A program made the translations under genes and the position numbers. Below the pieces are notes generated by a model. That model was given only the letters and a program-made list of their open reading frames with translations, did not search any database and was not told where the DNA came from. From a virus, in IMG/VR virus record IMGVR_UViG_3300036780_000400, positions 1-48,577 of that record: a DNA stretch of 48,577 nt; one strand, written 5' to 3'. Below are positions 1-48,577 of the stretch, one piece after another (position 1 is the stretch's first letter; every line of letters begins with the position of its first letter).

Positions 1-1272
1 CTAAGCCGGGAGTTCCAACTGGACGATGTTTGCCGCACTGATACGCGCGGTTTCGAACCAGGCCCTTGCGAGATCCTTCGTGACAAGCCGATCGCTGAAC
101 GTTCGGATCTTCCGGTAGTTTGCCCGGAGTTTGGCGACGCTGGTATTGGCGATGTGAGCCACATGCACTTCGTCATCGGTATCGGCCAGGAGGTATGTGA
201 TGTAGCTCCGACGGAGGACGTTTTTGTAGTACGGCAAACCGTATTTGGAACGCAGTCGCGCGGTGAAAGCGACGAAACCTTTTTGCGGACAGATCGGGCC
301 GGACCTGCCTCGATATTGGGCCAGCCAATCCGCGAGGGACGGGGAGATCGGGATCGTCACCCGCTGCTTGACCTTGGATTTTCTTGCGGGCAACTCGATG
401 AGGCCATCGAGCCAATGGACGTCCTCCCAAGTGAGGCGTTGCGCCGCCACGCCGCGCACGTTGGCGAATGCCGAGATGGCCAGCCATGGCAACCAATCGC
501 GTTCGTGCGCCCAGACGGATTCCAGAGCACGCCGCAAATGCTCAGGATCCCAAACTTCCTTAGTTTCCGTAACGGGCAGGATGGCCTCGAGTGCATGCGC
601 GGCGGTATCGAGCTTCGTCGGCAGGAAACGGCGCCGCCGGGCGAAATTGAAAAACGTGAGCAGCTCGCCGCGGATTTGTTTGCGTCGAAAATCCGAGGAC
701 GGCCGGAACTCACCCCGGATCTTTTGACCTGCGGAAAAAAGAAAGGCCTCCAAGTCGGCAGTGGTTACTTCCGCCACGGGTTTGGACCCATGGGCGAGAG
801 CCAGCCTTTTTAGATCCTTGTGGAAAACGGTGCGGTAGGCCTCGGAGCGCGGCCGTATGGCATTTTCAAATTCCGCGATGACGGCCGACAACGTCGCGGC
901 CGGCGCGGCGCAAGCATTGTGGAGGCGGTAGAATCGCGCGGCCTCCATCAACGACACGGCGCCGAGCTCTTTCCGCGCGGCGACGTATTCCCGCGCAGCC
1001 ACGTCGACCGATATACGGTCGCCAAGCCCTTTCAAAGCGTCAATCGCGGCGAGATGGCTACGGAGATCGGCTCCGGAAAGTTCGGCCGCTTCCGTGCGCC
1101 CGTTGTGAATATCGACGGAGATTTTTTGGAGCTTCTGGCGGAGCCTTTGTTCGTTGGCCGCCCGGATCAGCTTGAGCTTGTTCCCCACGCGGGCCCAAGT
1201 CTTTAAAAGGCGGCCGCCGTCTATCGAGCAGACCCGATAGGTAATACGTTCAACGACGATGGTCCGAGCCAT
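1..1272 (-). CDS. int: Tyrosine recombinase (phage integrase)
   Basis: This 423-residue protein has the layout of a phage tyrosine integrase: an N-terminal arm-binding part, a SAM-like core-binding domain around residues 120-235, and a catalytic domain from about 240. The first catalytic Arg is R273 in NVRG, and the beta-hairpin Lys lies near 298-300. The HxxR box reads N351-V-L-R354, so the His is replaced by Asn while the Arg is kept. The usual GH before the nucleophile reads A375-N376, and Tyr386 is the likely nucleophile. It lies one base downstream of the exported protein gene and reads outward, so the attachment site is expected just left of the window. It should catalyse integration and excision of the prophage to its right. 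Confidence 0.9.
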   Translation of the reverse strand: MARTIVVERITYRVCSIDGGRLLKTWARVGNKLKLIRAANEQRLRQKLQKISVDIHNGRTEAAELSGADLRSHLAAIDALKGLGDRISVDVAAREYVAARKELGAVSLMEAARFYRLHNACAAPAATLSAVIAEFENAIRPRSEAYRTVFHKDLKRLALAHGSKPVAEVTTADLEAFLFSAGQKIRGEFRPSSDFRRKQIRGELLTFFNFARRRRFLPTKLDTAAHALEAILPVTETKEVWDPEHLRRALESVWAHERDWLPWLAISAFANVRGVAAQRLTWEDVHWLDGLIELPARKSKVKQRVTIPISPSLADWLAQYRGRSGPICPQKGFVAFTARLRSKYGLPYYKNVLRRSYITYLLADTDDEVHVAHIANTSVAKLRANYRKIRTFSDRLVTKDLARAWFETARISAANIVQLELPA

Positions 1273-1273
1273 C

Positions 1274-1981
1274 TTATTTAGCCGGATTCGGCGGCGGAGC
1301 GTCGATTGGAGATTGAACCGTAAATAGTTCGGCTAATAACTCGCCAGAATCTTTTTCATACCTCGGTTCGATGATGGTGATCATGCATAGCGCGCGGGCG
1401 GACCCGCCGAATCTCAGAAGCTTGCTCCTGACCGTATCGGCCTCAGGACCCTTCTTCATATAAAGGCGCGCGGTTCGGCCGCTGGAGTCGGTAAGGTCGA
1501 ATGCAAAGTGCGAATCTTGCGCGTGTTCGTAGCCGTAATTGTAATAGGATGAGATCTCCAAATCGCCTTGAAAAAAGACCGGCTTTCCGACGAAGCTGCT
1601 TTGGTCGCTCTCCACCTCAAGCACCGTCTTTAAATTGGCTATGATCGAGTTGTGCTGCGCGATCTTTTGCTGAAGCGCAGCGGCCTGGGCTTGTGATGCC
1701 TGGGCGGAAGCCTGCGCCTGTTGAAGGTCGGCCTGCATTTTTTCGAATTTTGCCGCCCGCTCCGGATCGTAATTGAGCCGTTTTTGTAGGTCTGCCGGCA
1801 GTGTTGCAATCGGAATAGACGCGACCCCGTCGGCATATGTAATTTGGATCGATGCTGGGGTAACTCTTGTTACTGTCACGGATTTGTATTCCGTCCCGTC
1901 GACCGTCTTGAACGAAAAGCCGTCGTCCGCAAGGATTGTCGAGGCGCAGACGGCCAGGATCGAGATAATCAATGTTTTCAT
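1274..1981 (-). CDS. Exported protein of unknown function with N-terminal DG...Y beta domain and coiled coil
   Basis: This 235-residue protein starts with a signal peptide (MKTLIISILAVCASTILA, then DD). A short beta-rich domain follows (about 22-70) with the pattern DGTEYKSVTVTRVTPASI and YADGVASIPIATLP. Next come a Gln/Ala-rich coiled coil (about 75-115) and a C-terminal domain of unknown fold. The N-terminal module resembles one seen often in exported Verrucomicrobiota proteins; that is recalled, not searched. It is not a virion or replication gene. Its place beside the integrase suggests an accessory (moron) gene expressed in the lysogen and acting in the periplasm. It sits one base upstream of the integrase and could share its transcript. 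Confidence 0.75.
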   Translation of the reverse strand: MKTLIISILAVCASTILADDGFSFKTVDGTEYKSVTVTRVTPASIQITYADGVASIPIATLPADLQKRLNYDPERAAKFEKMQADLQQAQASAQASQAQAAALQQKIAQHNSIIANLKTVLEVESDQSSFVGKPVFFQGDLEISSYYNYGYEHAQDSHFAFDLTDSSGRTARLYMKKGPEADTVRSKLLRFGGSARALCMITIIEPRYEKDSGELLAELFTVQSPIDAPPPNPAK

Positions 1982-2014
1982 TGGCTTCGTGCTTCGTCGT
2001 TTTTGGTTTTAAAA

Positions 2015-2191
2015 ATGGAATCCCCACTACCACCCAGCTTTTCCAACGACTTCGACCGGCGCGTTTCCGAAATGGGCTTGCTTGACGAGTGGCGAACCGC
2101 GGTTAAATCCGGCGATCGGAAAAAGGTCCGAGATTTCATTGTGCTTCGACTCGGGCTTACGTGGAGGGATGTTGATGTTGCCCCGGACTGA
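2015..2191 (+). CDS. Possible small protein, 58 residues
   Basis: An open frame from an ATG encodes an acidic/basic mixed peptide (begins MESPLPPSFSNDFDRRVSEM and ends TWRDVDVAPD) with plausible codon use. It reads opposite to its neighbours and overlaps the end of the minus-strand gene at 2157 by 35 bases in a convergent arrangement. No Shine-Dalgarno sequence is visible. I do not recognise it. It may be a chance frame. Confidence 0.3.
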   Translation: MESPLPPSFSNDFDRRVSEMGLLDEWRTAVKSGDRKKVRDFIVLRLGLTWRDVDVAPD

Positions 2192-2399
2192 ACCTCACCA
2201 AGGGACCGTTGAGACGGCCCGTGCGCGCGCTGTCGCGCTGCCAATGGAGGTTGTGCTTTGCGGTCCATTCGTCCAGGCGCCTCTCGGTTTCCCCGGCAAA
2301 CCAGGCGTTCACAAGGAGATTCATATCCACGTCGGCCGATCCGTTCCGTTGAACCTCTTCTAAAATCTCGTCCAGAATGACGGGCGAAATCTCGCTCAT
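2157..2399 (-). CDS. Small hypothetical protein, 80 residues
   Basis: From the ATG at 2399 the frame reads MSEISPVILDEILEEVQRNG and continues with a Trp-containing helical centre (NAWFAGETERRLDEWTAKHN). Codon choice matches neighbouring genes. It lies just downstream of the leftward RHH repressor and is probably cotranscribed with it toward the integrase. A TTG start at 2447 would add a basic, unconvincing extension, so the internal ATG is preferred. Function unknown. Confidence 0.5.
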   Translation of the reverse strand: MSEISPVILDEILEEVQRNGSADVDMNLLVNAWFAGETERRLDEWTAKHNLHWQRDSARTGRLNGPLVRFSPGQHQHPST

Positions 2400-2449
2400 G
2401 CCGCGATTGAAGCGCCGCTTTCGTCGATGTCGAGAGAATTGATTCAACC

Positions 2450-2746
2450 TTATTCATCTCCCGGAGGTCCATAGGTCGGCCCCGGATCTTGGGCCGCACG
2501 CTTTTGCGGGGGCGGCATAGGAACGATCCTGGCCGTCTTTTCGTCCGGGAACGCGGCGTCGGCTACGACGCGCTCGATATTCCAGTCCACGCGGCGCAAT
2601 GCCTCGATGCCGATTCCCATCGCCAAACGCATGATGTCCTGCTTGCTTAAACCCAGCAAGGCGGCGGCGTGTTGGACGCGCTCTTTTTGTTGAGCGTTGA
2701 GGCGGAGCGGAATTGAACGTGACGGCTTTCCGGTGGGCTTTGCCAT
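2450..2746 (-). CDS. Ribbon-helix-helix (Arc/CopG-like) regulator, leftward
   Basis: This 98-residue protein has a short basic N-terminus, then an RHH fold at about 12-55. The strand IPLRLN is followed by a helix (AQQKERVQHAAALLG) and the GLSKQDIMRLAMGIGIEALRR helix-turn-helix portion. The C-terminus is proline-rich. It is clearly homologous to the divergent protein at 2825: they share IPxR, GLSxQDxMR, MxIG and LxR. It probably binds the operators between the two genes and represses one or both promoters, with its own promoter and an operator overlapping its start region. The ATG lies only 7 nt after the predicted -10 box, so the mRNA is probably leaderless. It may be the lysogeny repressor. 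Confidence 0.75.
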   Translation of the reverse strand: MAKPTGKPSRSIPLRLNAQQKERVQHAAALLGLSKQDIMRLAMGIGIEALRRVDWNIERVVADAAFPDEKTARIVPMPPPQKRAAQDPGPTYGPPGDE

Positions 2747-2753
2747 GGGCGTT

Positions 2754-2781
2754 TGTATAGCTGAGTAAGAATCTTATTCAA
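2754..2781 (-). promoter_or_regulatory. Leftward sigma70-type promoter of the RHH repressor gene
   Basis: On the minus strand TTGAAT (2781-2776) and TATACA (2759-2754) are separated by 16 bp. Only 7 nt separate the -10 box from the ATG at 2746, so transcription should start at or next to the start codon. Confidence 0.6.
2762..2780. promoter_or_regulatory. Operator-like palindrome A (TGAGTAAGA-A-TCTTATTCA)
   Basis: Two 9-bp arms around a single central base form an inverted repeat with one mismatch. It occupies the spacer of the leftward promoter, where a bound RHH dimer would block RNA polymerase. This suggests autoregulation. Confidence 0.6.
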
Positions 2782-2789
2782 CTTTTTTC

Positions 2790-2818
2790 TTGCATGAGAT
2801 GACTACGAAACGTATTCG
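2790..2818 (+). promoter_or_regulatory. Rightward promoter of the early operon
   Basis: TTGCAT (2790-2795) and TATTCG (2813-2818) are 17 bp apart. The expected transcription start coincides with the ATG at 2825, again implying a leaderless first gene. The -10 box is weak, so activation or derepression may be needed. Confidence 0.4.
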
Positions 2819-2828
2819 TCTCTCATGC
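2792..2828. promoter_or_regulatory. Nested operator-like inverted repeats B
   Basis: An outer perfect 8-bp inverted repeat (GCATGAGA at 2792-2799, TCTCATGC at 2821-2828) encloses an inner one (ACGAA at 2805-2809, TTCGT at 2815-2819). Together they cover the -10 box and the start codon of the rightward RHH gene. The halves differ from palindrome A, so the two repressors may have separate sites. Confidence 0.55.
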
Positions 2829-3031
2829 CTAAAGAAAAACTGTCCAAAGATCTGAGCACTTCGATTCCCGTTCGGATTCCGAAGAAGCTCGAAAAGCAGT
2901 TCCGCGAGGGCGTTGTTAAAAGCGGTCTGAGCCAGCAGGACCTCATGCGCAAGAGCATGGAGATCGGATTACCCCGCCTGCTTCGGGCCCTCGAACAAGC
3001 CGTGTCCGTGGAAGAACCGGCGGCGGCCTAA
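2825..3031 (+). CDS. Ribbon-helix-helix (CopG-like) regulator, rightward
   Basis: This 68-residue protein consists almost wholly of an RHH domain: the strand STSIPVRIP, a helix (KKLEKQFREGVVKS) and GLSQQDLMRKSMEIGLPRLLRAL. It is a paralogue of the leftward protein at 2450 and starts the early plus-strand operon. By position it corresponds to a Cro-like protein opposing the leftward repressor. No Shine-Dalgarno sequence precedes the ATG, which sits inside the right arm of an inverted repeat and at the predicted transcription start. The role is inferred from homology to its divergent partner and from layout. Confidence 0.75.
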   Translation: MPKEKLSKDLSTSIPVRIPKKLEKQFREGVVKSGLSQQDLMRKSMEIGLPRLLRALEQAVSVEEPAAA

Positions 3032-3057
3032 ATCCGCGGCCCTCGCCTCCTCCTCAA

Positions 3058-3417
3058 ATGAGCGCTCAAGAAAAAGCGTCTGGGCCTTTGCGCCTCGAAA
3101 TTCCGGCGGAAGTGATTGCCGCGGCGATTCGCGAGGGGGTGCGAGATGCCCTGGCGGATGGGATTCGCGCCGAGGCGCGGGCTTTCCTGGAGGAATATTT
3201 TGGGTGCCTGAACAAGGCGGAGATCGCGGCTTTCCTGGGGGTGAGCGAGCGGACGGTGAACGAGCTTTGGAAGGATCACACGCTGCCCAAGGATACGAGC
3301 CTGGGAGAAAAGAATCCGCGGGCCTGGCTGCCGGCGCTCAAGGAAGTCCTGGCGGCCGGCCGGATCAAGGCGCGCACGGCCGGAGCGGCACCGCGCGTCC
3401 TTAGAACTGCGGCCTAG
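3058..3417 (+). CDS. Helix-turn-helix DNA-binding protein, excisionase-like
   Basis: This 119-residue protein has an N-terminal helical part and a helix-turn-helix at about 51-75 (LNKAEIAAFLGVSERTVNEL), followed by a short wing-like stretch containing KNPRAWLP. The pattern fits MerR/excisionase-type domains that phages use to direct excision or regulate early genes. It is the second gene of the early operon. It could be the excisionase for the integrase at the left end, or a regulator. Confidence 0.65.
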   Translation: MSAQEKASGPLRLEIPAEVIAAAIREGVRDALADGIRAEARAFLEEYFGCLNKAEIAAFLGVSERTVNELWKDHTLPKDTSLGEKNPRAWLPALKEVLAAGRIKARTAGAAPRVLRTAA

Positions 3418-3423
3418 GGTGTT

Positions 3424-3564
3424 ATGAAAGACCTCTTCGCTTTCTCCGTTCTGGTCGTCGCGGCGGCGGCGCAGGTCTTCCTGGCTCGGATGGCCGTGCG
3501 TTGTTTGGTGCGTTTCGCCCAGTTCACTTTTCGCAGTCAAAAAAACTGCCCGCGCCGGCTGTGA
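3424..3564 (+). CDS. Small membrane-spanning peptide, 46 residues
   Basis: The frame reads MKDLFAFSVLVVAAAAQVFL and then a basic tail (ARMAVRCLVRFAQFTFRSQ). This gives one predicted membrane helix at about 4-21 with a positive C-terminus. It begins seven bases after the HTH gene. The 3' end overlaps a strong hairpin (3547-3578), which lowers confidence that the frame is translated. Confidence 0.4.
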   Translation: MKDLFAFSVLVVAAAAQVFLARMAVRCLVRFAQFTFRSQKNCPRRL

Positions 3565-3578
3565 ACCGGACGCGGGCA
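3539..3578 (-). terminator. Intrinsic terminator for leftward transcription
   Basis: The perfect outer stem TGCCCGCG/CGCGGGCA and an inner CCGG/CCGG stem form a 12-bp hairpin with one bulged base. On the minus strand it is followed by seven U residues (A run at 3539-3545 on the plus strand). No minus-strand gene lies immediately to the right. Confidence 0.6.
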
Positions 3579-3664
3579 AAACTCAGAAACTACAGATGCT
3601 CCATAGCACCAATCAGCAAGATAGCCACCCCAAAAACAGCAATGAAGCGCTCGGGACTTACCGG

Positions 3665-3844
3665 ATGCCGCGGCTGTTATCGCCGACGCACGTCCGCAAA
3701 TTCCTCCTGGAGAGCGCCAAGCGGGAGCGGGCGCATAAATTCACGCGCGTTTCCAAAGAGACGCTCGAGCACCTGGAAAGTTCCATGCGCGCAAAGTGCC
3801 TCGACCTGGTGAAGCGCGCTCCGAGCAAGGGGGTGACGCTGTGA
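3665..3844 (+). CDS. Small basic protein with histone-fold-like pattern, 59 residues
   Basis: From the ATG at 3665 the protein has a first helix (SPTHVRKFLLESAKRERAHK), then TRVSKETLEHLESSMRAKCL as a long central helix, then DLVKRAPSKGVTL. The RVS entry into the long helix and the SKGVTL end resemble histone-fold proteins, where RVSxxA starts helix 2 and RKT(V/I) follows it. The length is close to short bacterial histones such as Bd0055. It is rich in Lys and Arg. An upstream ATG at 3596 would add an Asn/Gln/Ser-rich tail. The stop overlaps the next start by GTGA. DNA binding is inferred; the family call is tentative. Confidence 0.55.
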   Translation: MPRLLSPTHVRKFLLESAKRERAHKFTRVSKETLEHLESSMRAKCLDLVKRAPSKGVTL

Positions 3845-4359
3845 GCATTTCCATTTTCATCCGCGAGGTGGATATGAGGGCCTATCTCGCCAAGGAGGAC
3901 GGGTCGGTTTTCTCCCTGACGTTGGCCGATGGCCTTCGTTTTCCGAATCTCCACGCGGCGAAAGATGCATGGGAACGCGTGCCGGCGCAAAACCGCAGCG
4001 GGATGCGCGTGGAGATGGTGGCGGCCGATCCGGAGCAATCGTGCGACGAACGCGATATCGAGCCGATGGGCGAGATCGAAGAATTGGTCGAGGTTTCCCA
4101 AACTCCGCTTCGCGGGGCCGTGGAGCTCTTTGCGATGCTCAAGAAATCGTCGAAGTATTTCCGGCAGTTCGACGGCTGGTCGAAGGTGACGGCGGTGATC
4201 GCTCCGAGTTACGGCGATGTCTACTGCTTCCGCGTCGCGCACAATGCCTATCGGCATGAGGATCTGATCTTCGCCGTGAAGTTGCCCAACGGGGAGATGT
4301 GCCGGCTGGATAAGTGGTGCGTCACCAAATCCGTAATCGGGGGGGCGATCGCGAAATGA
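3841..4359 (+). CDS. Early hypothetical protein, 172 residues
   Basis: The GTG at 3841 overlaps the previous stop as GTGA, which is the junction style used throughout this operon. The protein mixes an N-terminal beta-rich part (SISIFIREVDMRAYLAKEDG), a central acidic helix (EIEELVEVSQ) and a C-terminal part rich in aromatics (YGDVYCFRVAHNAYRHEDLI). It contains four Cys without a clear metal-binding spacing. I do not recognise it. Confidence 0.65.
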   Translation: MSISIFIREVDMRAYLAKEDGSVFSLTLADGLRFPNLHAAKDAWERVPAQNRSGMRVEMVAADPEQSCDERDIEPMGEIEELVEVSQTPLRGAVELFAMLKKSSKYFRQFDGWSKVTAVIAPSYGDVYCFRVAHNAYRHEDLIFAVKLPNGEMCRLDKWCVTKSVIGGAIAK

Positions 4360-4643
4360 ATATCACGATCACTGGTTACGCGGTGGCGGATCTTCTCGCG
4401 ACGGCGAATCGCTGGCGCGAGGATCGTGGGTTCGTCGGCAAGCTCGGCTTCGTGGTGATTTGGCACGGCGCCGTCTGCGGCTGGACTGCCGGCCTGAAAG
4501 CGGTGGATCCTTCCGCCTGGCGCCCGGGATGTATCCTGGTCCCCGAGGACGAAGGGTCCTTTTACCGGTTGGCCGGCGGAGGGGCGCAGCAGGGCGCGGA
4601 GCGGCTCGAACGTGTGGAAGTCATCGGAGGGATCATCCAATGA
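4356..4643 (+). CDS. Early hypothetical protein, 95 residues
   Basis: The ATG overlaps the previous stop (ATGA). The protein begins MNITITGYAVADLLATANRW and contains KLGFVVIWHGAVCGWTAGLK, suggesting a small alpha/beta fold. No motif is recognised. Codon use is G-rich like its neighbours. Confidence 0.6.
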   Translation: MNITITGYAVADLLATANRWREDRGFVGKLGFVVIWHGAVCGWTAGLKAVDPSAWRPGCILVPEDEGSFYRLAGGGAQQGAERLERVEVIGGIIQ

Positions 4644-4819
4644 GGCGCTTGAGTTACTTGCCATCACGCGCGGGGCGGAAGCCGCCGGTGACGGACGAGA
4701 TCGGGAATCGGCAGGAGTTGAATGCCGCGCTCACACGGGCGTTGGTGAAAAAGGGGGTTCATAATCCGAATTGGCTGCGGCAGACGCCGGCGGTGAAAAG
4801 GAAAGGGGTCGAGCCGTGA
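4640..4819 (+). CDS. Small basic early protein, 59 residues
   Basis: It starts with an ATGA overlap (MRRLSYLPSRAGRKPPVTDE) and ends in a GTGA overlap with the next gene. It is strongly basic with one likely helix (NRQELNAALTRALVKKG). It could bind nucleic acid, but nothing specific is visible. Confidence 0.55.
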   Translation: MRRLSYLPSRAGRKPPVTDEIGNRQELNAALTRALVKKGVHNPNWLRQTPAVKRKGVEP

Positions 4820-5061
4820 CTCGCCGGCGTCCTCGTCATGTCGTGCCGTCCGGGTCTCCGGACGCGATCTTGCCGGCGCAGGAGACGGCGGAAGGCCGGA
4901 TCCGCGAAACCCATAAAACCGTGATCAAACGGAAGGCTTCCGGTTGGTCGGTGACGGTGCGAGCCGAGGGCGGGGCGAAGCTTTACGAGGCGCAGCGCAA
5001 AACGATTTCGGGTGCCGTCGATGCGCTCAATGATTGGCTGGAAGGGGCGACGGTCCTATGA
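4816..5061 (+). CDS. Small early protein, 81 residues
   Basis: It starts with GTG in a GTGA overlap. A basic N-terminus (TRRRPRHVVPSG) precedes a compact region (KRKASGWSVTVRAEGGAKLY then an SGAVDALNDWLEG helix) that looks like a beta-hairpin plus helix. Function unknown. Confidence 0.55.
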   Translation: MTRRRPRHVVPSGSPDAILPAQETAEGRIRETHKTVIKRKASGWSVTVRAEGGAKLYEAQRKTISGAVDALNDWLEGATVL

Positions 5062-5369
5062 GCGATCCATGTCCTGATTTCAACGCGCAACCGGATATCG
5101 CAATCCTGATGGAATTGGCGGCGGCTCCGCGGCCGTGGGCTCTGATCAAGCACGAAGATCCTTCATCGTTGTCGGCGTGGACGATCATCGATGCCGAAGG
5201 ATGGATGGTAACGGAGGTCGAGGTGGAAACGGAGCGCGATCGCGTGGTGCTGCAGTTCCTCATCGATGCGGTGAACAACCAAGGATCTTCGGTCCCAATC
5301 CTGCGGGAAGCTTCGGCGCCGGCGTTTACCGTGGAGGAGGATGTCGAACCTGCGGAGGGACACTCATGA
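5058..5369 (+). CDS. Acidic early protein, 103 residues
   Basis: It starts in an ATGA overlap (MSDPCPDFNAQPDIAILMEL). The centre, SAWTIIDAEGWMVTEVEVET, has a beta character, and the C-terminus is acidic (FTVEEDVEPAEG). No family is recognised. It is bounded by overlapping genes on both sides. Confidence 0.55.
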   Translation: MSDPCPDFNAQPDIAILMELAAAPRPWALIKHEDPSSLSAWTIIDAEGWMVTEVEVETERDRVVLQFLIDAVNNQGSSVPILREASAPAFTVEEDVEPAEGHS

Positions 5370-5713
5370 TCGCGATCTCCGATGACGAGCTCGCCGAGTT
5401 GGTGGCCGCTCGCGTGGCGGCCGTGCTGACGCCGGAGCTTATCGCGGCGATCGCCGCGGCGCACATCGATGCGCGGATCAAACGGGTGACGCTGGAGGAG
5501 GCGATGCCGCGGTTGGGTTGTTCGAATGTGCGGCAGTTGAAGGACAAGTGCCGGGCTCTGAGCATCGCCATTCGCAAGGATTTGGGGCAGAAAGCGCCGT
5601 ATATTTTGCTGGCGGATATCGAGGCTCGGAACACGGCCAGGAGCGTGGTGGTGCCGCTGGTGAAATCGACCAACGGGACGCGGATCGGGAAAGTGGAAAG
5701 CGAGGTCGCATGA
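5366..5713 (+). CDS. Putative HTH DNA-binding early protein, 115 residues
   Basis: An Ala-rich N-terminal helix (DELAELVAARVAAVLTPELI) is followed by a candidate helix-turn-helix (LEEAMPRLGCSNVRQLKDKC) near residues 43-70. The overall order resembles the HTH protein at 3058. A regulatory role is inferred. The start is fixed by the ATGA overlap. Confidence 0.55.
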   Translation: MIAISDDELAELVAARVAAVLTPELIAAIAAAHIDARIKRVTLEEAMPRLGCSNVRQLKDKCRALSIAIRKDLGQKAPYILLADIEARNTARSVVVPLVKSTNGTRIGKVESEVA

Positions 5714-5997
5714 GAAAGGTCAAACGGTCGCTCCGGAAGCCGAGATCGATGGCCTGGTATCCTCGGTTTTGTTCGGTCGCCTACGCGGCGTTTCGCGAAA
5801 TCGGAATGGCGGGTGAATTTGCGGCGCAATCCTTTGAATCTCTGCGCATGGGCGCCGGCGTCGATCTTAGCGATACCGAAGGGGCGCGAAACTGCCTGGA
5901 CCGCCTGGAAAAAAAGCTCCCTGAGTTGCGCCGGCTTTTGGCGGTCGCGGAACGGCACGCTCCGAAATGGCAACGGCGCGAGAAAGGAGCGGCATGA
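5710..5997 (+). CDS. Basic early protein, 95 residues
   Basis: It begins MRKVKRSLRKPRSMAWYPRF and has a C-terminal helix rich in Leu, Glu and Arg (CLDRLEKKLPELRRLLAVAE). It could be a nucleic-acid-binding or adaptor protein. No known motif. ATGA overlaps occur at both ends. Confidence 0.55.
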   Translation: MRKVKRSLRKPRSMAWYPRFCSVAYAAFREIGMAGEFAAQSFESLRMGAGVDLSDTEGARNCLDRLEKKLPELRRLLAVAERHAPKWQRREKGAA

Positions 5998-6248
5998 GTT
6001 TCGATGTTTCCGAACAAGCTTTGATTCGGGCGATTATTGAGCGTGCGGATAAGCATGCGGCGCTCGATGTGCTGTCGGGGGTATTGCACCCGGGCACGGC
6101 TTTGGCGGTGTTTGGAATTCTGCGCGACGTGGTGCGGCCGCTGGATCCGCAGCTCGCCGAAACGCTGGTGCCGCGGGCGACGGAAGACGCGGCTTCGAAT
6201 ATCGCGGCTACGGCCGCCACCGAGCAGATGAAGAAAGAAACCCTATGA
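5994..6248 (+). CDS. Helical early protein, 84 residues
   Basis: The protein is predicted all-helical (EQALIRAIIERADKHAALDV then a GTALAVFGILRDVVRP segment) and moderately hydrophobic, but has no clear membrane span. It is unrecognised. The start is set by an ATGA overlap. Confidence 0.55.
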   Translation: MSFDVSEQALIRAIIERADKHAALDVLSGVLHPGTALAVFGILRDVVRPLDPQLAETLVPRATEDAASNIAATAATEQMKKETL

Positions 6249-6559
6249 ACAAGGCCCTGAAGATTGCTGACATGTCAGCATTGCCGCTGCGTGTGGTCCC
6301 CGACCGGACGGCGCGAACGGAGCAAAACCGCCAGGCGAAGCAACGCCAGCGCGAACGGGAAAGGGTCGGTGGGTTCACCGAGGTGCACGTGAAGCTATCG
6401 GCGGAACAGGTGGCGCAATTGACCTGGTTGCGCCAGGCGCAGAGCGGCGACATGGAGAGCTTTCTGGTGCGAGCACTAATGACCGGGGCGAAGTTTGTCT
6501 ATAACTCGGGGAACGTGCGTGGGGGTAAAAAGCGGATTAAGGGAGGGTGGCGGCCGTGA
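6245..6559 (+). CDS. Putative RHH/helical DNA-binding early protein, 104 residues
   Basis: A basic segment (QNRQAKQRQRERERVGGFTE) is followed by VHVKLSAEQVAQLTWLRQAQ and MESFLVRALMTGAKFV. That order, strand then two helices, is compatible with a ribbon-helix-helix fold. It overlaps the preceding stop by ATGA. Regulation of phage genes is a guess from the fold pattern. Confidence 0.55.
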   Translation: MNKALKIADMSALPLRVVPDRTARTEQNRQAKQRQRERERVGGFTEVHVKLSAEQVAQLTWLRQAQSGDMESFLVRALMTGAKFVYNSGNVRGGKKRIKGGWRP

Positions 6560-6729
6560 AGGACAAAGTGACTACTGTCTGGACGGGGTTTTGCGCGGTG
6601 CATGGCTCTGTCGAGATCCGCCAAAAGTCACGGCCCCGGCGGTGCAACGTAAGATATCAGCTCACCAAACGCTGCGAGCGAGTCTGCGGCCGGGAACTTC
6701 ATCGAGTCGAACAAAGGACCGAAAGATGA
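6556..6729 (+). CDS. Small Cys-containing early protein, 57 residues
   Basis: The GTG start is in a GTGA overlap. The protein is basic and has a CAVH near residue 13 plus three further Cys (RRCNV, KRCERVC), so it may bind zinc. It ends in an ATGA overlap with the next gene, which supports translation of this frame. Confidence 0.5.
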   Translation: MKDKVTTVWTGFCAVHGSVEIRQKSRPRRCNVRYQLTKRCERVCGRELHRVEQRTER

Positions 6730-6938
6730 CTTACTTTGTGACGGCGATCAGCGAAGACGGCTCGGACCATCTGCACAAGGAATTGGAGTGCGAGACTTTT
6801 GAGGACGCGGCCGAGGACCTGCGCGAGTTGGCGCGCCGGCGCTGGCCTGGTCAGGCCTGGCGCCCGACCTGCATCGTGGAGAAGCCGGAGCGCCGGCCGC
6901 TGGACCTGGCGATCATCCTGGGGAGGGCGGCGGCATGA
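6726..6938 (+). CDS. Small early protein, 70 residues
   Basis: It begins MTYFVTAISEDGSDHLHKEL, followed by an acidic helix (FEDAAEDLRELARRRW) and a hydrophobic end. This suggests a beta-hairpin plus helix. Unrecognised. Overlaps both neighbours by four bases. Confidence 0.55.
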   Translation: MTYFVTAISEDGSDHLHKELECETFEDAAEDLRELARRRWPGQAWRPTCIVEKPERRPLDLAIILGRAAA

Positions 6939-7213
6939 AAATCGTCACGACGATCCGCACGAACGGGGACGGCAATGTGGAGATCCTGGTGGAGAATGAT
7001 GGGGAGCCGAGTAACCGTCACGAGGCGGCCGGCATGGGGATTATCCGCCACGCGATTGATGTGGCTTTCACGGCGATCATGGGTTCGGCGAAGGAAAGCC
7101 AGCGGTTGCATATCTCCGCCGAGGTATCCAGGGAAACTGCGGAAGACTTGATCCGCGCTGCTCGAGCGTCCTTTAACCGTCCGAAAGAGCCCGAAGGAGG
7201 TGGGCCTGGATAA
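6935..7213 (+). CDS. Early hypothetical protein, 92 residues
   Basis: It starts with a strand (MKIVTTIRTNGDGNVEILVE), followed by a helix (HAIDVAFTAIMGS) and an RETAEDLIRAARASF helix, giving a small alpha/beta protein. It is the last gene of the first early block. A non-coding stretch with a hairpin and promoter follows. Confidence 0.6.
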   Translation: MKIVTTIRTNGDGNVEILVENDGEPSNRHEAAGMGIIRHAIDVAFTAIMGSAKESQRLHISAEVSRETAEDLIRAARASFNRPKEPEGGGPG

Positions 7214-7280
7214 GTCAATCGTTAGCCAGTGGCTAGCTACACCGGAATTTCCATGAACCACGCGGTCCGAGAGGCCGCGG

Positions 7281-7317
7281 GAAAAAGACGAGCGGCGCCG
7301 TTCGCCGGCGCCGCTCG
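7281..7317 (-). terminator. Hairpin with minus-strand U run
   Basis: A perfect 12-bp stem (7289-7300 with 7306-7317, outer bases CGAGCGGCGC) encloses a 5-nt loop. On the minus strand TCTTTTTC follows, which is terminator-like for leftward transcription. On the plus strand no U run follows, so the hairpin would at most pause the early transcript. Confidence 0.5.
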
Positions 7318-7342
7318 AGAAAACAAGATCACCCTCCTCAAG

Positions 7343-7372
7343 ATGACTCATTTCGTTCGTCGCGTTTATAAT
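7343..7372 (+). promoter_or_regulatory. Promoter for the second early block
   Basis: ATGACT (7343-7348) and a perfect TATAAT (7367-7372) are 18 bp apart. A GGAGG Shine-Dalgarno sequence then precedes the GTG start at 7411. This is the best -10 box in the early region. Confidence 0.6.
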
Positions 7373-7410
7373 ACGCCTTTCAGTTATTTTCAACCGCGGA
7401 GGTTTGCGGC

Positions 7411-7842
7411 GTGAGCGAGTCCGTGGCCCCGGAAGTTGCGCGCCGGCTGAGCATGCGGCTGACTTATCGCGGCGCGGCGCGGGCTGTGGAGGCGCGGCTG
7501 GCGCACGGCGATCGCCTGGTCTTTCACCTGGATGGCTTTGGCGACGTGGGCGGACTGGAGCTGCGGGATTTGTTTTGGGCGGCGGTGCGAAGTAATCCGG
7601 CAAAGGGGAAGCATCGGCTACAGCCGCACACCGGGCACGGGACGCACCCGGGGAAACGTGGAAAAAAGCCCGACACGCATTACGCCCGGGAATATGGGGT
7701 GAGCTCGAACGTGATCCGGATGTGGCGCCAGGCGGGGGCGCCTCTGGCCAATCCGGACCAGATGGGCGATTACATTTTCACGATCAAGCTGCGGAAGTCC
7801 GGCTCGGATGCACGGAAAGGGAGAAAGGTGGTTCTGCGATGA
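7411..7842 (+). CDS. DNA-binding protein with terminase-small-subunit-like HTH, 143 residues
   Basis: GGAGG precedes the GTG start at good spacing. The N-terminal half (about 1-60) is of unknown fold. Residues about 88-125 read HYAREYGVSSNVIRMWRQAG then APLANPDQMGDYIF. The same YaxxYGxSxxtIxxWxxxGxPLxxPdxMg pattern occurs in the small terminase at 14874, so both probably carry the same HTH. The first gene of the second early block, it may be a regulator borrowed from the terminase family. Confidence 0.6.
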   Translation: MSESVAPEVARRLSMRLTYRGAARAVEARLAHGDRLVFHLDGFGDVGGLELRDLFWAAVRSNPAKGKHRLQPHTGHGTHPGKRGKKPDTHYAREYGVSSNVIRMWRQAGAPLANPDQMGDYIFTIKLRKSGSDARKGRKVVLR

Positions 7843-8033
7843 ACGCGCAGGAAGTCTTGATTTATACGGTGCGTCCAGATGGGACGGCGTTGTGGGTGCC
7901 GACGGCGATCGCCCGGCGGCTGGGATTGAAACCTTACGATCGCCTGGCGTCGCAGATCTACAACGGGCGCGAGATTCAGCGATTGCTCGAGGCTCGGCAC
8001 GAAGAACAGAGCAAGCGGGAGGGTGGACGATGA
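7839..8033 (+). CDS. Small early protein, 64 residues
   Basis: It starts with an ATGA overlap: MNAQEVLIYTVRPDGTALWV then PTAIARRLGLKPYDRLASQI. The second part has an AbrB/HTH-like look (short strand, then IARRLGLKPYDRL), but it is too short to assign. Unknown function. Confidence 0.55.
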   Translation: MNAQEVLIYTVRPDGTALWVPTAIARRLGLKPYDRLASQIYNGREIQRLLEARHEEQSKREGGR

Positions 8034-8230
8034 GGCGGCTCCATTGGGTCGTGAAAGCGATCAATCCCTCGGCGCCGAAGCCGGGCGAGCCGTACGTGGG
8101 CGAGACGGAGATGGAGATCTCCGCGGTGTCGATCGAGGAAGCGATCCTGGCCTTTCAGCGCAGTCCTTTTCGTGACCTGGTCATTTACTCGATCACGACG
8201 CGAAAACCGAAGCGGGAGGATCTGCGATGA
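8030..8230 (+). CDS. Small early protein, 66 residues
   Basis: It begins MRRLHWVVKAINPSAPKPGE, followed by MEISAVSIEEAILAFQRSPF. It looks like a small mixed alpha/beta protein whose acidic helix follows a strand. Overlaps both neighbours (ATGA). Unrecognised. Confidence 0.55.
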   Translation: MRRLHWVVKAINPSAPKPGEPYVGETEMEISAVSIEEAILAFQRSPFRDLVIYSITTRKPKREDLR

Positions 8231-8508
8231 GCGAGGCGGAAGAAATCGACTGGCCGACGGAAGAGGGAATCTGGATGGCGTACCTCGAGGAGATGGGTTG
8301 CTGGTTTCCGCTGAAGGCGCGGTTGCTGAAAAAATACGCCCCTGGTGTGCCTCATCTTCCGATGCCGATCGTGGCCCAATGGCCGGAGTCGATTCAGCGG
8401 TGGCCATATACGTTTCAGCGATGCCATCCGGCGAAGCGCTGGCGCCGGCCGACCGAGGAGGAGATGGCGAAGGCGCGGAATTTTTACGGGGAGGAAACGC
8501 CGTCATGA
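8227..8508 (+). CDS. Trp-rich early protein, 93 residues
   Basis: It contains eight or so Trp residues (IDWPTEEGIWMAYLEEMGCW, QWPESIQRWPYTF, KRWRRPTEEEM). It is unrecognised. The high Trp content and its overlaps with both neighbours support a real coding frame. Confidence 0.55.
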   Translation: MSEAEEIDWPTEEGIWMAYLEEMGCWFPLKARLLKKYAPGVPHLPMPIVAQWPESIQRWPYTFQRCHPAKRWRRPTEEEMAKARNFYGEETPS

Positions 8509-8840
8509 TCACCGACTTTGAGGCCTTGGTCCTGGTGCACACCGCCAATACGGGCAGATATGTGAGTGGCGAGAAACAGGTCATCGAGATGGGGCGGCGT
8601 GGCCTGCTGTTTGACCATGGTGCCCAATCGCTGGCAGCCGGCGATCATTACCTGACGATGACGGTGGCCGGGCGAGCGGCTCTCTCGGAATGGAGAGCGG
8701 CGCAGCCGAAACCGCGGGTCAAGCGGCGCCGGCGATCGCGGGCTTTTGAGGATTGGATGAACTTTCGCGATGCAGGCTATCGCCTGCCTTTCGACCGCTT
8801 CCTGGCCGAGGTCTGGCCGGAGCGGAAAAGGACTTTATGA
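8505..8840 (+). CDS. Early hypothetical protein, 111 residues
   Basis: An N-terminal helical part (DFEALVLVHTANTGRYVSGE) resembles a small winged-helix opening (LLFDHGAQSLAAGDHYLTMT could be the wing). A basic stretch (KPRVKRRRRSRAFEDW) and an aromatic tail follow. DNA binding is possible. ATGA overlaps at both ends. Confidence 0.55.
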   Translation: MITDFEALVLVHTANTGRYVSGEKQVIEMGRRGLLFDHGAQSLAAGDHYLTMTVAGRAALSEWRAAQPKPRVKRRRRSRAFEDWMNFRDAGYRLPFDRFLAEVWPERKRTL

Positions 8841-9085
8841 TAAAGCTGACACCAAGACTTTTCATGCCGGCTGGCGCCGGGGGGCAACGGGAGATCCGTA
8901 GCGCACGAGTATACACGTGCGTTCTGGCCTCGGCGCACAGCGAAGCGATGGCCGCGGCGGTCGGGAGCTCAAATACCCGCTCTCGCCGCCGCGGCCGGGG
9001 GGGGGGCCTCGGCATGGCTCCTCCCTGCAATTTTAAAACGGCCTCGGGAAATCTTGGCCGCCGCACGGGAGGCCTCAAGCCTTGA
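8837..9085 (+). CDS. Possible small early protein interrupted by a G10 tract, 82 residues
   Basis: The frame is bounded by an ATGA overlap at its start and a TTGA overlap with the replication gene at its end, which supports it. The protein sequence is unremarkable (MIKLTPRLFMPAGAGGQREI) and becomes Arg/Gly-rich where a run of ten G bases (8997-9006) is read. The tract could slip during replication or sequencing and change the frame, so the C-terminal half is uncertain. Confidence 0.4.
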   Translation: MIKLTPRLFMPAGAGGQREIRSARVYTCVLASAHSEAMAAAVGSSNTRSRRRGRGGGLGMAPPCNFKTASGNLGRRTGGLKP

Positions 9086-10215
9086 GTAAAGAGATTTACG
9101 TGCGACGCGCGCAGGCGCTGGACCGCGAGATGATCATCCACCGGGTGCCTGACCAGGTGCGCCGGGTGTTGGGAGTCATCCGGGCGCTGAGTTGGGACAC
9201 GGAGCGGGACGCGGCGCCGATCCGCGACCAGCGGACGCTGGCGGTGGCGGCGCGGATGAGCGAGGATGATTGCAGCCGGGCGATCGCGGAAGCGCGGCGC
9301 ATGCAGGTGTTGCGGATCGAGAAGTTCGCCGGCTCCTATTGGTTCGAGTTGCTGCCGGACTCGGCGATCTGGATCGAGCGGAGCACGACGAAAGTGCTGG
9401 TGGATGTGGAGGGGGAGCGAAAACGCAAACGGTCGACGGAGGGAAAGAGCCGGCGGGCGTCGACGCCGGAGCAGATCGAGGAATGCCGGGCGGCCTGGGC
9501 GATGCTGCTCGAGGACGGCGATCCGGAGCAACGCAAGCTGGCGATCGCCGACAAGCCCACGCATCCGCCGATGGGCGACGGCGGGTTCCGCGATGCGATG
9601 GCCGAAACGAGCCGGGAACAGGCGGATGCGCGTCTCCCGAAAACTTGGGAATTTCCCAAGTACGGTGAGCCAGCGGTCGCCAGTTTGCCGAAAAACTTGG
9701 GAATTTCCCAAGTATCGGCGGTTAATGCGTCTCCCGAAAACTTGGGAATTTCCCAAGTTACACACGCGGGCGCGGGCGCGCGTGTGTCATGTCATGACTT
9801 GAGTACTGACTTGAGTCAGAATCAGACGTCTAGGGTACCGAGTACACAAGAGACCAGCGTCGCTGCAGCTGCTGACGGTGACCGCAGGGGCGCTTCGGAA
9901 ACCGCTGTCGCGGGGGCTCCCAAAGCGGAACGGATCGAAATACCCTGGGGGTCTCTCCACGAGGATTTGTGGAACGACGTGGTCGAGGTTTGTCTCCCGG
10001 GCGACATCACCTTCAAACAGGAGGAGGACTGGCGCGCGAGAATCCTCTCCAATGCCCGCTTGGTCCGGGGAGCGGTGCAGGAAGTGCAGAGGATGAAGAA
10101 GGAAGGAAAGGTCAAGAAAGCGGGCAATCCTGGAGGTGTCCTAAACATCATTTATCTCGATTGGTCCGGCGAACGCAGGACGGTGAAGCCGTGGATGAAA
10201 CCCAAAACCAAATGA
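9082..10215 (+). CDS. Replication initiator-like protein (phage O-type) with intragenic repeats
   Basis: This 377-residue protein starts at TTG with a GGAGG upstream. Its N-terminal domain (about 1-105) reads as a winged helix: VRRVLGVIRALSWDTERDAA, then a recognition segment (RTLAVAARMSEDDCSRAIAE) and the strand GSYWFELLP. A variable linker (about 185-270) is low in complexity and is encoded by palindromic DNA repeats. A C-terminal helical domain (about 275-365) follows. The layout of DNA-binding domain, repeat-bearing linker and C-terminal domain matches replication initiators such as lambda O, whose gene contains the origin. The gene directly downstream is an ATPase. No nuclease or primase motif is seen. 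Function is inferred. Confidence 0.65.
   Translation: MSKEIYVRRAQALDREMIIHRVPDQVRRVLGVIRALSWDTERDAAPIRDQRTLAVAARMSEDDCSRAIAEARRMQVLRIEKFAGSYWFELLPDSAIWIERSTTKVLVDVEGERKRKRSTEGKSRRASTPEQIEECRAAWAMLLEDGDPEQRKLAIADKPTHPPMGDGGFRDAMAETSREQADARLPKTWEFPKYGEPAVASLPKNLGISQVSAVNASPENLGISQVTHAGAGARVSCHDLSTDLSQNQTSRVPSTQETSVAAAADGDRRGASETAVAGAPKAERIEIPWGSLHEDLWNDVVEVCLPGDITFKQEEDWRARILSNARLVRGAVQEVQRMKKEGKVKKAGNPGGVLNIIYLDWSGERRTVKPWMKPKTK
9630..9818. other. Candidate replication origin inside the initiator gene
   Basis: Three identical palindromes ACTTGGGAATTTCCCAAGT lie at 9643-9661, 9695-9713 and 9740-9758. Copies 1 and 3 share 32 identical bases. The first is read in a different frame from the other two (TWEFPK versus NLGISQV), so DNA rather than protein is conserved. 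A 9-bp inverted repeat follows (ACACACGCG at 9760-9768, CGCGTGTGT at 9779-9787), then two direct copies of TGACTTGAGT (9795-9804, 9807-9816). Confidence 0.65.
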
Positions 10216-12044
10216 ATCTGAAACTCTGCGACGAACTCTCTCTGCCGCTCGATATCGTGACGACGCGCATCGCCATCTACGGGACGAGCGGATCGGGGAA
10301 GACGGCTTTCGGCCGGTTGCTGGCGGAAGCGGTGCACCGCGCGGGTCACCGGTTTTGTGCGATCGATTTGAAAAACGATTGGTGGGGTTTGAAGAGTTCG
10401 GCCGACGGGAAGACGGCCGGCATTCCCGCGGTCGTCTTTGGTGGACCAAAAAAGGATGTGGCTTTGTTTCCTGATGCCGGCGCGGTGGTGGCGGATACAG
10501 TGTGCGCGATTGAGCAATCCTGCATCGTGGACCTGGACGAGCTGAGCAAGGGGAAGCAGCTGGTGTTTCTCACCAAGTTCATGGAGCGCTTGTATGATGT
10601 GAATCGCGAGCCGTTGCTGCTGATCGCGGATGAAGCGGATCGGTATGCGCCGCAAAAGGCGATGAGTGTGGAGGCGAACATTTCCCTCGGCGCGGCGGAA
10701 GATATCTGCCGGCGCGGCCGCAAGCGCGGCATTGGCTCGATGTGGATCACGCAGCGGACCGCGGTATTGAATAAGAACGTGGCGGATATCTGCGATCTCA
10801 CCGTGGTGTTTCGGACGCCTGGTGCGCGGGACCTGCACGAGCTGGAGGATCGAGTGGCGCGGATCGCCGATAAGGAGAGCACGGCGGAAGTGATGCGCCT
10901 GGCGCCAGGCCTGGCGGATGGGGAGGCGATCTTTCTTTCATCGCATCCGAAGTTACGCGATCACTTGCCGGCGAACGCGCGGCCGGTGCAGCTGCCATTG
11001 CCGGGCACCTATGATTCGAGCGCGACGCCTGGCGTGGGCACACGGCGCGTGGAGCCGAAGGTGCTGGCGAAAACGGATCTCGCGGCGATCGAGAAGCAAA
11101 TGGCGTCGCAGATCGAGCGGGCGAAGGATGAGGATCCGGCGCAATTGCGGAAGCGGGTGGGGGAGTTGCAGCGAGAGAATGCCAAGCTGGAGACGGAGAT
11201 CGCCAAAAAGCTGCAGATCAAGGCGGTGGAGAAAACGCGGGTGGAGATCAAACCGGTGGAGAAACCGGTGCTGAAGGATGGACAGCTGCAGCGCGCGGAG
11301 AAATTGGCGGACCTGTTGGGAAGTATGTGCCGCGATCTCACGGCGGCGATCGGGAAGGTGGGTGTTGCGAATTCGCAACGAAGCTTTGCTAATTCGCAAC
11401 AGTCCCATGCGAATATGCAAAAAGATTTGCATAAAAGCGGCGACGGCGATCCGTGGTGCCAATGGTGCAATAGCTGGCACCCCAAGCCACGCGATGCTGC
11501 CCACAAAAAGGCTCTCATGTGCTTCGCTCCGGATAAGAAGCCAACTTCGGCGCAGCCGGACCGAACGCATGGCCCCGGTCGCGGAGCGAGCCTGGGCGGC
11601 GGGGAACGGCGGGTATTGATTGCGATTGCCCAGCATGAGCACGGTGTGACTGCAGAGCAATTAACTGTCCTGACGGGTTACAAGCGGAGTTCGCGGAACA
11701 CGTACCTGCAGCGGCTCATATCGACGGGCCGGGCGGAGCGCGCCGGCGATCGCATTGTGGCCACGCCTGCCGGCGTGGAGGAACTCGGGGATGATTACGA
11801 GCCGTTGCCGACGGGTGAGGAGCTGCGGCGCTACTGGCTGGCGAGATTGAGTGGTGGCGAGCGGGCGATCCTGCAATACGTCCTGGACGTGCATCCTGAA
11901 GCGGCCGATCGCGAGGCAATGGGGGCTCAGCTGGAGTATCAGAGGAGTTCGCGGAATACTTACATTCAGCGGCTGCAGGCGCGGGAATTGGTCTGGTCGG
12001 ATCGCGAGGGTCTGCATGCGTCTTCTCAATTCTTTTCCAAATGA
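10212..12044 (+). CDS. HerA/FtsK-superfamily P-loop ATPase with C-terminal tandem winged-helix repeats
   Basis: This 610-residue protein has a Walker A at residues 24-31 (GTSGSGKT), an IDLKNDWWGL segment near 51-60 typical of HerA-like domains, and a Walker B near 135-143 (LLLIADEAD). RRGRKRGIGSMWITQRTAVL forms the conserved sensor-like stretch after it. A coiled coil (about 295-350), a CxxC-containing segment (DPWCQWCNSWHP) and two related C-terminal helical repeats follow, each with RSSRNTY(L/I)QRL. It probably acts as a DNA translocase or helicase in replication with the initiator it overlaps (ATGA). Classical DnaB or DnaC features are absent. Confidence 0.75.
   Translation: MNLKLCDELSLPLDIVTTRIAIYGTSGSGKTAFGRLLAEAVHRAGHRFCAIDLKNDWWGLKSSADGKTAGIPAVVFGGPKKDVALFPDAGAVVADTVCAIEQSCIVDLDELSKGKQLVFLTKFMERLYDVNREPLLLIADEADRYAPQKAMSVEANISLGAAEDICRRGRKRGIGSMWITQRTAVLNKNVADICDLTVVFRTPGARDLHELEDRVARIADKESTAEVMRLAPGLADGEAIFLSSHPKLRDHLPANARPVQLPLPGTYDSSATPGVGTRRVEPKVLAKTDLAAIEKQMASQIERAKDEDPAQLRKRVGELQRENAKLETEIAKKLQIKAVEKTRVEIKPVEKPVLKDGQLQRAEKLADLLGSMCRDLTAAIGKVGVANSQRSFANSQQSHANMQKDLHKSGDGDPWCQWCNSWHPKPRDAAHKKALMCFAPDKKPTSAQPDRTHGPGRGASLGGGERRVLIAIAQHEHGVTAEQLTVLTGYKRSSRNTYLQRLISTGRAERAGDRIVATPAGVEELGDDYEPLPTGEELRRYWLARLSGGERAILQYVLDVHPEAADREAMGAQLEYQRSSRNTYIQRLQARELVWSDREGLHASSQFFSK
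11364..11432. repeat. 21-bp-period palindromic repeats inside the ATPase gene
   Basis: GTTGCGAATTCGCAAC (11364-11379, perfect palindrome), TTTGCTAATTCGCAAC (11385-11400) and CATGCGAATATGCAAA (11406-11421) start exactly 21 bp apart. A degenerate fourth copy appears near 11427. They encode a 7-residue repeat of the form xANSQxS. The period is two helical turns, as for protein-binding iterons. Confidence 0.5.
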
Positions 12045-12295
12045 ACTCACGAATTGCGCGCGCAAAACTACGCTATCAAAACGCTCTGGCCGCACTGACC
12101 ACTGCGGTAAAAACTTCCTACCCGGTGGGCACAGTGATCGATGTTACGATCGGACACGCGCGAATCAGGGCGGAGGTGATTGCTCATAGGAGCTGGTCAG
12201 ATCCGAGGGTTTTCGTGCGTAACATCGAAACTGGCGCAACGCGGAAGTTCACGGCGACGGACGAGCGATGCAAGGTGGTCGTGATCAGCAAATGA
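12041..12295 (+). CDS. Small hypothetical protein, 84 residues
   Basis: It overlaps the ATPase stop by ATGA. It is basic, with an N-terminal helix (RIARAKLRYQNALAALTTAV) and then beta strands (GTVIDVTIGHARIRAEVIAH and SDPRVFVRNIETGATRKFTA) resembling a small barrel such as an SH3 or OB fold. This is tentative. It may bind DNA with the ATPase. Confidence 0.55.
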   Translation: MNSRIARAKLRYQNALAALTTAVKTSYPVGTVIDVTIGHARIRAEVIAHRSWSDPRVFVRNIETGATRKFTATDERCKVVVISK

Positions 12296-12579
12296 GCACT
12301 GAAGATAGCAAACTGGTGGCGGTGCGCGTGACGGAGGACGAGATCAACGCGCTCATTCGATTGATTCCGAAAGGTAGTCTCGCACGGACACTGGAGGCGG
12401 ACGATCTCAACAAGCTGCCGCCTGAAGCGCGCGTCGCGCTGAAGATCACGGCCGCGGCGATATGTCAGCCTGGCGAATGCATGGTCTGTGGATGCACGCA
12501 GGAGGAGGCGTGCCCTGGTGGTTGTTCATGGGTGAATCCCAATTTCACGCTTTGCAGCGTTTGCCTGGAGGCGATGTAA
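12292..12579 (+). CDS. Cys-rich, probable zinc-binding protein, 95 residues
   Basis: The C-terminal third holds eight Cys (58, 63, 66, 68, 74, 78, 88, 91), including CMVCGC, ACPGGC and LCSVC, arranged as two possible zinc sites. Similar CxxCGC...C..C.WV...LCS.C segments occur in small phage proteins of unknown function (family recall only). It overlaps the preceding gene by ATGA. Confidence 0.6.
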   Translation: MSTEDSKLVAVRVTEDEINALIRLIPKGSLARTLEADDLNKLPPEARVALKITAAAICQPGECMVCGCTQEEACPGGCSWVNPNFTLCSVCLEAM

Positions 12580-12580
12580 C

Positions 12581-13036
12581 ATGGCCTTCGATATCACGCC
12601 GGGGAACTATTACATCGGGATGTGGTATTTCGATATCCCCGTTAAAACCGAGCAATTTCCGGAGCTGGGTCCATTTGGAAAAGGTGGCAATTTCAACTCG
12701 ATGGTCTGGCGCGAGAAGGATGACGGCGGCGGCGCGCCGGTCGATTGGATTCTCGATTATCGGTTCCGTTATTATCGCGACGAGCGGATCCACGATCACG
12801 AGGACGAGATGTCCTGGATGCGAGGTCAATTCACGAGTATGACGGCCGAGGAAGCGGAAGAGGCTGTCTCGAACTGGGTGAAGCAATGCGCGGCCTCGGT
12901 GTTTGAGATTTACGATTTTTTTCCTATTCATGGGGATTCCGACGCTTTTCTGAAGCGCGCGACGGGGGCGCCTCCAAGATGGATGCACACCCCAAAAAAA
13001 TCCCCGACCATCGGTGAGGTTCACAGGATTTTCTAA
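12581..13036 (+). CDS. Hypothetical protein, 151 residues
   Basis: It is rich in aromatic and acidic residues (ITPGNYYIGMWYFDIPVKTE and ILDYRFRYYRDERIHDHEDE). An acidic helix (TAEEAEEAVSNWVKQCAASV) lies near the middle. The start follows the previous stop by one base. No family is recognised. Confidence 0.55.
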   Translation: MAFDITPGNYYIGMWYFDIPVKTEQFPELGPFGKGGNFNSMVWREKDDGGGAPVDWILDYRFRYYRDERIHDHEDEMSWMRGQFTSMTAEEAEEAVSNWVKQCAASVFEIYDFFPIHGDSDAFLKRATGAPPRWMHTPKKSPTIGEVHRIF

Positions 13037-13056
13037 AATGAGTATGGTGATGGCGA

Positions 13057-13335
13057 GTGCTCCCCAAGCTCCGCTTCAACGAAAAACTGCTTTACGCGAA
13101 GCAGGTGTGCTCGATTCTCGGCTGGTCGCGGGTGACGCTGTGGCGTCGCAAATGCGAAGGGATGCCGTTTGTCGACGGCCGGATCGGCGATGTGACGCTG
13201 GCCTGGTGGATGGAATTGCGGGACGCGGCGAGGAAAATGGGCAGGCCGATTGCGAAGGTGTGGAAATGGCCGCGGTGGCGCCAGGAACGGCTTCTGCGCG
13301 AGGCGGCAGAGGCGCGAGCGAATGGGCGAAAATGA
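13057..13335 (+). CDS. HTH DNA-binding protein, 92 residues
   Basis: The GTG at 13057 is the first in-frame start after a stop at 13048. A helix-turn-helix is visible at about 13-35 (YAKQVCSILGWSRVTLWRRK), followed by a wing-like segment (GMPFVDGRIG) as in MerR/excisionase-type domains. The C-terminus is a basic helix. It is likely a regulator at the end of the early region and overlaps the next gene by ATGA. Confidence 0.55.
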   Translation: MLPKLRFNEKLLYAKQVCSILGWSRVTLWRRKCEGMPFVDGRIGDVTLAWWMELRDAARKMGRPIAKVWKWPRWRQERLLREAAEARANGRK

Positions 13336-14189
13336 AACCATTTGAAACCTCTTGGGTGTTGCTACGTAACGGCGTCGTGTTGAAGGTCGCCGCCGCCATG
13401 GCAATCGATCTTTCTCTCGCTGAGCCCGTGCCGTATTTGCAGAAATCACTGACCGATTCCGGTTATCGGCTGGAACGTCACAAGCGGTATGAGGTGGCTT
13501 ATGAAGCCTGGCTGGCGACTTTGCCCGAGGATGTGCGGCGGCAGATGAAGGAGATGGATTTGGACAAGCCGGTGAGTGAACAATTTGGGCCGGTGAGGAA
13601 GTTGGGTGAGGAAGAGCTGGAGCGTGGGCAATTCGAAATCGCGGATGACGGTGCGGGCCGCACAGGCGATATGATTTTTTCCGCAGAGGACCAGGGCGAG
13701 CTTGAGACGGCGATCGCGCGTGCGGTGTGGTGGGCGGTGAATGGCAAAACGATCGTGGAAGTGGGACAACGCTGGTTGGCGGTGATGATGATCTGGCGAT
13801 CGCCGTTGGTGGCGGGTCTGGCGCTGCAGATGGAGCGCGAGTTTTTGGAGGATGCGCAGAAAAATGTGGGCAACGATGATGATGACGGATCGGCCGGGCG
13901 CGTATTGGAATGGGCGCGGCGTGGCGGATCGGTGAGCCAGGTGGGGAATCGGGTGATGGCGATGGCTTATGTGATGTTACCCAACGCGATCCAGGCGATG
14001 TCGTTGCAGGCGATCGGGAACATGACGAATAAGACTCGCCAGGCGGTGGATAAGATCGTGCAGGATTTTCGCGATACGTTTGGCGGGATTCGCTCGAGGA
14101 ATATGCGCGACGATAAGAATCGGTTGATTTGCCGGTTCGCGCAGTTGGGCTGGTCGGAGGACGAGGAAGAGGAATTGGCGGCCGGCTGA
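13332..14189 (+). CDS. Hypothetical early protein, 285 residues
   Basis: The ATG in an ATGA overlap is preferred to a longer in-frame extension at 13014, because that extension covers the previous gene. The protein is mostly helical: a central acidic segment (residues near 60-110), a Trp-rich helix (VWWAVNGKTIVEVGQRWLAV) and a C-terminal helical region (LPNAIQAMSLQAIGNMTNKT followed by RQAVDKIVQDFRDTFG) that could be HTH-like. I do not recognise the family. Confidence 0.6.
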   Translation: MKPFETSWVLLRNGVVLKVAAAMAIDLSLAEPVPYLQKSLTDSGYRLERHKRYEVAYEAWLATLPEDVRRQMKEMDLDKPVSEQFGPVRKLGEEELERGQFEIADDGAGRTGDMIFSAEDQGELETAIARAVWWAVNGKTIVEVGQRWLAVMMIWRSPLVAGLALQMEREFLEDAQKNVGNDDDDGSAGRVLEWARRGGSVSQVGNRVMAMAYVMLPNAIQAMSLQAIGNMTNKTRQAVDKIVQDFRDTFGGIRSRNMRDDKNRLICRFAQLGWSEDEEEELAAG

Positions 14190-14205
14190 CAGCGTGCGAT
14201 CGCAC

Positions 14206-14760
14206 ATGAAAAATCACCTGGCCAACCCGGAACTCACGGCCTTGCGGGAAGAGAGCTTGGCGTTGATCGTCGAGTTGGATGCGATCGGTAGAGATATCGA
14301 GAGCAAGTTAGGAATCGCGCTCGATAAAGCGTGGCAGCTTGGAAAGAGGTTGGTGCGGCAGAAGGAGATATTGGGGCACGGCAAATGGTTGCTGTGGGTG
14401 GAGTCGAACTTGCCGATCAGCGATCGGCACGCGCGGCGCTACAAGGAGCTGGCTGAGGCGAATCCGCGGGCGACGTGTGTGGGGGACTTGAGCGAGGATA
14501 GCGTGCGGAAGTTTCGGCTGGGGTTCGTGCCGGAGAAGGATCGGCCGAAGTTGGTGGGCGATCGCGCGTTGCCGCGGGCGTTCCATCATCTGACGTTGCT
14601 CAATGATTGGCGGCGGCTGGAGAGGCGTCTGGAGATCGGGCAGGCGCAGTTGGACCAGGAGGCGGCGAAGAAGGACTTGTGGCCGATGTTCGAATGGCTG
14701 GCGGGCCGGGTATACGGTCTCACTTCTGACACTCTCTCACATCTGAGACCCCCGGGGTAA
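14206..14760 (+). CDS. DUF3102-like protein, 184 residues
   Basis: Residues about 20-90 (LIVELDAIGRDIESKLGIAL, AWQLGKRLVRQKEILGHGKW, then LLWVESNLPISDRHARRYKE) follow the pattern of DUF3102/small phage DNA-binding proteins: a helix, a G-H-G-x-W turn and an S-x-R-x-A-x-R-Y helix. A GTG at 14194 is an alternative start, but it lies in a perfect palindrome GTGCGATCGCAC immediately before the ATG. The stop falls in the loop of an 8-bp hairpin. It is the last gene with G-rich codon use. A regulatory role is inferred. Confidence 0.6.
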   Translation: MKNHLANPELTALREESLALIVELDAIGRDIESKLGIALDKAWQLGKRLVRQKEILGHGKWLLWVESNLPISDRHARRYKELAEANPRATCVGDLSEDSVRKFRLGFVPEKDRPKLVGDRALPRAFHHLTLLNDWRRLERRLEIGQAQLDQEAAKKDLWPMFEWLAGRVYGLTSDTLSHLRPPG

Positions 14761-14790
14761 GGGGTCTCCTACCCCCTGGGGCACCGGTGC
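14745..14790. other. Inverted-repeat cluster before the terminase genes; candidate cos region
   Basis: GAGACCCC (14745-14752) pairs with GGGGTCTC (14761-14768). CCCCC/GGGG runs follow, and then GCACCGGTGC (14781-14790) as a perfect palindrome. The 113-bp gap before the small terminase contains no gene. In lambda, whose terminase family is present here, cos lies at this place. Confidence 0.35.
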
Positions 14791-14853
14791 GGTTCATTCG
14801 ACCCTCGCCGTTTTCGCACGCGTCACCTCAAAAAATGAATTGATACCAGGTCG

Positions 14854-14876
14854 GGTGACACCCGGGGGAGGGGGTG
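14854..14876 (+). promoter_or_regulatory. TGACA-box leader of the small terminase gene
   Basis: GGTGACAC begins 20 nt before the GTG start. CACCC/GGGTG can pair between the box and the start codon. One of eight such leaders in the late region. Confidence 0.5.
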
Positions 14877-15704
14877 AGTCGAAAGCAGGCGCCCGCAAAA
14901 GCGCGAAAACAAAAGGTTCGCAGCCGATCGGCGCCGGCGCCGGCGAAATCGCGAAAGGTATCATCAGATCGAAAGCGACCACTCCAGAACGGCGGCCGCT
15001 ACCACGGCACGCCGTACCGCGCCAGCCAGGCCGATTACGCCAAGACCTACGGGAAATCGCTCCCCACCATCAAACGCTGGTGGAAGGACGGCCGCCCACT
15101 CGACGACCCCGACGCCATGGGCGAGCTGCTGTCCTCCCGTGGCCGCAAACCAGGCGAGCGCGTCACCATGGCCGGCGAACCATGGGAACGACCCGACGAA
15201 GTCAGCGCGGGCACGGCAGCCCACCAGGAAACGCCAGGCGATATCCCCGTCACTCTCGACGAGTCCTTCTTCGCCGGCCTCGGTTTTCTCGCCGCGATCG
15301 AGCGCCTGAAAAAGTCCGAGCGCGAACGCTCGGCCGCCTACTTCGCCGCCATCCGGCAAAAGCTCCCGTCGATCTACATCCAGAACCGTTTCAAGGAATG
15401 GATCTGCGTCATCGAGCCCCTGCGCAAGCTGGCCAAGGACGAGCCCGAAATCCGCAAAGCCAACGACCTCACTGTCGACAAAACCGAGATGGACGCGGCC
15501 ATCGCTGTGATCTTCAACGGCTTTCGCCAGGCCGCGCGCAATCTCCCCAGCCGCGCCGCCGGCAAGCTCATCGGTCTCACCGAGTTCGCCGAAATCGTCG
15601 ATATCCTCGAGGCGGAGATCGATGTCCTCTTCCGCGCGCTCACGAAATTCACCCTCGATGAAGCGGCCGCCGCCAAAGCCGCGGAGGAAAGCGCCGCCCC
15701 GTGA
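14874..15704 (+). CDS. Terminase small subunit-like protein
   Basis: This 276-residue protein has a very basic N-terminus (about 1-40, many Lys/Arg/Ala/Pro). An HTH follows at about 47-85 (YAKTYGKSLPTIKRWWKDGR then PLDDPDAMGELL). The middle has an acidic region and helices (LGFLAAIERLKKSERERSAA). It lies immediately upstream of the large terminase and overlaps it by GTGA, as expected for the DNA-recognition subunit. The same HTH pattern occurs in the early protein at 7411. Confidence 0.75.
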   Translation: MSRKQAPAKARKQKVRSRSAPAPAKSRKVSSDRKRPLQNGGRYHGTPYRASQADYAKTYGKSLPTIKRWWKDGRPLDDPDAMGELLSSRGRKPGERVTMAGEPWERPDEVSAGTAAHQETPGDIPVTLDESFFAGLGFLAAIERLKKSERERSAAYFAAIRQKLPSIYIQNRFKEWICVIEPLRKLAKDEPEIRKANDLTVDKTEMDAAIAVIFNGFRQAARNLPSRAAGKLIGLTEFAEIVDILEAEIDVLFRALTKFTLDEAAAAKAAEESAAP

Positions 15705-17830
15705 GAAAAGCCCTCGCCATCATCGCCGCTTGCGCGCAGTTCGCCTTCCAGGTCTCCGAGCGGCTGCGGCCCTGCACCTGGCTTTCCCGGCACGTGGAGA
15801 TCCCGGCCATCACCGGCGCCCTCGAGCCCGGCCCGCTCGATACCTCCCGCGTTCCGCCCACCGAAGGCCTTTACGACCTCCTTTTTCAGCGCCACGTCCA
15901 TTTCTTCACCTTGGCCAAGTCGGCCCGCGTCGGCGGCACGCTCTTTTCCATCGGCGTGGTCCTCCACCAGATCGCCAATGATCCCGGCCCCATTCTTTGG
16001 GTCGATCCTTCGCGAAGCAGCGCGCGGCAATTCTTCCGCCGCGAGCTCGAGCCGTTTCTCCTGGCCTGCAAACCCATCGCCGACCAGGCGCTGCGCGACA
16101 AAGAGCACTGGACCGCTTCCCAATGCTTTTTCCGCGGAGGATCCTACATCCGCCTCGCCGGCGCCGGCAGCCCCAACGAACTCGCCGGCTTCCAGGCGCG
16201 CGACGTTGTCATTAATGAGGGCGACAAGGTCCATCACACGACCAAGGGGGAAGCGCCGGCCCACGACCTCGCGATCGCGCGCTCCAAGCAGTTCCGGCAC
16301 ACCCGCAAAATCATCGAGAATTCCACGCCGACGGACGAACACGGCCCGACGTGGACGCGCTTTCTCAAAGCCTCCCAGCATCACTGCTATTTGCCCTGTC
16401 CGCATTGCTCGGAGAAGAAAAAGCGCCGACTTGCGAAAAATCGAAAGTCATCGATTCCCGCTCGCCCTGAGCCCGGGCGATCGCCGCAGAGTTACGAGCC
16501 TCATCTCGCCGGCTGGCAGCGCCTCACCTTCTCTCCCAAGGAAGAGGAAGTCCCCTTCGATATCGACCTGGTGCCGCTGAAACGCGGCGAGACCCGCCTC
16601 GAAAAAACCGGCCAGTTTCGTTTCGATCACTGCCGCCAGGTCGAGACTCGCGAGACCGAACCCGGCAAGTTCGAGCCCGTCCCCATCGGTTGGGACTATG
16701 AGGAAATGCTCAAGTCTACCTGGTATGAATGCGCCCATTGCGGCAGCCGCATTGAGCACACCCACCTCACTTGGATGCTCCCGCGCTATCGCTGGACCGC
16801 GCACAACCCCAAGGCGCCGCGCGATCATATCTCCGCCCATTATTGGGCCGCCTATAGTCCGTTCGAGCATTGGGGCGAAATCGCCAAAAAGTTCGTCCTC
16901 GCCGGCCACAACCCAGGCGCCCTGCACGACGTTTTTAATAACGATTTCGGGTTGCCATTCAAACTCGTTCCCACCGAGGTCGAGGAGGCCGACGTCACCC
17001 GGCTGCAGAACGCCAGCCCGCACTATCTCCGCCGGCAGATCCCGCTTTGCCCCGAGCTGCTCACCATGACTGTCGACGTCCAGGAGCAGACCGGCGACAA
17101 TCCTTTCTGGTGGACCGTCTGGGCGTGGGGCATCCATTGGGACCAGCCCGGCTGGCCCACCTGGTGCGCCCTGGTCGACTACGGTTCCGCGGTCTCCTGG
17201 GATGAAATCGAAGAAGTCGCCGGCATCGCTCCGCTGTCGAAACATTCGCCCGGCGATCCCGACCGCTTCCACACCTGGAACTACCGCGACCCGCAGACCG
17301 GAAAGCTCGAATCCTTCACCATCTACGCCGGCCTGGTCGATTCCGGCGACCAGGCGCAAAGCGACGCCAACGTCTATGACTTCTGCCGGCGTAACTCCCA
17401 TATCTTCTCCCCGTCCAAAGGCGGCGGCCGCAACCAGCTCTTCGGCCAGACAATCCGGCGCAGCCCCCAGGAGAAAGATACCCCCAACCAATTCGAGCTC
17501 ATCTGGTACCGCAGCGACTTCTTTGCCCAGCGTGTCTACCGGCAAATCATCAAGGACCGGAAGATATCTCGCTATCTCCCGCGCGACTTAGACGCCGATT
17601 TCATCGATCAGATCACCGACGAGCGTACCGTGTGGAAAAAAGGGAAGTTAGTCTGGGAAGCGCAAAAGAAACGAAATCACCTCGGCGACTGCTGGAAGAT
17701 GAACGAGGTCCTCGACGGCACCGTCGAGGAAGTCTTCGACGCGCTGCGCATCGAGCGCATGAACGCCGAGGAAGCCGCTCAAGTCACTGCGGACGAGTCA
17801 AACGCGCCGAAGAAAAAGCGCTCACCTTGA
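15701..17830 (+). CDS. terL: Terminase large subunit, GpA family
   Basis: This 709-residue protein matches lambda gpA-type packaging ATPases in size and layout. A Walker A-like AKSARVGGT lies near 72-80, and an INEGDKV (Walker B position) near 171-177. Two CxxC pairs (CPHCSEKKKR and YECAHCGSRI) bracket the domain junction. The nuclease domain occupies about residues 430-620, with TMTVDVQEQ as its first acidic motif. It cuts and packages concatemeric DNA with the small subunit upstream. The convergent minus-strand gene overlaps its last 9 bases. The family implies cos-type packaging. Confidence 0.88.
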   Translation: MRKALAIIAACAQFAFQVSERLRPCTWLSRHVEIPAITGALEPGPLDTSRVPPTEGLYDLLFQRHVHFFTLAKSARVGGTLFSIGVVLHQIANDPGPILWVDPSRSSARQFFRRELEPFLLACKPIADQALRDKEHWTASQCFFRGGSYIRLAGAGSPNELAGFQARDVVINEGDKVHHTTKGEAPAHDLAIARSKQFRHTRKIIENSTPTDEHGPTWTRFLKASQHHCYLPCPHCSEKKKRRLAKNRKSSIPARPEPGRSPQSYEPHLAGWQRLTFSPKEEEVPFDIDLVPLKRGETRLEKTGQFRFDHCRQVETRETEPGKFEPVPIGWDYEEMLKSTWYECAHCGSRIEHTHLTWMLPRYRWTAHNPKAPRDHISAHYWAAYSPFEHWGEIAKKFVLAGHNPGALHDVFNNDFGLPFKLVPTEVEEADVTRLQNASPHYLRRQIPLCPELLTMTVDVQEQTGDNPFWWTVWAWGIHWDQPGWPTWCALVDYGSAVSWDEIEEVAGIAPLSKHSPGDPDRFHTWNYRDPQTGKLESFTIYAGLVDSGDQAQSDANVYDFCRRNSHIFSPSKGGGRNQLFGQTIRRSPQEKDTPNQFELIWYRSDFFAQRVYRQIIKDRKISRYLPRDLDADFIDQITDERTVWKKGKLVWEAQKKRNHLGDCWKMNEVLDGTVEEVFDALRIERMNAEEAAQVTADESNAPKKKRSP

Positions 17831-19078
17831 CCCACGGCAAACGTCGATCGCGCGCCGGCGCGCTCTTTGTTCCCGGCGTCGCCATTCCTGGCCTAGATTC
17901 GGATCCCGGAACTGTTGGCGATTGCGTTGCGTGACTTGCCTGCTCTCCAACGCCGTTCGCCAGGTTCCGTCCAAACGCGGCGGTGGGGTTGTCGCAAATT
18001 GCTCACCAATCTGACTGGCCAGGTTTCGAAACCCATCCACTGCCGATCGTATGGCTGACTCAAACCCACTCGCATCGATGCGGATCGCGAAAGGAGTTAG
18101 TTCTACTTCGGTAACACGCACCGCACAGCGAGTTTCCATCCGTGACTCGATAGCCCTTTGGTTTCCCGGCATCGCCACGCCGATCCCACCTTGGATTCTC
18201 ACGACCTCGCCCAAGCGCAGACAATCATCGTGGCGCGACCGGATTCGGCCGGAGAAGCCGCAGCCCGTTCCAAGATCCTTGTGAGGCGGCAATAGATGCG
18301 CCGGTAAGTCCGGATGTTTGATCAGCTCCGGGAAAACGTAATCGAACCGCTTCCCCTCCGGCGACGTGAACCGTCCGGCTCCGTGAAACATCACTTTCAA
18401 TCCCTTCTCTGGTTCCCATTCTTTCGGCGCCGGCGCCGGCGCCCCCGCGTCGGAACCATCGCCGTCACTCAAAAGCCCTGCCGGCGGCGTTGGCGCCGTT
18501 CCGTATCCTCCGTATCTGACCAATTCTTCCATTTGCTGGTCGACAACGATCCTCCAATTTCGCCCGCGGGATTCCATTGCCGAGGTGATTAATCCGGCCT
18601 CCTGTTCCGAAACAAGCTCTCCTACCATGTTATCCAGCAGCTGCTGAACTTGGTCTGATCGCAGATCAATATCCTCTACTTGGAAGGTCCGATACCGATG
18701 CCTTTCCCCGGAGCGCGCGTGAAATCGGATTTCCCCGTATGGTACAAAAGAATCGAGCCGGATGGGAAATCCGAAGAGGCGCAACCCTAGCTCCGAAGGA
18801 AGATTCGCTACCAACGCCTCGAGGCAAAGCGGAGTTCTCGCGCGGTGCAGTATTTCGAGGCGCCATTCCCTTATCTCCTCTTCCTCTTTGGAGTTGAGCC
18901 TCACATTCCAAGTGTCGTCACAGTGGTTCTCCCAGAAATCGCCAGGACAATGACTTCGCCACCGGATAGCCATCTGGTAACACCCGCTGCAATTGTAGGC
19001 ACGCCGCGGCTCGATCGGCCACGTCCCACCGCACATCCAGCACACCAACGGCCGCGTGCGATTTCTGTGATCCGGCAT
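17822..19078 (-). CDS. Zinc-ribbon cargo protein of unknown function, 418 residues
   Basis: From the ATG at 19078 the protein opens with a zinc ribbon (C13-x2-C16-x13-C30-x2-C33). Next come a mixed alpha/beta region with FGFPIRLDSFVPYGEIRFHA, an acidic Pro/Ala linker (about 220-240), a beta-rich domain (KVMFHGAGRFTSPEGKRFDY then CGFSGRIRSRHDDCLRLGEV) and a basic C-terminal tail. It lies on the strand opposite to the late operon, between terminase and portal, with plainer codon use than its neighbours. It is cotranscribed with the 90-residue gene at 19084. A longer in-frame start at 19177 overlaps that gene and looks unnatural. It is probably a moron, perhaps for exclusion or defence; the function is unknown. 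Confidence 0.7.
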   Translation of the reverse strand: MPDHRNRTRPLVCWMCGGTWPIEPRRAYNCSGCYQMAIRWRSHCPGDFWENHCDDTWNVRLNSKEEEEIREWRLEILHRARTPLCLEALVANLPSELGLRLFGFPIRLDSFVPYGEIRFHARSGERHRYRTFQVEDIDLRSDQVQQLLDNMVGELVSEQEAGLITSAMESRGRNWRIVVDQQMEELVRYGGYGTAPTPPAGLLSDGDGSDAGAPAPAPKEWEPEKGLKVMFHGAGRFTSPEGKRFDYVFPELIKHPDLPAHLLPPHKDLGTGCGFSGRIRSRHDDCLRLGEVVRIQGGIGVAMPGNQRAIESRMETRCAVRVTEVELTPFAIRIDASGFESAIRSAVDGFRNLASQIGEQFATTPPPRLDGTWRTALESRQVTQRNRQQFRDPNLGQEWRRREQRARRRAIDVCRGSR

Positions 19079-19083
19079 CCGAT

Positions 19084-19356
19084 CTAGCGCGGCAGGATGA
19101 ACCGGCCCGGCCGCTGGACCGTCTGCAGGGTATCGCTCGGCGTCAGCGGCTTGGAGAGCTCGAGCTTCCCGCGGCACACGTCGCGCACCATGAAGCCGAA
19201 TAGCTTCGTCGTCTGTTCCGATCCCAGTTTCACATACCGGAACCGCCCGTCGCTCATCCTCACGAGCACGCTCACGGCCGTGACTTGGTTTTCCCCGGGT
19301 TTCTGATTCTTCGGCGAAAAGATGGGTGTTTTTGCCATGCGTCCCGATATTGACAT
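19084..19356 (-). CDS. Small cargo protein, 90 residues, partner of the zinc-ribbon protein
   Basis: GAGG lies a few bases before the ATG at 19356 on the minus strand. The protein has a basic N-terminus (MAKTPIFSPKNQKPGENQ) and a beta-rich body (VTAVSVLVRMSDGRFRYVKL then EQTTKLFGFMVRDVC). Its stop is 5 bases from the next start, so the pair forms an operon. I do not recognise it. It might be a regulator or partner of the larger protein. Confidence 0.65.
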   Translation of the reverse strand: MSISGRMAKTPIFSPKNQKPGENQVTAVSVLVRMSDGRFRYVKLGSEQTTKLFGFMVRDVCRGKLELSKPLTPSDTLQTVQRPGRFILPR

Positions 19357-19385
19357 GCTATCCTCGTTCGTTCAACGACCATGAC

Positions 19386-19427
19386 GGCGGCCATCTCACA
19401 AGAGCTCTGGCCGCCGCTCATTTTTTT
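19386..19427 (+). terminator. Intrinsic terminator, plus strand
   Basis: The stem GGCGGCC (19386-19392)/GGCCGCC (19409-19415) has a 16-nt loop that contains the palindrome AGAGCTCT. A T7 run (19421-19427) follows. It would stop rightward transcripts that have crossed the antisense cargo pair, and on the other strand it lies in that pair's leader. Confidence 0.7.
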
Positions 19428-19429
19428 CC

Positions 19430-19594
19430 ATGAATAGGCCAACCAGGGCAGTGATTTTCAATCTTCCCCAACGGGAGGCGATTCGCCTCGCCGACTGGTT
19501 GGAAGTGAATTTCAAACGCGGCGAGGTGCAGTTTGTGACCAGTCGCATGATGAAGCCGCGCGCCTGGGTCGTGCGGATCGAACGCACCCTATAA
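19430..19594 (+). CDS. Small hypothetical protein, 54 residues
   Basis: The frame reads MNRPTRAVIFNLPQREAIRL, followed by ADWLEVNFKRGEVQFVTSRM and a short basic end. It looks like a helix followed by beta strands, with natural codon use. It begins three bases after the terminator T run. The next 248 bases to 19842 contain no convincing gene, only purine-rich short repeats (AACCAGAAACCCGAAAAC type). Confidence 0.5.
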   Translation: MNRPTRAVIFNLPQREAIRLADWLEVNFKRGEVQFVTSRMMKPRAWVVRIERTL

Positions 19595-19820
19595 AAGGCG
19601 CCGGCAGCCGGTGCGCCCGATCGCAGACACATCCGGCCACCTGTCTCGCATCAGCGGTGCGCCAGTCGCTGTTTCCTCCCGATCCCGCGTCAGGATCAGG
19701 CGATTAGACGCGATAGTGCCCGTCGGCATCGCCCAAGCCCGATCAAGGCGGAGCAGCTAGCGCCAGCACGCGCACACGATAACCAGAAACCCGAAAACAG
19801 GAACCAGAAACCGCGGCGGC

Positions 19821-19845
19821 GGTGACACGGCAGGCGGGGGAGATG
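19821..19845 (+). promoter_or_regulatory. TGACA-box leader before the gene at 19843
   Basis: GGTGACAC begins 22 nt before the ATG, and GGGGGAG provides a Shine-Dalgarno sequence. It is the least hairpin-like of the eight leaders. Confidence 0.4.
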
Positions 19846-20157
19846 ATCAACGAAGCCGCCCTTGCCCAAGCCTTTGCCGACTTGGCGTCCCAGAGCCTCC
19901 TGGATCTCAGCGCGCTCCAGACCCAATGCCTGGCCAAGATCCTCGCCGGCGGCGGTCAGATCGCCTTCACAGTCTCCGCGGGCCTCAATGGCAAATCCGG
20001 CGCCCAGATGTGCCGTTACGACGCGGCCGATCTCCTGGTCATCGTCAACCGCGCCCTTGGGACGCCGGCCAGCGACCCCAACGCCCAGGTGACGCCACTG
20101 ACCTACGTCGACTTCAGCGACATGAACCTGCAGGGACCAGGGGAGGGCTATTCCTAA
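19843..20157 (+). CDS. Head-module hypothetical protein, 104 residues
   Basis: An N-terminal helix (EAALAQAFADLASQSLLDLS) and a beta part (GGGQIAFTVSAGLNGKSG) precede a region with DAADLLVIVNRALG. It sits between terminase and portal where lambda carries gpW (head-tail joining), but no sequence resemblance to gpW is visible. The stop overlaps the next start as TAATG. Confidence 0.5.
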   Translation: MINEAALAQAFADLASQSLLDLSALQTQCLAKILAGGGQIAFTVSAGLNGKSGAQMCRYDAADLLVIVNRALGTPASDPNAQVTPLTYVDFSDMNLQGPGEGYS

Positions 20158-20432
20158 TGCTAAACCGTCTCGCCGCTGTCATCTCGTCTCTCAACGATGA
20201 CGGTATCGCCGTCGCGCAAATCACCCTGCGTGCCGACGGCACCCTGGATTCGTATGGTGATCCCTCCGTCGCCGCCGAAACCCTCGCGGTCCTGCTCAGC
20301 GTCGGGCCGGCCAAGCTCGCCGAACTCAAAAAGCCGCTCCAGGGCGCCAAATGTCCGGTCTGCGGCTGCACCAATCCTCCCGATCATCTCAAGTGTGATG
20401 ATTGCGGCCTCAACCTGGTCCGTCCGCAATGA
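20157..20432 (+). CDS. Small zinc-ribbon protein, 91 residues
   Basis: It starts in a TAATG overlap. The C-terminal third carries Cys 66, 69, 71, 80 and 83 (KCPVCGCTNPPDHLKCDDCG), a compact zinc ribbon. The N-terminal part is mixed alpha/beta. It lies just before the portal and overlaps it (ATGA). Possible DNA or portal interaction; function unknown. Confidence 0.6.
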   Translation: MLNRLAAVISSLNDDGIAVAQITLRADGTLDSYGDPSVAAETLAVLLSVGPAKLAELKKPLQGAKCPVCGCTNPPDHLKCDDCGLNLVRPQ

Positions 20433-22162
20433 GTGTCTTTGGTGCAATCCGCGGCGCACTCGCCGGCGCCGTCCTCGGCTTCAAAGCGGCCTACAACAGC
20501 TACAGCGACGCCGTCTTCCTCTCTCCCGATCGCGGCGAGGTCTATTACTATCTCTCCGCCGACACCCGGCAGCCGGCCACGGTCTACACCCGCCGGCGGA
20601 TCCTCCAAAAGGTCACCTGGCTCTATCAAAACTTCGGCATCATCAAGGAAGCCGTCCGCGGCATGGCCCGGCACACCGTGGGCAAGGGGATCTGTCTCAC
20701 CCTCAATACCGACGACGACGAGTGGAACGCCCTCGCCGAAGCCGAATTCGAGGCCTGGGCCATGGCGCCCGATCGCTGCGATATCTCCGGCCGCCGGAAC
20801 TTTTACGAGATCCAGACTTTCGCCGTAGTCCAGCGCGTCAAACAGGGCGAATTCCTCGCCTCTTTTGCCAACAACCCGCGCTGGAACGACGAGCCTTGTC
20901 TCCAGGTCTACGACACCCTGGAGCTCGACACACCCGGCGCCAAAAACGATGACCCGAACATCGTCGACGGCGTCCAGCTCGATCAGAACCATTGCCCGCT
21001 CGCCTATTTCATCATCGGCCTGGAGAACACCGTCACTCCCATCCCGAAATCCAATTTTGTCCACTGGTACTTCGCCGAGGAGGCGAACCAGGTCCGCGGC
21101 ATCAGCGAGTTCGCCCAGGCCGTCCGGCCGATGCTCGATTCGCGCGAGATGATCAATCTCACGACGAAAACCGCCAAGCAAAACGCTTCCATCGGTCTGC
21201 ACGTCAAAAAGATGGTCAAGATGGGCGGCCTCGGCGCCCTCGATAAAATCCGCACTTACAAACAGCGGCAGAATGTCGAGCAAGGCAACTCTCCCGGATC
21301 GCCCAGCACCTCCCCGAGCACCGACAACGACGCCGCTTACGAACGCCTCGCCGGCGGCGGCGCCGTCATCTATACGGACGAAAACGGCGACGCCAAATTC
21401 CTCACTCCCAATTCGCCGTCGCCTCTCGCCGAGCCCTTCATCCGCAACGTCCTCATGCGCGACGGCCTCTCGTCGATCGGCGGCGCCGGCGCCGATTTCT
21501 TTTGGGCATTGGCCGACGTCAACAGCGCCGGCCAGCGAGCCGTCCTGGTCAAACAGGACCTCGTCTTCATCACCCTCGGCGACGGCCTCATCGGTCACGT
21601 CTGCAATCCCGCGGCCGTGCGTTTCCTCAATGCCCGCATGACCTCCGGCAAACTGCGGCGGCCGTTCGTTCGTCAGCCCTTGCAAAACGCCAGCCCCAAG
21701 CCCGGGCCGATCATTCCTGACGACGATGAAGGTGATCCCGGCGCGCCCAAGGAGCAGTGGGTGGAAGATACCGACGGTCACTGGATGTCTTGCCTCTCCT
21801 GGCAGCTCCCGCAGCGCCTCTCGATCGACAACGCCAAGGAAGCCAAAGCCGAGATCGATCAGCTCAGCAATAACATCGAGACGCTGTCCACCGTGCATGA
21901 CAAGCGCGGCCGCGGCTGGCGTCCGATGGTCGACGAATGGTTCCGCGAATTCGCCTATGCCGCGCGCTGCGCGAAAAAACACGGCGTCCCGTGGGCCCTC
22001 AAGATTTGGCGAGCCAGCATGCCCGGCGCCCAGGGTGGCGATCCTTCTCCGGACGATCCCAATGGCAACCCAAAGGGCGGCGACGACCGGAAACCGGATA
22101 TCGGGGAGCTACCGCGTCATTTCCGGCCAGGCCACGTCGATCCAATTAAACCACAACTCTGA
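20429..22162 (+). CDS. Portal protein, lambda gpB family
   Basis: The length of 577 residues is usual for lambda-type portals. It contains a VHWYFAEEANQVRGISEFAQ stretch, equivalent to the conserved clip/stem-proximal QxRGxxxFA motif, and an early KAAYNSYSDAVFLSP segment. The C-terminal about 80 residues are Gly/Pro/Asp-rich and probably flexible. It forms the dodecameric DNA gate at the head vertex. The order terminase, portal, S49 protease is that of lambda A-B-C. It overlaps both neighbours. Confidence 0.85.
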   Translation: MSVFGAIRGALAGAVLGFKAAYNSYSDAVFLSPDRGEVYYYLSADTRQPATVYTRRRILQKVTWLYQNFGIIKEAVRGMARHTVGKGICLTLNTDDDEWNALAEAEFEAWAMAPDRCDISGRRNFYEIQTFAVVQRVKQGEFLASFANNPRWNDEPCLQVYDTLELDTPGAKNDDPNIVDGVQLDQNHCPLAYFIIGLENTVTPIPKSNFVHWYFAEEANQVRGISEFAQAVRPMLDSREMINLTTKTAKQNASIGLHVKKMVKMGGLGALDKIRTYKQRQNVEQGNSPGSPSTSPSTDNDAAYERLAGGGAVIYTDENGDAKFLTPNSPSPLAEPFIRNVLMRDGLSSIGGAGADFFWALADVNSAGQRAVLVKQDLVFITLGDGLIGHVCNPAAVRFLNARMTSGKLRRPFVRQPLQNASPKPGPIIPDDDEGDPGAPKEQWVEDTDGHWMSCLSWQLPQRLSIDNAKEAKAEIDQLSNNIETLSTVHDKRGRGWRPMVDEWFREFAYAARCAKKHGVPWALKIWRASMPGAQGGDPSPDDPNGNPKGGDDRKPDIGELPRHFRPGHVDPIKPQL

Positions 22163-23016
22163 TGCGCTACGATCGGCTCTTCACTAAACTCTTCTGCAGC
22201 CCGCTTTTGCTCGAGGCCAGTATTCGCGCCGGCTTCGAGCGTGTCCTCCTGGCCTTCATGAACGGCCAGCCGGCCGACCTGCCAAAAGCCGAGGATCAGC
22301 CTCAGTTCTTCGGCAAAAAAGTCGAAGCGGCCCGCGCGGATAAATGGGCCGACGCGGTCTTGGAGATCGATGGATCCAACGCATCCATCCATATTGATGG
22401 GGCCATCGATAAGAATCTCAGCACCTGGGACCGCGCCTGTTTCGATGCTTGCGATTTGAACGACGTCGATCGCGCCCTCGCCCGCGTCTCGTCCGACAAA
22501 TCGATCAAAAACGTCCTCCTCTGCATCAACAGCCCAGGCGGATCCGTCAATGGTGTGCCCGAGACGGCCGCGCGCGTGGCCGCTCTCGCCCAGCAAAAGA
22601 ATGTCTTCGCTTACGTCGACGGCATGGCCTGCAGCGCCGCTTACTGGATCGCCGCGGCCGCCGATCAGATCCTGGCCACACCGAGTAGCATGACCGGCTC
22701 GATCGGCGTCTATCTCGCCCTCCTGGATCAATCTCGATGGCTGGAAAACGAAGGCCTCCACGTCGAGACCATCAAGAGCGGCACCCTCAAAGCCGCCGGC
22801 GCATCGTGGAAACCGCTCACCGATGACGAGCGCGCCCACTTCCAGTCGATGGTCGATGAAATCGGCGTCATGTTCCGCGGCGCCGTCCGCGAGAAGCGCC
22901 CGGGCATCGACGATGATACCATGCAAGGCCAGGCGTTCTTTGGCGCTAGTGGCCTCCAGGCGAAGTTAGTCGACGCCCACGTCGCCGACCGCGCCGCCGC
23001 CTTCGCGCAGTTTTAA
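22162..23016 (+). CDS. S49-family (SppA/lambda gpC-like) capsid protease
   Basis: This 284-residue protein contains INSPGGSVNGVPETAARVAA (oxyanion region, about 122-141) and the nucleophile Ser158 in DGMACSAAYWIAAAADQILA. The GSIGV segment lies near 179-183, and a Lys general base is probably at about 210 (SGTLKAAG). These are the features of S49 signal-peptide-peptidase-like head proteases. It processes scaffold and possibly coat or portal during prohead maturation. The scaffold gene follows, as for lambda C/Nu3. Confidence 0.85.
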   Translation: MRYDRLFTKLFCSPLLLEASIRAGFERVLLAFMNGQPADLPKAEDQPQFFGKKVEAARADKWADAVLEIDGSNASIHIDGAIDKNLSTWDRACFDACDLNDVDRALARVSSDKSIKNVLLCINSPGGSVNGVPETAARVAALAQQKNVFAYVDGMACSAAYWIAAAADQILATPSSMTGSIGVYLALLDQSRWLENEGLHVETIKSGTLKAAGASWKPLTDDERAHFQSMVDEIGVMFRGAVREKRPGIDDDTMQGQAFFGASGLQAKLVDAHVADRAAAFAQF

Positions 23017-23041
23017 TCCGGCTATAACGGGGTTATCGGCC

Positions 23042-23071
23042 TCTCTGCGCCTCTGCATCCTCTGCGTTTAA
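23042..23071. repeat. Dispersed CTCTGCG-type repeat, copy 1
   Basis: The sequence is TCTCTGCGCCTCTGC plus ATCCTCTGCGTTTAA. A close copy lies at 30249-30277. Both are 10-40 nt before a TGACA-box leader. Repeats of this kind are seen in bacterial intergenic DNA; function unknown. Confidence 0.5.
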
Positions 23072-23080
23072 AACCTTCCG

Positions 23081-23103
23081 TTTGACACGCCCGGCGTGAC
23101 GTG
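23081..23103 (+). promoter_or_regulatory. TGACA-box leader of the scaffold gene
   Basis: TTTGACAC begins 20 nt before GTG. CACGCC-C-GGCGTG forms a perfect 6-bp hairpin two bases before the start codon. Confidence 0.55.
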
Positions 23104-23673
23104 ATCCGGAAACATCTTTTTCACGCCGTCCTCCCCGCCATCTTTCTCATGGCCGCAGAATCCGGAGGCGGATCCGGCGGCGGTGGCGCCACTCTCAAGG
23201 ACCAGCTGTCGGCCATGGAATCCGACCGCGACACTCACAAGTCCCGTGCGGACAAGGCGGAAAAGGACCTAAAGACGGAACAGGACAGCCACGGCACGAC
23301 CAAGGCTTCGCTGGCCGCGGCGGAGACGGATCGCGACACTTTCAAGGCTCGTGCCGAAAAGGCCGAAAAGGATCTCCAGGCCGAACAAACGGCCCACACC
23401 GCGCTCAAGGCCAAGGATACCACGGCCACCGGCAAAGCCGCCGAGGCCCTCGCCAAAAACGGCATCCCGCCGGCCGCGAAGGACACGCCGCAAAAGCTCG
23501 CCACCGAGAACAAGGACGGCTCCGGCATCTACGCCGAGTACAAAAAGCTCCGCGGCAAAGCCCGCGCCGCGTTCTTCGCCAAACACGAAAAGGCCCTCAT
23601 GGCCTATGCGGACGAGGAAGAGAAGCGCCTCAAGGCCGAAGGCGCCGACGAGTTCCAGGACGACCAGGACTAA
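23101..23673 (+). CDS. Capsid scaffolding protein
   Basis: This 190-residue, highly charged protein has a Gly-rich segment (about 21-30) followed by a coiled coil made of two near-repeats (SDRDTHKSRADKAEKDLKTE and TDRDTFKARAEKAEKDLQAE) and a basic/acidic C-terminus. Its position between S49 protease and coat protein and its composition fit a scaffold. An ATG at 23149 would give a shorter form, but the GTG at 23101 matches the leader spacing seen at other late genes. The scaffold guides prohead assembly and is removed by the protease. Confidence 0.75.
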   Translation: MIRKHLFHAVLPAIFLMAAESGGGSGGGGATLKDQLSAMESDRDTHKSRADKAEKDLKTEQDSHGTTKASLAAAETDRDTFKARAEKAEKDLQAEQTAHTALKAKDTTATGKAAEALAKNGIPPAAKDTPQKLATENKDGSGIYAEYKKLRGKARAAFFAKHEKALMAYADEEEKRLKAEGADEFQDDQD

Positions 23674-23708
23674 CCCCTTTCGAGATCACCGCGCCCACGC
23701 ACTTACTT

Positions 23709-24800
23709 ATGAAATTCGCCCGTAGTCTCGCTGTTTTTGCTTATCTCGCGATCGCCACTGTTCTGGCGTTCGCGAGCCCTCTCGCCCACGCTGCGCCCGC
23801 GATGGCACTCGCCGCCGCCGGCGGCATCGTCTGGGGCGGCCTCCTGCTGGTTAGCCACGTCTACACCGGCCGCCTGGCCGCCATCTCCGTTCCGAGCCAA
23901 CTCAAGCTCGATCAGATCCTCCAGGGCGCCGCGATCAAAGCGCTCAAGCGCGTGTTACTCCCGCTGCTTTCGCTCTCCACCGTCTTTCGTGACGTGCCCC
24001 TGCGAGGCACCGATACCGTCCAGGTCCCGTTCATCCCGCTGCAGCAGACCACGTCGCTCGATTTCGATTACGACGTCGGCTACGAGCAGGGCGACGGCAC
24101 CCTCAACACGCTGCCGATCACGATCAACAAGCGCAAGTATCAGCCGATCGCGATCACCAGTTACCAGTTGGCCCGCCAGCCCATCCTGGAGCTCGAGGAG
24201 ATCATCGTCAAAAAGGTCGAGCAGCTCGCCGAAGATGTGATCGGCGATATCTTCGCCAACGTCACCCACGCCAATTACGGCGCCGCGGCCGTCATCGCCG
24301 ATCCGAGTTCCTGGGACAGCGACACCATCGGCGATACCCTTCGTAAAGCGGCCAACGATGCCATGTGGCCGAAGATGGGGCGGTCCCTGGTGGTCAATAC
24401 CGCCGTCGATGGCAACCTGATGACGGATACGTCCTTCAAGGCCGCTTATGCCTATGGCGACAATGGCGTCGTCCAGGAAGGCAAGCTGCCCCGCACGTTT
24501 GGGTTCGACTACCAGGAATGCCCGGTCTTTCCCGATAACGGCGAAGACCTCATCGGTTTCGCCGCGCTTCGCTTCGCGCTCCTCACCGCCTTCGCGCCGA
24601 TCGCGCCCACGCCGGCCGTCCGCAGCGTCATGGTCGACTATCGCACGGCCACCGATGAGGATTCCGGCCTCACCCTCGAGTATCGTCTCTTCGGCAGCGC
24701 CCAGGGCGACTTGGAACAGCACACCGTCGAGGTGAACTACGGCAGCGCGCCTGGCGATCCCGCCCAGCTCCTCCGCTGCACCAACTCCGAGGGCGAATAA
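23709..24800 (+). CDS. Major capsid protein with unusual hydrophobic N-terminus
   Basis: Residues from about 60 onward read as an HK97-fold coat protein: VPSQLKLDQILQGAAIKALK, an E-loop-like RGTDTVQVPFIP, the long spine helix ELEEIIVKKVEQLAEDVIGD, and a C-terminal domain with SVMVDYRTATDEDSGLTLEY. Position after the scaffold agrees. The odd part is residues 1-57, which resemble a signal peptide (MKFARSLAVFAYLAIATVLA then FASPLAHAAPA) plus a second hydrophobic segment (GGIVWGGLLLVSHVY). Such ends are not expected on a cytoplasmically assembled coat. It may be a cleaved delta-type region or a membrane anchor during assembly. Confidence 0.75.
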   Translation: MKFARSLAVFAYLAIATVLAFASPLAHAAPAMALAAAGGIVWGGLLLVSHVYTGRLAAISVPSQLKLDQILQGAAIKALKRVLLPLLSLSTVFRDVPLRGTDTVQVPFIPLQQTTSLDFDYDVGYEQGDGTLNTLPITINKRKYQPIAITSYQLARQPILELEEIIVKKVEQLAEDVIGDIFANVTHANYGAAAVIADPSSWDSDTIGDTLRKAANDAMWPKMGRSLVVNTAVDGNLMTDTSFKAAYAYGDNGVVQEGKLPRTFGFDYQECPVFPDNGEDLIGFAALRFALLTAFAPIAPTPAVRSVMVDYRTATDEDSGLTLEYRLFGSAQGDLEQHTVEVNYGSAPGDPAQLLRCTNSEGE

Positions 24801-24803
24801 GTC

Positions 24804-25217
24804 ATGCGCCTGGGAGTTACCATTGGCTTTCCTCACGACGGCTCAAACCCCGTCGTGCTGTCCGGTCCGGAAGTTCCCTTCACGGAGCAGAAGGCGGATA
24901 TGCGGGAAGTCATGCCGGAGAAAACGCATGAGAAGTTTCAGCGCATCGAGTTTTTCGATCTGCATACGCAAAAGCGCAAAAAGTTTCCGCCTCTCGCTGG
25001 CTCGAAGCCGGCGGCCGTAAAAAAGCGCTGGGTCCCGACGATCAAAGAGCTCCAGGACGCCGCCGCTGTCGTTGCCGCGGCCGCCGCTCAAAAGGCCAAG
25101 ACCGCGAAAGCGGCGAAAACCGCAACCGCAGCCGCAGCCGCCAAGCCGGCGCAGTTGCCAGTCGTCACCGAACCGGAATCTCCCAAGGGCGACAATAAGC
25201 CCGATCCCAAAAAGTAA
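24804..25217 (+). CDS. Head-module protein with Ala/Lys-rich tail, 137 residues
   Basis: A short N-terminal globular part (LGVTIGFPHDGSNPVVLSGP) is followed by a charged middle and a low-complexity tail of Ala, Lys and Thr (about 85-120). It may be a head accessory or decoration factor, judging from the position directly after the coat. Family not recognised. Confidence 0.5.
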   Translation: MRLGVTIGFPHDGSNPVVLSGPEVPFTEQKADMREVMPEKTHEKFQRIEFFDLHTQKRKKFPPLAGSKPAAVKKRWVPTIKELQDAAAVVAAAAAQKAKTAKAAKTATAAAAAKPAQLPVVTEPESPKGDNKPDPKK

Positions 25218-25223
25218 CTCGCC

Positions 25224-25541
25224 ATGGCCAACAAAATCAAAGACGACCACAACGGCATCAGCATCGGCGCGAACGGTACCGCCGACAAAGTGGGATTTCA
25301 CGGCGCCACTCCCAGCACCCAGCGCTCCGGCGCCGCGCAAGCGGCCGCCACGCAGACGAGCGCGGGCGTGGTCACCACCGCACCGACCAATTCTTCGCCC
25401 TACGGCTACACGCAGGCTCAGGCCGCGTCCATCCTCACTCAGCTCAACGCCGCCGTCGCCGACGTCGCCGCGCTCACCGCGCTGGTCAACGAACTCCGCG
25501 CCGCGGCCGTCGCCAAAGGCCTGATCAAAGGCTCGGCCTAA
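25224..25541 (+). CDS. Head fibre/decoration-like protein, 105 residues
   Basis: The pattern GFHGATPSTQRSGAAQ followed by a Thr/Ala-rich middle and a C-terminal helix (LNAAVADVAALTALVNELRA then KGLIKGSA) is characteristic of small phage head-fibre or decoration proteins, where the helix forms a trimeric coiled coil on the capsid. It lies next to the coat and its accessory protein. Confidence 0.65.
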   Translation: MANKIKDDHNGISIGANGTADKVGFHGATPSTQRSGAAQAAATQTSAGVVTTAPTNSSPYGYTQAQAASILTQLNAAVADVAALTALVNELRAAAVAKGLIKGSA

Positions 25542-25606
25542 TCAATCTGGTGGTAGGGGCCGGCATCCACGGGTGCCGGTACCCGCCGCCTAAGTGAAAA
25601 TCACCC

Positions 25607-26032
25607 GTGGCCACCAAAAAGCCCGCTCCCACCGAAGATAGCCGCGTCGGCCGCGGGTATATCATTCGTGCGGAGATTGCGCTGCTCCTGGTGAAGCTCA
25701 AAGAGCTCGAGGTGGAATTGATCGAGCTTGGTCCCGGTCGTTACAAGGATCCGGACGAACAGCTTTTCTGCACGGCCGTCGGCGCGGTCGACCCGAGTGT
25801 CGACGATCCGACCTATGTGTTACGCGATGGCGAAGAGGACAAAGCCAGGCAACTCGCCGGAGAGGCTTTCCCGGAACTCTTCGAACGCAAGGTCACCTAT
25901 ACCCCGAAGCCGGGATTCATCGATCGTGCGGATGCCCTGCTCACCCCGGCCAAGAAACGCGATATCATCGCGCTCTGTTATGTGGCCGGCAAAGAGAAGC
26001 CCGGCAAGGCCGCCTACGTCACCTGGAAGTGA
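25607..26032 (+). CDS. Head-tail connector-region protein, 141 residues
   Basis: The GTG start follows an AAAATCAC box by two bases. The protein is helical at the N-terminus (RAEIALLLVKLKELEVELIE) and ends with a basic segment (TPAKKRDIIALCYVAGKEKP). It is positioned like head-completion proteins (lambda FI/FII) but not recognised. A small hairpin (CCGGCA/TGCCGG) lies in the 65-base leader. Confidence 0.5.
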   Translation: MATKKPAPTEDSRVGRGYIIRAEIALLLVKLKELEVELIELGPGRYKDPDEQLFCTAVGAVDPSVDDPTYVLRDGEEDKARQLAGEAFPELFERKVTYTPKPGFIDRADALLTPAKKRDIIALCYVAGKEKPGKAAYVTWK

Positions 26033-26035
26033 CCG

Positions 26036-26374
26036 ATGAGCGAGGGCCTCGACCTCATCACCGCCGGCCTGGATCTCATCTCCGGCATGTTCGGCACGAC
26101 CGAGTTCATGCTCCAGTCGCCAGCCAACGGTCCGATGATCGGCGCCTATGTCGGCTTTTGGAATGACCTGGGCACGCACCAGGAAGTGACCCTCAACGGC
26201 CGCCGCATTTTCTTTTCCGTGGTCGTCGAGGCCGCGCGCAATCAGTTCGCCAAGCTGCCCGTCGAAGGCCAGATCGTCATCCGGAGTAGCGACGGCTTCA
26301 CCGGCCGGATCGTTGGCGAAGTCCAGGTCGACGACTTGACGGTCCGGTTCCCCGTGGATACGAGACACAAATGA
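26036..26374 (+). CDS. Connector or tail-completion protein, 112 residues
   Basis: It begins MSEGLDLITAGLDLISGMFG, followed by a beta-rich C-terminal half (RRIFFSVVVEAARNQFAKLP and GRIVGEVQVDDLTVRFP). The size and place suit a head-tail joining protein. It overlaps the cargo gene at 26371 by ATGA. No specific family is recognised. Confidence 0.5.
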   Translation: MSEGLDLITAGLDLISGMFGTTEFMLQSPANGPMIGAYVGFWNDLGTHQEVTLNGRRIFFSVVVEAARNQFAKLPVEGQIVIRSSDGFTGRIVGEVQVDDLTVRFPVDTRHK

Positions 26375-26751
26375 AGACCATCGATCGCCGCGGTTTCCTT
26401 CGGTTGCTTGGAATTTCCTCGGTATTCGCGTTCGCCACTAAGCGCTCGGAAAATCGCGAGTCTGGGTTCAATCCGGTTCGTCCGATCTTTGGAGTCCCGT
26501 CCTTTCATTCGCGACTGCCGTACTTCGTGTGTCCTCTGGAGGGCATCGTTCGGATTGAATTTCGCAGAGACCACTTCGCCAGGGCGGTCGTAATCAGGAA
26601 CGGCAAAACCCGACAATTCGTGCTGGTCGCGAAAGACGACTATTGGACGATCGACCATGAGCACGCGATCGAGCGAGATCTGTCCCTGCCCGACCGAATG
26701 GAGATTGTTATCAGCAGCTCGAGTAGACCCGTAAGGCAAGCTCTCTCGTGA
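26371..26751 (+). CDS. Predicted twin-arginine-signal exported protein (cargo), 126 residues
   Basis: The N-terminus MKTIDRRGFLRLLGISSVFA has an RRGFLR twin-arginine motif (Arg 6-7) and a hydrophobic core to about residue 22, the form of a Tat signal. The rest is a small beta-rich domain (FVCPLEGIVRIEFRRDHFAR then VVIRNGKTRQFVLVAKDDYW). Codons are less C-ended than those of the neighbours. It sits between head-tail genes and overlaps both. A secreted product is unexpected here, so it is probably cargo. Function unknown. Confidence 0.6.
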   Translation: MKTIDRRGFLRLLGISSVFAFATKRSENRESGFNPVRPIFGVPSFHSRLPYFVCPLEGIVRIEFRRDHFARAVVIRNGKTRQFVLVAKDDYWTIDHEHAIERDLSLPDRMEIVISSSSRPVRQALS

Positions 26752-27209
26752 ATTCGAACGACGCCGCCCGCGCCATCGGCCGCGCCCTGGCCATGCAATC
26801 CGGGCTTGCGAACATCGCCGGCGGCCCGACGCATATCTATGCTCACGACATCGAGGTCCTCCCGACCGGCCAGGAGCAGGCTGTCGATCCATCTGCCGGG
26901 ATCGAGCTGCCCGCCGTCTTCATTCGCGTGAAGTGCCAGGCCTTGGTTGGATCCTCCACGATCGGCCGGGCCAAAATCGAAATCGACGTCGTGAGCCAGG
27001 CGGACGATTCCACCGCACAGGAACACGCGCAGCGCGAATGGGCCATCCGCGAACTCATGGCCAACCAGGGCGCCCTGGTCCTGGCCTGCCAGGTGATCGG
27101 CCACGTGCGCCTCTTGGGTAAGCCATGCCTGGTCGAAAACGATCCCGAGATCGAGCATCGCGCCTTCAAAACTCCCTTCACTTATCAGGCCGGCATCCAG
27201 GGGTTTTGA
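26748..27209 (+). CDS. Tail-terminator/neck-like protein, 153 residues
   Basis: The GTG is in a GTGA overlap. The protein is alpha/beta: a helix (NDAARAIGRALAMQSGLANI), strands (ELPAVFIRVKCQALVGSSTI and GRAKIEIDVVSQADD) and a C-terminal part. This order (helix, paired strands with dispersed acids) is seen in tail-terminator proteins such as lambda gpU. Position before the tail tube supports this. Tentative. Confidence 0.55.
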   Translation: MNSNDAARAIGRALAMQSGLANIAGGPTHIYAHDIEVLPTGQEQAVDPSAGIELPAVFIRVKCQALVGSSTIGRAKIEIDVVSQADDSTAQEHAQREWAIRELMANQGALVLACQVIGHVRLLGKPCLVENDPEIEHRAFKTPFTYQAGIQGF

Positions 27210-27249
27210 ATAATTTATAATCCGCAGGTTATAAAAGTTAGGTGTGCCT

Positions 27250-27273
27250 AAATCGGACATGCATGTCCGATTT
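27250..27273. repeat. Perfect 24-bp palindrome, copy 1
   Basis: AAATCGGACATG is followed by its reverse complement. The same element, extended to 28 bp, lies at 30043-30070. It follows an AT-rich inverted repeat (TTATAA...TTATAA near 27215-27236) in the spacer before the tail tube genes. It is a possible terminator or protein site. Confidence 0.6.
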
Positions 27274-27284
27274 GACGGCTTGCG

Positions 27285-27308
27285 TTTGACACCGCCCGGG
27301 AGGCGATG
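27285..27308 (+). promoter_or_regulatory. TGACA-box leader before 27306
   Basis: TTTGACAC begins 21 nt before ATG. CGCC/GGCG pair just upstream of the start, with GGGAGG as Shine-Dalgarno. Confidence 0.5.
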
Positions 27309-27626
27309 GCCTTCAATCCTGCTCCCGAAGCCTGGCTCGGCACTTTTACTTCCGACGGGACCAATCTCACGGTCCCGATCGCGAACTTTCCCAGCTTGAC
27401 GAGCGGGGAGGCCAATCCTTCCACCGGCGACATCCGGAAGATGATGCATTGGATCTGCGAGACCTTGAACGCCGCGTGGGTCGCCGCCGGCGCCGCGGGC
27501 CAACCGGTCGAGATGCAGATCAACAAAGGCCAGGCCCTCAATCCGTCCACCGGCCAGATCACCGTCACCTACAGCCTGACCTTTGTCCTCGCGCCCACCG
27601 CGCTCGAGGTCGTCGCCGAGCCTTAA
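27306..27626 (+). CDS. Tail-module protein, 106 residues
   Basis: It is beta-rich with Thr/Asn/Pro turns (WLGTFTSDGTNLTVPIANFP) and a helix (KMMHWICETLNAAWVAAG), then two strands at the end (QITVTYSLTFVLAPTALEVV). It may be an accessory of the tail tube or neck. Unrecognised. Confidence 0.5.
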   Translation: MAFNPAPEAWLGTFTSDGTNLTVPIANFPSLTSGEANPSTGDIRKMMHWICETLNAAWVAAGAAGQPVEMQINKGQALNPSTGQITVTYSLTFVLAPTALEVVAEP

Positions 27627-27630
27627 CGCC

Positions 27631-27960
27631 ATGCCCGCGACAGACGTTACTTTCGGAATCAGCCGGGTCCAAGGCGCGCTCATCGAGTCCAACGAAGAGA
27701 CGGCCAAGATCGAGAAAAAGGAGCTCAAGGGCAGCACCGGCAACACTGCCCGGGTCAAAGCCTACGACCCGAAAACCTCTTTCAGCGTGAAGGGTCACGG
27801 CACTCTGCCAGCCGTCAGCCCTGGCTTCGGCGCCAGCGGCCTGAGCGACCTCGCCGGCGGACTCACCCTCATCGAGGAAGTGAAAACCTCGGAGAAGAAC
27901 GACGATTTCAACGCCTGGGAGTACTCGGGAATCAATTACCCGAGCGCCCAGCAGGTTTAG
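27631..27960 (+). CDS. Tail tube-like protein, 109 residues
   Basis: It begins MPATDVTFGISRVQGALIES, followed by a Lys/Glu-rich stretch (KIEKKELKGSTGNTARVKAY) and a Gly-rich C-terminus. The pattern of strand, charged loop and strand, and its place four bases after another tail gene and before the chaperones, suit a small tail tube subunit. The assignment is positional. Confidence 0.45.
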   Translation: MPATDVTFGISRVQGALIESNEETAKIEKKELKGSTGNTARVKAYDPKTSFSVKGHGTLPAVSPGFGASGLSDLAGGLTLIEEVKTSEKNDDFNAWEYSGINYPSAQQV

Positions 27961-27998
27961 CGGCATCGCGCGGCCGGCGTGCCGCTTTTTAAAATCAC

Positions 27999-28463
27999 AT
28001 GTCATCCCTTCGAAAAGGACTCAAATTCTGGACGCTCTCCGCGATCACCGCGGATCCTCTGGCCACGCGCAACACCATCCTTTTCGCGGCGCTCACCGCC
28101 CTCGGGATCCCGCCGCTGCCCGAGCTCTGCGGCGAGTTCGTGGAAAACGTCAATGGCCGCCCGCGCAGTGTCACCGTCTGGCGGATGGCCGATCGCTCGA
28201 TCGACGGCCGTTACCAGACCGCCGAAATGATCCAGGCCTGGGAGGACAAGGATTTTTCCCGGAAGAATCCGGAACACCCGCTGGCCTACATCAAGTGTGC
28301 GTTTGAAAACCACACCCGCTCCATCGAGTTCGTCAAGGACCAGGGCCCGATCGCCGTCATCCGTCGAAACGGCAAGATCGGCCTGATCACCAAACACACC
28401 AGTCCGGAGCACAAAAGGCAGATCATCGACGGGCTCAACCAGGAGGCGGAGATTGCCGGGTAG
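27999..28463 (+). CDS. Tail-module hypothetical protein, 154 residues
   Basis: The ATG directly follows an AAAATCAC box. The protein is mainly helical at the N-terminus (LKFWTLSAITADPLATRNTI) and mixed later (FENHTRSIEFVKDQGPIAVI). It precedes the tail chaperone gene. Its stop codon lies inside a dispersed repeat. Not recognised. Confidence 0.5.
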   Translation: MSSLRKGLKFWTLSAITADPLATRNTILFAALTALGIPPLPELCGEFVENVNGRPRSVTVWRMADRSIDGRYQTAEMIQAWEDKDFSRKNPEHPLAYIKCAFENHTRSIEFVKDQGPIAVIRRNGKIGLITKHTSPEHKRQIIDGLNQEAEIAG

Positions 28464-28508
28464 GGTGGGCGTCCCGCCTGCCGATGCGGGCATCCTGCCC
28501 GGATCATC
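28456..28508. repeat. Dispersed intergenic repeat (GGGTGGGCGTCCCGCC type), copy 1
   Basis: 36 bases (28456-28491) are identical to 33965-34000, and the similarity continues through GGATCATC. It contains GGCG-tcc-CGCC and GCAGGCGG-type pairings. Both copies begin at the end of one late gene and finish 6-14 nt before the next ATG. Confidence 0.65.
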
Positions 28509-28514
28509 CGAACC

Positions 28515-29003
28515 ATGAACGACGAATCTCTCTCCGCGGCGGAACTCTACCTGCGCGAGGAAGCGGCCACGCGAGCGTTCCTCGAGCCGCAGGAAATCAC
28601 GGCCACCCCCGATCTCACGCTTCGCCCGATCTCCATCACCTCGATCTTTCAGCTGCGGCAAACGAAGAACGAATTTCTCGCCCCGCGCGGCCCGGTCCGG
28701 CAGCTCCCCCATCCTGAGACCGGTCTCCTGGTCGAGAGCGCCACGATGGAAAACGAGTTCCTCGCGCTCCTGGGCTTCGCCTTCATCCACGGCGCTCCGG
28801 AGAGCGAAGTCGACGCCAGCGTCTTTCACGAGGCCCTTTTCCAAAAGCGCGTCCAGGCTTTCGGCCGCCAGATCCCGCCGGACCGGTTTCCCTATCTCAT
28901 GAAAGAGATAGCGGAGCGCTTCGTGGAGATGAAAAAGCTGGAGTTCGGCGTGAAGAAAAAGCCCAAGGAGGGCGCCTCGGGGCCCACACCGCCCCCAAAC
29001 TGA
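28515..29003 (+). CDS. Tail assembly chaperone, zero-frame product (gpG-like)
   Basis: This 162-residue helical, acidic protein (ELYLREEAATRAFLEPQEIT; VFHEALFQKRVQAFGRQIPP) has a Lys-rich end (KKLEFGVKKKPKEG). Tail chaperones bind the tape measure before tube polymerisation and are made in short and frameshift-extended forms. Two G-AAA-AAG heptamers in the correct phase (28931-28937, 28955-28961) and an open -1 frame to 29212 support that role. The tape measure is one gene further on. Confidence 0.65.
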   Translation: MNDESLSAAELYLREEAATRAFLEPQEITATPDLTLRPISITSIFQLRQTKNEFLAPRGPVRQLPHPETGLLVESATMENEFLALLGFAFIHGAPESEVDASVFHEALFQKRVQAFGRQIPPDRFPYLMKEIAERFVEMKKLEFGVKKKPKEGASGPTPPPN

Positions 29004-29212
29004 TCGAGCCAGGAGCGTTCGTCACTGAGATCGGACTCCTGGCCGAAAAGCTCCATACCGATCCTTGGACACTGGCCCGGAAGCCCTACATCCAGACGCT
29101 GCAGTTCCTGCACCTGCACTTGCGCGCCGAGGATGCATGGACCGTGACATTACACGGCGCATCGTCAAAACAGGTCACCGCGGATGATTTTGAGGCGTTG
29201 CTAGCCGGCTGA
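28961..29212 (+). CDS. Frameshift extension of the tail chaperone (gpT-like)
   Basis: This is a -1 frame open from before 28931 to the TGA at 29210-29212 and has no start codon near its beginning. It encodes a plausible domain (VTEIGLLAEKLHTDPWTLAR, LQFLHLHLRAEDAWTVTLHG, then TADDFEALLAG). Codon use matches neighbours. Expected to be made only as a fusion to the upstream protein through a ribosomal -1 slip, as for lambda G/GT. The exact slip site is inferred. Confidence 0.6.
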   Translation, partial: AQGGRLGAHTAPKLIEPGAFVTEIGLLAEKLHTDPWTLARKPYIQTLQFLHLHLRAEDAWTVTLHGASSKQVTADDFEALLAG

Positions 29213-29226
29213 CTCAACTTTCCGCA

Positions 29227-30033
29227 ATGGGCGATCTCCGCTTACACGTCGACACTCGCCGCTTCAATGTGGCGCTGGGAGAGTTCGCCGCCTACTCCAA
29301 AAAGAGCGGCCTCGAGGTCCTCCTGGATCAAAGCCGGCTATTCGTTCAAAAGGCCATCGGTCTGACTCCGCCGGGCAAAGGCAAAGCCAATGCCGCCGCG
29401 CGGAAGCGAGGTGAGGATGCCATTCGCGACGATCTCCATAGGATCTTCAAACCGAAGGATCGAAGTTATCTCGAGTACCTCGAGCGGATCGCCGGCACCA
29501 ACCAGGTCGTTTCCAACGTCCTCCGGAAAAAGGACGGCACGCCTTACCTCATCGATTTCGATGTTATTCTCCAGGGTCGCGATTCCCTGGTCCCGTTTCA
29601 CCTCGCCCACCGCAGCCAGGTCACCGGCCATGTCTTCCAGGTCAATCGCGATGTCACGACCGGCCGCCGGAAGATCGACCAGGGCAGGGGAGATATCGCC
29701 TTTGTTCCGCGGGAGAATTACGCCTGGTTCGAGCGCCGGGTCCTGGCGCGGGTCGGCCTGCTCGCCGGCGGCTGGAATCGATCCGCCAAACGCCTCGGGG
29801 CCCGCGTGCCGGCGTGGATCGCCCGCCACGGCGAAGACCGCGGCGCCGTCACTGTCACCGCCGGCAGCGAAGGCGTCATGCGCGTGACCATGGAGAACGA
29901 CGTGCGTTTCGCCAGCCAGGTGGCTGGTCTCCAGTCGCGGATCCAGCAAGCCGTCGACTGGCAGGCCCGGGCCATGGAACGCCGCCTGGAGTATTTCAAG
30001 GAGCACGCCGGCCGCCGCGCCGGCTTCCGTTAA
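29227..30033 (+). CDS. Tail-module protein, 268 residues
   Basis: The protein begins with a strand and a long helix (LRLHVDTRRFNVALGEFAAY), a KAIGLTPPGKGKANAAARKR segment recalling minor tail/HK97 gp10-like proteins, and then an alpha/beta body with Arg-rich helices. It sits between chaperone and tape measure. A neck, tail-completion or tail-assembly role is inferred from position. Confidence 0.5.
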   Translation: MGDLRLHVDTRRFNVALGEFAAYSKKSGLEVLLDQSRLFVQKAIGLTPPGKGKANAAARKRGEDAIRDDLHRIFKPKDRSYLEYLERIAGTNQVVSNVLRKKDGTPYLIDFDVILQGRDSLVPFHLAHRSQVTGHVFQVNRDVTTGRRKIDQGRGDIAFVPRENYAWFERRVLARVGLLAGGWNRSAKRLGARVPAWIARHGEDRGAVTVTAGSEGVMRVTMENDVRFASQVAGLQSRIQQAVDWQARAMERRLEYFKEHAGRRAGFR

Positions 30034-30042
30034 GTGTTGCGT

Positions 30043-30070
30043 TCAAATCGGACATGCATGTCCGATTTGA
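30043..30070. terminator. Perfect 28-bp palindrome between convergent genes; probable bidirectional terminator
   Basis: TCAAATCGGACATG is followed by its exact reverse complement. It lies 9 bases after the plus-strand gene and 5 bases after the minus-strand membrane protein gene, exactly where a shared terminator is needed. U runs are short (three), so efficiency is uncertain. A 24-bp copy lies at 27250. Confidence 0.5.
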
Positions 30071-30075
30071 AAGGT

Positions 30076-30216
30076 CTATTTACCCAGGAGGCCGCCCAAA
30101 ACAGGAGCCACCACGGCAATGACCACACCCACGGCAAAAGCCGCGGCCCACACGGCGCCATAGATCCCCACCAGTAGCATTCCCGCTTGAACGACCAGTT
30201 TCATTTGAGAAACCAT
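30076..30216 (-). CDS. Small membrane protein on the antisense strand, 46 residues
   Basis: The minus-strand frame reads MVSQMKLVVQAGMLLVGIYG, followed by AVWAAAFAVGVVIAVVAPVL and GGLLGK. This gives two closely spaced hydrophobic helices or one long hairpin, with almost no charge. It stands alone, opposite to the tail operon, just before the tape measure. It may be a superinfection-exclusion or holin-like peptide. Codon use is natural and the GC third position is high. No clear Shine-Dalgarno sequence was seen. Confidence 0.55.
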   Translation of the reverse strand: MVSQMKLVVQAGMLLVGIYGAVWAAAFAVGVVIAVVAPVLGGLLGK

Positions 30217-30248
30217 AACCCTATTTTCCCAGCCACTCAACTCGCATT

Positions 30249-30277
30249 TCTCTGCGCCTCTGCGGCCTCTGCGTTAA
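30249..30277. repeat. Dispersed CTCTGCG-type repeat, copy 2
   Basis: TCTCTGCGCCTCTGCGGC plus CTCTGCGTTAA, closely matching 23042-23071. Again it stands just before a TGACA-box leader. Confidence 0.5.
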
Positions 30278-30286
30278 GAGTTTTCT

Positions 30287-30310
30287 GGTGACACGTCCAC
30301 GGTTGACGTG
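30287..30310 (+). promoter_or_regulatory. TGACA-box leader of the tape measure gene
   Basis: GGTGACAC begins 21 nt before GTG. CACGTC/GACGTG form a 6-bp hairpin whose right arm includes the GTG start. Confidence 0.55.
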
Positions 30311-32521
30311 ATCTCCGCCACTCTCGGTCTCGATATCTCGCCTTTCCTCGAGCGCCTCAACCAGGTGCGCGAGAAGATCGAAGGCCTGTCCCGGATGGCC
30401 ACGATCTTCACCGCCGGCAATTTGATCGGCAAGGAAGCCTTCGAAGGCCTCAGCGAGGGCATCGAGAAAATCCGCGGCATCGTGGAAATGGGCGGCCAGC
30501 TCCAGGACCTCTCGCTCAACACCGGCCAGAGCGTACACGACCTGGTCATCCTCCGCCAGGCGTTCCAGAACGCCGGCCTCGGCGCCGACGCCGTGGGTCC
30601 GATGCTCGCCAAATTCCAAAAGGCCTTGAGCGGCGTCAACGAAGAAGGCCAGCCCACCAATCACGCCCTGGAGCGCCTCAAGCTCAACGTCGACGGCTTC
30701 CGCGAGATGCCGGCGATCGAGCAATTCCGTACTTTGCAGCGTTCGCTCGAAGGTATCCACGATCCCGTGGAGCGCACCCAAATCGCCATGGAGCTTTTCG
30801 GCAAAACCGGCGCCAAGATGCTCGCTTTCCTGGCGGAGGGCGAAGGCCTCGACCAGGCCGAAGACCAGGTCGGAGGCCTGGCCAACACCATGGAGCGCAG
30901 TGCCGAAGTCTTTCACCAGGTCGGCAATGCCATCACCACGCTGGGGCAGAAAGCCCGCGAGGTCTTCGCCGGCATCTTTGCCGAGATCCTCCCCGGGATC
31001 AACGGAGGCCTCCAGTCGCTCACCAGGATCGATCTCACCGGCATCGGCGAACAGATCGGCCAAATGCTCAACAAGATCGGCGCCCTGGTCGCCGAGTTGT
31101 GGAAACTGAAGCCGGTCCTCGAAGCCATCGCCATCCAGTTCGCTTTCGGTCTTACCGGTGAAAAGGTCTTCGCCAGCATAGAGGGCATGATCCAGAGCTT
31201 GCGCGGTCTACAGGTGACGATTGGTGCCCAAGGAGGCGCGATCGCGGCGTTTCGGACGATGTTATCCACGCCTTTGGCCAGCGGCGGCCTGATCGCAGGA
31301 TTGCGCACTCTGCTCGCTACGGCCGGAAAGCTTGTGCCAATTCTCGGTGCGATCACTTCGATCATGTGGGCGTTCGGCGAGTGGCGAAAGTCTCAGGAGG
31401 CAGGCAATTTCACTGGGTTAGGTACTCTCGACAACGATCTCCACCGAGGACGAAACGAGAACGTCGCGGAATATGCGCACGTTACTGATGATGAAGGAAA
31501 AGAGGAACTCGCGAAAAAACTGCGCGAACAACTTGACCAGCTGCACGAGAAGATCGTGTCCGTCGAGAAGGACTACGCCTACCTCGGAGGCCACAATTCG
31601 CACGCTGCGAACATCCAGCGCGCGGAGATCACGAAACGACTGGAACAGGAGGCGGCCTTCACGGAGAGGCTAATCCAGAAAACGGACGGCCTCACCGACG
31701 CACAAATGAAGGCCCACGATGCCATGCGCATCGCCGCCGACGCCGCGAAGGAATACAAGAAAGCCCTCGATGACCTCTACGCCGCGCAGGCCAAGTTAAA
31801 GGGCGACCTGGAGAAAGAGGACTTCGACAAGCTCAATCCGGAACAACAGGAAAAGACGCTGCTGCGGCAGGCCTACGTCGGCGCACCTTTCCAGGTCGAC
31901 GAAAAGATCGAGGATTACGATCGCAAAACCAAATCCGGGAACATCACGCCGGCGGAGATTCAGGAAGCGCAGCGCCTCATCGGCATCCGCGAACAATTGA
32001 TCCAGGTCGAAAAGCGCATCGCCGAGGAAAAAGACAAACAGGCCAAAAAGGACCAGGAGACCGCCAAAAAAGCCGAAGAGGAGCTGGGCAAGCGCAATGA
32101 TTTCGTCCGCAAAGAAACGCTGGAAATCGCCAAGCTGCGCGCCGAGGCCAAGGGCGATCACCTGGAGGAGGACCGCATCGATCGTCAGCAACGTTACGAT
32201 CGTTATTTTACCGAGGGGAAAGACAATCATCTCCTGGACGGCGATGCCGCCCGGTTCGCCGCGAACAAGGTCGACCTCGAAGACCAAGCCAAGGCCGAGA
32301 AGGAAAAGGAAAAACAAAAGGTAACCGTGTCCTCGGATGCCGATCGGCGCGTCGGCCTCGGCGGCCGCGCCTATGCCGATCACTCCAACCCGCTACTTGA
32401 AGCACACCGGCAGAGCACCAAGGCGACCACCGCGCTGAAAGGGTCGATCGACAAACTGACCAAGCAGCTCGAGTCCAAGCCGGAGCGCGTTGTCATGCCT
32501 TCCAAGGCTGTCTTCGGATAA
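30308..32521 (+). CDS. Tail tape measure protein
   Basis: This 737-residue protein has the usual tape-measure make-up: a helical N-terminal part, hydrophobic segments near 270-370 (AIAIQFAFGLTGEKVFASIE and GKLVPILGAITSIMWAFGEW), and a long charged coiled coil (about 380-680) rich in Lys, Glu, Gln and Ala. The gene at 29227 separates it from the frameshifted chaperone gene. Its length predicts a tail of about 100-115 nm if the usual scaling of about 0.15 nm per residue holds; no sheath gene is seen, so a siphovirus is likely. Confidence 0.8.
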   Translation: MISATLGLDISPFLERLNQVREKIEGLSRMATIFTAGNLIGKEAFEGLSEGIEKIRGIVEMGGQLQDLSLNTGQSVHDLVILRQAFQNAGLGADAVGPMLAKFQKALSGVNEEGQPTNHALERLKLNVDGFREMPAIEQFRTLQRSLEGIHDPVERTQIAMELFGKTGAKMLAFLAEGEGLDQAEDQVGGLANTMERSAEVFHQVGNAITTLGQKAREVFAGIFAEILPGINGGLQSLTRIDLTGIGEQIGQMLNKIGALVAELWKLKPVLEAIAIQFAFGLTGEKVFASIEGMIQSLRGLQVTIGAQGGAIAAFRTMLSTPLASGGLIAGLRTLLATAGKLVPILGAITSIMWAFGEWRKSQEAGNFTGLGTLDNDLHRGRNENVAEYAHVTDDEGKEELAKKLREQLDQLHEKIVSVEKDYAYLGGHNSHAANIQRAEITKRLEQEAAFTERLIQKTDGLTDAQMKAHDAMRIAADAAKEYKKALDDLYAAQAKLKGDLEKEDFDKLNPEQQEKTLLRQAYVGAPFQVDEKIEDYDRKTKSGNITPAEIQEAQRLIGIREQLIQVEKRIAEEKDKQAKKDQETAKKAEEELGKRNDFVRKETLEIAKLRAEAKGDHLEEDRIDRQQRYDRYFTEGKDNHLLDGDAARFAANKVDLEDQAKAEKEKEKQKVTVSSDADRRVGLGGRAYADHSNPLLEAHRQSTKATTALKGSIDKLTKQLESKPERVVMPSKAVFG

Positions 32522-32533
32522 CTCGAAAATCAC

Positions 32534-33319
32534 ATGGCAACAGACGCGCTTGTTAATGGAACTTATCTGGTCTTAGGAGAAGTCAGCGGTGATGTCGCCG
32601 ACAAACAAGGCGTTGCCTCGGTGACTGTCCCGGTCATCGTCCCAGACCTGCCTACCGCCTTTTCTGTCAATCCGGATGATGTCCAGGCGGCCGTCGGTAT
32701 CTTCGGCTTCGCCTGCCTGGGGCGTCCGTTCCACCAAATCGAAGGCGCCCTTTACCAGGTCAACTTCAAGTTCGAAGGCGTTGCCGGAAACGCTTCGCTC
32801 TCGCAATCCGAGACCAACACGCAATGGGACTTCGACCTGGAAATGGAAAACGCGCCGATCCAGACGCATCCATCATTTCAATCGCTCAAGGATACCTACA
32901 ATTGGTCGACGACCGGCGCCGATGGCAGCCCAGGCTTTGCCGAGACCTGGAGCGGTGCAAAAGGCGCCAATGGCGGCCTGCCCGGCGGCCAAAACAATAC
33001 CCAGCCGAATCCGCTTTTCGGGACGACCGACTGGCTGAAGATCGGCGGTATCTACAGTCGATCCTACGGTGTCACCTCCGTCCCTAGCTCGATCTATCAG
33101 GCCCTCGGCACCTTGATCCCGGTGCCGCCAGATGCGCAGGTCCTCGGCATCACCAGCTTCCCCGGGCGCGCCTGGTTTGTCATGGCACCCAAAGTGACCC
33201 GGCGCAACAAATCCACCGGACCGGCGCGCATCACCGAGCGCTATCGTCTCACCGGCCAGGACCTGGGCGCAGCGAAGATCATTTACGCTCAAGGGCAGCT
33301 CGACCAAGCGGGATCGTAG
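32534..33319 (+). CDS. Tail-tip protein, 261 residues
   Basis: The ATG directly follows AAAATCAC. The protein is beta-rich with Gly/Asn/Pro turns (GVASVTVPVIVPDLPTAFSV; PGFAETWSGAKGANGGLPGG) and resembles distal-tail or tip components. It follows the tape measure, the standard place for distal tail proteins. Family not recognised. Confidence 0.5.
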   Translation: MATDALVNGTYLVLGEVSGDVADKQGVASVTVPVIVPDLPTAFSVNPDDVQAAVGIFGFACLGRPFHQIEGALYQVNFKFEGVAGNASLSQSETNTQWDFDLEMENAPIQTHPSFQSLKDTYNWSTTGADGSPGFAETWSGAKGANGGLPGGQNNTQPNPLFGTTDWLKIGGIYSRSYGVTSVPSSIYQALGTLIPVPPDAQVLGITSFPGRAWFVMAPKVTRRNKSTGPARITERYRLTGQDLGAAKIIYAQGQLDQAGS

Positions 33320-33321
33320 TT

Positions 33322-33972
33322 ATGTGGAATTTCCCCGAGGCACATCCCGGCGATGATATCACCGCCGAGATTTGGGATACTGCCCGAGCGGCCGTGATGG
33401 CGATGCGGCTTCTCCAAGGGGAGGGCATCCGGCTCAAGTGGAGCGCGAACGGTGTCACGATCTCGGCGTCGCCGGACCTGGTGACTTTCCAGAACCCTTT
33501 CAAGTGCTCGCTCAAGTCGCAAGGCAAGGCTGCGATCCTCACCGGCCTCATCAACGGCCAGGAGCCGCTCATCAACGGCGTCTATCTCTCCGGCCCGAAT
33601 CGCGATGGCAACCAGATGCCGGTTCTCGACTTCGGCGATCCGTTGCTTGGCAACAACGGCGCCGGCTATATCGCCACGCAGTTCCAGTGCGACAATAATT
33701 GGGTGCTCATTCCCAAAAGTCTCACCATCGTGCAGGTGCCGTATTACGATTCCCTAAACGGCACACCGCCGCCCAACGAAGGAGGAGCGGCGACGAGCGG
33801 CGGTATTCCCGGCCTGCCCGGGCGCATGGTCCGCTGTCCGCTGGCGATGTTACGCAAACTGAGCAGCGGCCAAGTTATCCTTTTTCAAATCCCCTATTTC
33901 AACCTGGCGCACAAAGCTGATCCGCGCGGCAACGACCAGGCGCGTCATTTCTTTTGGCCGGCGCCCGGGTAG
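33322..33972 (+). CDS. Tail-tip protein A, 216 residues
   Basis: Its opening (ITAEIWDTARAAVMAMRLLQ then GEGIRLKWSANGVTISA) is related to that of the next gene (IPADEWNALRAQHNRNIPRR then GTGVTLRWTADGVLVS), so the two genes seem to be paralogues. The rest is beta-rich with NG turns. A tail-tip or host-recognition structural role is inferred from position. Confidence 0.55.
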   Translation: MWNFPEAHPGDDITAEIWDTARAAVMAMRLLQGEGIRLKWSANGVTISASPDLVTFQNPFKCSLKSQGKAAILTGLINGQEPLINGVYLSGPNRDGNQMPVLDFGDPLLGNNGAGYIATQFQCDNNWVLIPKSLTIVQVPYYDSLNGTPPPNEGGAATSGGIPGLPGRMVRCPLAMLRKLSSGQVILFQIPYFNLAHKADPRGNDQARHFFWPAPG

Positions 33973-34016
33973 GGTGGGCGTCCCGCCTGCCGATGCGGGC
34001 GTCCCGCCTGGATCAT
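33965..34016. repeat. Dispersed intergenic repeat (GGGTGGGCGTCCCGCC type), copy 2
   Basis: It is identical to 28456-28491 over 36 bases (33965-34000) and then similar through GGATCATC. It holds the preceding stop codon and ends 13 bases before the next ATG. Confidence 0.65.
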
Positions 34017-34029
34017 CGAACGAACAACA

Positions 34030-35112
34030 ATGGCCTATTCCTCGCTCATCTCACGCACGCTGCGGATCCCGGCGATTCCCGCCGACGAGTGGAACGCACT
34101 GCGCGCTCAGCACAATCGCAACATTCCGCGACGCGGTACCGGCGTCACCTTGCGCTGGACGGCCGACGGCGTCCTGGTCTCGCTCGAAGTCGGGCAGACC
34201 TTTATCCATCCCTGGTCCATCAATGCGACTTGGGTGTGGGATAACACCATCAAGCCTCTGGGGGGGCAATGGGTGGCTAGCGTCACGCCGGGCTTCGTCG
34301 ACGGGAAGGATGTCACCATTAACGTCACGACCAAGGGCGTCACCACGGCCGTTCCGCTGACGGAGGATCCAAATGGTGCCAACGGCACCCCGCAAGCAAT
34401 CTTGTCCTGGCGCGATCCCGCGGCCTCCGCCGGCGACTCGACGGACAGCGATGGCAATCTCATCACCTTGCCTGGTGAAGGTTACCCGGCTTTCTTTTCC
34501 ACTGTCGGCGTCGAACCGGCCGACCCGGGCAGCCAGTCGGCCATGAACCCGGTCAACGATCCCGGCCGGAATCGGCTCATTCGCGCTTGCGATATCGTCC
34601 TCCTTATGGCGCGGCCGGCCACCGCCCAGCAGACGACCACCATCCTCGACGCCCAGACTCAGTCGCAATCGATCCAGATCTCGTCCCTAATCCAGGGCCC
34701 ATTCATCGGACCTTCGCGGGCCTGGTTGGAAGCCGAGGCCAAATGGACGCCGCCAGTCGATCCGAGCAATGCCGACGCGCTCCTGGGGACCGCGGTTCAA
34801 CCGCAGACCGACGAGATCCTCATCGCCACGCTTTACCTGGTCTCGCCGGCGCACTTCCAGGGCGATGCCCCCGACGCCTCCTGGACGCCCTATCCGCAAA
34901 ACTTCGTCTTTTGGAATCTGAACCACGCGAGCGCCGTGGTCCCGCCCAGCGCACAACCGGATCCGATCACCTTCCCTCTCGGCGGTGTCCTGGCCGACGG
35001 CGTCACGGCCGGACTCATCAACTCGCTGCTTTCCACCGATAACGACGAATCGAGTCAGATCGCCGCCTATCTCGCCGCGGGAAACTTCTCCGGCCAATAC
35101 TGGAGCACGTGA
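34030..35112 (+). CDS. Tail-tip protein B, 360 residues
   Basis: The N-terminal domain is related to the protein at 33322 (EWNALRxxHN and GxxLRWxADGV pattern). The remaining part is a long beta-rich region with frequent Pro and Asp (TTTILDAQTQSQSIQISSLI; GVLADGVTAGLINSLLSTDN). It is likely a tip or baseplate-like structural protein. After its stop, 102 bases carry a GATCAGTAATCAGTTGCCAG-like repeat and no gene. Confidence 0.55.
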   Translation: MAYSSLISRTLRIPAIPADEWNALRAQHNRNIPRRGTGVTLRWTADGVLVSLEVGQTFIHPWSINATWVWDNTIKPLGGQWVASVTPGFVDGKDVTINVTTKGVTTAVPLTEDPNGANGTPQAILSWRDPAASAGDSTDSDGNLITLPGEGYPAFFSTVGVEPADPGSQSAMNPVNDPGRNRLIRACDIVLLMARPATAQQTTTILDAQTQSQSIQISSLIQGPFIGPSRAWLEAEAKWTPPVDPSNADALLGTAVQPQTDEILIATLYLVSPAHFQGDAPDASWTPYPQNFVFWNLNHASAVVPPSAQPDPITFPLGGVLADGVTAGLINSLLSTDNDESSQIAAYLAAGNFSGQYWST

Positions 35113-35214
35113 TCAGTAATCAGTTGCCAGTGATCAGAACCCACCAAACCGAATTCGATCTGCATCTCCCGGTGCCGCGGTGGAGACAGACGGAATTTCC
35201 CTGGAGAATTCTCA

Positions 35215-35394
35215 ATGTCACTCGATGCCGAAGCCAACGCCCAAGCCGAAGCCTCAGCGGCCGCCAAAAAGCAGGACGCGGCCACGCCGCCACTCAACCC
35301 ACCTTTCCCTTTCCAGCCGACGCCCATCGATCTTTGGTTCTTCGGGCTGAATAAGGACATCGACCCGCAATTCACCGGCTCCCTGCAGGATTGA
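35215..35394 (+). CDS. Small Ala/Pro-rich protein, 59 residues
   Basis: The sequence begins MSLDAEANAQAEASAAAKKQ, followed by PPLNPPFPFQPTPIDLWFFG and a short end. An Ala-rich helix is joined to a Pro/aromatic segment. GGAG lies close upstream of the ATG. It lies among tail genes and has no recognised family. Confidence 0.5.
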   Translation: MSLDAEANAQAEASAAAKKQDAATPPLNPPFPFQPTPIDLWFFGLNKDIDPQFTGSLQD

Positions 35395-35511
35395 ATATCT
35401 TGCATCCACGGCTTCTTTGAAGCACGATCCCGAGGCTGCGCGGCTCCGTTGAAGCCCTCTCTCGCTCTAGAGAAACGAAAAGCGAGGTATCCTCCGCGCG
35501 GCCCCCTTTCT

Positions 35512-36132
35512 ATGCCATCCAAACGTTCACCGAAATCCGCGTCTCCATTGAAGCCTGGAGACCCCAAGGAAGCTTCCAGCCGAGGGGGGAAAGCGAAAAC
35601 GGCCGCAAAGCTGGACGCCCTGGCGAGATTGCACTCCCTCAAACGCGAGCTCGGGAAACAACGAATCGCGGCGCTTAAAGTCCCGGCACCCTTCGATGAT
35701 GTCCACGATTTCCTAGGTACGTTGCGTGAATTCGTTGGCCGATTCCCGATCGTGCCGGGCGTAGAGATGGCTCAATTCGTGGGCGTGGCCTCGTCGACGA
35801 TCAGTAAATATATCCGCTGCAAGGTAATTCCCACCCAGGAAAAACTCGACCTGCTCATCGCCTGGTGGAAATCGAAGCGTGCCTCACACCCCGACATCCC
35901 TTTGAGCCGCCCAAAACGTATCATCGTGCCTGTACGGACACCGGCCAAACCGACCTCGCGCGCTCCAGTTCCCCGAATGCAACGCATCGGACGTTATCTG
36001 GATCCAGTGGTCGCCGACCGCCTTACTCGATCGGCGCGGATCAAAAACCTCTCTCCTGAAAAGCTGGCCGATCAGATCCTCGGCCGACATCTCCCGTCAG
36101 TCGACGAGCTCATCAAGGCGGAATCGCGATAA
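35512..36132 (+). CDS. XRE-like regulator inserted among tail genes (cargo), 206 residues
   Basis: From the ATG at 35512 a basic N-terminus (MPSKRSPKSASPLKPGDPKE) is followed by a helix-turn-helix near residues 80-115 (VEMAQFVGVASSTISKYIRC then KVIPTQEKLDLLIAW). A basic linker and a C-terminal helix (LSPEKLADQILGRHLPSVDE) follow. Codons are less C-biased than the neighbours. Upstream are 117 bases with a CTCGCT/AGCGAG hairpin. It is probably a late-acquired regulator expressed from its own leader; the target is unknown. Confidence 0.65.
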   Translation: MPSKRSPKSASPLKPGDPKEASSRGGKAKTAAKLDALARLHSLKRELGKQRIAALKVPAPFDDVHDFLGTLREFVGRFPIVPGVEMAQFVGVASSTISKYIRCKVIPTQEKLDLLIAWWKSKRASHPDIPLSRPKRIIVPVRTPAKPTSRAPVPRMQRIGRYLDPVVADRLTRSARIKNLSPEKLADQILGRHLPSVDELIKAESR

Positions 36133-36149
36133 AGCTCTAGCCCAAGTGG

Positions 36150-36172
36150 TTTGACACTCCCGCGAAGGCGTG
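36150..36172 (+). promoter_or_regulatory. TGACA-box leader before 36170
   Basis: TTTGACAC begins 20 nt before GTG. GACAC and GTGTC pair around the intervening bases, so the start codon is inside the hairpin. Confidence 0.55.
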
Positions 36173-38620
36173 TCCGAAATCACGCTCAATCTCTTTGCCG
36201 ACCTGACGCAAAAGAAGCTCGTCGGCAGCGATGGGAGCGCGGTCACACTACCGCCTCTTTTCCAGGGCGACACGATCAATTGCACGCTCACCGTGCTCGA
36301 TCGCGCCACGGCGAGCAGCACGCCGGCGCCGCGCACCGATCTCAATATCCGGTCGCTCAAGGCCGCGATCGGGCCGGTCAATACACCTCCAGTAGCCGGG
36401 CAATGGTCCGTCCACGCGCCCGATCCGAACAACGAAGGCGAGTTCCTCACCACGGGCAACCTGGCCTATAACGCTGCCGCGGCCGACGTCGTCACTGCGT
36501 TCAACGCGGCCTTCGCTTCCGCGGGCTGGTCCGCGGCCTGCATTCTTTCCAGCCCGAGTTGCTGGCTGGTCAACCTCGATGGAGTGACGAGCTCGCCGGT
36601 CACGTTCACGGCCGTCACCAATACTCTCTCCCCGACGACCTTCGTCCGGATTCGCAGTTACCAGGATGGCGGGTCCTGGTGGTACGAGTTCCGGCTGCTG
36701 CAGGCGCCGGCCGCGTTTAACGAAGACGGCTTTTCGCAAGGGATCTCCGATACGCCCACGGTGCGCGAGGTCCTCGCCGGGAGCACCGGCAGCGCAGGTG
36801 TCCCGCCGGTCAACGAGATCCAATCGCTCATTGTTCCGACCAATTTCTCCGGGACGTTTTTCCTGACTTGGAACAACTATGTTTCCGGAGTCGTCTCCAA
36901 TCTCAGCGGGCCGTCGGACATCGAGAATGCGTTGAACGAAATGTTCACCGACGGGAGCACGCCTTTCAGCGTGACCAATCCTGTCACGGGGCAGGCCTAT
37001 ATCGAGTTCACCGGTGCCCTCGGTGGCGCGCCCCAGGCGGAGATCACCGTGACCGTCGACCAGGCGCTCCTGGGACCGCCCGAATTCGATTTGCCTCTCG
37101 ATCGTGAAGAGCTCGCCGGGCAACTGCGCGCGGCGAACACCTACACCGCGCCGCTGGAGATCCAGCTCGAGCTCGTCCCGACCAGCGCCGATATCGATGA
37201 CCCGGATGTTACCGGCGATATCGTCACGCTCTGCCAGCAGCCGGTCACCATCCAAGCCGTCGAGAATTACAACGAGCTGCAGGCGGTCCAGACGATCAAC
37301 TGGCTCAATCCGCCGGCGCCGCGGACTTACGTTCCCTTCTCTCCCAGCCAGGTCATCACCGGTCAGCAGAATTACACGACCACGATCGGCGACGGCGAAA
37401 GCACGTCCATCGCGGTTGTGCATAACTTGGGAACAGATAACATCGCCTCTGTCCTGGTAGCATCGAATACGCGCCCGGGCGGGAAGATCCTCGGGCTGGG
37501 AACCGAGTACACAGCGGCGATCGATAGCGACAACCAGGTCACGCTGAGTTTCGCCGTGGCGCCGGCGTCCAATAGCTTGAGCGTGGGGATAACTACGTGC
37601 GGACCGAAGAGCGCCTTCATGGCCGGACTTACCGTGACGATCGCGCAAGTCAGCGGATTGGCGGCCGCGCTCGCCACCCTCACCGGATCTGTCGATCTGC
37701 TCGAAACGCTGGTGCCCACCGGGACGCTCGTCGCGCAGGCCTCGCCCACCGCCACTGCGCAAACGATCGCCATTCCCAACGCCTATTACCTCTTCCCAAA
37801 TCTGCGGCTGCCCTCGACCTTCGATCCCTCCACGCTCCTGGCCGCGGGATCCAACACCAGCGCGCCGAACACCTCGAGTCTGCCGCGGCCGCCGGCGCTT
37901 TTACCCGGATTCGAAACGAGTAGTGTTACCACGGGAAGCTCTCTGCCTGGTTCGCCGTCCGCCGGCGAAGTCTTTCAGAATACCGGCGGCTCCGCGATCT
38001 CCATCCCCGGCGCCGGCGGCCATCGCGGCGCCCAGCTGCAGCCCACCGAGTATGCCGGATACAACGGCAGTTGCTGGTACGTCCTCGATCGCGCCGGGCA
38101 AACCAATTCCTTTTTCGCTCGGGATTACAACCTCCAGCTCTTCCCCACGCTGGAGTTCGACCGCGGCTTGTGGCAGGCCGGGCAAAACTTCTCGCTCAGC
38201 TTCACGCTGCTCCATCAGCTGATCAATGCGCGATCGGATAACCCGGGTAACGCCTGCGCCGCGCAATACATGTTCGTCCTGGAGTGGGGCAAAGCGCGTT
38301 CCCAGACCAGTCCGGCCAACACCGCGCCGAACCTGGCGCGCGTCGACTGGTTTGACGTCCCGCTGCTCAGTCAGCGCCTCACCCTCACCGGCCTGCAGCA
38401 GTCGCGCACCTTCGGCTGTGTGATCTCGCGGTCGACCACGAACAAGATGACCGCGACCAAGCAGCTCGTGAACGCGGTCAGTGTCGCCGATTCCTGTCCC
38501 GACACGCCCAGTTTCCTCCTGCGCCCCAGGCTCATCTATTTCGATGTGCCCAAGGATGCCATCAAACCCGCCGGCTATGTGTGGGCCGGCATTAACGCGG
38601 TGACCGCCTCGATAGCATGA
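36170..38620 (+). CDS. Large tail-tip/fibre-like structural protein, 816 residues
   Basis: The GTG start matches the box-leader spacing. The protein is beta-rich and Thr/Ser/Asn/Gly-rich (DSDNQVTLSFAVAPASNSLS), with repeated fibronectin-like and jelly-roll-like stretches, and ends with a domain carrying NSFFARDYNLQLFPTLEFDR. It follows the tip proteins, so it is likely a baseplate hub, tail spike or fibre shaft. No enzymatic motif was recognised. Confidence 0.6.
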   Translation: MSEITLNLFADLTQKKLVGSDGSAVTLPPLFQGDTINCTLTVLDRATASSTPAPRTDLNIRSLKAAIGPVNTPPVAGQWSVHAPDPNNEGEFLTTGNLAYNAAAADVVTAFNAAFASAGWSAACILSSPSCWLVNLDGVTSSPVTFTAVTNTLSPTTFVRIRSYQDGGSWWYEFRLLQAPAAFNEDGFSQGISDTPTVREVLAGSTGSAGVPPVNEIQSLIVPTNFSGTFFLTWNNYVSGVVSNLSGPSDIENALNEMFTDGSTPFSVTNPVTGQAYIEFTGALGGAPQAEITVTVDQALLGPPEFDLPLDREELAGQLRAANTYTAPLEIQLELVPTSADIDDPDVTGDIVTLCQQPVTIQAVENYNELQAVQTINWLNPPAPRTYVPFSPSQVITGQQNYTTTIGDGESTSIAVVHNLGTDNIASVLVASNTRPGGKILGLGTEYTAAIDSDNQVTLSFAVAPASNSLSVGITTCGPKSAFMAGLTVTIAQVSGLAAALATLTGSVDLLETLVPTGTLVAQASPTATAQTIAIPNAYYLFPNLRLPSTFDPSTLLAAGSNTSAPNTSSLPRPPALLPGFETSSVTTGSSLPGSPSAGEVFQNTGGSAISIPGAGGHRGAQLQPTEYAGYNGSCWYVLDRAGQTNSFFARDYNLQLFPTLEFDRGLWQAGQNFSLSFTLLHQLINARSDNPGNACAAQYMFVLEWGKARSQTSPANTAPNLARVDWFDVPLLSQRLTLTGLQQSRTFGCVISRSTTNKMTATKQLVNAVSVADSCPDTPSFLLRPRLIYFDVPKDAIKPAGYVWAGINAVTASIA

Positions 38621-39501
38621 GCGATTTCACGATTTTTAATTCTTACGACGGCAGCACGGTAGACGTCAGCGCCGGCGCCGTCGTCAACCTGAACGTCGGG
38701 CCGGGCACGCTGCTCGTCGTCACCCAGCTCCAGGCCTACGCGGTCTCTCTCGGAAATACTGCGGTCATCGTCAGCAATAGCCCGGCGCTGCAGGTCACCG
38801 GCGCGGTGGGTTATTTGCCATCGACATTCGGGAGCGATCCGCCGGTGCCCTACCAGCAGGCCGTGCAATGTCTCATGGTGCCGGTCGGGGAGGGCGTGGC
38901 GCCTGGCGTTTACCATCTGGGTGTCGAATTCCTCAACACGGTCTCGCAAGCGTTGGGATTCATCCTCACTCTCGGCACGGCCGCCGGCGGATCTGCGCCG
39001 CTCGCCGGCACGTTGCCCGCCGGCGTCATCGACATCCCCGTCGATCTCCTCTTGCGCAAGGTTGCGAGCACGCTGCTGCCGCAGATCGACGGCTTCAAGG
39101 CCACCGATAATCTGACCTTTGCTGTCATTCCCTCGCGTGGCGGGACGTTCGTCGGCAGCGGGATCACCGAAATCCAACTCACACTCCGGCCGGTCGGCAT
39201 CTATTGGTGTGAGCCGCTGGTCACCGCTTCCCTCGATTCGCCGTCCGTCACCGGCGATAGCCCCAACCAGTATTACGAGCTCACCTTCACTCTCGCTCAG
39301 ACTGAGCTCCAGTGCTGGTTCGAAGCCGCGAATATCGCGACTGCGGCCAAGGAAGCGAACCCGCCCAGCGTCACTTCGCTCGTCGTCTCCGCGGAGCTGC
39401 AGTTCACCGAGGTCAATGACGATGTCACCACCGTGACGAGCAGTGACACGTTCACCTTCACGATCTTCCAGTCGGTCGTTTCTCCAAGCTCCTCCGACTG
39501 A
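38617..39501 (+). CDS. Tail-tip/fibre protein, 294 residues
   Basis: It overlaps the preceding stop by ATGA. It is beta-rich with alternating hydrophobic and Thr/Ser residues (FTIFNSYDGSTVDVSAGAVV) and acidic C-terminal strands (VNDDVTTVTSSDTFTFTIFQ). It is probably a structural partner of the large protein upstream and of the fibre that follows. Confidence 0.55.
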   Translation: MSDFTIFNSYDGSTVDVSAGAVVNLNVGPGTLLVVTQLQAYAVSLGNTAVIVSNSPALQVTGAVGYLPSTFGSDPPVPYQQAVQCLMVPVGEGVAPGVYHLGVEFLNTVSQALGFILTLGTAAGGSAPLAGTLPAGVIDIPVDLLLRKVASTLLPQIDGFKATDNLTFAVIPSRGGTFVGSGITEIQLTLRPVGIYWCEPLVTASLDSPSVTGDSPNQYYELTFTLAQTELQCWFEAANIATAAKEANPPSVTSLVVSAELQFTEVNDDVTTVTSSDTFTFTIFQSVVSPSSSD

Positions 39502-39516
39502 GCACTGATAACTATA

Positions 39517-41286
39517 ATGAGTAACCCTACACTTCCCTGCACTGTCCTCAATGCCATCGGAGCCATCCCTGGCCTCGCGTCGATGGAGATCCGCTCACCG
39601 CTCACCTGGCTGAACGATGACGATCGCGCGGCCTTTCTCGCTGCCCTTGGCGGAGTCATCTCCGTTGCCGGCCTCAATGGTACCGTGACGGCCGCGGCGC
39701 TCAAAACCGCCCTGGCCATCGCCCAGGGCGACGTCAGCGGCCTCACTACTGCCCTGGCCGCGCTGGCCCCATTGGCCTCGCCGGCGCTCACTGGAACGCC
39801 CACCGCTCCGACGGCATCCTCTGGCACTAATACCACCCAAGTCGCCACCACGGCATTTGTCGCCGCGGCGATCGCCGCACTGGTCGGCGGTGCACCTGGT
39901 GCATTGGAAACGCTCAAGGAACTGGCGGACGCCATTAACGACGATGCCAGCTACGCCGCGACAATCACCACGGCTCTCGCCGCCAAAGCGCCGCTGGCCT
40001 CTCCGGCGCTGACCGGCACGCCGACGGCGCCCACGGCCAGCGGTGGAACCAATACCACGCAACTCGCGACCACGGCGTTCGTGGCCGCGGCCGCAGCTGG
40101 GCTCGCGCCGCTGGCCTCTCCGGCGCTTACCGGCAACCCGACTGCTCCGACCCAGACCGGCGGCGATGACTCCACCAAGCTGGCCACCACCGCTTTCGTC
40201 CAGGCCGCTCTCTCCGGTCTCGGAGGCGCGACGAAGGTTTCGACGATGGCATTCATCAGCGCCACCGATGGCGATGATGGAACCGGCGCGATCGGCGACG
40301 CCTCTCATCCCTTTGCCACCTTCGCCGCGGCGATCACCGCCGGCGCGGCCGCCTTTTTCCTTTGCGGCGACACCACGGAAAACTTCACGCTCAACGGGAC
40401 GGTCTCCATCATTGGAAGTGGCAATTTGGAAGGGACGATCACCACGAGCAGCCTGACCCTCTACACGACGCCCACGATCTTCCTCGGGGCGGTGGTCGGA
40501 AACGGCGCACCAATCGAAATCCACGGCGCCAGTGCCCGCGGTGCATGGACCAGTGATGGTCCGGCTGGAGCCACTGACGGCTCGGGTTCTCCCGCGCCGG
40601 GCAACGGGGGCACCATTAATCTCTATCACTGCGATGTGCGCGGAAACTCCCAATCGGCGCAGGGTGGAGCGGGGGTCACTGGCGCGGTGGGGGGCGTCGG
40701 TGCCGATGCCCCGGGCAACGGCAACGGAGGCGCTGGCGACCCTGGCAGTCAGGCCAGTATCACCATCGACTTTTCGGGCTGGGACGGCAGCACCGCCGGT
40801 TCTGTGACCTGGACCGCGGACGATTCGACCAACCAAATAATTAACTGGTCCACGGGCATCGCGGGACAGGTGCCAAGCGACATCTCGGGAGGCGGATCGG
40901 GCTCGGTCTATAACTGGACCAATGGCACGAACGAGGGCGGCAGTTGGGATACCAGCGGAGCTGGCGGAGGCGCAAACGTCACTTCCGCGAACAATGGAAC
41001 GGACCCCGTTTCCGCCACGGCCGGCGCTGGCAGCGACGGCAGCGCGGGCGCCGATGGCGGACCCGGAGGGAACGGCGGCTCGATCGATCGTTGGTGGTGC
41101 ATCACGGACGATCCGGGGACCAATGATGGTGTGAACGCCAACGTATCTGGTGGCGCCGGGGGTGCCGGCGGTGCCGGCGGTGCCGGTGGCGCCGGGTTTG
41201 ACGGCGGCTCGGATGGAGCGCAGGGACCATCCGGCAACCCTGGGGGGTCCGGCACGGCTGGCACGGCTACCGACCATTATTGCTGA
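39517..41286 (+). CDS. Tail fibre with LASPALTGTPTAPTA repeats and Gly-rich tip
   Basis: Residues about 83-118, 157-192 and 197-232 carry the repeat LASPALTG(T/N)PTAPT followed by ATTAFVxAA, which is typical of long tail fibres such as lambda Stf. From about 240 a beta-helix-like domain begins (SHPFATFAAAITAGAAAFFL). The C-terminal third is very rich in Gly, with GGAGGAGGAGGAGG near residue 550, like polyglycine tips of some receptor-binding adhesins. It should bind the host surface; no separate adhesin is seen. Confidence 0.8.
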   Translation: MSNPTLPCTVLNAIGAIPGLASMEIRSPLTWLNDDDRAAFLAALGGVISVAGLNGTVTAAALKTALAIAQGDVSGLTTALAALAPLASPALTGTPTAPTASSGTNTTQVATTAFVAAAIAALVGGAPGALETLKELADAINDDASYAATITTALAAKAPLASPALTGTPTAPTASGGTNTTQLATTAFVAAAAAGLAPLASPALTGNPTAPTQTGGDDSTKLATTAFVQAALSGLGGATKVSTMAFISATDGDDGTGAIGDASHPFATFAAAITAGAAAFFLCGDTTENFTLNGTVSIIGSGNLEGTITTSSLTLYTTPTIFLGAVVGNGAPIEIHGASARGAWTSDGPAGATDGSGSPAPGNGGTINLYHCDVRGNSQSAQGGAGVTGAVGGVGADAPGNGNGGAGDPGSQASITIDFSGWDGSTAGSVTWTADDSTNQIINWSTGIAGQVPSDISGGGSGSVYNWTNGTNEGGSWDTSGAGGGANVTSANNGTDPVSATAGAGSDGSAGADGGPGGNGGSIDRWWCITDDPGTNDGVNANVSGGAGGAGGAGGAGGAGFDGGSDGAQGPSGNPGGSGTAGTATDHYC

Positions 41287-41291
41287 CCAGA

Positions 41292-41315
41292 TTTGACAGC
41301 GCGCCGGGTGGCGTG
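41292..41315 (+). promoter_or_regulatory. TGACA-box leader of the holin-like gene
   Basis: TTTGACAG begins 21 nt before GTG, and CGCC-GGGT-GGCG forms a hairpin touching the start codon. This fixes the start at 41313. Confidence 0.5.
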
Positions 41316-41591
41316 AAGTGGCTCTTCTATCTCGACACACGGTTCCCGATGTTACCTGCGATCGTGGGCACGACGAGCGGTCTCTCCTCCTGGGTCATCG
41401 CGCACAACGAGGCCATCCGCGATATCTCCGGATGCATCGGCGCCGCGGCCACGGCCGCGATCGCCGTCCTCAGCCTTCTTCGTTTCCTCTACAAATCCGC
41501 GGCCGCGATATGCGCCGCGCGGAGGATGCGCCGCACGCAGTTGCGCACCTGGAAGCGTCACGACCCCGCGGACGACCACCTGGAATTCTGA
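41313..41591 (+). CDS. Holin-like membrane protein, 92 residues
   Basis: From the GTG at 41313 the protein has two candidate membrane segments (about 11-27 PMLPAIVGTTSGLSSWVIAH and 38-55 GCIGAAATAAIAVLSLLRFL) and a positively charged C-terminus (RRMRRTQLRTWKRH). This is the pattern of small phage holins. It begins the block after the fibre, where lysis genes are expected. Likely forms holes that release the lytic enzyme. Confidence 0.6.
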   Translation: MKWLFYLDTRFPMLPAIVGTTSGLSSWVIAHNEAIRDISGCIGAAATAAIAVLSLLRFLYKSAAAICAARRMRRTQLRTWKRHDPADDHLEF

Positions 41592-41598
41592 CAAAAAT

Positions 41599-41826
41599 AT
41601 GAATTGGCAAACCTGGCTCAAATCCTTTGGCGCGGCCGTGATTGGCGGCGCTTCCACCGCCGGCTCGACGTGGGTCGGCATCTCCGTCGCCCAGGCCGCC
41701 GGCGCGCATGTGCAAACGCCCGACTTCAAAACGCTCGGGATCATTCTCGCCAGCGGCGCCGTCACCAACGCCCTGGCCTATCTCAAGAAGAGTCCGCTGC
41801 CGGGCGTGACCAATCCCAATAACTAA
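41599..41826 (+). CDS. Second holin-like or membrane-associated protein, 75 residues
   Basis: Two amphipathic/hydrophobic helices (KSFGAAVIGGASTAGSTWVG and LGIILASGAVTNALAYLKKS) are separated by a polar loop. It may be a class II holin or antiholin partner of the previous gene, which it follows after seven bases. Confidence 0.55.
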   Translation: MNWQTWLKSFGAAVIGGASTAGSTWVGISVAQAAGAHVQTPDFKTLGIILASGAVTNALAYLKKSPLPGVTNPNN

Positions 41827-41857
41827 TCGGGCCGCCTCTCAAAATCACCGTTCACCC

Positions 41858-42898
41858 ATGAGCTACGACAACCAAGGATCCGCCGCAGTCACACACCTTT
41901 CCGCCACTCGTTTCGATTCCACCAATGGCCTGGAGACGGCCGTGCCTGGCTATACGCCGCGCTCCAAGCCGCTCCATTCGCCGCTGCACGTTCTCACCGC
42001 GATCACCAACCCCTCGCGCTACGCTTCGCGCTACCGGCTCTTTTCCGATTTCGCCAAGCGGGTCACCGACGCCGGCGCCATCCTCCACGTGGGCGAGGCG
42101 GCATTTGGCGAGCGGCCGCACACGGCCGCTTCGATCGCTTCCGCGCATCAACACCTGCAGCTGCGGACGAATCACGAAATCTGGCACAAGGAAAACATCC
42201 TCAACCTCCTGGTCTCGCGCCTGCCGGCGGACTGGAAGTATTGCGCCTGGGTCGATGCCGACGTCGTCTTTGCCCGGCCCGATTGGGTGGGCGAAGCCGT
42301 CCACCAGCTGCAGCACTTCGGCGTGGTGCAAATGTTCAGCGAGGCCATCGACCTCGGGCCCGACGAAACGCCGATCGATCAATACCGCGGTTTCGTGAAG
42401 TGCTATTACGAATGTGGCATGAAGGGCGAAGCCAATCGCCATTTGTCCTGGCACCCGGGGTACGCCTGGGCCTGGCGCCGGGACGCTCTCGAGGCCGTGG
42501 GCGGCTTCATGGATACCGCGATCCTCGGCAGCGCCGACCAGCACATGGCCAACGCGCTCATCGGCCGCGGCCGCCCCAGCATCAACCCGCGCATGCATCC
42601 CAACTATCTCGGCGACGTCGATCGCTGGGAAGCCCGCGCGGAGCGGCACATTCGTCGCAATATCGGCTACATGCCCGGCCTGCTCGTCCACCATTGGCAC
42701 GGCAGAAAGGCGAATCGCGGTTACCTCGACCGGTGGAAAATCCTTTCCAGGCACCGGTATGATCCGCATCACGACATCAAGCGTGACTCCCAGGGCCTCT
42801 ACCAACTGCACGACGACGGCACCGAGCGATCGATGCGTCTGCGCGACGAGATCCGCGCCTACTTCCGCTCGCGCAACGAGGACTCGATCGATCTCTAG
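41858..42898 (+). CDS. Glycosyltransferase (GT-A fold) carried by the phage
   Basis: The 346-residue protein has the DxD motif D133-A-D135 in CAWVDADVVFARPDWV, preceded by helices and a nucleotide-sugar binding-type fold (YASRYRLFSDFAKRVTDAGA). A DQH (SADQHMANALIGRG) and a C-terminal HHWHGRKANRGY segment are typical of GT-A transferases. It likely modifies a host surface glycan or a phage product. It sits between holin-like genes and follows AAAATCAC. Confidence 0.7.
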   Translation: MSYDNQGSAAVTHLSATRFDSTNGLETAVPGYTPRSKPLHSPLHVLTAITNPSRYASRYRLFSDFAKRVTDAGAILHVGEAAFGERPHTAASIASAHQHLQLRTNHEIWHKENILNLLVSRLPADWKYCAWVDADVVFARPDWVGEAVHQLQHFGVVQMFSEAIDLGPDETPIDQYRGFVKCYYECGMKGEANRHLSWHPGYAWAWRRDALEAVGGFMDTAILGSADQHMANALIGRGRPSINPRMHPNYLGDVDRWEARAERHIRRNIGYMPGLLVHHWHGRKANRGYLDRWKILSRHRYDPHHDIKRDSQGLYQLHDDGTERSMRLRDEIRAYFRSRNEDSIDL

Positions 42899-42904
42899 TT
42901 GATC

Positions 42905-43051
42905 ATGCGCACCTTCGTTTCGCTCGCGATCGGCTTTGGGATAGCGCAGTGCGCCATCCTGGATCTGATGGGGCACGTTCGCGGCGCCGTGTTCTGTCTC
43001 ATGCTCACCGTCATCCTTTTCGAAGTGCGTCACGATTTTCTGCGAAAGTGA
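42905..43051 (+). CDS. Small membrane protein, 48 residues
   Basis: The sequence is MRTFVSLAIGFGIAQCAILD, followed by LMGHVRGAVFCLMLTVILFE and VRHDFLRK: two short hydrophobic helices and a basic end. It lies six bases after the transferase gene. Perhaps an accessory holin or a membrane partner of the transferase. Confidence 0.55.
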   Translation: MRTFVSLAIGFGIAQCAILDLMGHVRGAVFCLMLTVILFEVRHDFLRK

Positions 43052-43127
43052 GAATTAGCGAGCTGATGAACATTCACCATGAAGCGGTCGGCCGCAGCGC
43101 GTTCCTTCGGCGCCCGCGCATCGCCCC

Positions 43128-43150
43128 TTTGACACCGCCGCGCGGGCATG
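43128..43150 (+). promoter_or_regulatory. TGACA-box leader of the lipoprotein gene
   Basis: TTTGACAC begins 20 nt before ATG, with CCGC-CGC-GCGG able to pair next to the start codon. Confidence 0.5.
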
Positions 43151-43549
43151 AAGAAGCTGACTCCCGCCACCGTCGTCCTGGCTCTCATCGCAGCGGTCTT
43201 CCTGCTCCTTCCCTTGGCGCTCCTATCCGGATGCGCGACCAGGCTCTACGTTAAAGGCGTCAAGGTCGCCGAACTGGGCGGCGATTATTCCAAGGTGGAA
43301 TATTCCGTCGACCGCTACGGCGCGACGAAGTTCGGCGCCGAATCCGCGATCCATTCCACCGCGACCAAAGCCGTCGGCGAAGCGGTCACCCGGCCGTTGA
43401 TTGCCGCCGGCGCCGATGCCGTACCCTTTAGTCCACTCGCTAAGTCCGGCGCCGCGGCCGTCGTCCCGGTCCTCAACTCGTTTTTGAACCGTCCCACGAA
43501 CCGCGGGACACCCACGCCGAAACCGACAGCCACACCCATACCCAAATGA
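43148..43549 (+). CDS. Lipoprotein, possible outer-membrane spanin component, 133 residues
   Basis: A signal peptide with the lipobox LLSGC (Cys29) is clear (LALIAAVFLLLPLALLSGCA). The mature part is polar with an Ala/Val-rich region, and the C-terminus is Pro/Thr-rich (PTNRGTPTPKPTATPIPK), a feature of o-spanins. No paired i-spanin is obvious. It is located in the lysis block, so a role in disrupting the outer membrane is plausible but unproven. Confidence 0.6.
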   Translation: MKKLTPATVVLALIAAVFLLLPLALLSGCATRLYVKGVKVAELGGDYSKVEYSVDRYGATKFGAESAIHSTATKAVGEAVTRPLIAAGADAVPFSPLAKSGAAAVVPVLNSFLNRPTNRGTPTPKPTATPIPK

Positions 43550-43797
43550 GCTCTCCCACCATGCGCGCCAAACTCCAGGTCTCCGACGTCAAGGTTGACC
43601 AGGCCTGTGACACCGTGCGCTTCCACGCCGTGTCCCGAAACGACGGCTACCCCGAGGACGGAAGCGACGAGAATAATACCTTCGCGCGGTTTTCGCCGTC
43701 GGCTTCTCTCGAGATCCAGATCGCGAATCCGGAGCTTTTTGGGAAACTTCGACCAGGCCAAACCTTCTACGTCGATTTCACGCCGGCCGACCAATAG
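43546..43797 (+). CDS. Small conserved-looking phage protein, 83 residues
   Basis: It begins in an ATGA overlap (MSSPTMRAKLQVSDVKVDQA) and has a strand-rich body (FARFSPSASLEIQIANPELF then RPGQTFYVDFTPADQ). A similar pattern, ending in NPxLxGxxxPGxxFYVDFTP, is recalled from other phage proteins, without a known function. It overlaps the lipoprotein gene. Confidence 0.6.
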   Translation: MSSPTMRAKLQVSDVKVDQACDTVRFHAVSRNDGYPEDGSDENNTFARFSPSASLEIQIANPELFGKLRPGQTFYVDFTPADQ

Positions 43798-43802
43798 CGG
43801 CC

Positions 43803-44297
43803 GTGAGCGCAAACCGCATCATCGCGAGACCCGGAGTGCCGTGGGTCGTCGAGGTCGACGGCCCGGATCTGGTAGTCCGCGGGATCCGGGCGACCTGTTT
43901 TGGCGGTGGGTTCGATACTGGCGACGATGGCCAGACGGAAAGCGGAGTGATGAATGACGGCCGAAACCCTTCGCTCCTGGGTGTGGCCCTCCCCATCCGC
44001 TCCATCGAGGCCTCCACGCGGCCGTCACCGCTCGCCTTCCCGGGCAAACACATTCCCTGGCTCACGCCGGTGACCGTCTGGCTCGAGGCCAACGGCGAGC
44101 AGAGCGCCATCCGCTGCATCCTCATCGATGACGGTCCGGATGTTCTCCAATACCCCGATCACGCCCTCGACCTGACTGTCGCCGCAGCGTCCCACTTCGC
44201 GCCTGGCTTCCCGATCAAACGCCTGGCCAACGAATGGAGCGGCCGCGGCTTTTCTTATCGCATCGTCGGTGGAGCGCAATACGCGCCGGCGGCTTGA
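43803..44297 (+). CDS. RlpA-like double-psi beta-barrel protein, candidate endolysin
   Basis: This 164-residue protein has GIRATCFGGGFDTGDDGQTE at 27-46 (compare ASxYGxxFxGRxTASG), LTPVTVWLEANGEQSAIRCI near 87-106, DDGP at 109-112 (the conserved D-GP) and ALDLTVAAASHF (compare IDLSxAAA). These are the ordered elements of the RlpA double-psi barrel, a peptidoglycan lytic transglycosylase fold. The usual His of the active site is not obvious. No other lysin is seen in this window. No signal peptide is present, as for a holin-dependent enzyme. Confidence 0.5.
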   Translation: MSANRIIARPGVPWVVEVDGPDLVVRGIRATCFGGGFDTGDDGQTESGVMNDGRNPSLLGVALPIRSIEASTRPSPLAFPGKHIPWLTPVTVWLEANGEQSAIRCILIDDGPDVLQYPDHALDLTVAAASHFAPGFPIKRLANEWSGRGFSYRIVGGAQYAPAA

Positions 44298-44319
44298 ATC
44301 GAGTAGTACGAAAATCAAG

Positions 44320-44508
44320 ATGAACGCCGGACTTACCGCCCACGATAGCGAGACGATCAAACAGATCCAGGAACGTGTCGGCGTGGAACAGACCGGCGAG
44401 ATGGATTCCAAAACCGTGATGGCCATCCACGAAACGCTTGGGCTGCTGCAGAAGTTTCTCACCCGGAAGTTTTCGCGGAACAGTCGTAGGAAGGTGACCT
44501 CAGGGTGA
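44320..44508 (+). CDS. Small peptidoglycan-binding-like protein, 62 residues
   Basis: Residues 10-42 (SETIKQIQERVGVEQTGEMD then SKTVMAIHETLGL) follow the PG-binding-1 repeat (xIxxIQxxxGxxxTGxxDxxTxxAI). A basic tail ends the protein. It lies 22 bases after the RlpA-like gene and may supply its cell-wall targeting as a separate subunit. Start ATG after an AAAATCAA box. Confidence 0.5.
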   Translation: MNAGLTAHDSETIKQIQERVGVEQTGEMDSKTVMAIHETLGLLQKFLTRKFSRNSRRKVTSG

Positions 44509-44549
44509 CCGCGCGGTAAGGTTGCGCGGCTCGCGATGGGTCGCTCCGA

Positions 44550-44649
44550 TTCTGAGGATTCTTCACCACGCCTGAGTAAGGAAGCGCCTTTCGCGCGCCA
44601 CCGTGCAAATGAATCGAAGGTCGGGTAGGTTCGAATCCTACCTCAGGAG
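44550..44649 (+). tRNA. tRNA-like sequence or degenerate tRNA
   Basis: The T arm is perfect (GTAGG-TTCGAAT-CCTAC, 44625-44641), and the following CTCAGGA (44642-44648) pairs with TTCTGAG at 44550-44556 (seven pairs, one G-U). The 93 bases between acceptor arms are too long for a normal tRNA and a normal D arm is not seen. GCGC-CTTTCGC-GCGC could be an anticodon arm (Glu-like). It may be a 3' fragment left by integration, a decayed tRNA, or a divergent phage tRNA. The reverse strand gives the tell-tale spurious peptide EVGFEPT. Confidence 0.4.
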
Positions 44650-44656
44650 CGTCTTT

Positions 44657-44738
44657 AGGATCACTCTGATCCTCAGGCACTTGCTCCAAAAGGAAGGCTC
44701 CTTTTGCCTCCAACTGCCAGTAGAATTGCCAGTAGATT
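44657..44738. other. Attachment-site-like region before the second integrase
   Basis: It contains the hairpin AGGATCA-CTC-TGATCCT (44657-44673), the hairpin CAAAAGGA-AGGC-TCCTTTTG (44687-44706) and a tandem repeat of 12 bp, TGCCAGTAGAAT (44715-44726) and TGCCAGTAGATT (44727-44738). Tandem arm-type sites next to an integrase gene are usual in att regions. Confidence 0.45.
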
Positions 44739-44849
44739 CCTCGACTTGGAACTGCTCCACGACAATTCGTGCGAACCCTTCCAATGCTCGCCGACTACTC
44801 GGTAACGCTTCCGGCCCGGCCTGTTGTTCACTTCAACGAGCACCAGTCC

Positions 44850-45893
44850 ATGCAGAAATTCTACCGCCTTTATCGCCGCCGCAGTGGCGTTTACTACGCT
44901 GAGAACATCTCCAACCGGCGGCAGGAGTCTTTGAAGACCAGAGATCGCGCAACCGCCGAGCAATTGTTGCAGGCCATGAACGCTGCCGTTCAGCAGCCCA
45001 TGCTCAATCTGGCGGTAGCTCGGGTTCATCTTGCTGCTCACGACCCCAAGATGAATGTTCGACCGTGGCAGGATGTGATGGACGCCTTCAGCCAACACGG
45101 CCGGAACTCCACTCGGGAGCGGAGCGTGCGGGCATTCAAAAGCTCAGGATTCGATCCGATCAGGAACCAGCCGATTGTCCAAACGACCGCTGAAGCTTTC
45201 CTAAAACTGATGAAGGTGAATGGAGTGTCTCTCGCTCACTACCTCCGGCGAATTCACAATCTGGCCATCAATCTCGGCTGGCTCCCGTGGCCTATTCTCC
45301 ATAAGGCGACTTGGCCCAAGCCCCGCCACACCAGCAAACGAGCGATCAGCCAGAAAGAATATGACGCGATCATCAAAGCTGAGAGCAACAAAGAGCGGCG
45401 GCACTACTACGAGCTACTTTGGGAGATCGGCTCAGCCCAAATGGATGCAGCTCAACTCACCGCTGAGAACATCGATTGGATAAACATGACTCTGATCTAC
45501 AACCGGAGAAAATTGCGTGAAGAGGCTGAGCCTTGCGTTTTGAGAATCGGCCCCAGATTAGCGACCATCCTCAGGAGCCTTCCACAGTCTGGGCCACTGT
45601 TCCCTTCCATCATTAAAACCGGGAGCAAGGAACGAGCAGCCGAGTTCCGGCGTCGATGCCGGTTGCTAGGATTCAAAGGCATCACCCTGCACTCCTTCCG
45701 CTACTCGTGGGCCGAGCGCGCCTTCCGTGGCGGATACCCGGAACGGTTCGCCCAAGCCGCCCTTGGCCATGCGAGTAAAGCGGTTCATCGAGCGTATTCT
45801 CGTGGGGCGCGAGTGCTCTGCCCACCGCTTGAGGATTACGAGGCGTCAACCGAACCAAAGCTCATTCCATTTCCCCTTTCCTCAGGCTCGTGA
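44850..45893 (+). CDS. int: Tyrosine recombinase of the second element
   Basis: From the ATG at 44850 (the longer frame from 44769 starts with an unnatural sequence) the 347-residue protein carries an N-terminal YRRRSGVYYAENISNRRQES arm domain and a catalytic domain with H281-S-F-R284, G306-H307 and Tyr316 (VHRAY). The position of the first catalytic Arg reads GSAQMDAAQL, so Gln197 replaces it. It reads away from the tRNA-like site. Catalysis may depend on a family-specific active site. Confidence 0.8.
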   Translation: MQKFYRLYRRRSGVYYAENISNRRQESLKTRDRATAEQLLQAMNAAVQQPMLNLAVARVHLAAHDPKMNVRPWQDVMDAFSQHGRNSTRERSVRAFKSSGFDPIRNQPIVQTTAEAFLKLMKVNGVSLAHYLRRIHNLAINLGWLPWPILHKATWPKPRHTSKRAISQKEYDAIIKAESNKERRHYYELLWEIGSAQMDAAQLTAENIDWINMTLIYNRRKLREEAEPCVLRIGPRLATILRSLPQSGPLFPSIIKTGSKERAAEFRRRCRLLGFKGITLHSFRYSWAERAFRGGYPERFAQAALGHASKAVHRAYSRGARVLCPPLEDYEASTEPKLIPFPLSSGS

Positions 45894-45915
45894 TTCTCAG
45901 AGAACATTAACCAGG

Positions 45916-46233
45916 TCAAGGCTCCCCTGATGTCACAGCAGTGCAGGAAGACTTTCGCTGATTCTTCTTGTTCCAGTATAGGGCAATGGCGCGTGTCGCC
46001 CGATCCAACCATCTTTGGTCCCTTGCCAGTTCTTCCACTACTACAGCGGCGAAATACTTCGGTGCATTAGTAGCAGGGTTGCCCAGTGGCTTGAGCAGCC
46101 CAGCGGCCATTAACGGCCCCAGATCGTGCTCATGAAAACCCAACAATAATGCAGTCTGCTCCGCGTTCAGCCGCCCTGGAATGCGACGACAGTTGAGCAG
46201 GTCAACACGCTGCACAGGTTGTGAAGTGCGCAT
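45916..46233 (-). CDS. HTH excisionase-like protein, 105 residues
   Basis: It contains a MerR/excisionase-like helical pattern (RLNAEQTALLLGFHEHDLGP then LMAAGLLKPLGNP and APKYFAAVVVEELARDQRWL). Proteins of this pattern recur in Verrucomicrobiota genomes near integrases (recall only). It lies convergent with the integrase, 22 bases apart. It may direct excision or control the island. Confidence 0.6.
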   Translation of the reverse strand: MRTSQPVQRVDLLNCRRIPGRLNAEQTALLLGFHEHDLGPLMAAGLLKPLGNPATNAPKYFAAVVVEELARDQRWLDRATRAIALYWNKKNQRKSSCTAVTSGEP

Positions 46234-46245
46234 GGAGGCAGGCGA

Positions 46246-46280
46246 GGCGGTAACGACCCATAGCCCATGCCGTTACCGCC
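46246..46280 (-). terminator. Hairpin between two minus-strand genes
   Basis: A perfect 10-bp stem GGCGGTAACG (46246-46255)/CGTTACCGCC (46271-46280) with a 15-nt loop follows the coiled-coil gene on the minus strand. The plus strand after it is T-rich (CTTTTACTCTTT), so it may also act rightward. Confidence 0.5.
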
Positions 46281-46295
46281 ACTCCCTTTTACTCT

Positions 46296-46826
46296 TTAGA
46301 TCACCTGAGCCTTCTTCCGCTTTGCCTTGGCCTTTTCTTCGCGCTCCTCCTCGAACTTCTTGTCAGCCAGGATGCTCTCCTTGTCATCTGCCGTCGCAAG
46401 CAGGTATCGGGTCTTGGAACCCATTTCGACCTCTCCTTTGCTGTTCTTACCCTTCTTCAGGAATACCTGTCCATCAGTCCAGTAGAGACTGGAGATGCTT
46501 TCCGAAGTGACTCGATGATCTGCGATGGCTGCCGCCAATTCCTTCCCATTGGTGCCATTGGGAAATCGAGGCATCACTGCCTTGATCTTTTCTTTGAGCT
46601 CTTCGCCTGGAATTACAGAACTATCAATGGGAACAGGCTCGCCGATGAAGGAATAGAAGGTAGCCAGTTCTGCCTTCTTCTCGGCCCGTTCGGTTTCCTT
46701 TTCTCGAATCTCTTCATCGAGGTCCTTGATCTCCTTTTCCACTTTTTCCGGTTTATAGGTCTTGAACTTTTCAATCTGTCCAAGACGAGCGTTCAGTTTT
46801 TCTTTGAGTTCGGCTGTGGTAGCCAT
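46296..46826 (-). CDS. Coiled-coil protein of unknown function, 176 residues
   Basis: The N-terminal half is a charged coiled coil (LKEKLNARLGQIEKFKTYKP; EVEKEIKD-type heptads). The C-terminal half has a compact domain (NGTNGKELAAAIADHRVTSE then SISSLYWTDGQVFLKKGKNS) that resembles a small winged helix, and a Lys/Glu-rich end. Codon use is less GC-rich than the prophage. An AAGGA lies 18 bases before the start on the minus strand. Confidence 0.6.
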   Translation of the reverse strand: MATTAELKEKLNARLGQIEKFKTYKPEKVEKEIKDLDEEIREKETERAEKKAELATFYSFIGEPVPIDSSVIPGEELKEKIKAVMPRFPNGTNGKELAAAIADHRVTSESISSLYWTDGQVFLKKGKNSKGEVEMGSKTRYLLATADDKESILADKKFEEEREEKAKAKRKKAQVI

Positions 46827-47477
46827 GTCTATTAGTTGTCTTCCTTACTTCTCACTGGAAACCACCAACAATGGACAACTTAGCATCGTGAGTTTTGCCA
46901 ATGCCACCATTGCTGGTGCCGTAGACAGACGGCAGCGTAATCCGCCCCGTCCCCTTACGAGGACGAGCGAATTCACCGATGATTGTTTCTTAATCATCGG
47001 CGCTTTGCCCAGATTTCTCCGGACAAATCGAACTCTGGCATTTAGCGGGGCAGTCTTACGACTGCCTCAAACTCTCACTCGCGGTTGGCTGCCGCAGAGT
47101 GCGCCCTGCGCATCATGAACGTGATGCACCGACATACAATCGGCGGTTAGTAGGTTCTGGTGTTCGATGACCACCGATTGCAGATTCGACCTTAATGTCC
47201 TCTCGGAAACCGTCAATGGAAAATTGTGCCTTCTCGAATCCTCCCTCAAGGCATTTCTCTGATTGAACTTCATTCGACGATTTTGAGAACTCCTCGCAAT
47301 ACATTCCGCGACCGGTGCCGAGCCTGACAGGAGCGCAGTCGACCACGCCGACGTCGGAAACCCGTCCGGCACCGCAAAACGCCCGCCACGGCCATTTCTG
47401 TGCGAATACGGCCCGATCTGGTGACACGCCACAATCGCTCCCGCCAAAAATCCGCCGCTTCAACCGGCCCTTCCAAA
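46827..47477. other. About 650 bp with no convincing gene
   Basis: Several short frames exist on the minus strand, but none has a start, length and codon use that agree. One stretch at about 46850-46990 reads IGEFARPRKGTGRITLPSVY then GTSNGGIGKTHDAKLSIVGG in a frame lacking a start codon. It could be a decayed or frameshifted gene. I see no RNA gene. Confidence 0.4.
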
Positions 47478-47555
47478 GTTAGCTCTAAGCCAAATGCACT
47501 TTCCACATGTCATTGCGCCGGTGCGCTTGACAATTGGCTAAGTATTAGCTATCCT
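47478..47555 (+). promoter_or_regulatory. Promoter with operator-like palindrome before the replication gene
   Basis: TTGACA (47527-47532) and TATCCT (47550-47555) are 17 bp apart. The spacer contains GCTAA-GTA-TTAGC, a repressor-type inverted repeat. A similar site (GTTAGCTCTAAGCC) lies at 47478-47491. Confidence 0.6.
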
Positions 47556-47604
47556 GCTCAATAACTCAGACGTAGAGAGTCTGCACCAAATATGACCCTT
47601 TCTT

Positions 47605-47712
47605 GGGCCGCATCGTGTCTCTACCGCGATGCGGCCCATTCTTATTGTCGGTGGCAATACCACCGGCAGAAAACCAAAAACGCCCAGCGGCTAGGAACCG
47701 TGGGCGTCTATA
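47605..47712 (+). promoter_or_regulatory. Structured leader with three hairpins (attenuator-like)
   Basis: GGGCCGCATCG/CGATGCGGCCC (47605-47637, 11-bp perfect stem followed by ATTCTTATT), CGGTGG/CCACCG (47649-47665) and ACGCCCA/TGGGCGT (47680-47707) stand one after the other between promoter and initiator. The first resembles a terminator, so the leader may regulate initiator supply. Confidence 0.5.
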
Positions 47713-47718
47713 AAACCA

Positions 47719-47790
47719 ATGCTAGATAACATTGAATATCATAAACAATCATGCAGAGGATGTCGACACAAAACATCCGACTGCAAATAA
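47719..47790 (+). CDS. Possible leader peptide, 23 residues
   Basis: ATG to TAA encodes MLDNIEYHKQSCRGCRHKTS-DCK. It overlaps the start of the initiator frame in another phase and is the only ATG at the right place. It could couple translation of the initiator, which lacks an ATG of its own, or could be chance. Confidence 0.3.
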   Translation: MLDNIEYHKQSCRGCRHKTSDCK

Positions 47791-48577
47791 TCCCGACGCT
47801 GCCAAGAGCACTCCCGAGAGTGTTCTTGAAAGCGGAGGGGATAAGAAAAGTAAAACCCACGGATTCTCCAAGACCGTAGCTGAAATCAAACGGAAGAACG
47901 GAGAGAAAGTGGGATGGCATGCTGCCGCAGTCCTGCGATATTTGGCGCACAAGGTGCGGGCTCACGGAACCACCATCGATGAGAAGAAGTGGGTGCGTAT
48001 GAAGTTGGACTATATCAAATCCAAGTTTCCCTACCTCGGTCGCTCGACCGTCGATGATTGCATTCGGCGTCTAGTGGAGGTCGGTGCCTGCGAAATGAAG
48101 AACCAGAATCCGCATCTCAAGCGCCCCAAATATGATGAGACTCGCAGCTACCATGTCTCCACGAAGTGGAGGCATAGTGCTGAGGAGGAGATCAGATATT
48201 TTGATTCCATGCTCGCCGCGAAGATTGGTGTTCCGGCGGCCACAATTTATTACAACTTCAAGTATTGGACCGAGGAGTGCAGAAAGAGCGACGAGCCAGA
48301 ACAAGTGGAACTCGCCCCGGCTACGATTGAGACACTGCAAGCGTTTGACAAATCCACGATCAAGAGAGCTATTGCGATCCTGAAAAGGGAGAAGATGATC
48401 CTGCCGGTTGACGGAAAACGGTGCTGGTATGTGAAGGGTCCGGTGGATATGCCTGGGTCAAAAGCGGACGAGACTGGCTCAAATCCGGATAGAGGTGGGT
48501 CAAATCCGGATAAGGTTGGGTCAAAACCGGATGACGATAGTTATTATAGTAATGTTGTAGATGAATTAGAAGAGTGT
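47732..48577 (+). CDS. Replication initiator-like winged-helix protein, partial
   Basis: The frame is open from 47726 and runs past the window end. TTG at 47732 is the first possible start; the first ATG is about 90 codons in. After a polar N-terminus (about 1-45), two winged-helix-like domains follow: GWHAAAVLRYLAHKVRAHGT with FPYLGRSTVDDCIRRLVEVG, and a second with FDKSTIKRAIAILKREKMIL. A C-terminal linker consists of GSNPD-type repeats. This is the usual plan of phage and satellite replication initiators. The C-terminus is missing. Confidence 0.6.
   Translation, partial: MNIINNHAEDVDTKHPTANNPDAAKSTPESVLESGGDKKSKTHGFSKTVAEIKRKNGEKVGWHAAAVLRYLAHKVRAHGTTIDEKKWVRMKLDYIKSKFPYLGRSTVDDCIRRLVEVGACEMKNQNPHLKRPKYDETRSYHVSTKWRHSAEEEIRYFDSMLAAKIGVPAATIYYNFKYWTEECRKSDEPEQVELAPATIETLQAFDKSTIKRAIAILKREKMILPVDGKRCWYVKGPVDMPGSKADETGSNPDRGGSNPDKVGSKPDDDSYYSNVVDELEEC
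48454..48532. repeat. Four iteron-like repeats with exact 21-bp period
   Basis: TGGGTCAAAAGCGGAC, TGGCTCAAATCCGGAT, TGGGTCAAATCCGGAT and TGGGTCAAAACCGGAT start at 48454, 48475, 48496 and 48517. They encode GS(K/N)(A/P)D heptads within the initiator. The 21-bp spacing and location suggest origin iterons. Confidence 0.6.

Follow-up and report, generated by a model that had tools for sequence, protein, structure and literature searches.

A divergent pair of paralogous ribbon-helix-helix proteins as the likely lysis-lysogeny switch of a temperate Verrucomicrobiota phage

Gene arrangement at the locus

The window, meaning the whole stretch of DNA that was analysed, is a virus record of 48,577 bases that carries terminase, portal, protease and tape-measure genes. 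Its terminase has relatives in viral contigs as well as in a genome of the Spartobacteria (Verrucomicrobiota), and both the host phylum and the route to the related loci described below were obtained via this protein. The window appears to be a prophage of a Verrucomicrobiota bacterium. Its left end comprises, in this order, an integrase gene, one or two small genes, gene A, a short spacer and gene B, which opens a long rightward gene block. The genes and the spacer are as follows.

1-1272, minus strand: tyrosine integrase on A's side (PHROG 1, E=3.7e-13), resembling the integrases beside related pairs
2450-2746, minus strand: protein A, 98 aa, facing the integrase and without an S24 domain (open reading frame, homology to B, profiles and relatives)
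2747-2824, no strand: divergent promoter/operator spacer, 78 nt (ends of the open reading frames and comparison with relatives)
2825-3031, plus strand: protein B, 68 aa, at the head of the rightward early block (open reading frame, homology to A, structural model)
3058-3417, plus strand: helix-turn-helix or excisionase-like protein downstream of B (weak matches to HTH_17 and to an excisionase-regulator profile)

The initial annotation had described A and B as homologous genes transcribed apart from a 78-nt spacer. This is confirmed by the open reading frames, by the position of the spacer and by the alignment of the two proteins, which share 17 identical residues over 44 aa (39%, E=5e-8). At the DNA level the genes show 73% inverted similarity across 44 nt.

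The assignment of both proteins to the ribbon-helix-helix (RHH) fold rests on weaker evidence. Protein A matches the Pfam profile RHH_1 only below threshold (E=0.013), and no match to Pfam profiles was obtained for B. The RHH_1 cut-off of 20.5 bits is passed by relatives, namely the B protein of L013 (25.6 bits) and the A protein of L014 (21.6 bits). Profile matches of A and B in the PDB include TraY, CopG and VapB26, together with designed repeat proteins and chance hits. A Foldseek search with the model of B returned mostly RHH proteins, Arc among them, at E-values of about 1 or worse. The models of A and B are two-helix monomers of modest confidence (pLDDT 75 and 66), in which the strand region is unpaired. 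As the monomer models are modest and the Foldseek E-values poor, the fold is supported but not proven. We take both A and B to be RHH proteins on the basis of profiles and models; dimerisation and DNA binding have not been shown.

Further features were observed elsewhere in the record. An ATPase-like protein of the early region (10170-12044) matches PHROG 2666, a family annotated as terminase large subunit, while the terminase itself is located at 15701-17830. The open reading frame at 9082-10215 contains three copies of a 32-nt repeat (9630-9758) with the palindromic core CGAAAACTTGGGAATTTCCCAAGT. Near the right end lies a second tyrosine integrase (44769-45893; PHROG 1, E=2.6e-21), and the GC content drops there from about 0.62 to 0.50-0.57; the final 4 kb of the record possibly derive from the host or from a different element. 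A sequence resembling the 3' end of a tRNA (GGTTCGAATCCTACC) lies immediately left of this integrase, at 44600-44660, and points to an attachment site. Searches of the right-hand end with Rfam and ARAGORN gave no tRNA or other RNA gene.

Related pairs, integrases and S24 fusions

B, an RHH-S24 protein and alignments of the A type served as queries in the search for relatives of the pair. Scans of viral contigs using A, B or the integrase singly gave no relatives, and tblastn of A and B against the phage collection gave no match at E<=1. In Verrucomicrobiota genomes and viral contigs 17 further divergent RHH pairs were found, which makes 18 with the window: L013 (G259), L010 (G315), L014 (G324), L054, L055, L056, L057, L062 (G483), L067 (G548), L065 (G031), L070 (G239), L071 (G492), L075 (G401), L098, L103, L106 and L107. 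Two other loci, L104 and L108, are near copies of L103. The spacer measures 75-80 nt in 10 of the 18 pairs and 84-111 nt in the others, and in L107 a gene of 67 aa is inserted between spacer and B. In a tree that contains many weak branches, the A proteins of 12 of 14 loci form one group (support 87/87); the exceptions are L071 and L075, in which the labels A and B are arbitrary. Since the A proteins otherwise group together, the duplication that gave rise to A and B looks old, as far as sequences can tell. The pair of L014 sits in an ordinary chromosome (G324) with no phage genes near it, and a third RHH-like gene (L022, 4234-4419) adjoins it.

The initial annotation had proposed a search for RHH pairs beside integrases in related genomes as a check. 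There are 13 core loci, consisting of the window, L013, L010, L014, L054-L057, L062, L067, L098, L103 and L106. An integrase is located on A's side in 12 of them, the exception being L014; the stretches that were inspected contain none on the side of B. For L065, L070, L071, L075 and L107 a neighbouring integrase was not established.

In three relatives the A protein is fused to a Peptidase_S24 domain of the LexA/CI type (L013, 218 aa; L010, 230 aa; L106, 202 aa). All three domains keep the Ala-Gly site, the Ser of the SMEP motif and the downstream Lys. No match to an RHH-S24 protein was found in plasmids. Other relatives harbor antirepressor genes downstream of B (L056, L088 of G548, and L103). 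The window record contains no S24 domain, in A or elsewhere, and no antirepressor was recognised among its tested early open reading frames. It also holds no further HTH_3 protein above the cut-off, the only match being a sub-threshold one in the late region.

RHH proteins are often antitoxins or relaxosome accessory proteins, and weak matches resembling NikA, RelB and ParD were obtained here. A and B could therefore be accessory proteins (antitoxins, relaxosome helpers or excision factors) that regulate only themselves and form no switch. However, no toxin or relaxase was recognised beside either gene, and antitoxins would not be expected as facing paralogs with a fixed spacer, an integrase on one side and S24-fused relatives. 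The antitoxin, relaxosome and excision roles were rejected because no partner genes were recognised, and we regard a purely accessory function as very unlikely.

Promoters, palindromes and predicted transcript starts

The following elements were assigned within the spacer.

2754-2759, minus strand: -10 element of the promoter toward A, TATACA, separated by 7 nt from the ATG of A (promoter scoring)
2763-2779, no strand: O_A, operator-like palindrome GAGTAAGAATCTTATTC, overlapping the -35 element toward A (palindrome scan)
2776-2781, minus strand: -35 element toward A (TTGAAT), beginning 35 nt upstream of A's ATG and overlapping O_A (scoring and spacing)
2783-2788, plus strand: T-tract that directly precedes the TTG and is retained in most relatives
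2790-2795, plus strand: -35 element toward B (TTGCAT), whose TTG begins exactly 35 nt before B's ATG (spacing in relatives)
2804-2814, flanks 2799-2820, no strand: O_B, operator-like palindrome with the core TACGAAACGTA, overlapping the -10 element toward B
2813-2818, plus strand: putative -10 element of the promoter toward B, TATTCG, a weak site separated by 6 nt from the ATG of B (sequence; weak score)

In the window alone these elements are not compelling. A general sigma-70 promoter scan of the spacer found nothing. The highest-scoring site toward A (p=0.14), TTGAAT-N16-TATACA, ends 7 nt before the ATG; the site toward B, TTGCAT-N17-TATTCG, ends 6 nt before the ATG but scores weakly, and the top-scoring site in this direction lies elsewhere. 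The palindromes reach p=0.03. Because promoters and palindromes are only marginally above chance here, their significance comes from conservation across the relatives.

This conservation is most evident on the B side. In 12 of the first 14 spacers a TTG begins exactly 34 or 35 nt before the start of B (expected 0.53, p=7e-16), and the same holds for all four spacers found later, so that the total is 16/18. Among other open reading frames of the same loci, a TTG at this distance precedes only 10 of 252 (4%). Some starts required a choice: in L065 and L070 the second ATG was adopted with the -10 element in view, those of L055, L098 and L106 were picked by homology, and the distance in L107 was measured to the inserted gene instead of B. 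With unambiguous B starts only, the proportion is 10/12. Toward A, a TTG at -34 to -36 is present in 6 of 14 spacers (p=6e-5). The base preceding the start codon is a C in 13/18 B genes (p=1e-6) and 11/18 A genes (p=5e-5). A Shine-Dalgarno match was detected in one of 28 A and B genes; among the window's control genes, judged by a looser rule, 14 of 29 had one.

A leaderless message is to be expected when the promoter spacing places the predicted transcript start on the start codon and no Shine-Dalgarno motif precedes it; the sequences show this spacing, and such motifs are nearly lacking. The fixed TTG spacing, the C at -1 and the missing Shine-Dalgarno motifs together provide strong indirect evidence that transcription of B begins at its start codon, and fair evidence for the same on the A side, although the transcript starts remain predictions. 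The mRNA of lambda cI is a known precedent for a leaderless message. The initial annotation had placed both -10 boxes 6-7 nt from the ATG; this geometry is borne out by the relatives, whereas the promoters of the window taken alone are weak. The weak single-window scores and the better-scoring site toward B elsewhere leave room for a switch without leaderless messages, in which transcripts start further upstream or from other promoters and the TTG is part of an operator. However, 16 of 18 loci keep the TTG at a fixed distance from the start codon although the operators differ, and the C at -1 and the lack of Shine-Dalgarno motifs likewise point to leaderless starts. We thus consider a switch with longer leaders quite unlikely.

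The occurrence of two palindromes per spacer, which the initial annotation had noted for the window, recurs in the relatives. Compared with dinucleotide shuffles, the 14 spacers are enriched both for the best palindrome (Fisher p=2.6e-9) and for the best two (9e-11). In L010, L013, L056 and L057 two similar sites of the GTAG...CTAC type are located about 33 bp apart, and in the window O_A and O_B are unlike in sequence. The palindrome on the B side had first been read as ACGAAACGTATTCGT. This reading was replaced by TACGAAACGTA, on which the operator is now centred, because its core is shared by the viral relative L098; L103 has the same core with one change.

A putative switch and its relation to known systems

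A divergent switch can be expected to consist of two repressor-type genes that diverge from a common operator region, with the integrase on the lysogenic side and the early genes opposite. The window fulfils both points. In our judgement a temperate Verrucomicrobiota phage is likely to use A and B as its lysis-lysogeny switch, with two operators and leaderless messages, although this remains a prediction without any bench test. The position of the integrase, the S24 fusions, the antirepressor genes after B and the lack of another S24 or HTH_3 protein make A most likely the lysogenic repressor and B the Cro-like lytic one. According to this model, A is made leftward toward the integrase and would take the role of CI or Mnt, whereas B, which heads the early genes on the right, would act like Cro or Arc. 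Both proteins are presumed to bind, as RHH dimers, the two palindromes of the 78-nt spacer and to repress each other; the site preference of each is unknown. As O_A covers the -35 element toward A and O_B the -10 element toward B, occupancy would decide which promoter fires, and for both promoters the predicted transcription start coincides with the start codon or lies one base from it at most. In L013, L010 and L106, A would probably be inactivated through RecA-stimulated self-cleavage via S24, and antirepressor genes follow B in some of the relatives with a short A. Since A of the window lacks S24 and no antirepressor was recognised nearby, the induction of this phage remains unexplained.

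The initial annotation had proposed a CI/Cro-like decision by paralogous RHH proteins and called it unusual. The first part gains comparative support from the 17 further pairs, the side of the integrase and the S24 fusions. The second has to be qualified. Primary phage switches are usually helix-turn-helix systems, but in phage P22, which additionally has the c2 repressor, Mnt and Arc are divergently transcribed. Mnt (lysogenic) and Arc (lytic) are short repressors of about 40% homology in the immI region, where they control an operon with an antirepressor (PMC7549136); their RHH domain has been noted (PMC10516654), and immI is a secondary immunity region within the late operon (PMC8022706). 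Because of this precedent, a phage with paralogous RHH repressors is no novelty as such. Three aspects appear to be new: that the pair apparently serves as the main switch next to an integrase, that the leaderless geometry is conserved, and that RHH and S24 domains are fused. No published description of such fusions was found, and hardly any work on the genetics of Verrucomicrobiota phages, in a search limited to open-licence literature.

The resemblance to immI, two short homologous repressors of which one is lysogenic and the other lytic, raises the question whether A and B are likewise only a secondary immunity module that controls an antirepressor or another early gene, with the main repressor encoded elsewhere or missing from the fragment. 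Mnt and Arc are exactly such a pair, L056, L088 and L103 have antirepressor genes after B, and the record may be incomplete. However, no other CI-like repressor was found in the window, the integrase adjoins A in most loci, and fusion to S24, as in three relatives, typically marks a primary repressor. A secondary module is thus unlikely, even if it retains some weight. The locus also departs from immI in several respects: the pair adjoins the integrase, no other repressor was found, its messages look leaderless, S24 fusions occur in some relatives, and no antirepressor gene was recognised downstream of B among the window's tested early open reading frames, in contrast to the three relatives named. 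Homology of A and B to Mnt or Arc was not detected (tblastn, phage collection, E<=1).

Lambda CI is an S24-type repressor. The locus resembles CI/Cro in its divergent repressor genes between integrase and early genes, its common operator region, the leaderless message known for cI and the S24 domain on A in three relatives. It differs in that the proteins are RHH instead of helix-turn-helix proteins and clear paralogs, that A of the window lacks S24, and that two palindromes take the place of lambda's three operators. Another Arc-type RHH protein, YosL of SPbeta, promotes lysis within a lysis-lysogeny network (PMC10516654). Unlike A and B, YosL is not reported in a divergent RHH pair, and the master repressor of SPbeta is MrpR.

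Beyond the window, we lean towards the view that a lineage of Verrucomicrobiota phages uses paralogous RHH repressors with two leaderless messages as its primary switch, some members having an SOS-cleavable RHH-S24 protein. A recurrent family of duplicated RHH proteins, some with S24, would show that the logic of CI and Cro can be rebuilt on another fold, and would allow one to ask how two paralogs split their roles. A TTG 34-35 nt before the start codon would provide a simple rule for finding switches and leaderless genes in Verrucomicrobiota.

The repressor of the Akkermansia phage Chambord, from the same host phylum, shares a related S24 domain with L013 and L010, but its N-terminal DNA-binding part looks like a helix-turn-helix. 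The RHH-S24 proteins look like the result of a domain swap or loss relative to such HTH-S24 repressors. Several S24 repressors of Verrucomicrobiota, L025 (1495-2301), L048, L049, L050 and L109 (5770-6570), seem to contain an RHH-like stretch between the helix-turn-helix and S24 parts, and the Chambord repressor belongs to this set. The stretch in L025 matches TacA1 (E=0.0084), hinting at an HTH-RHH-S24 protein as the ancestor of the RHH-S24 fusions.
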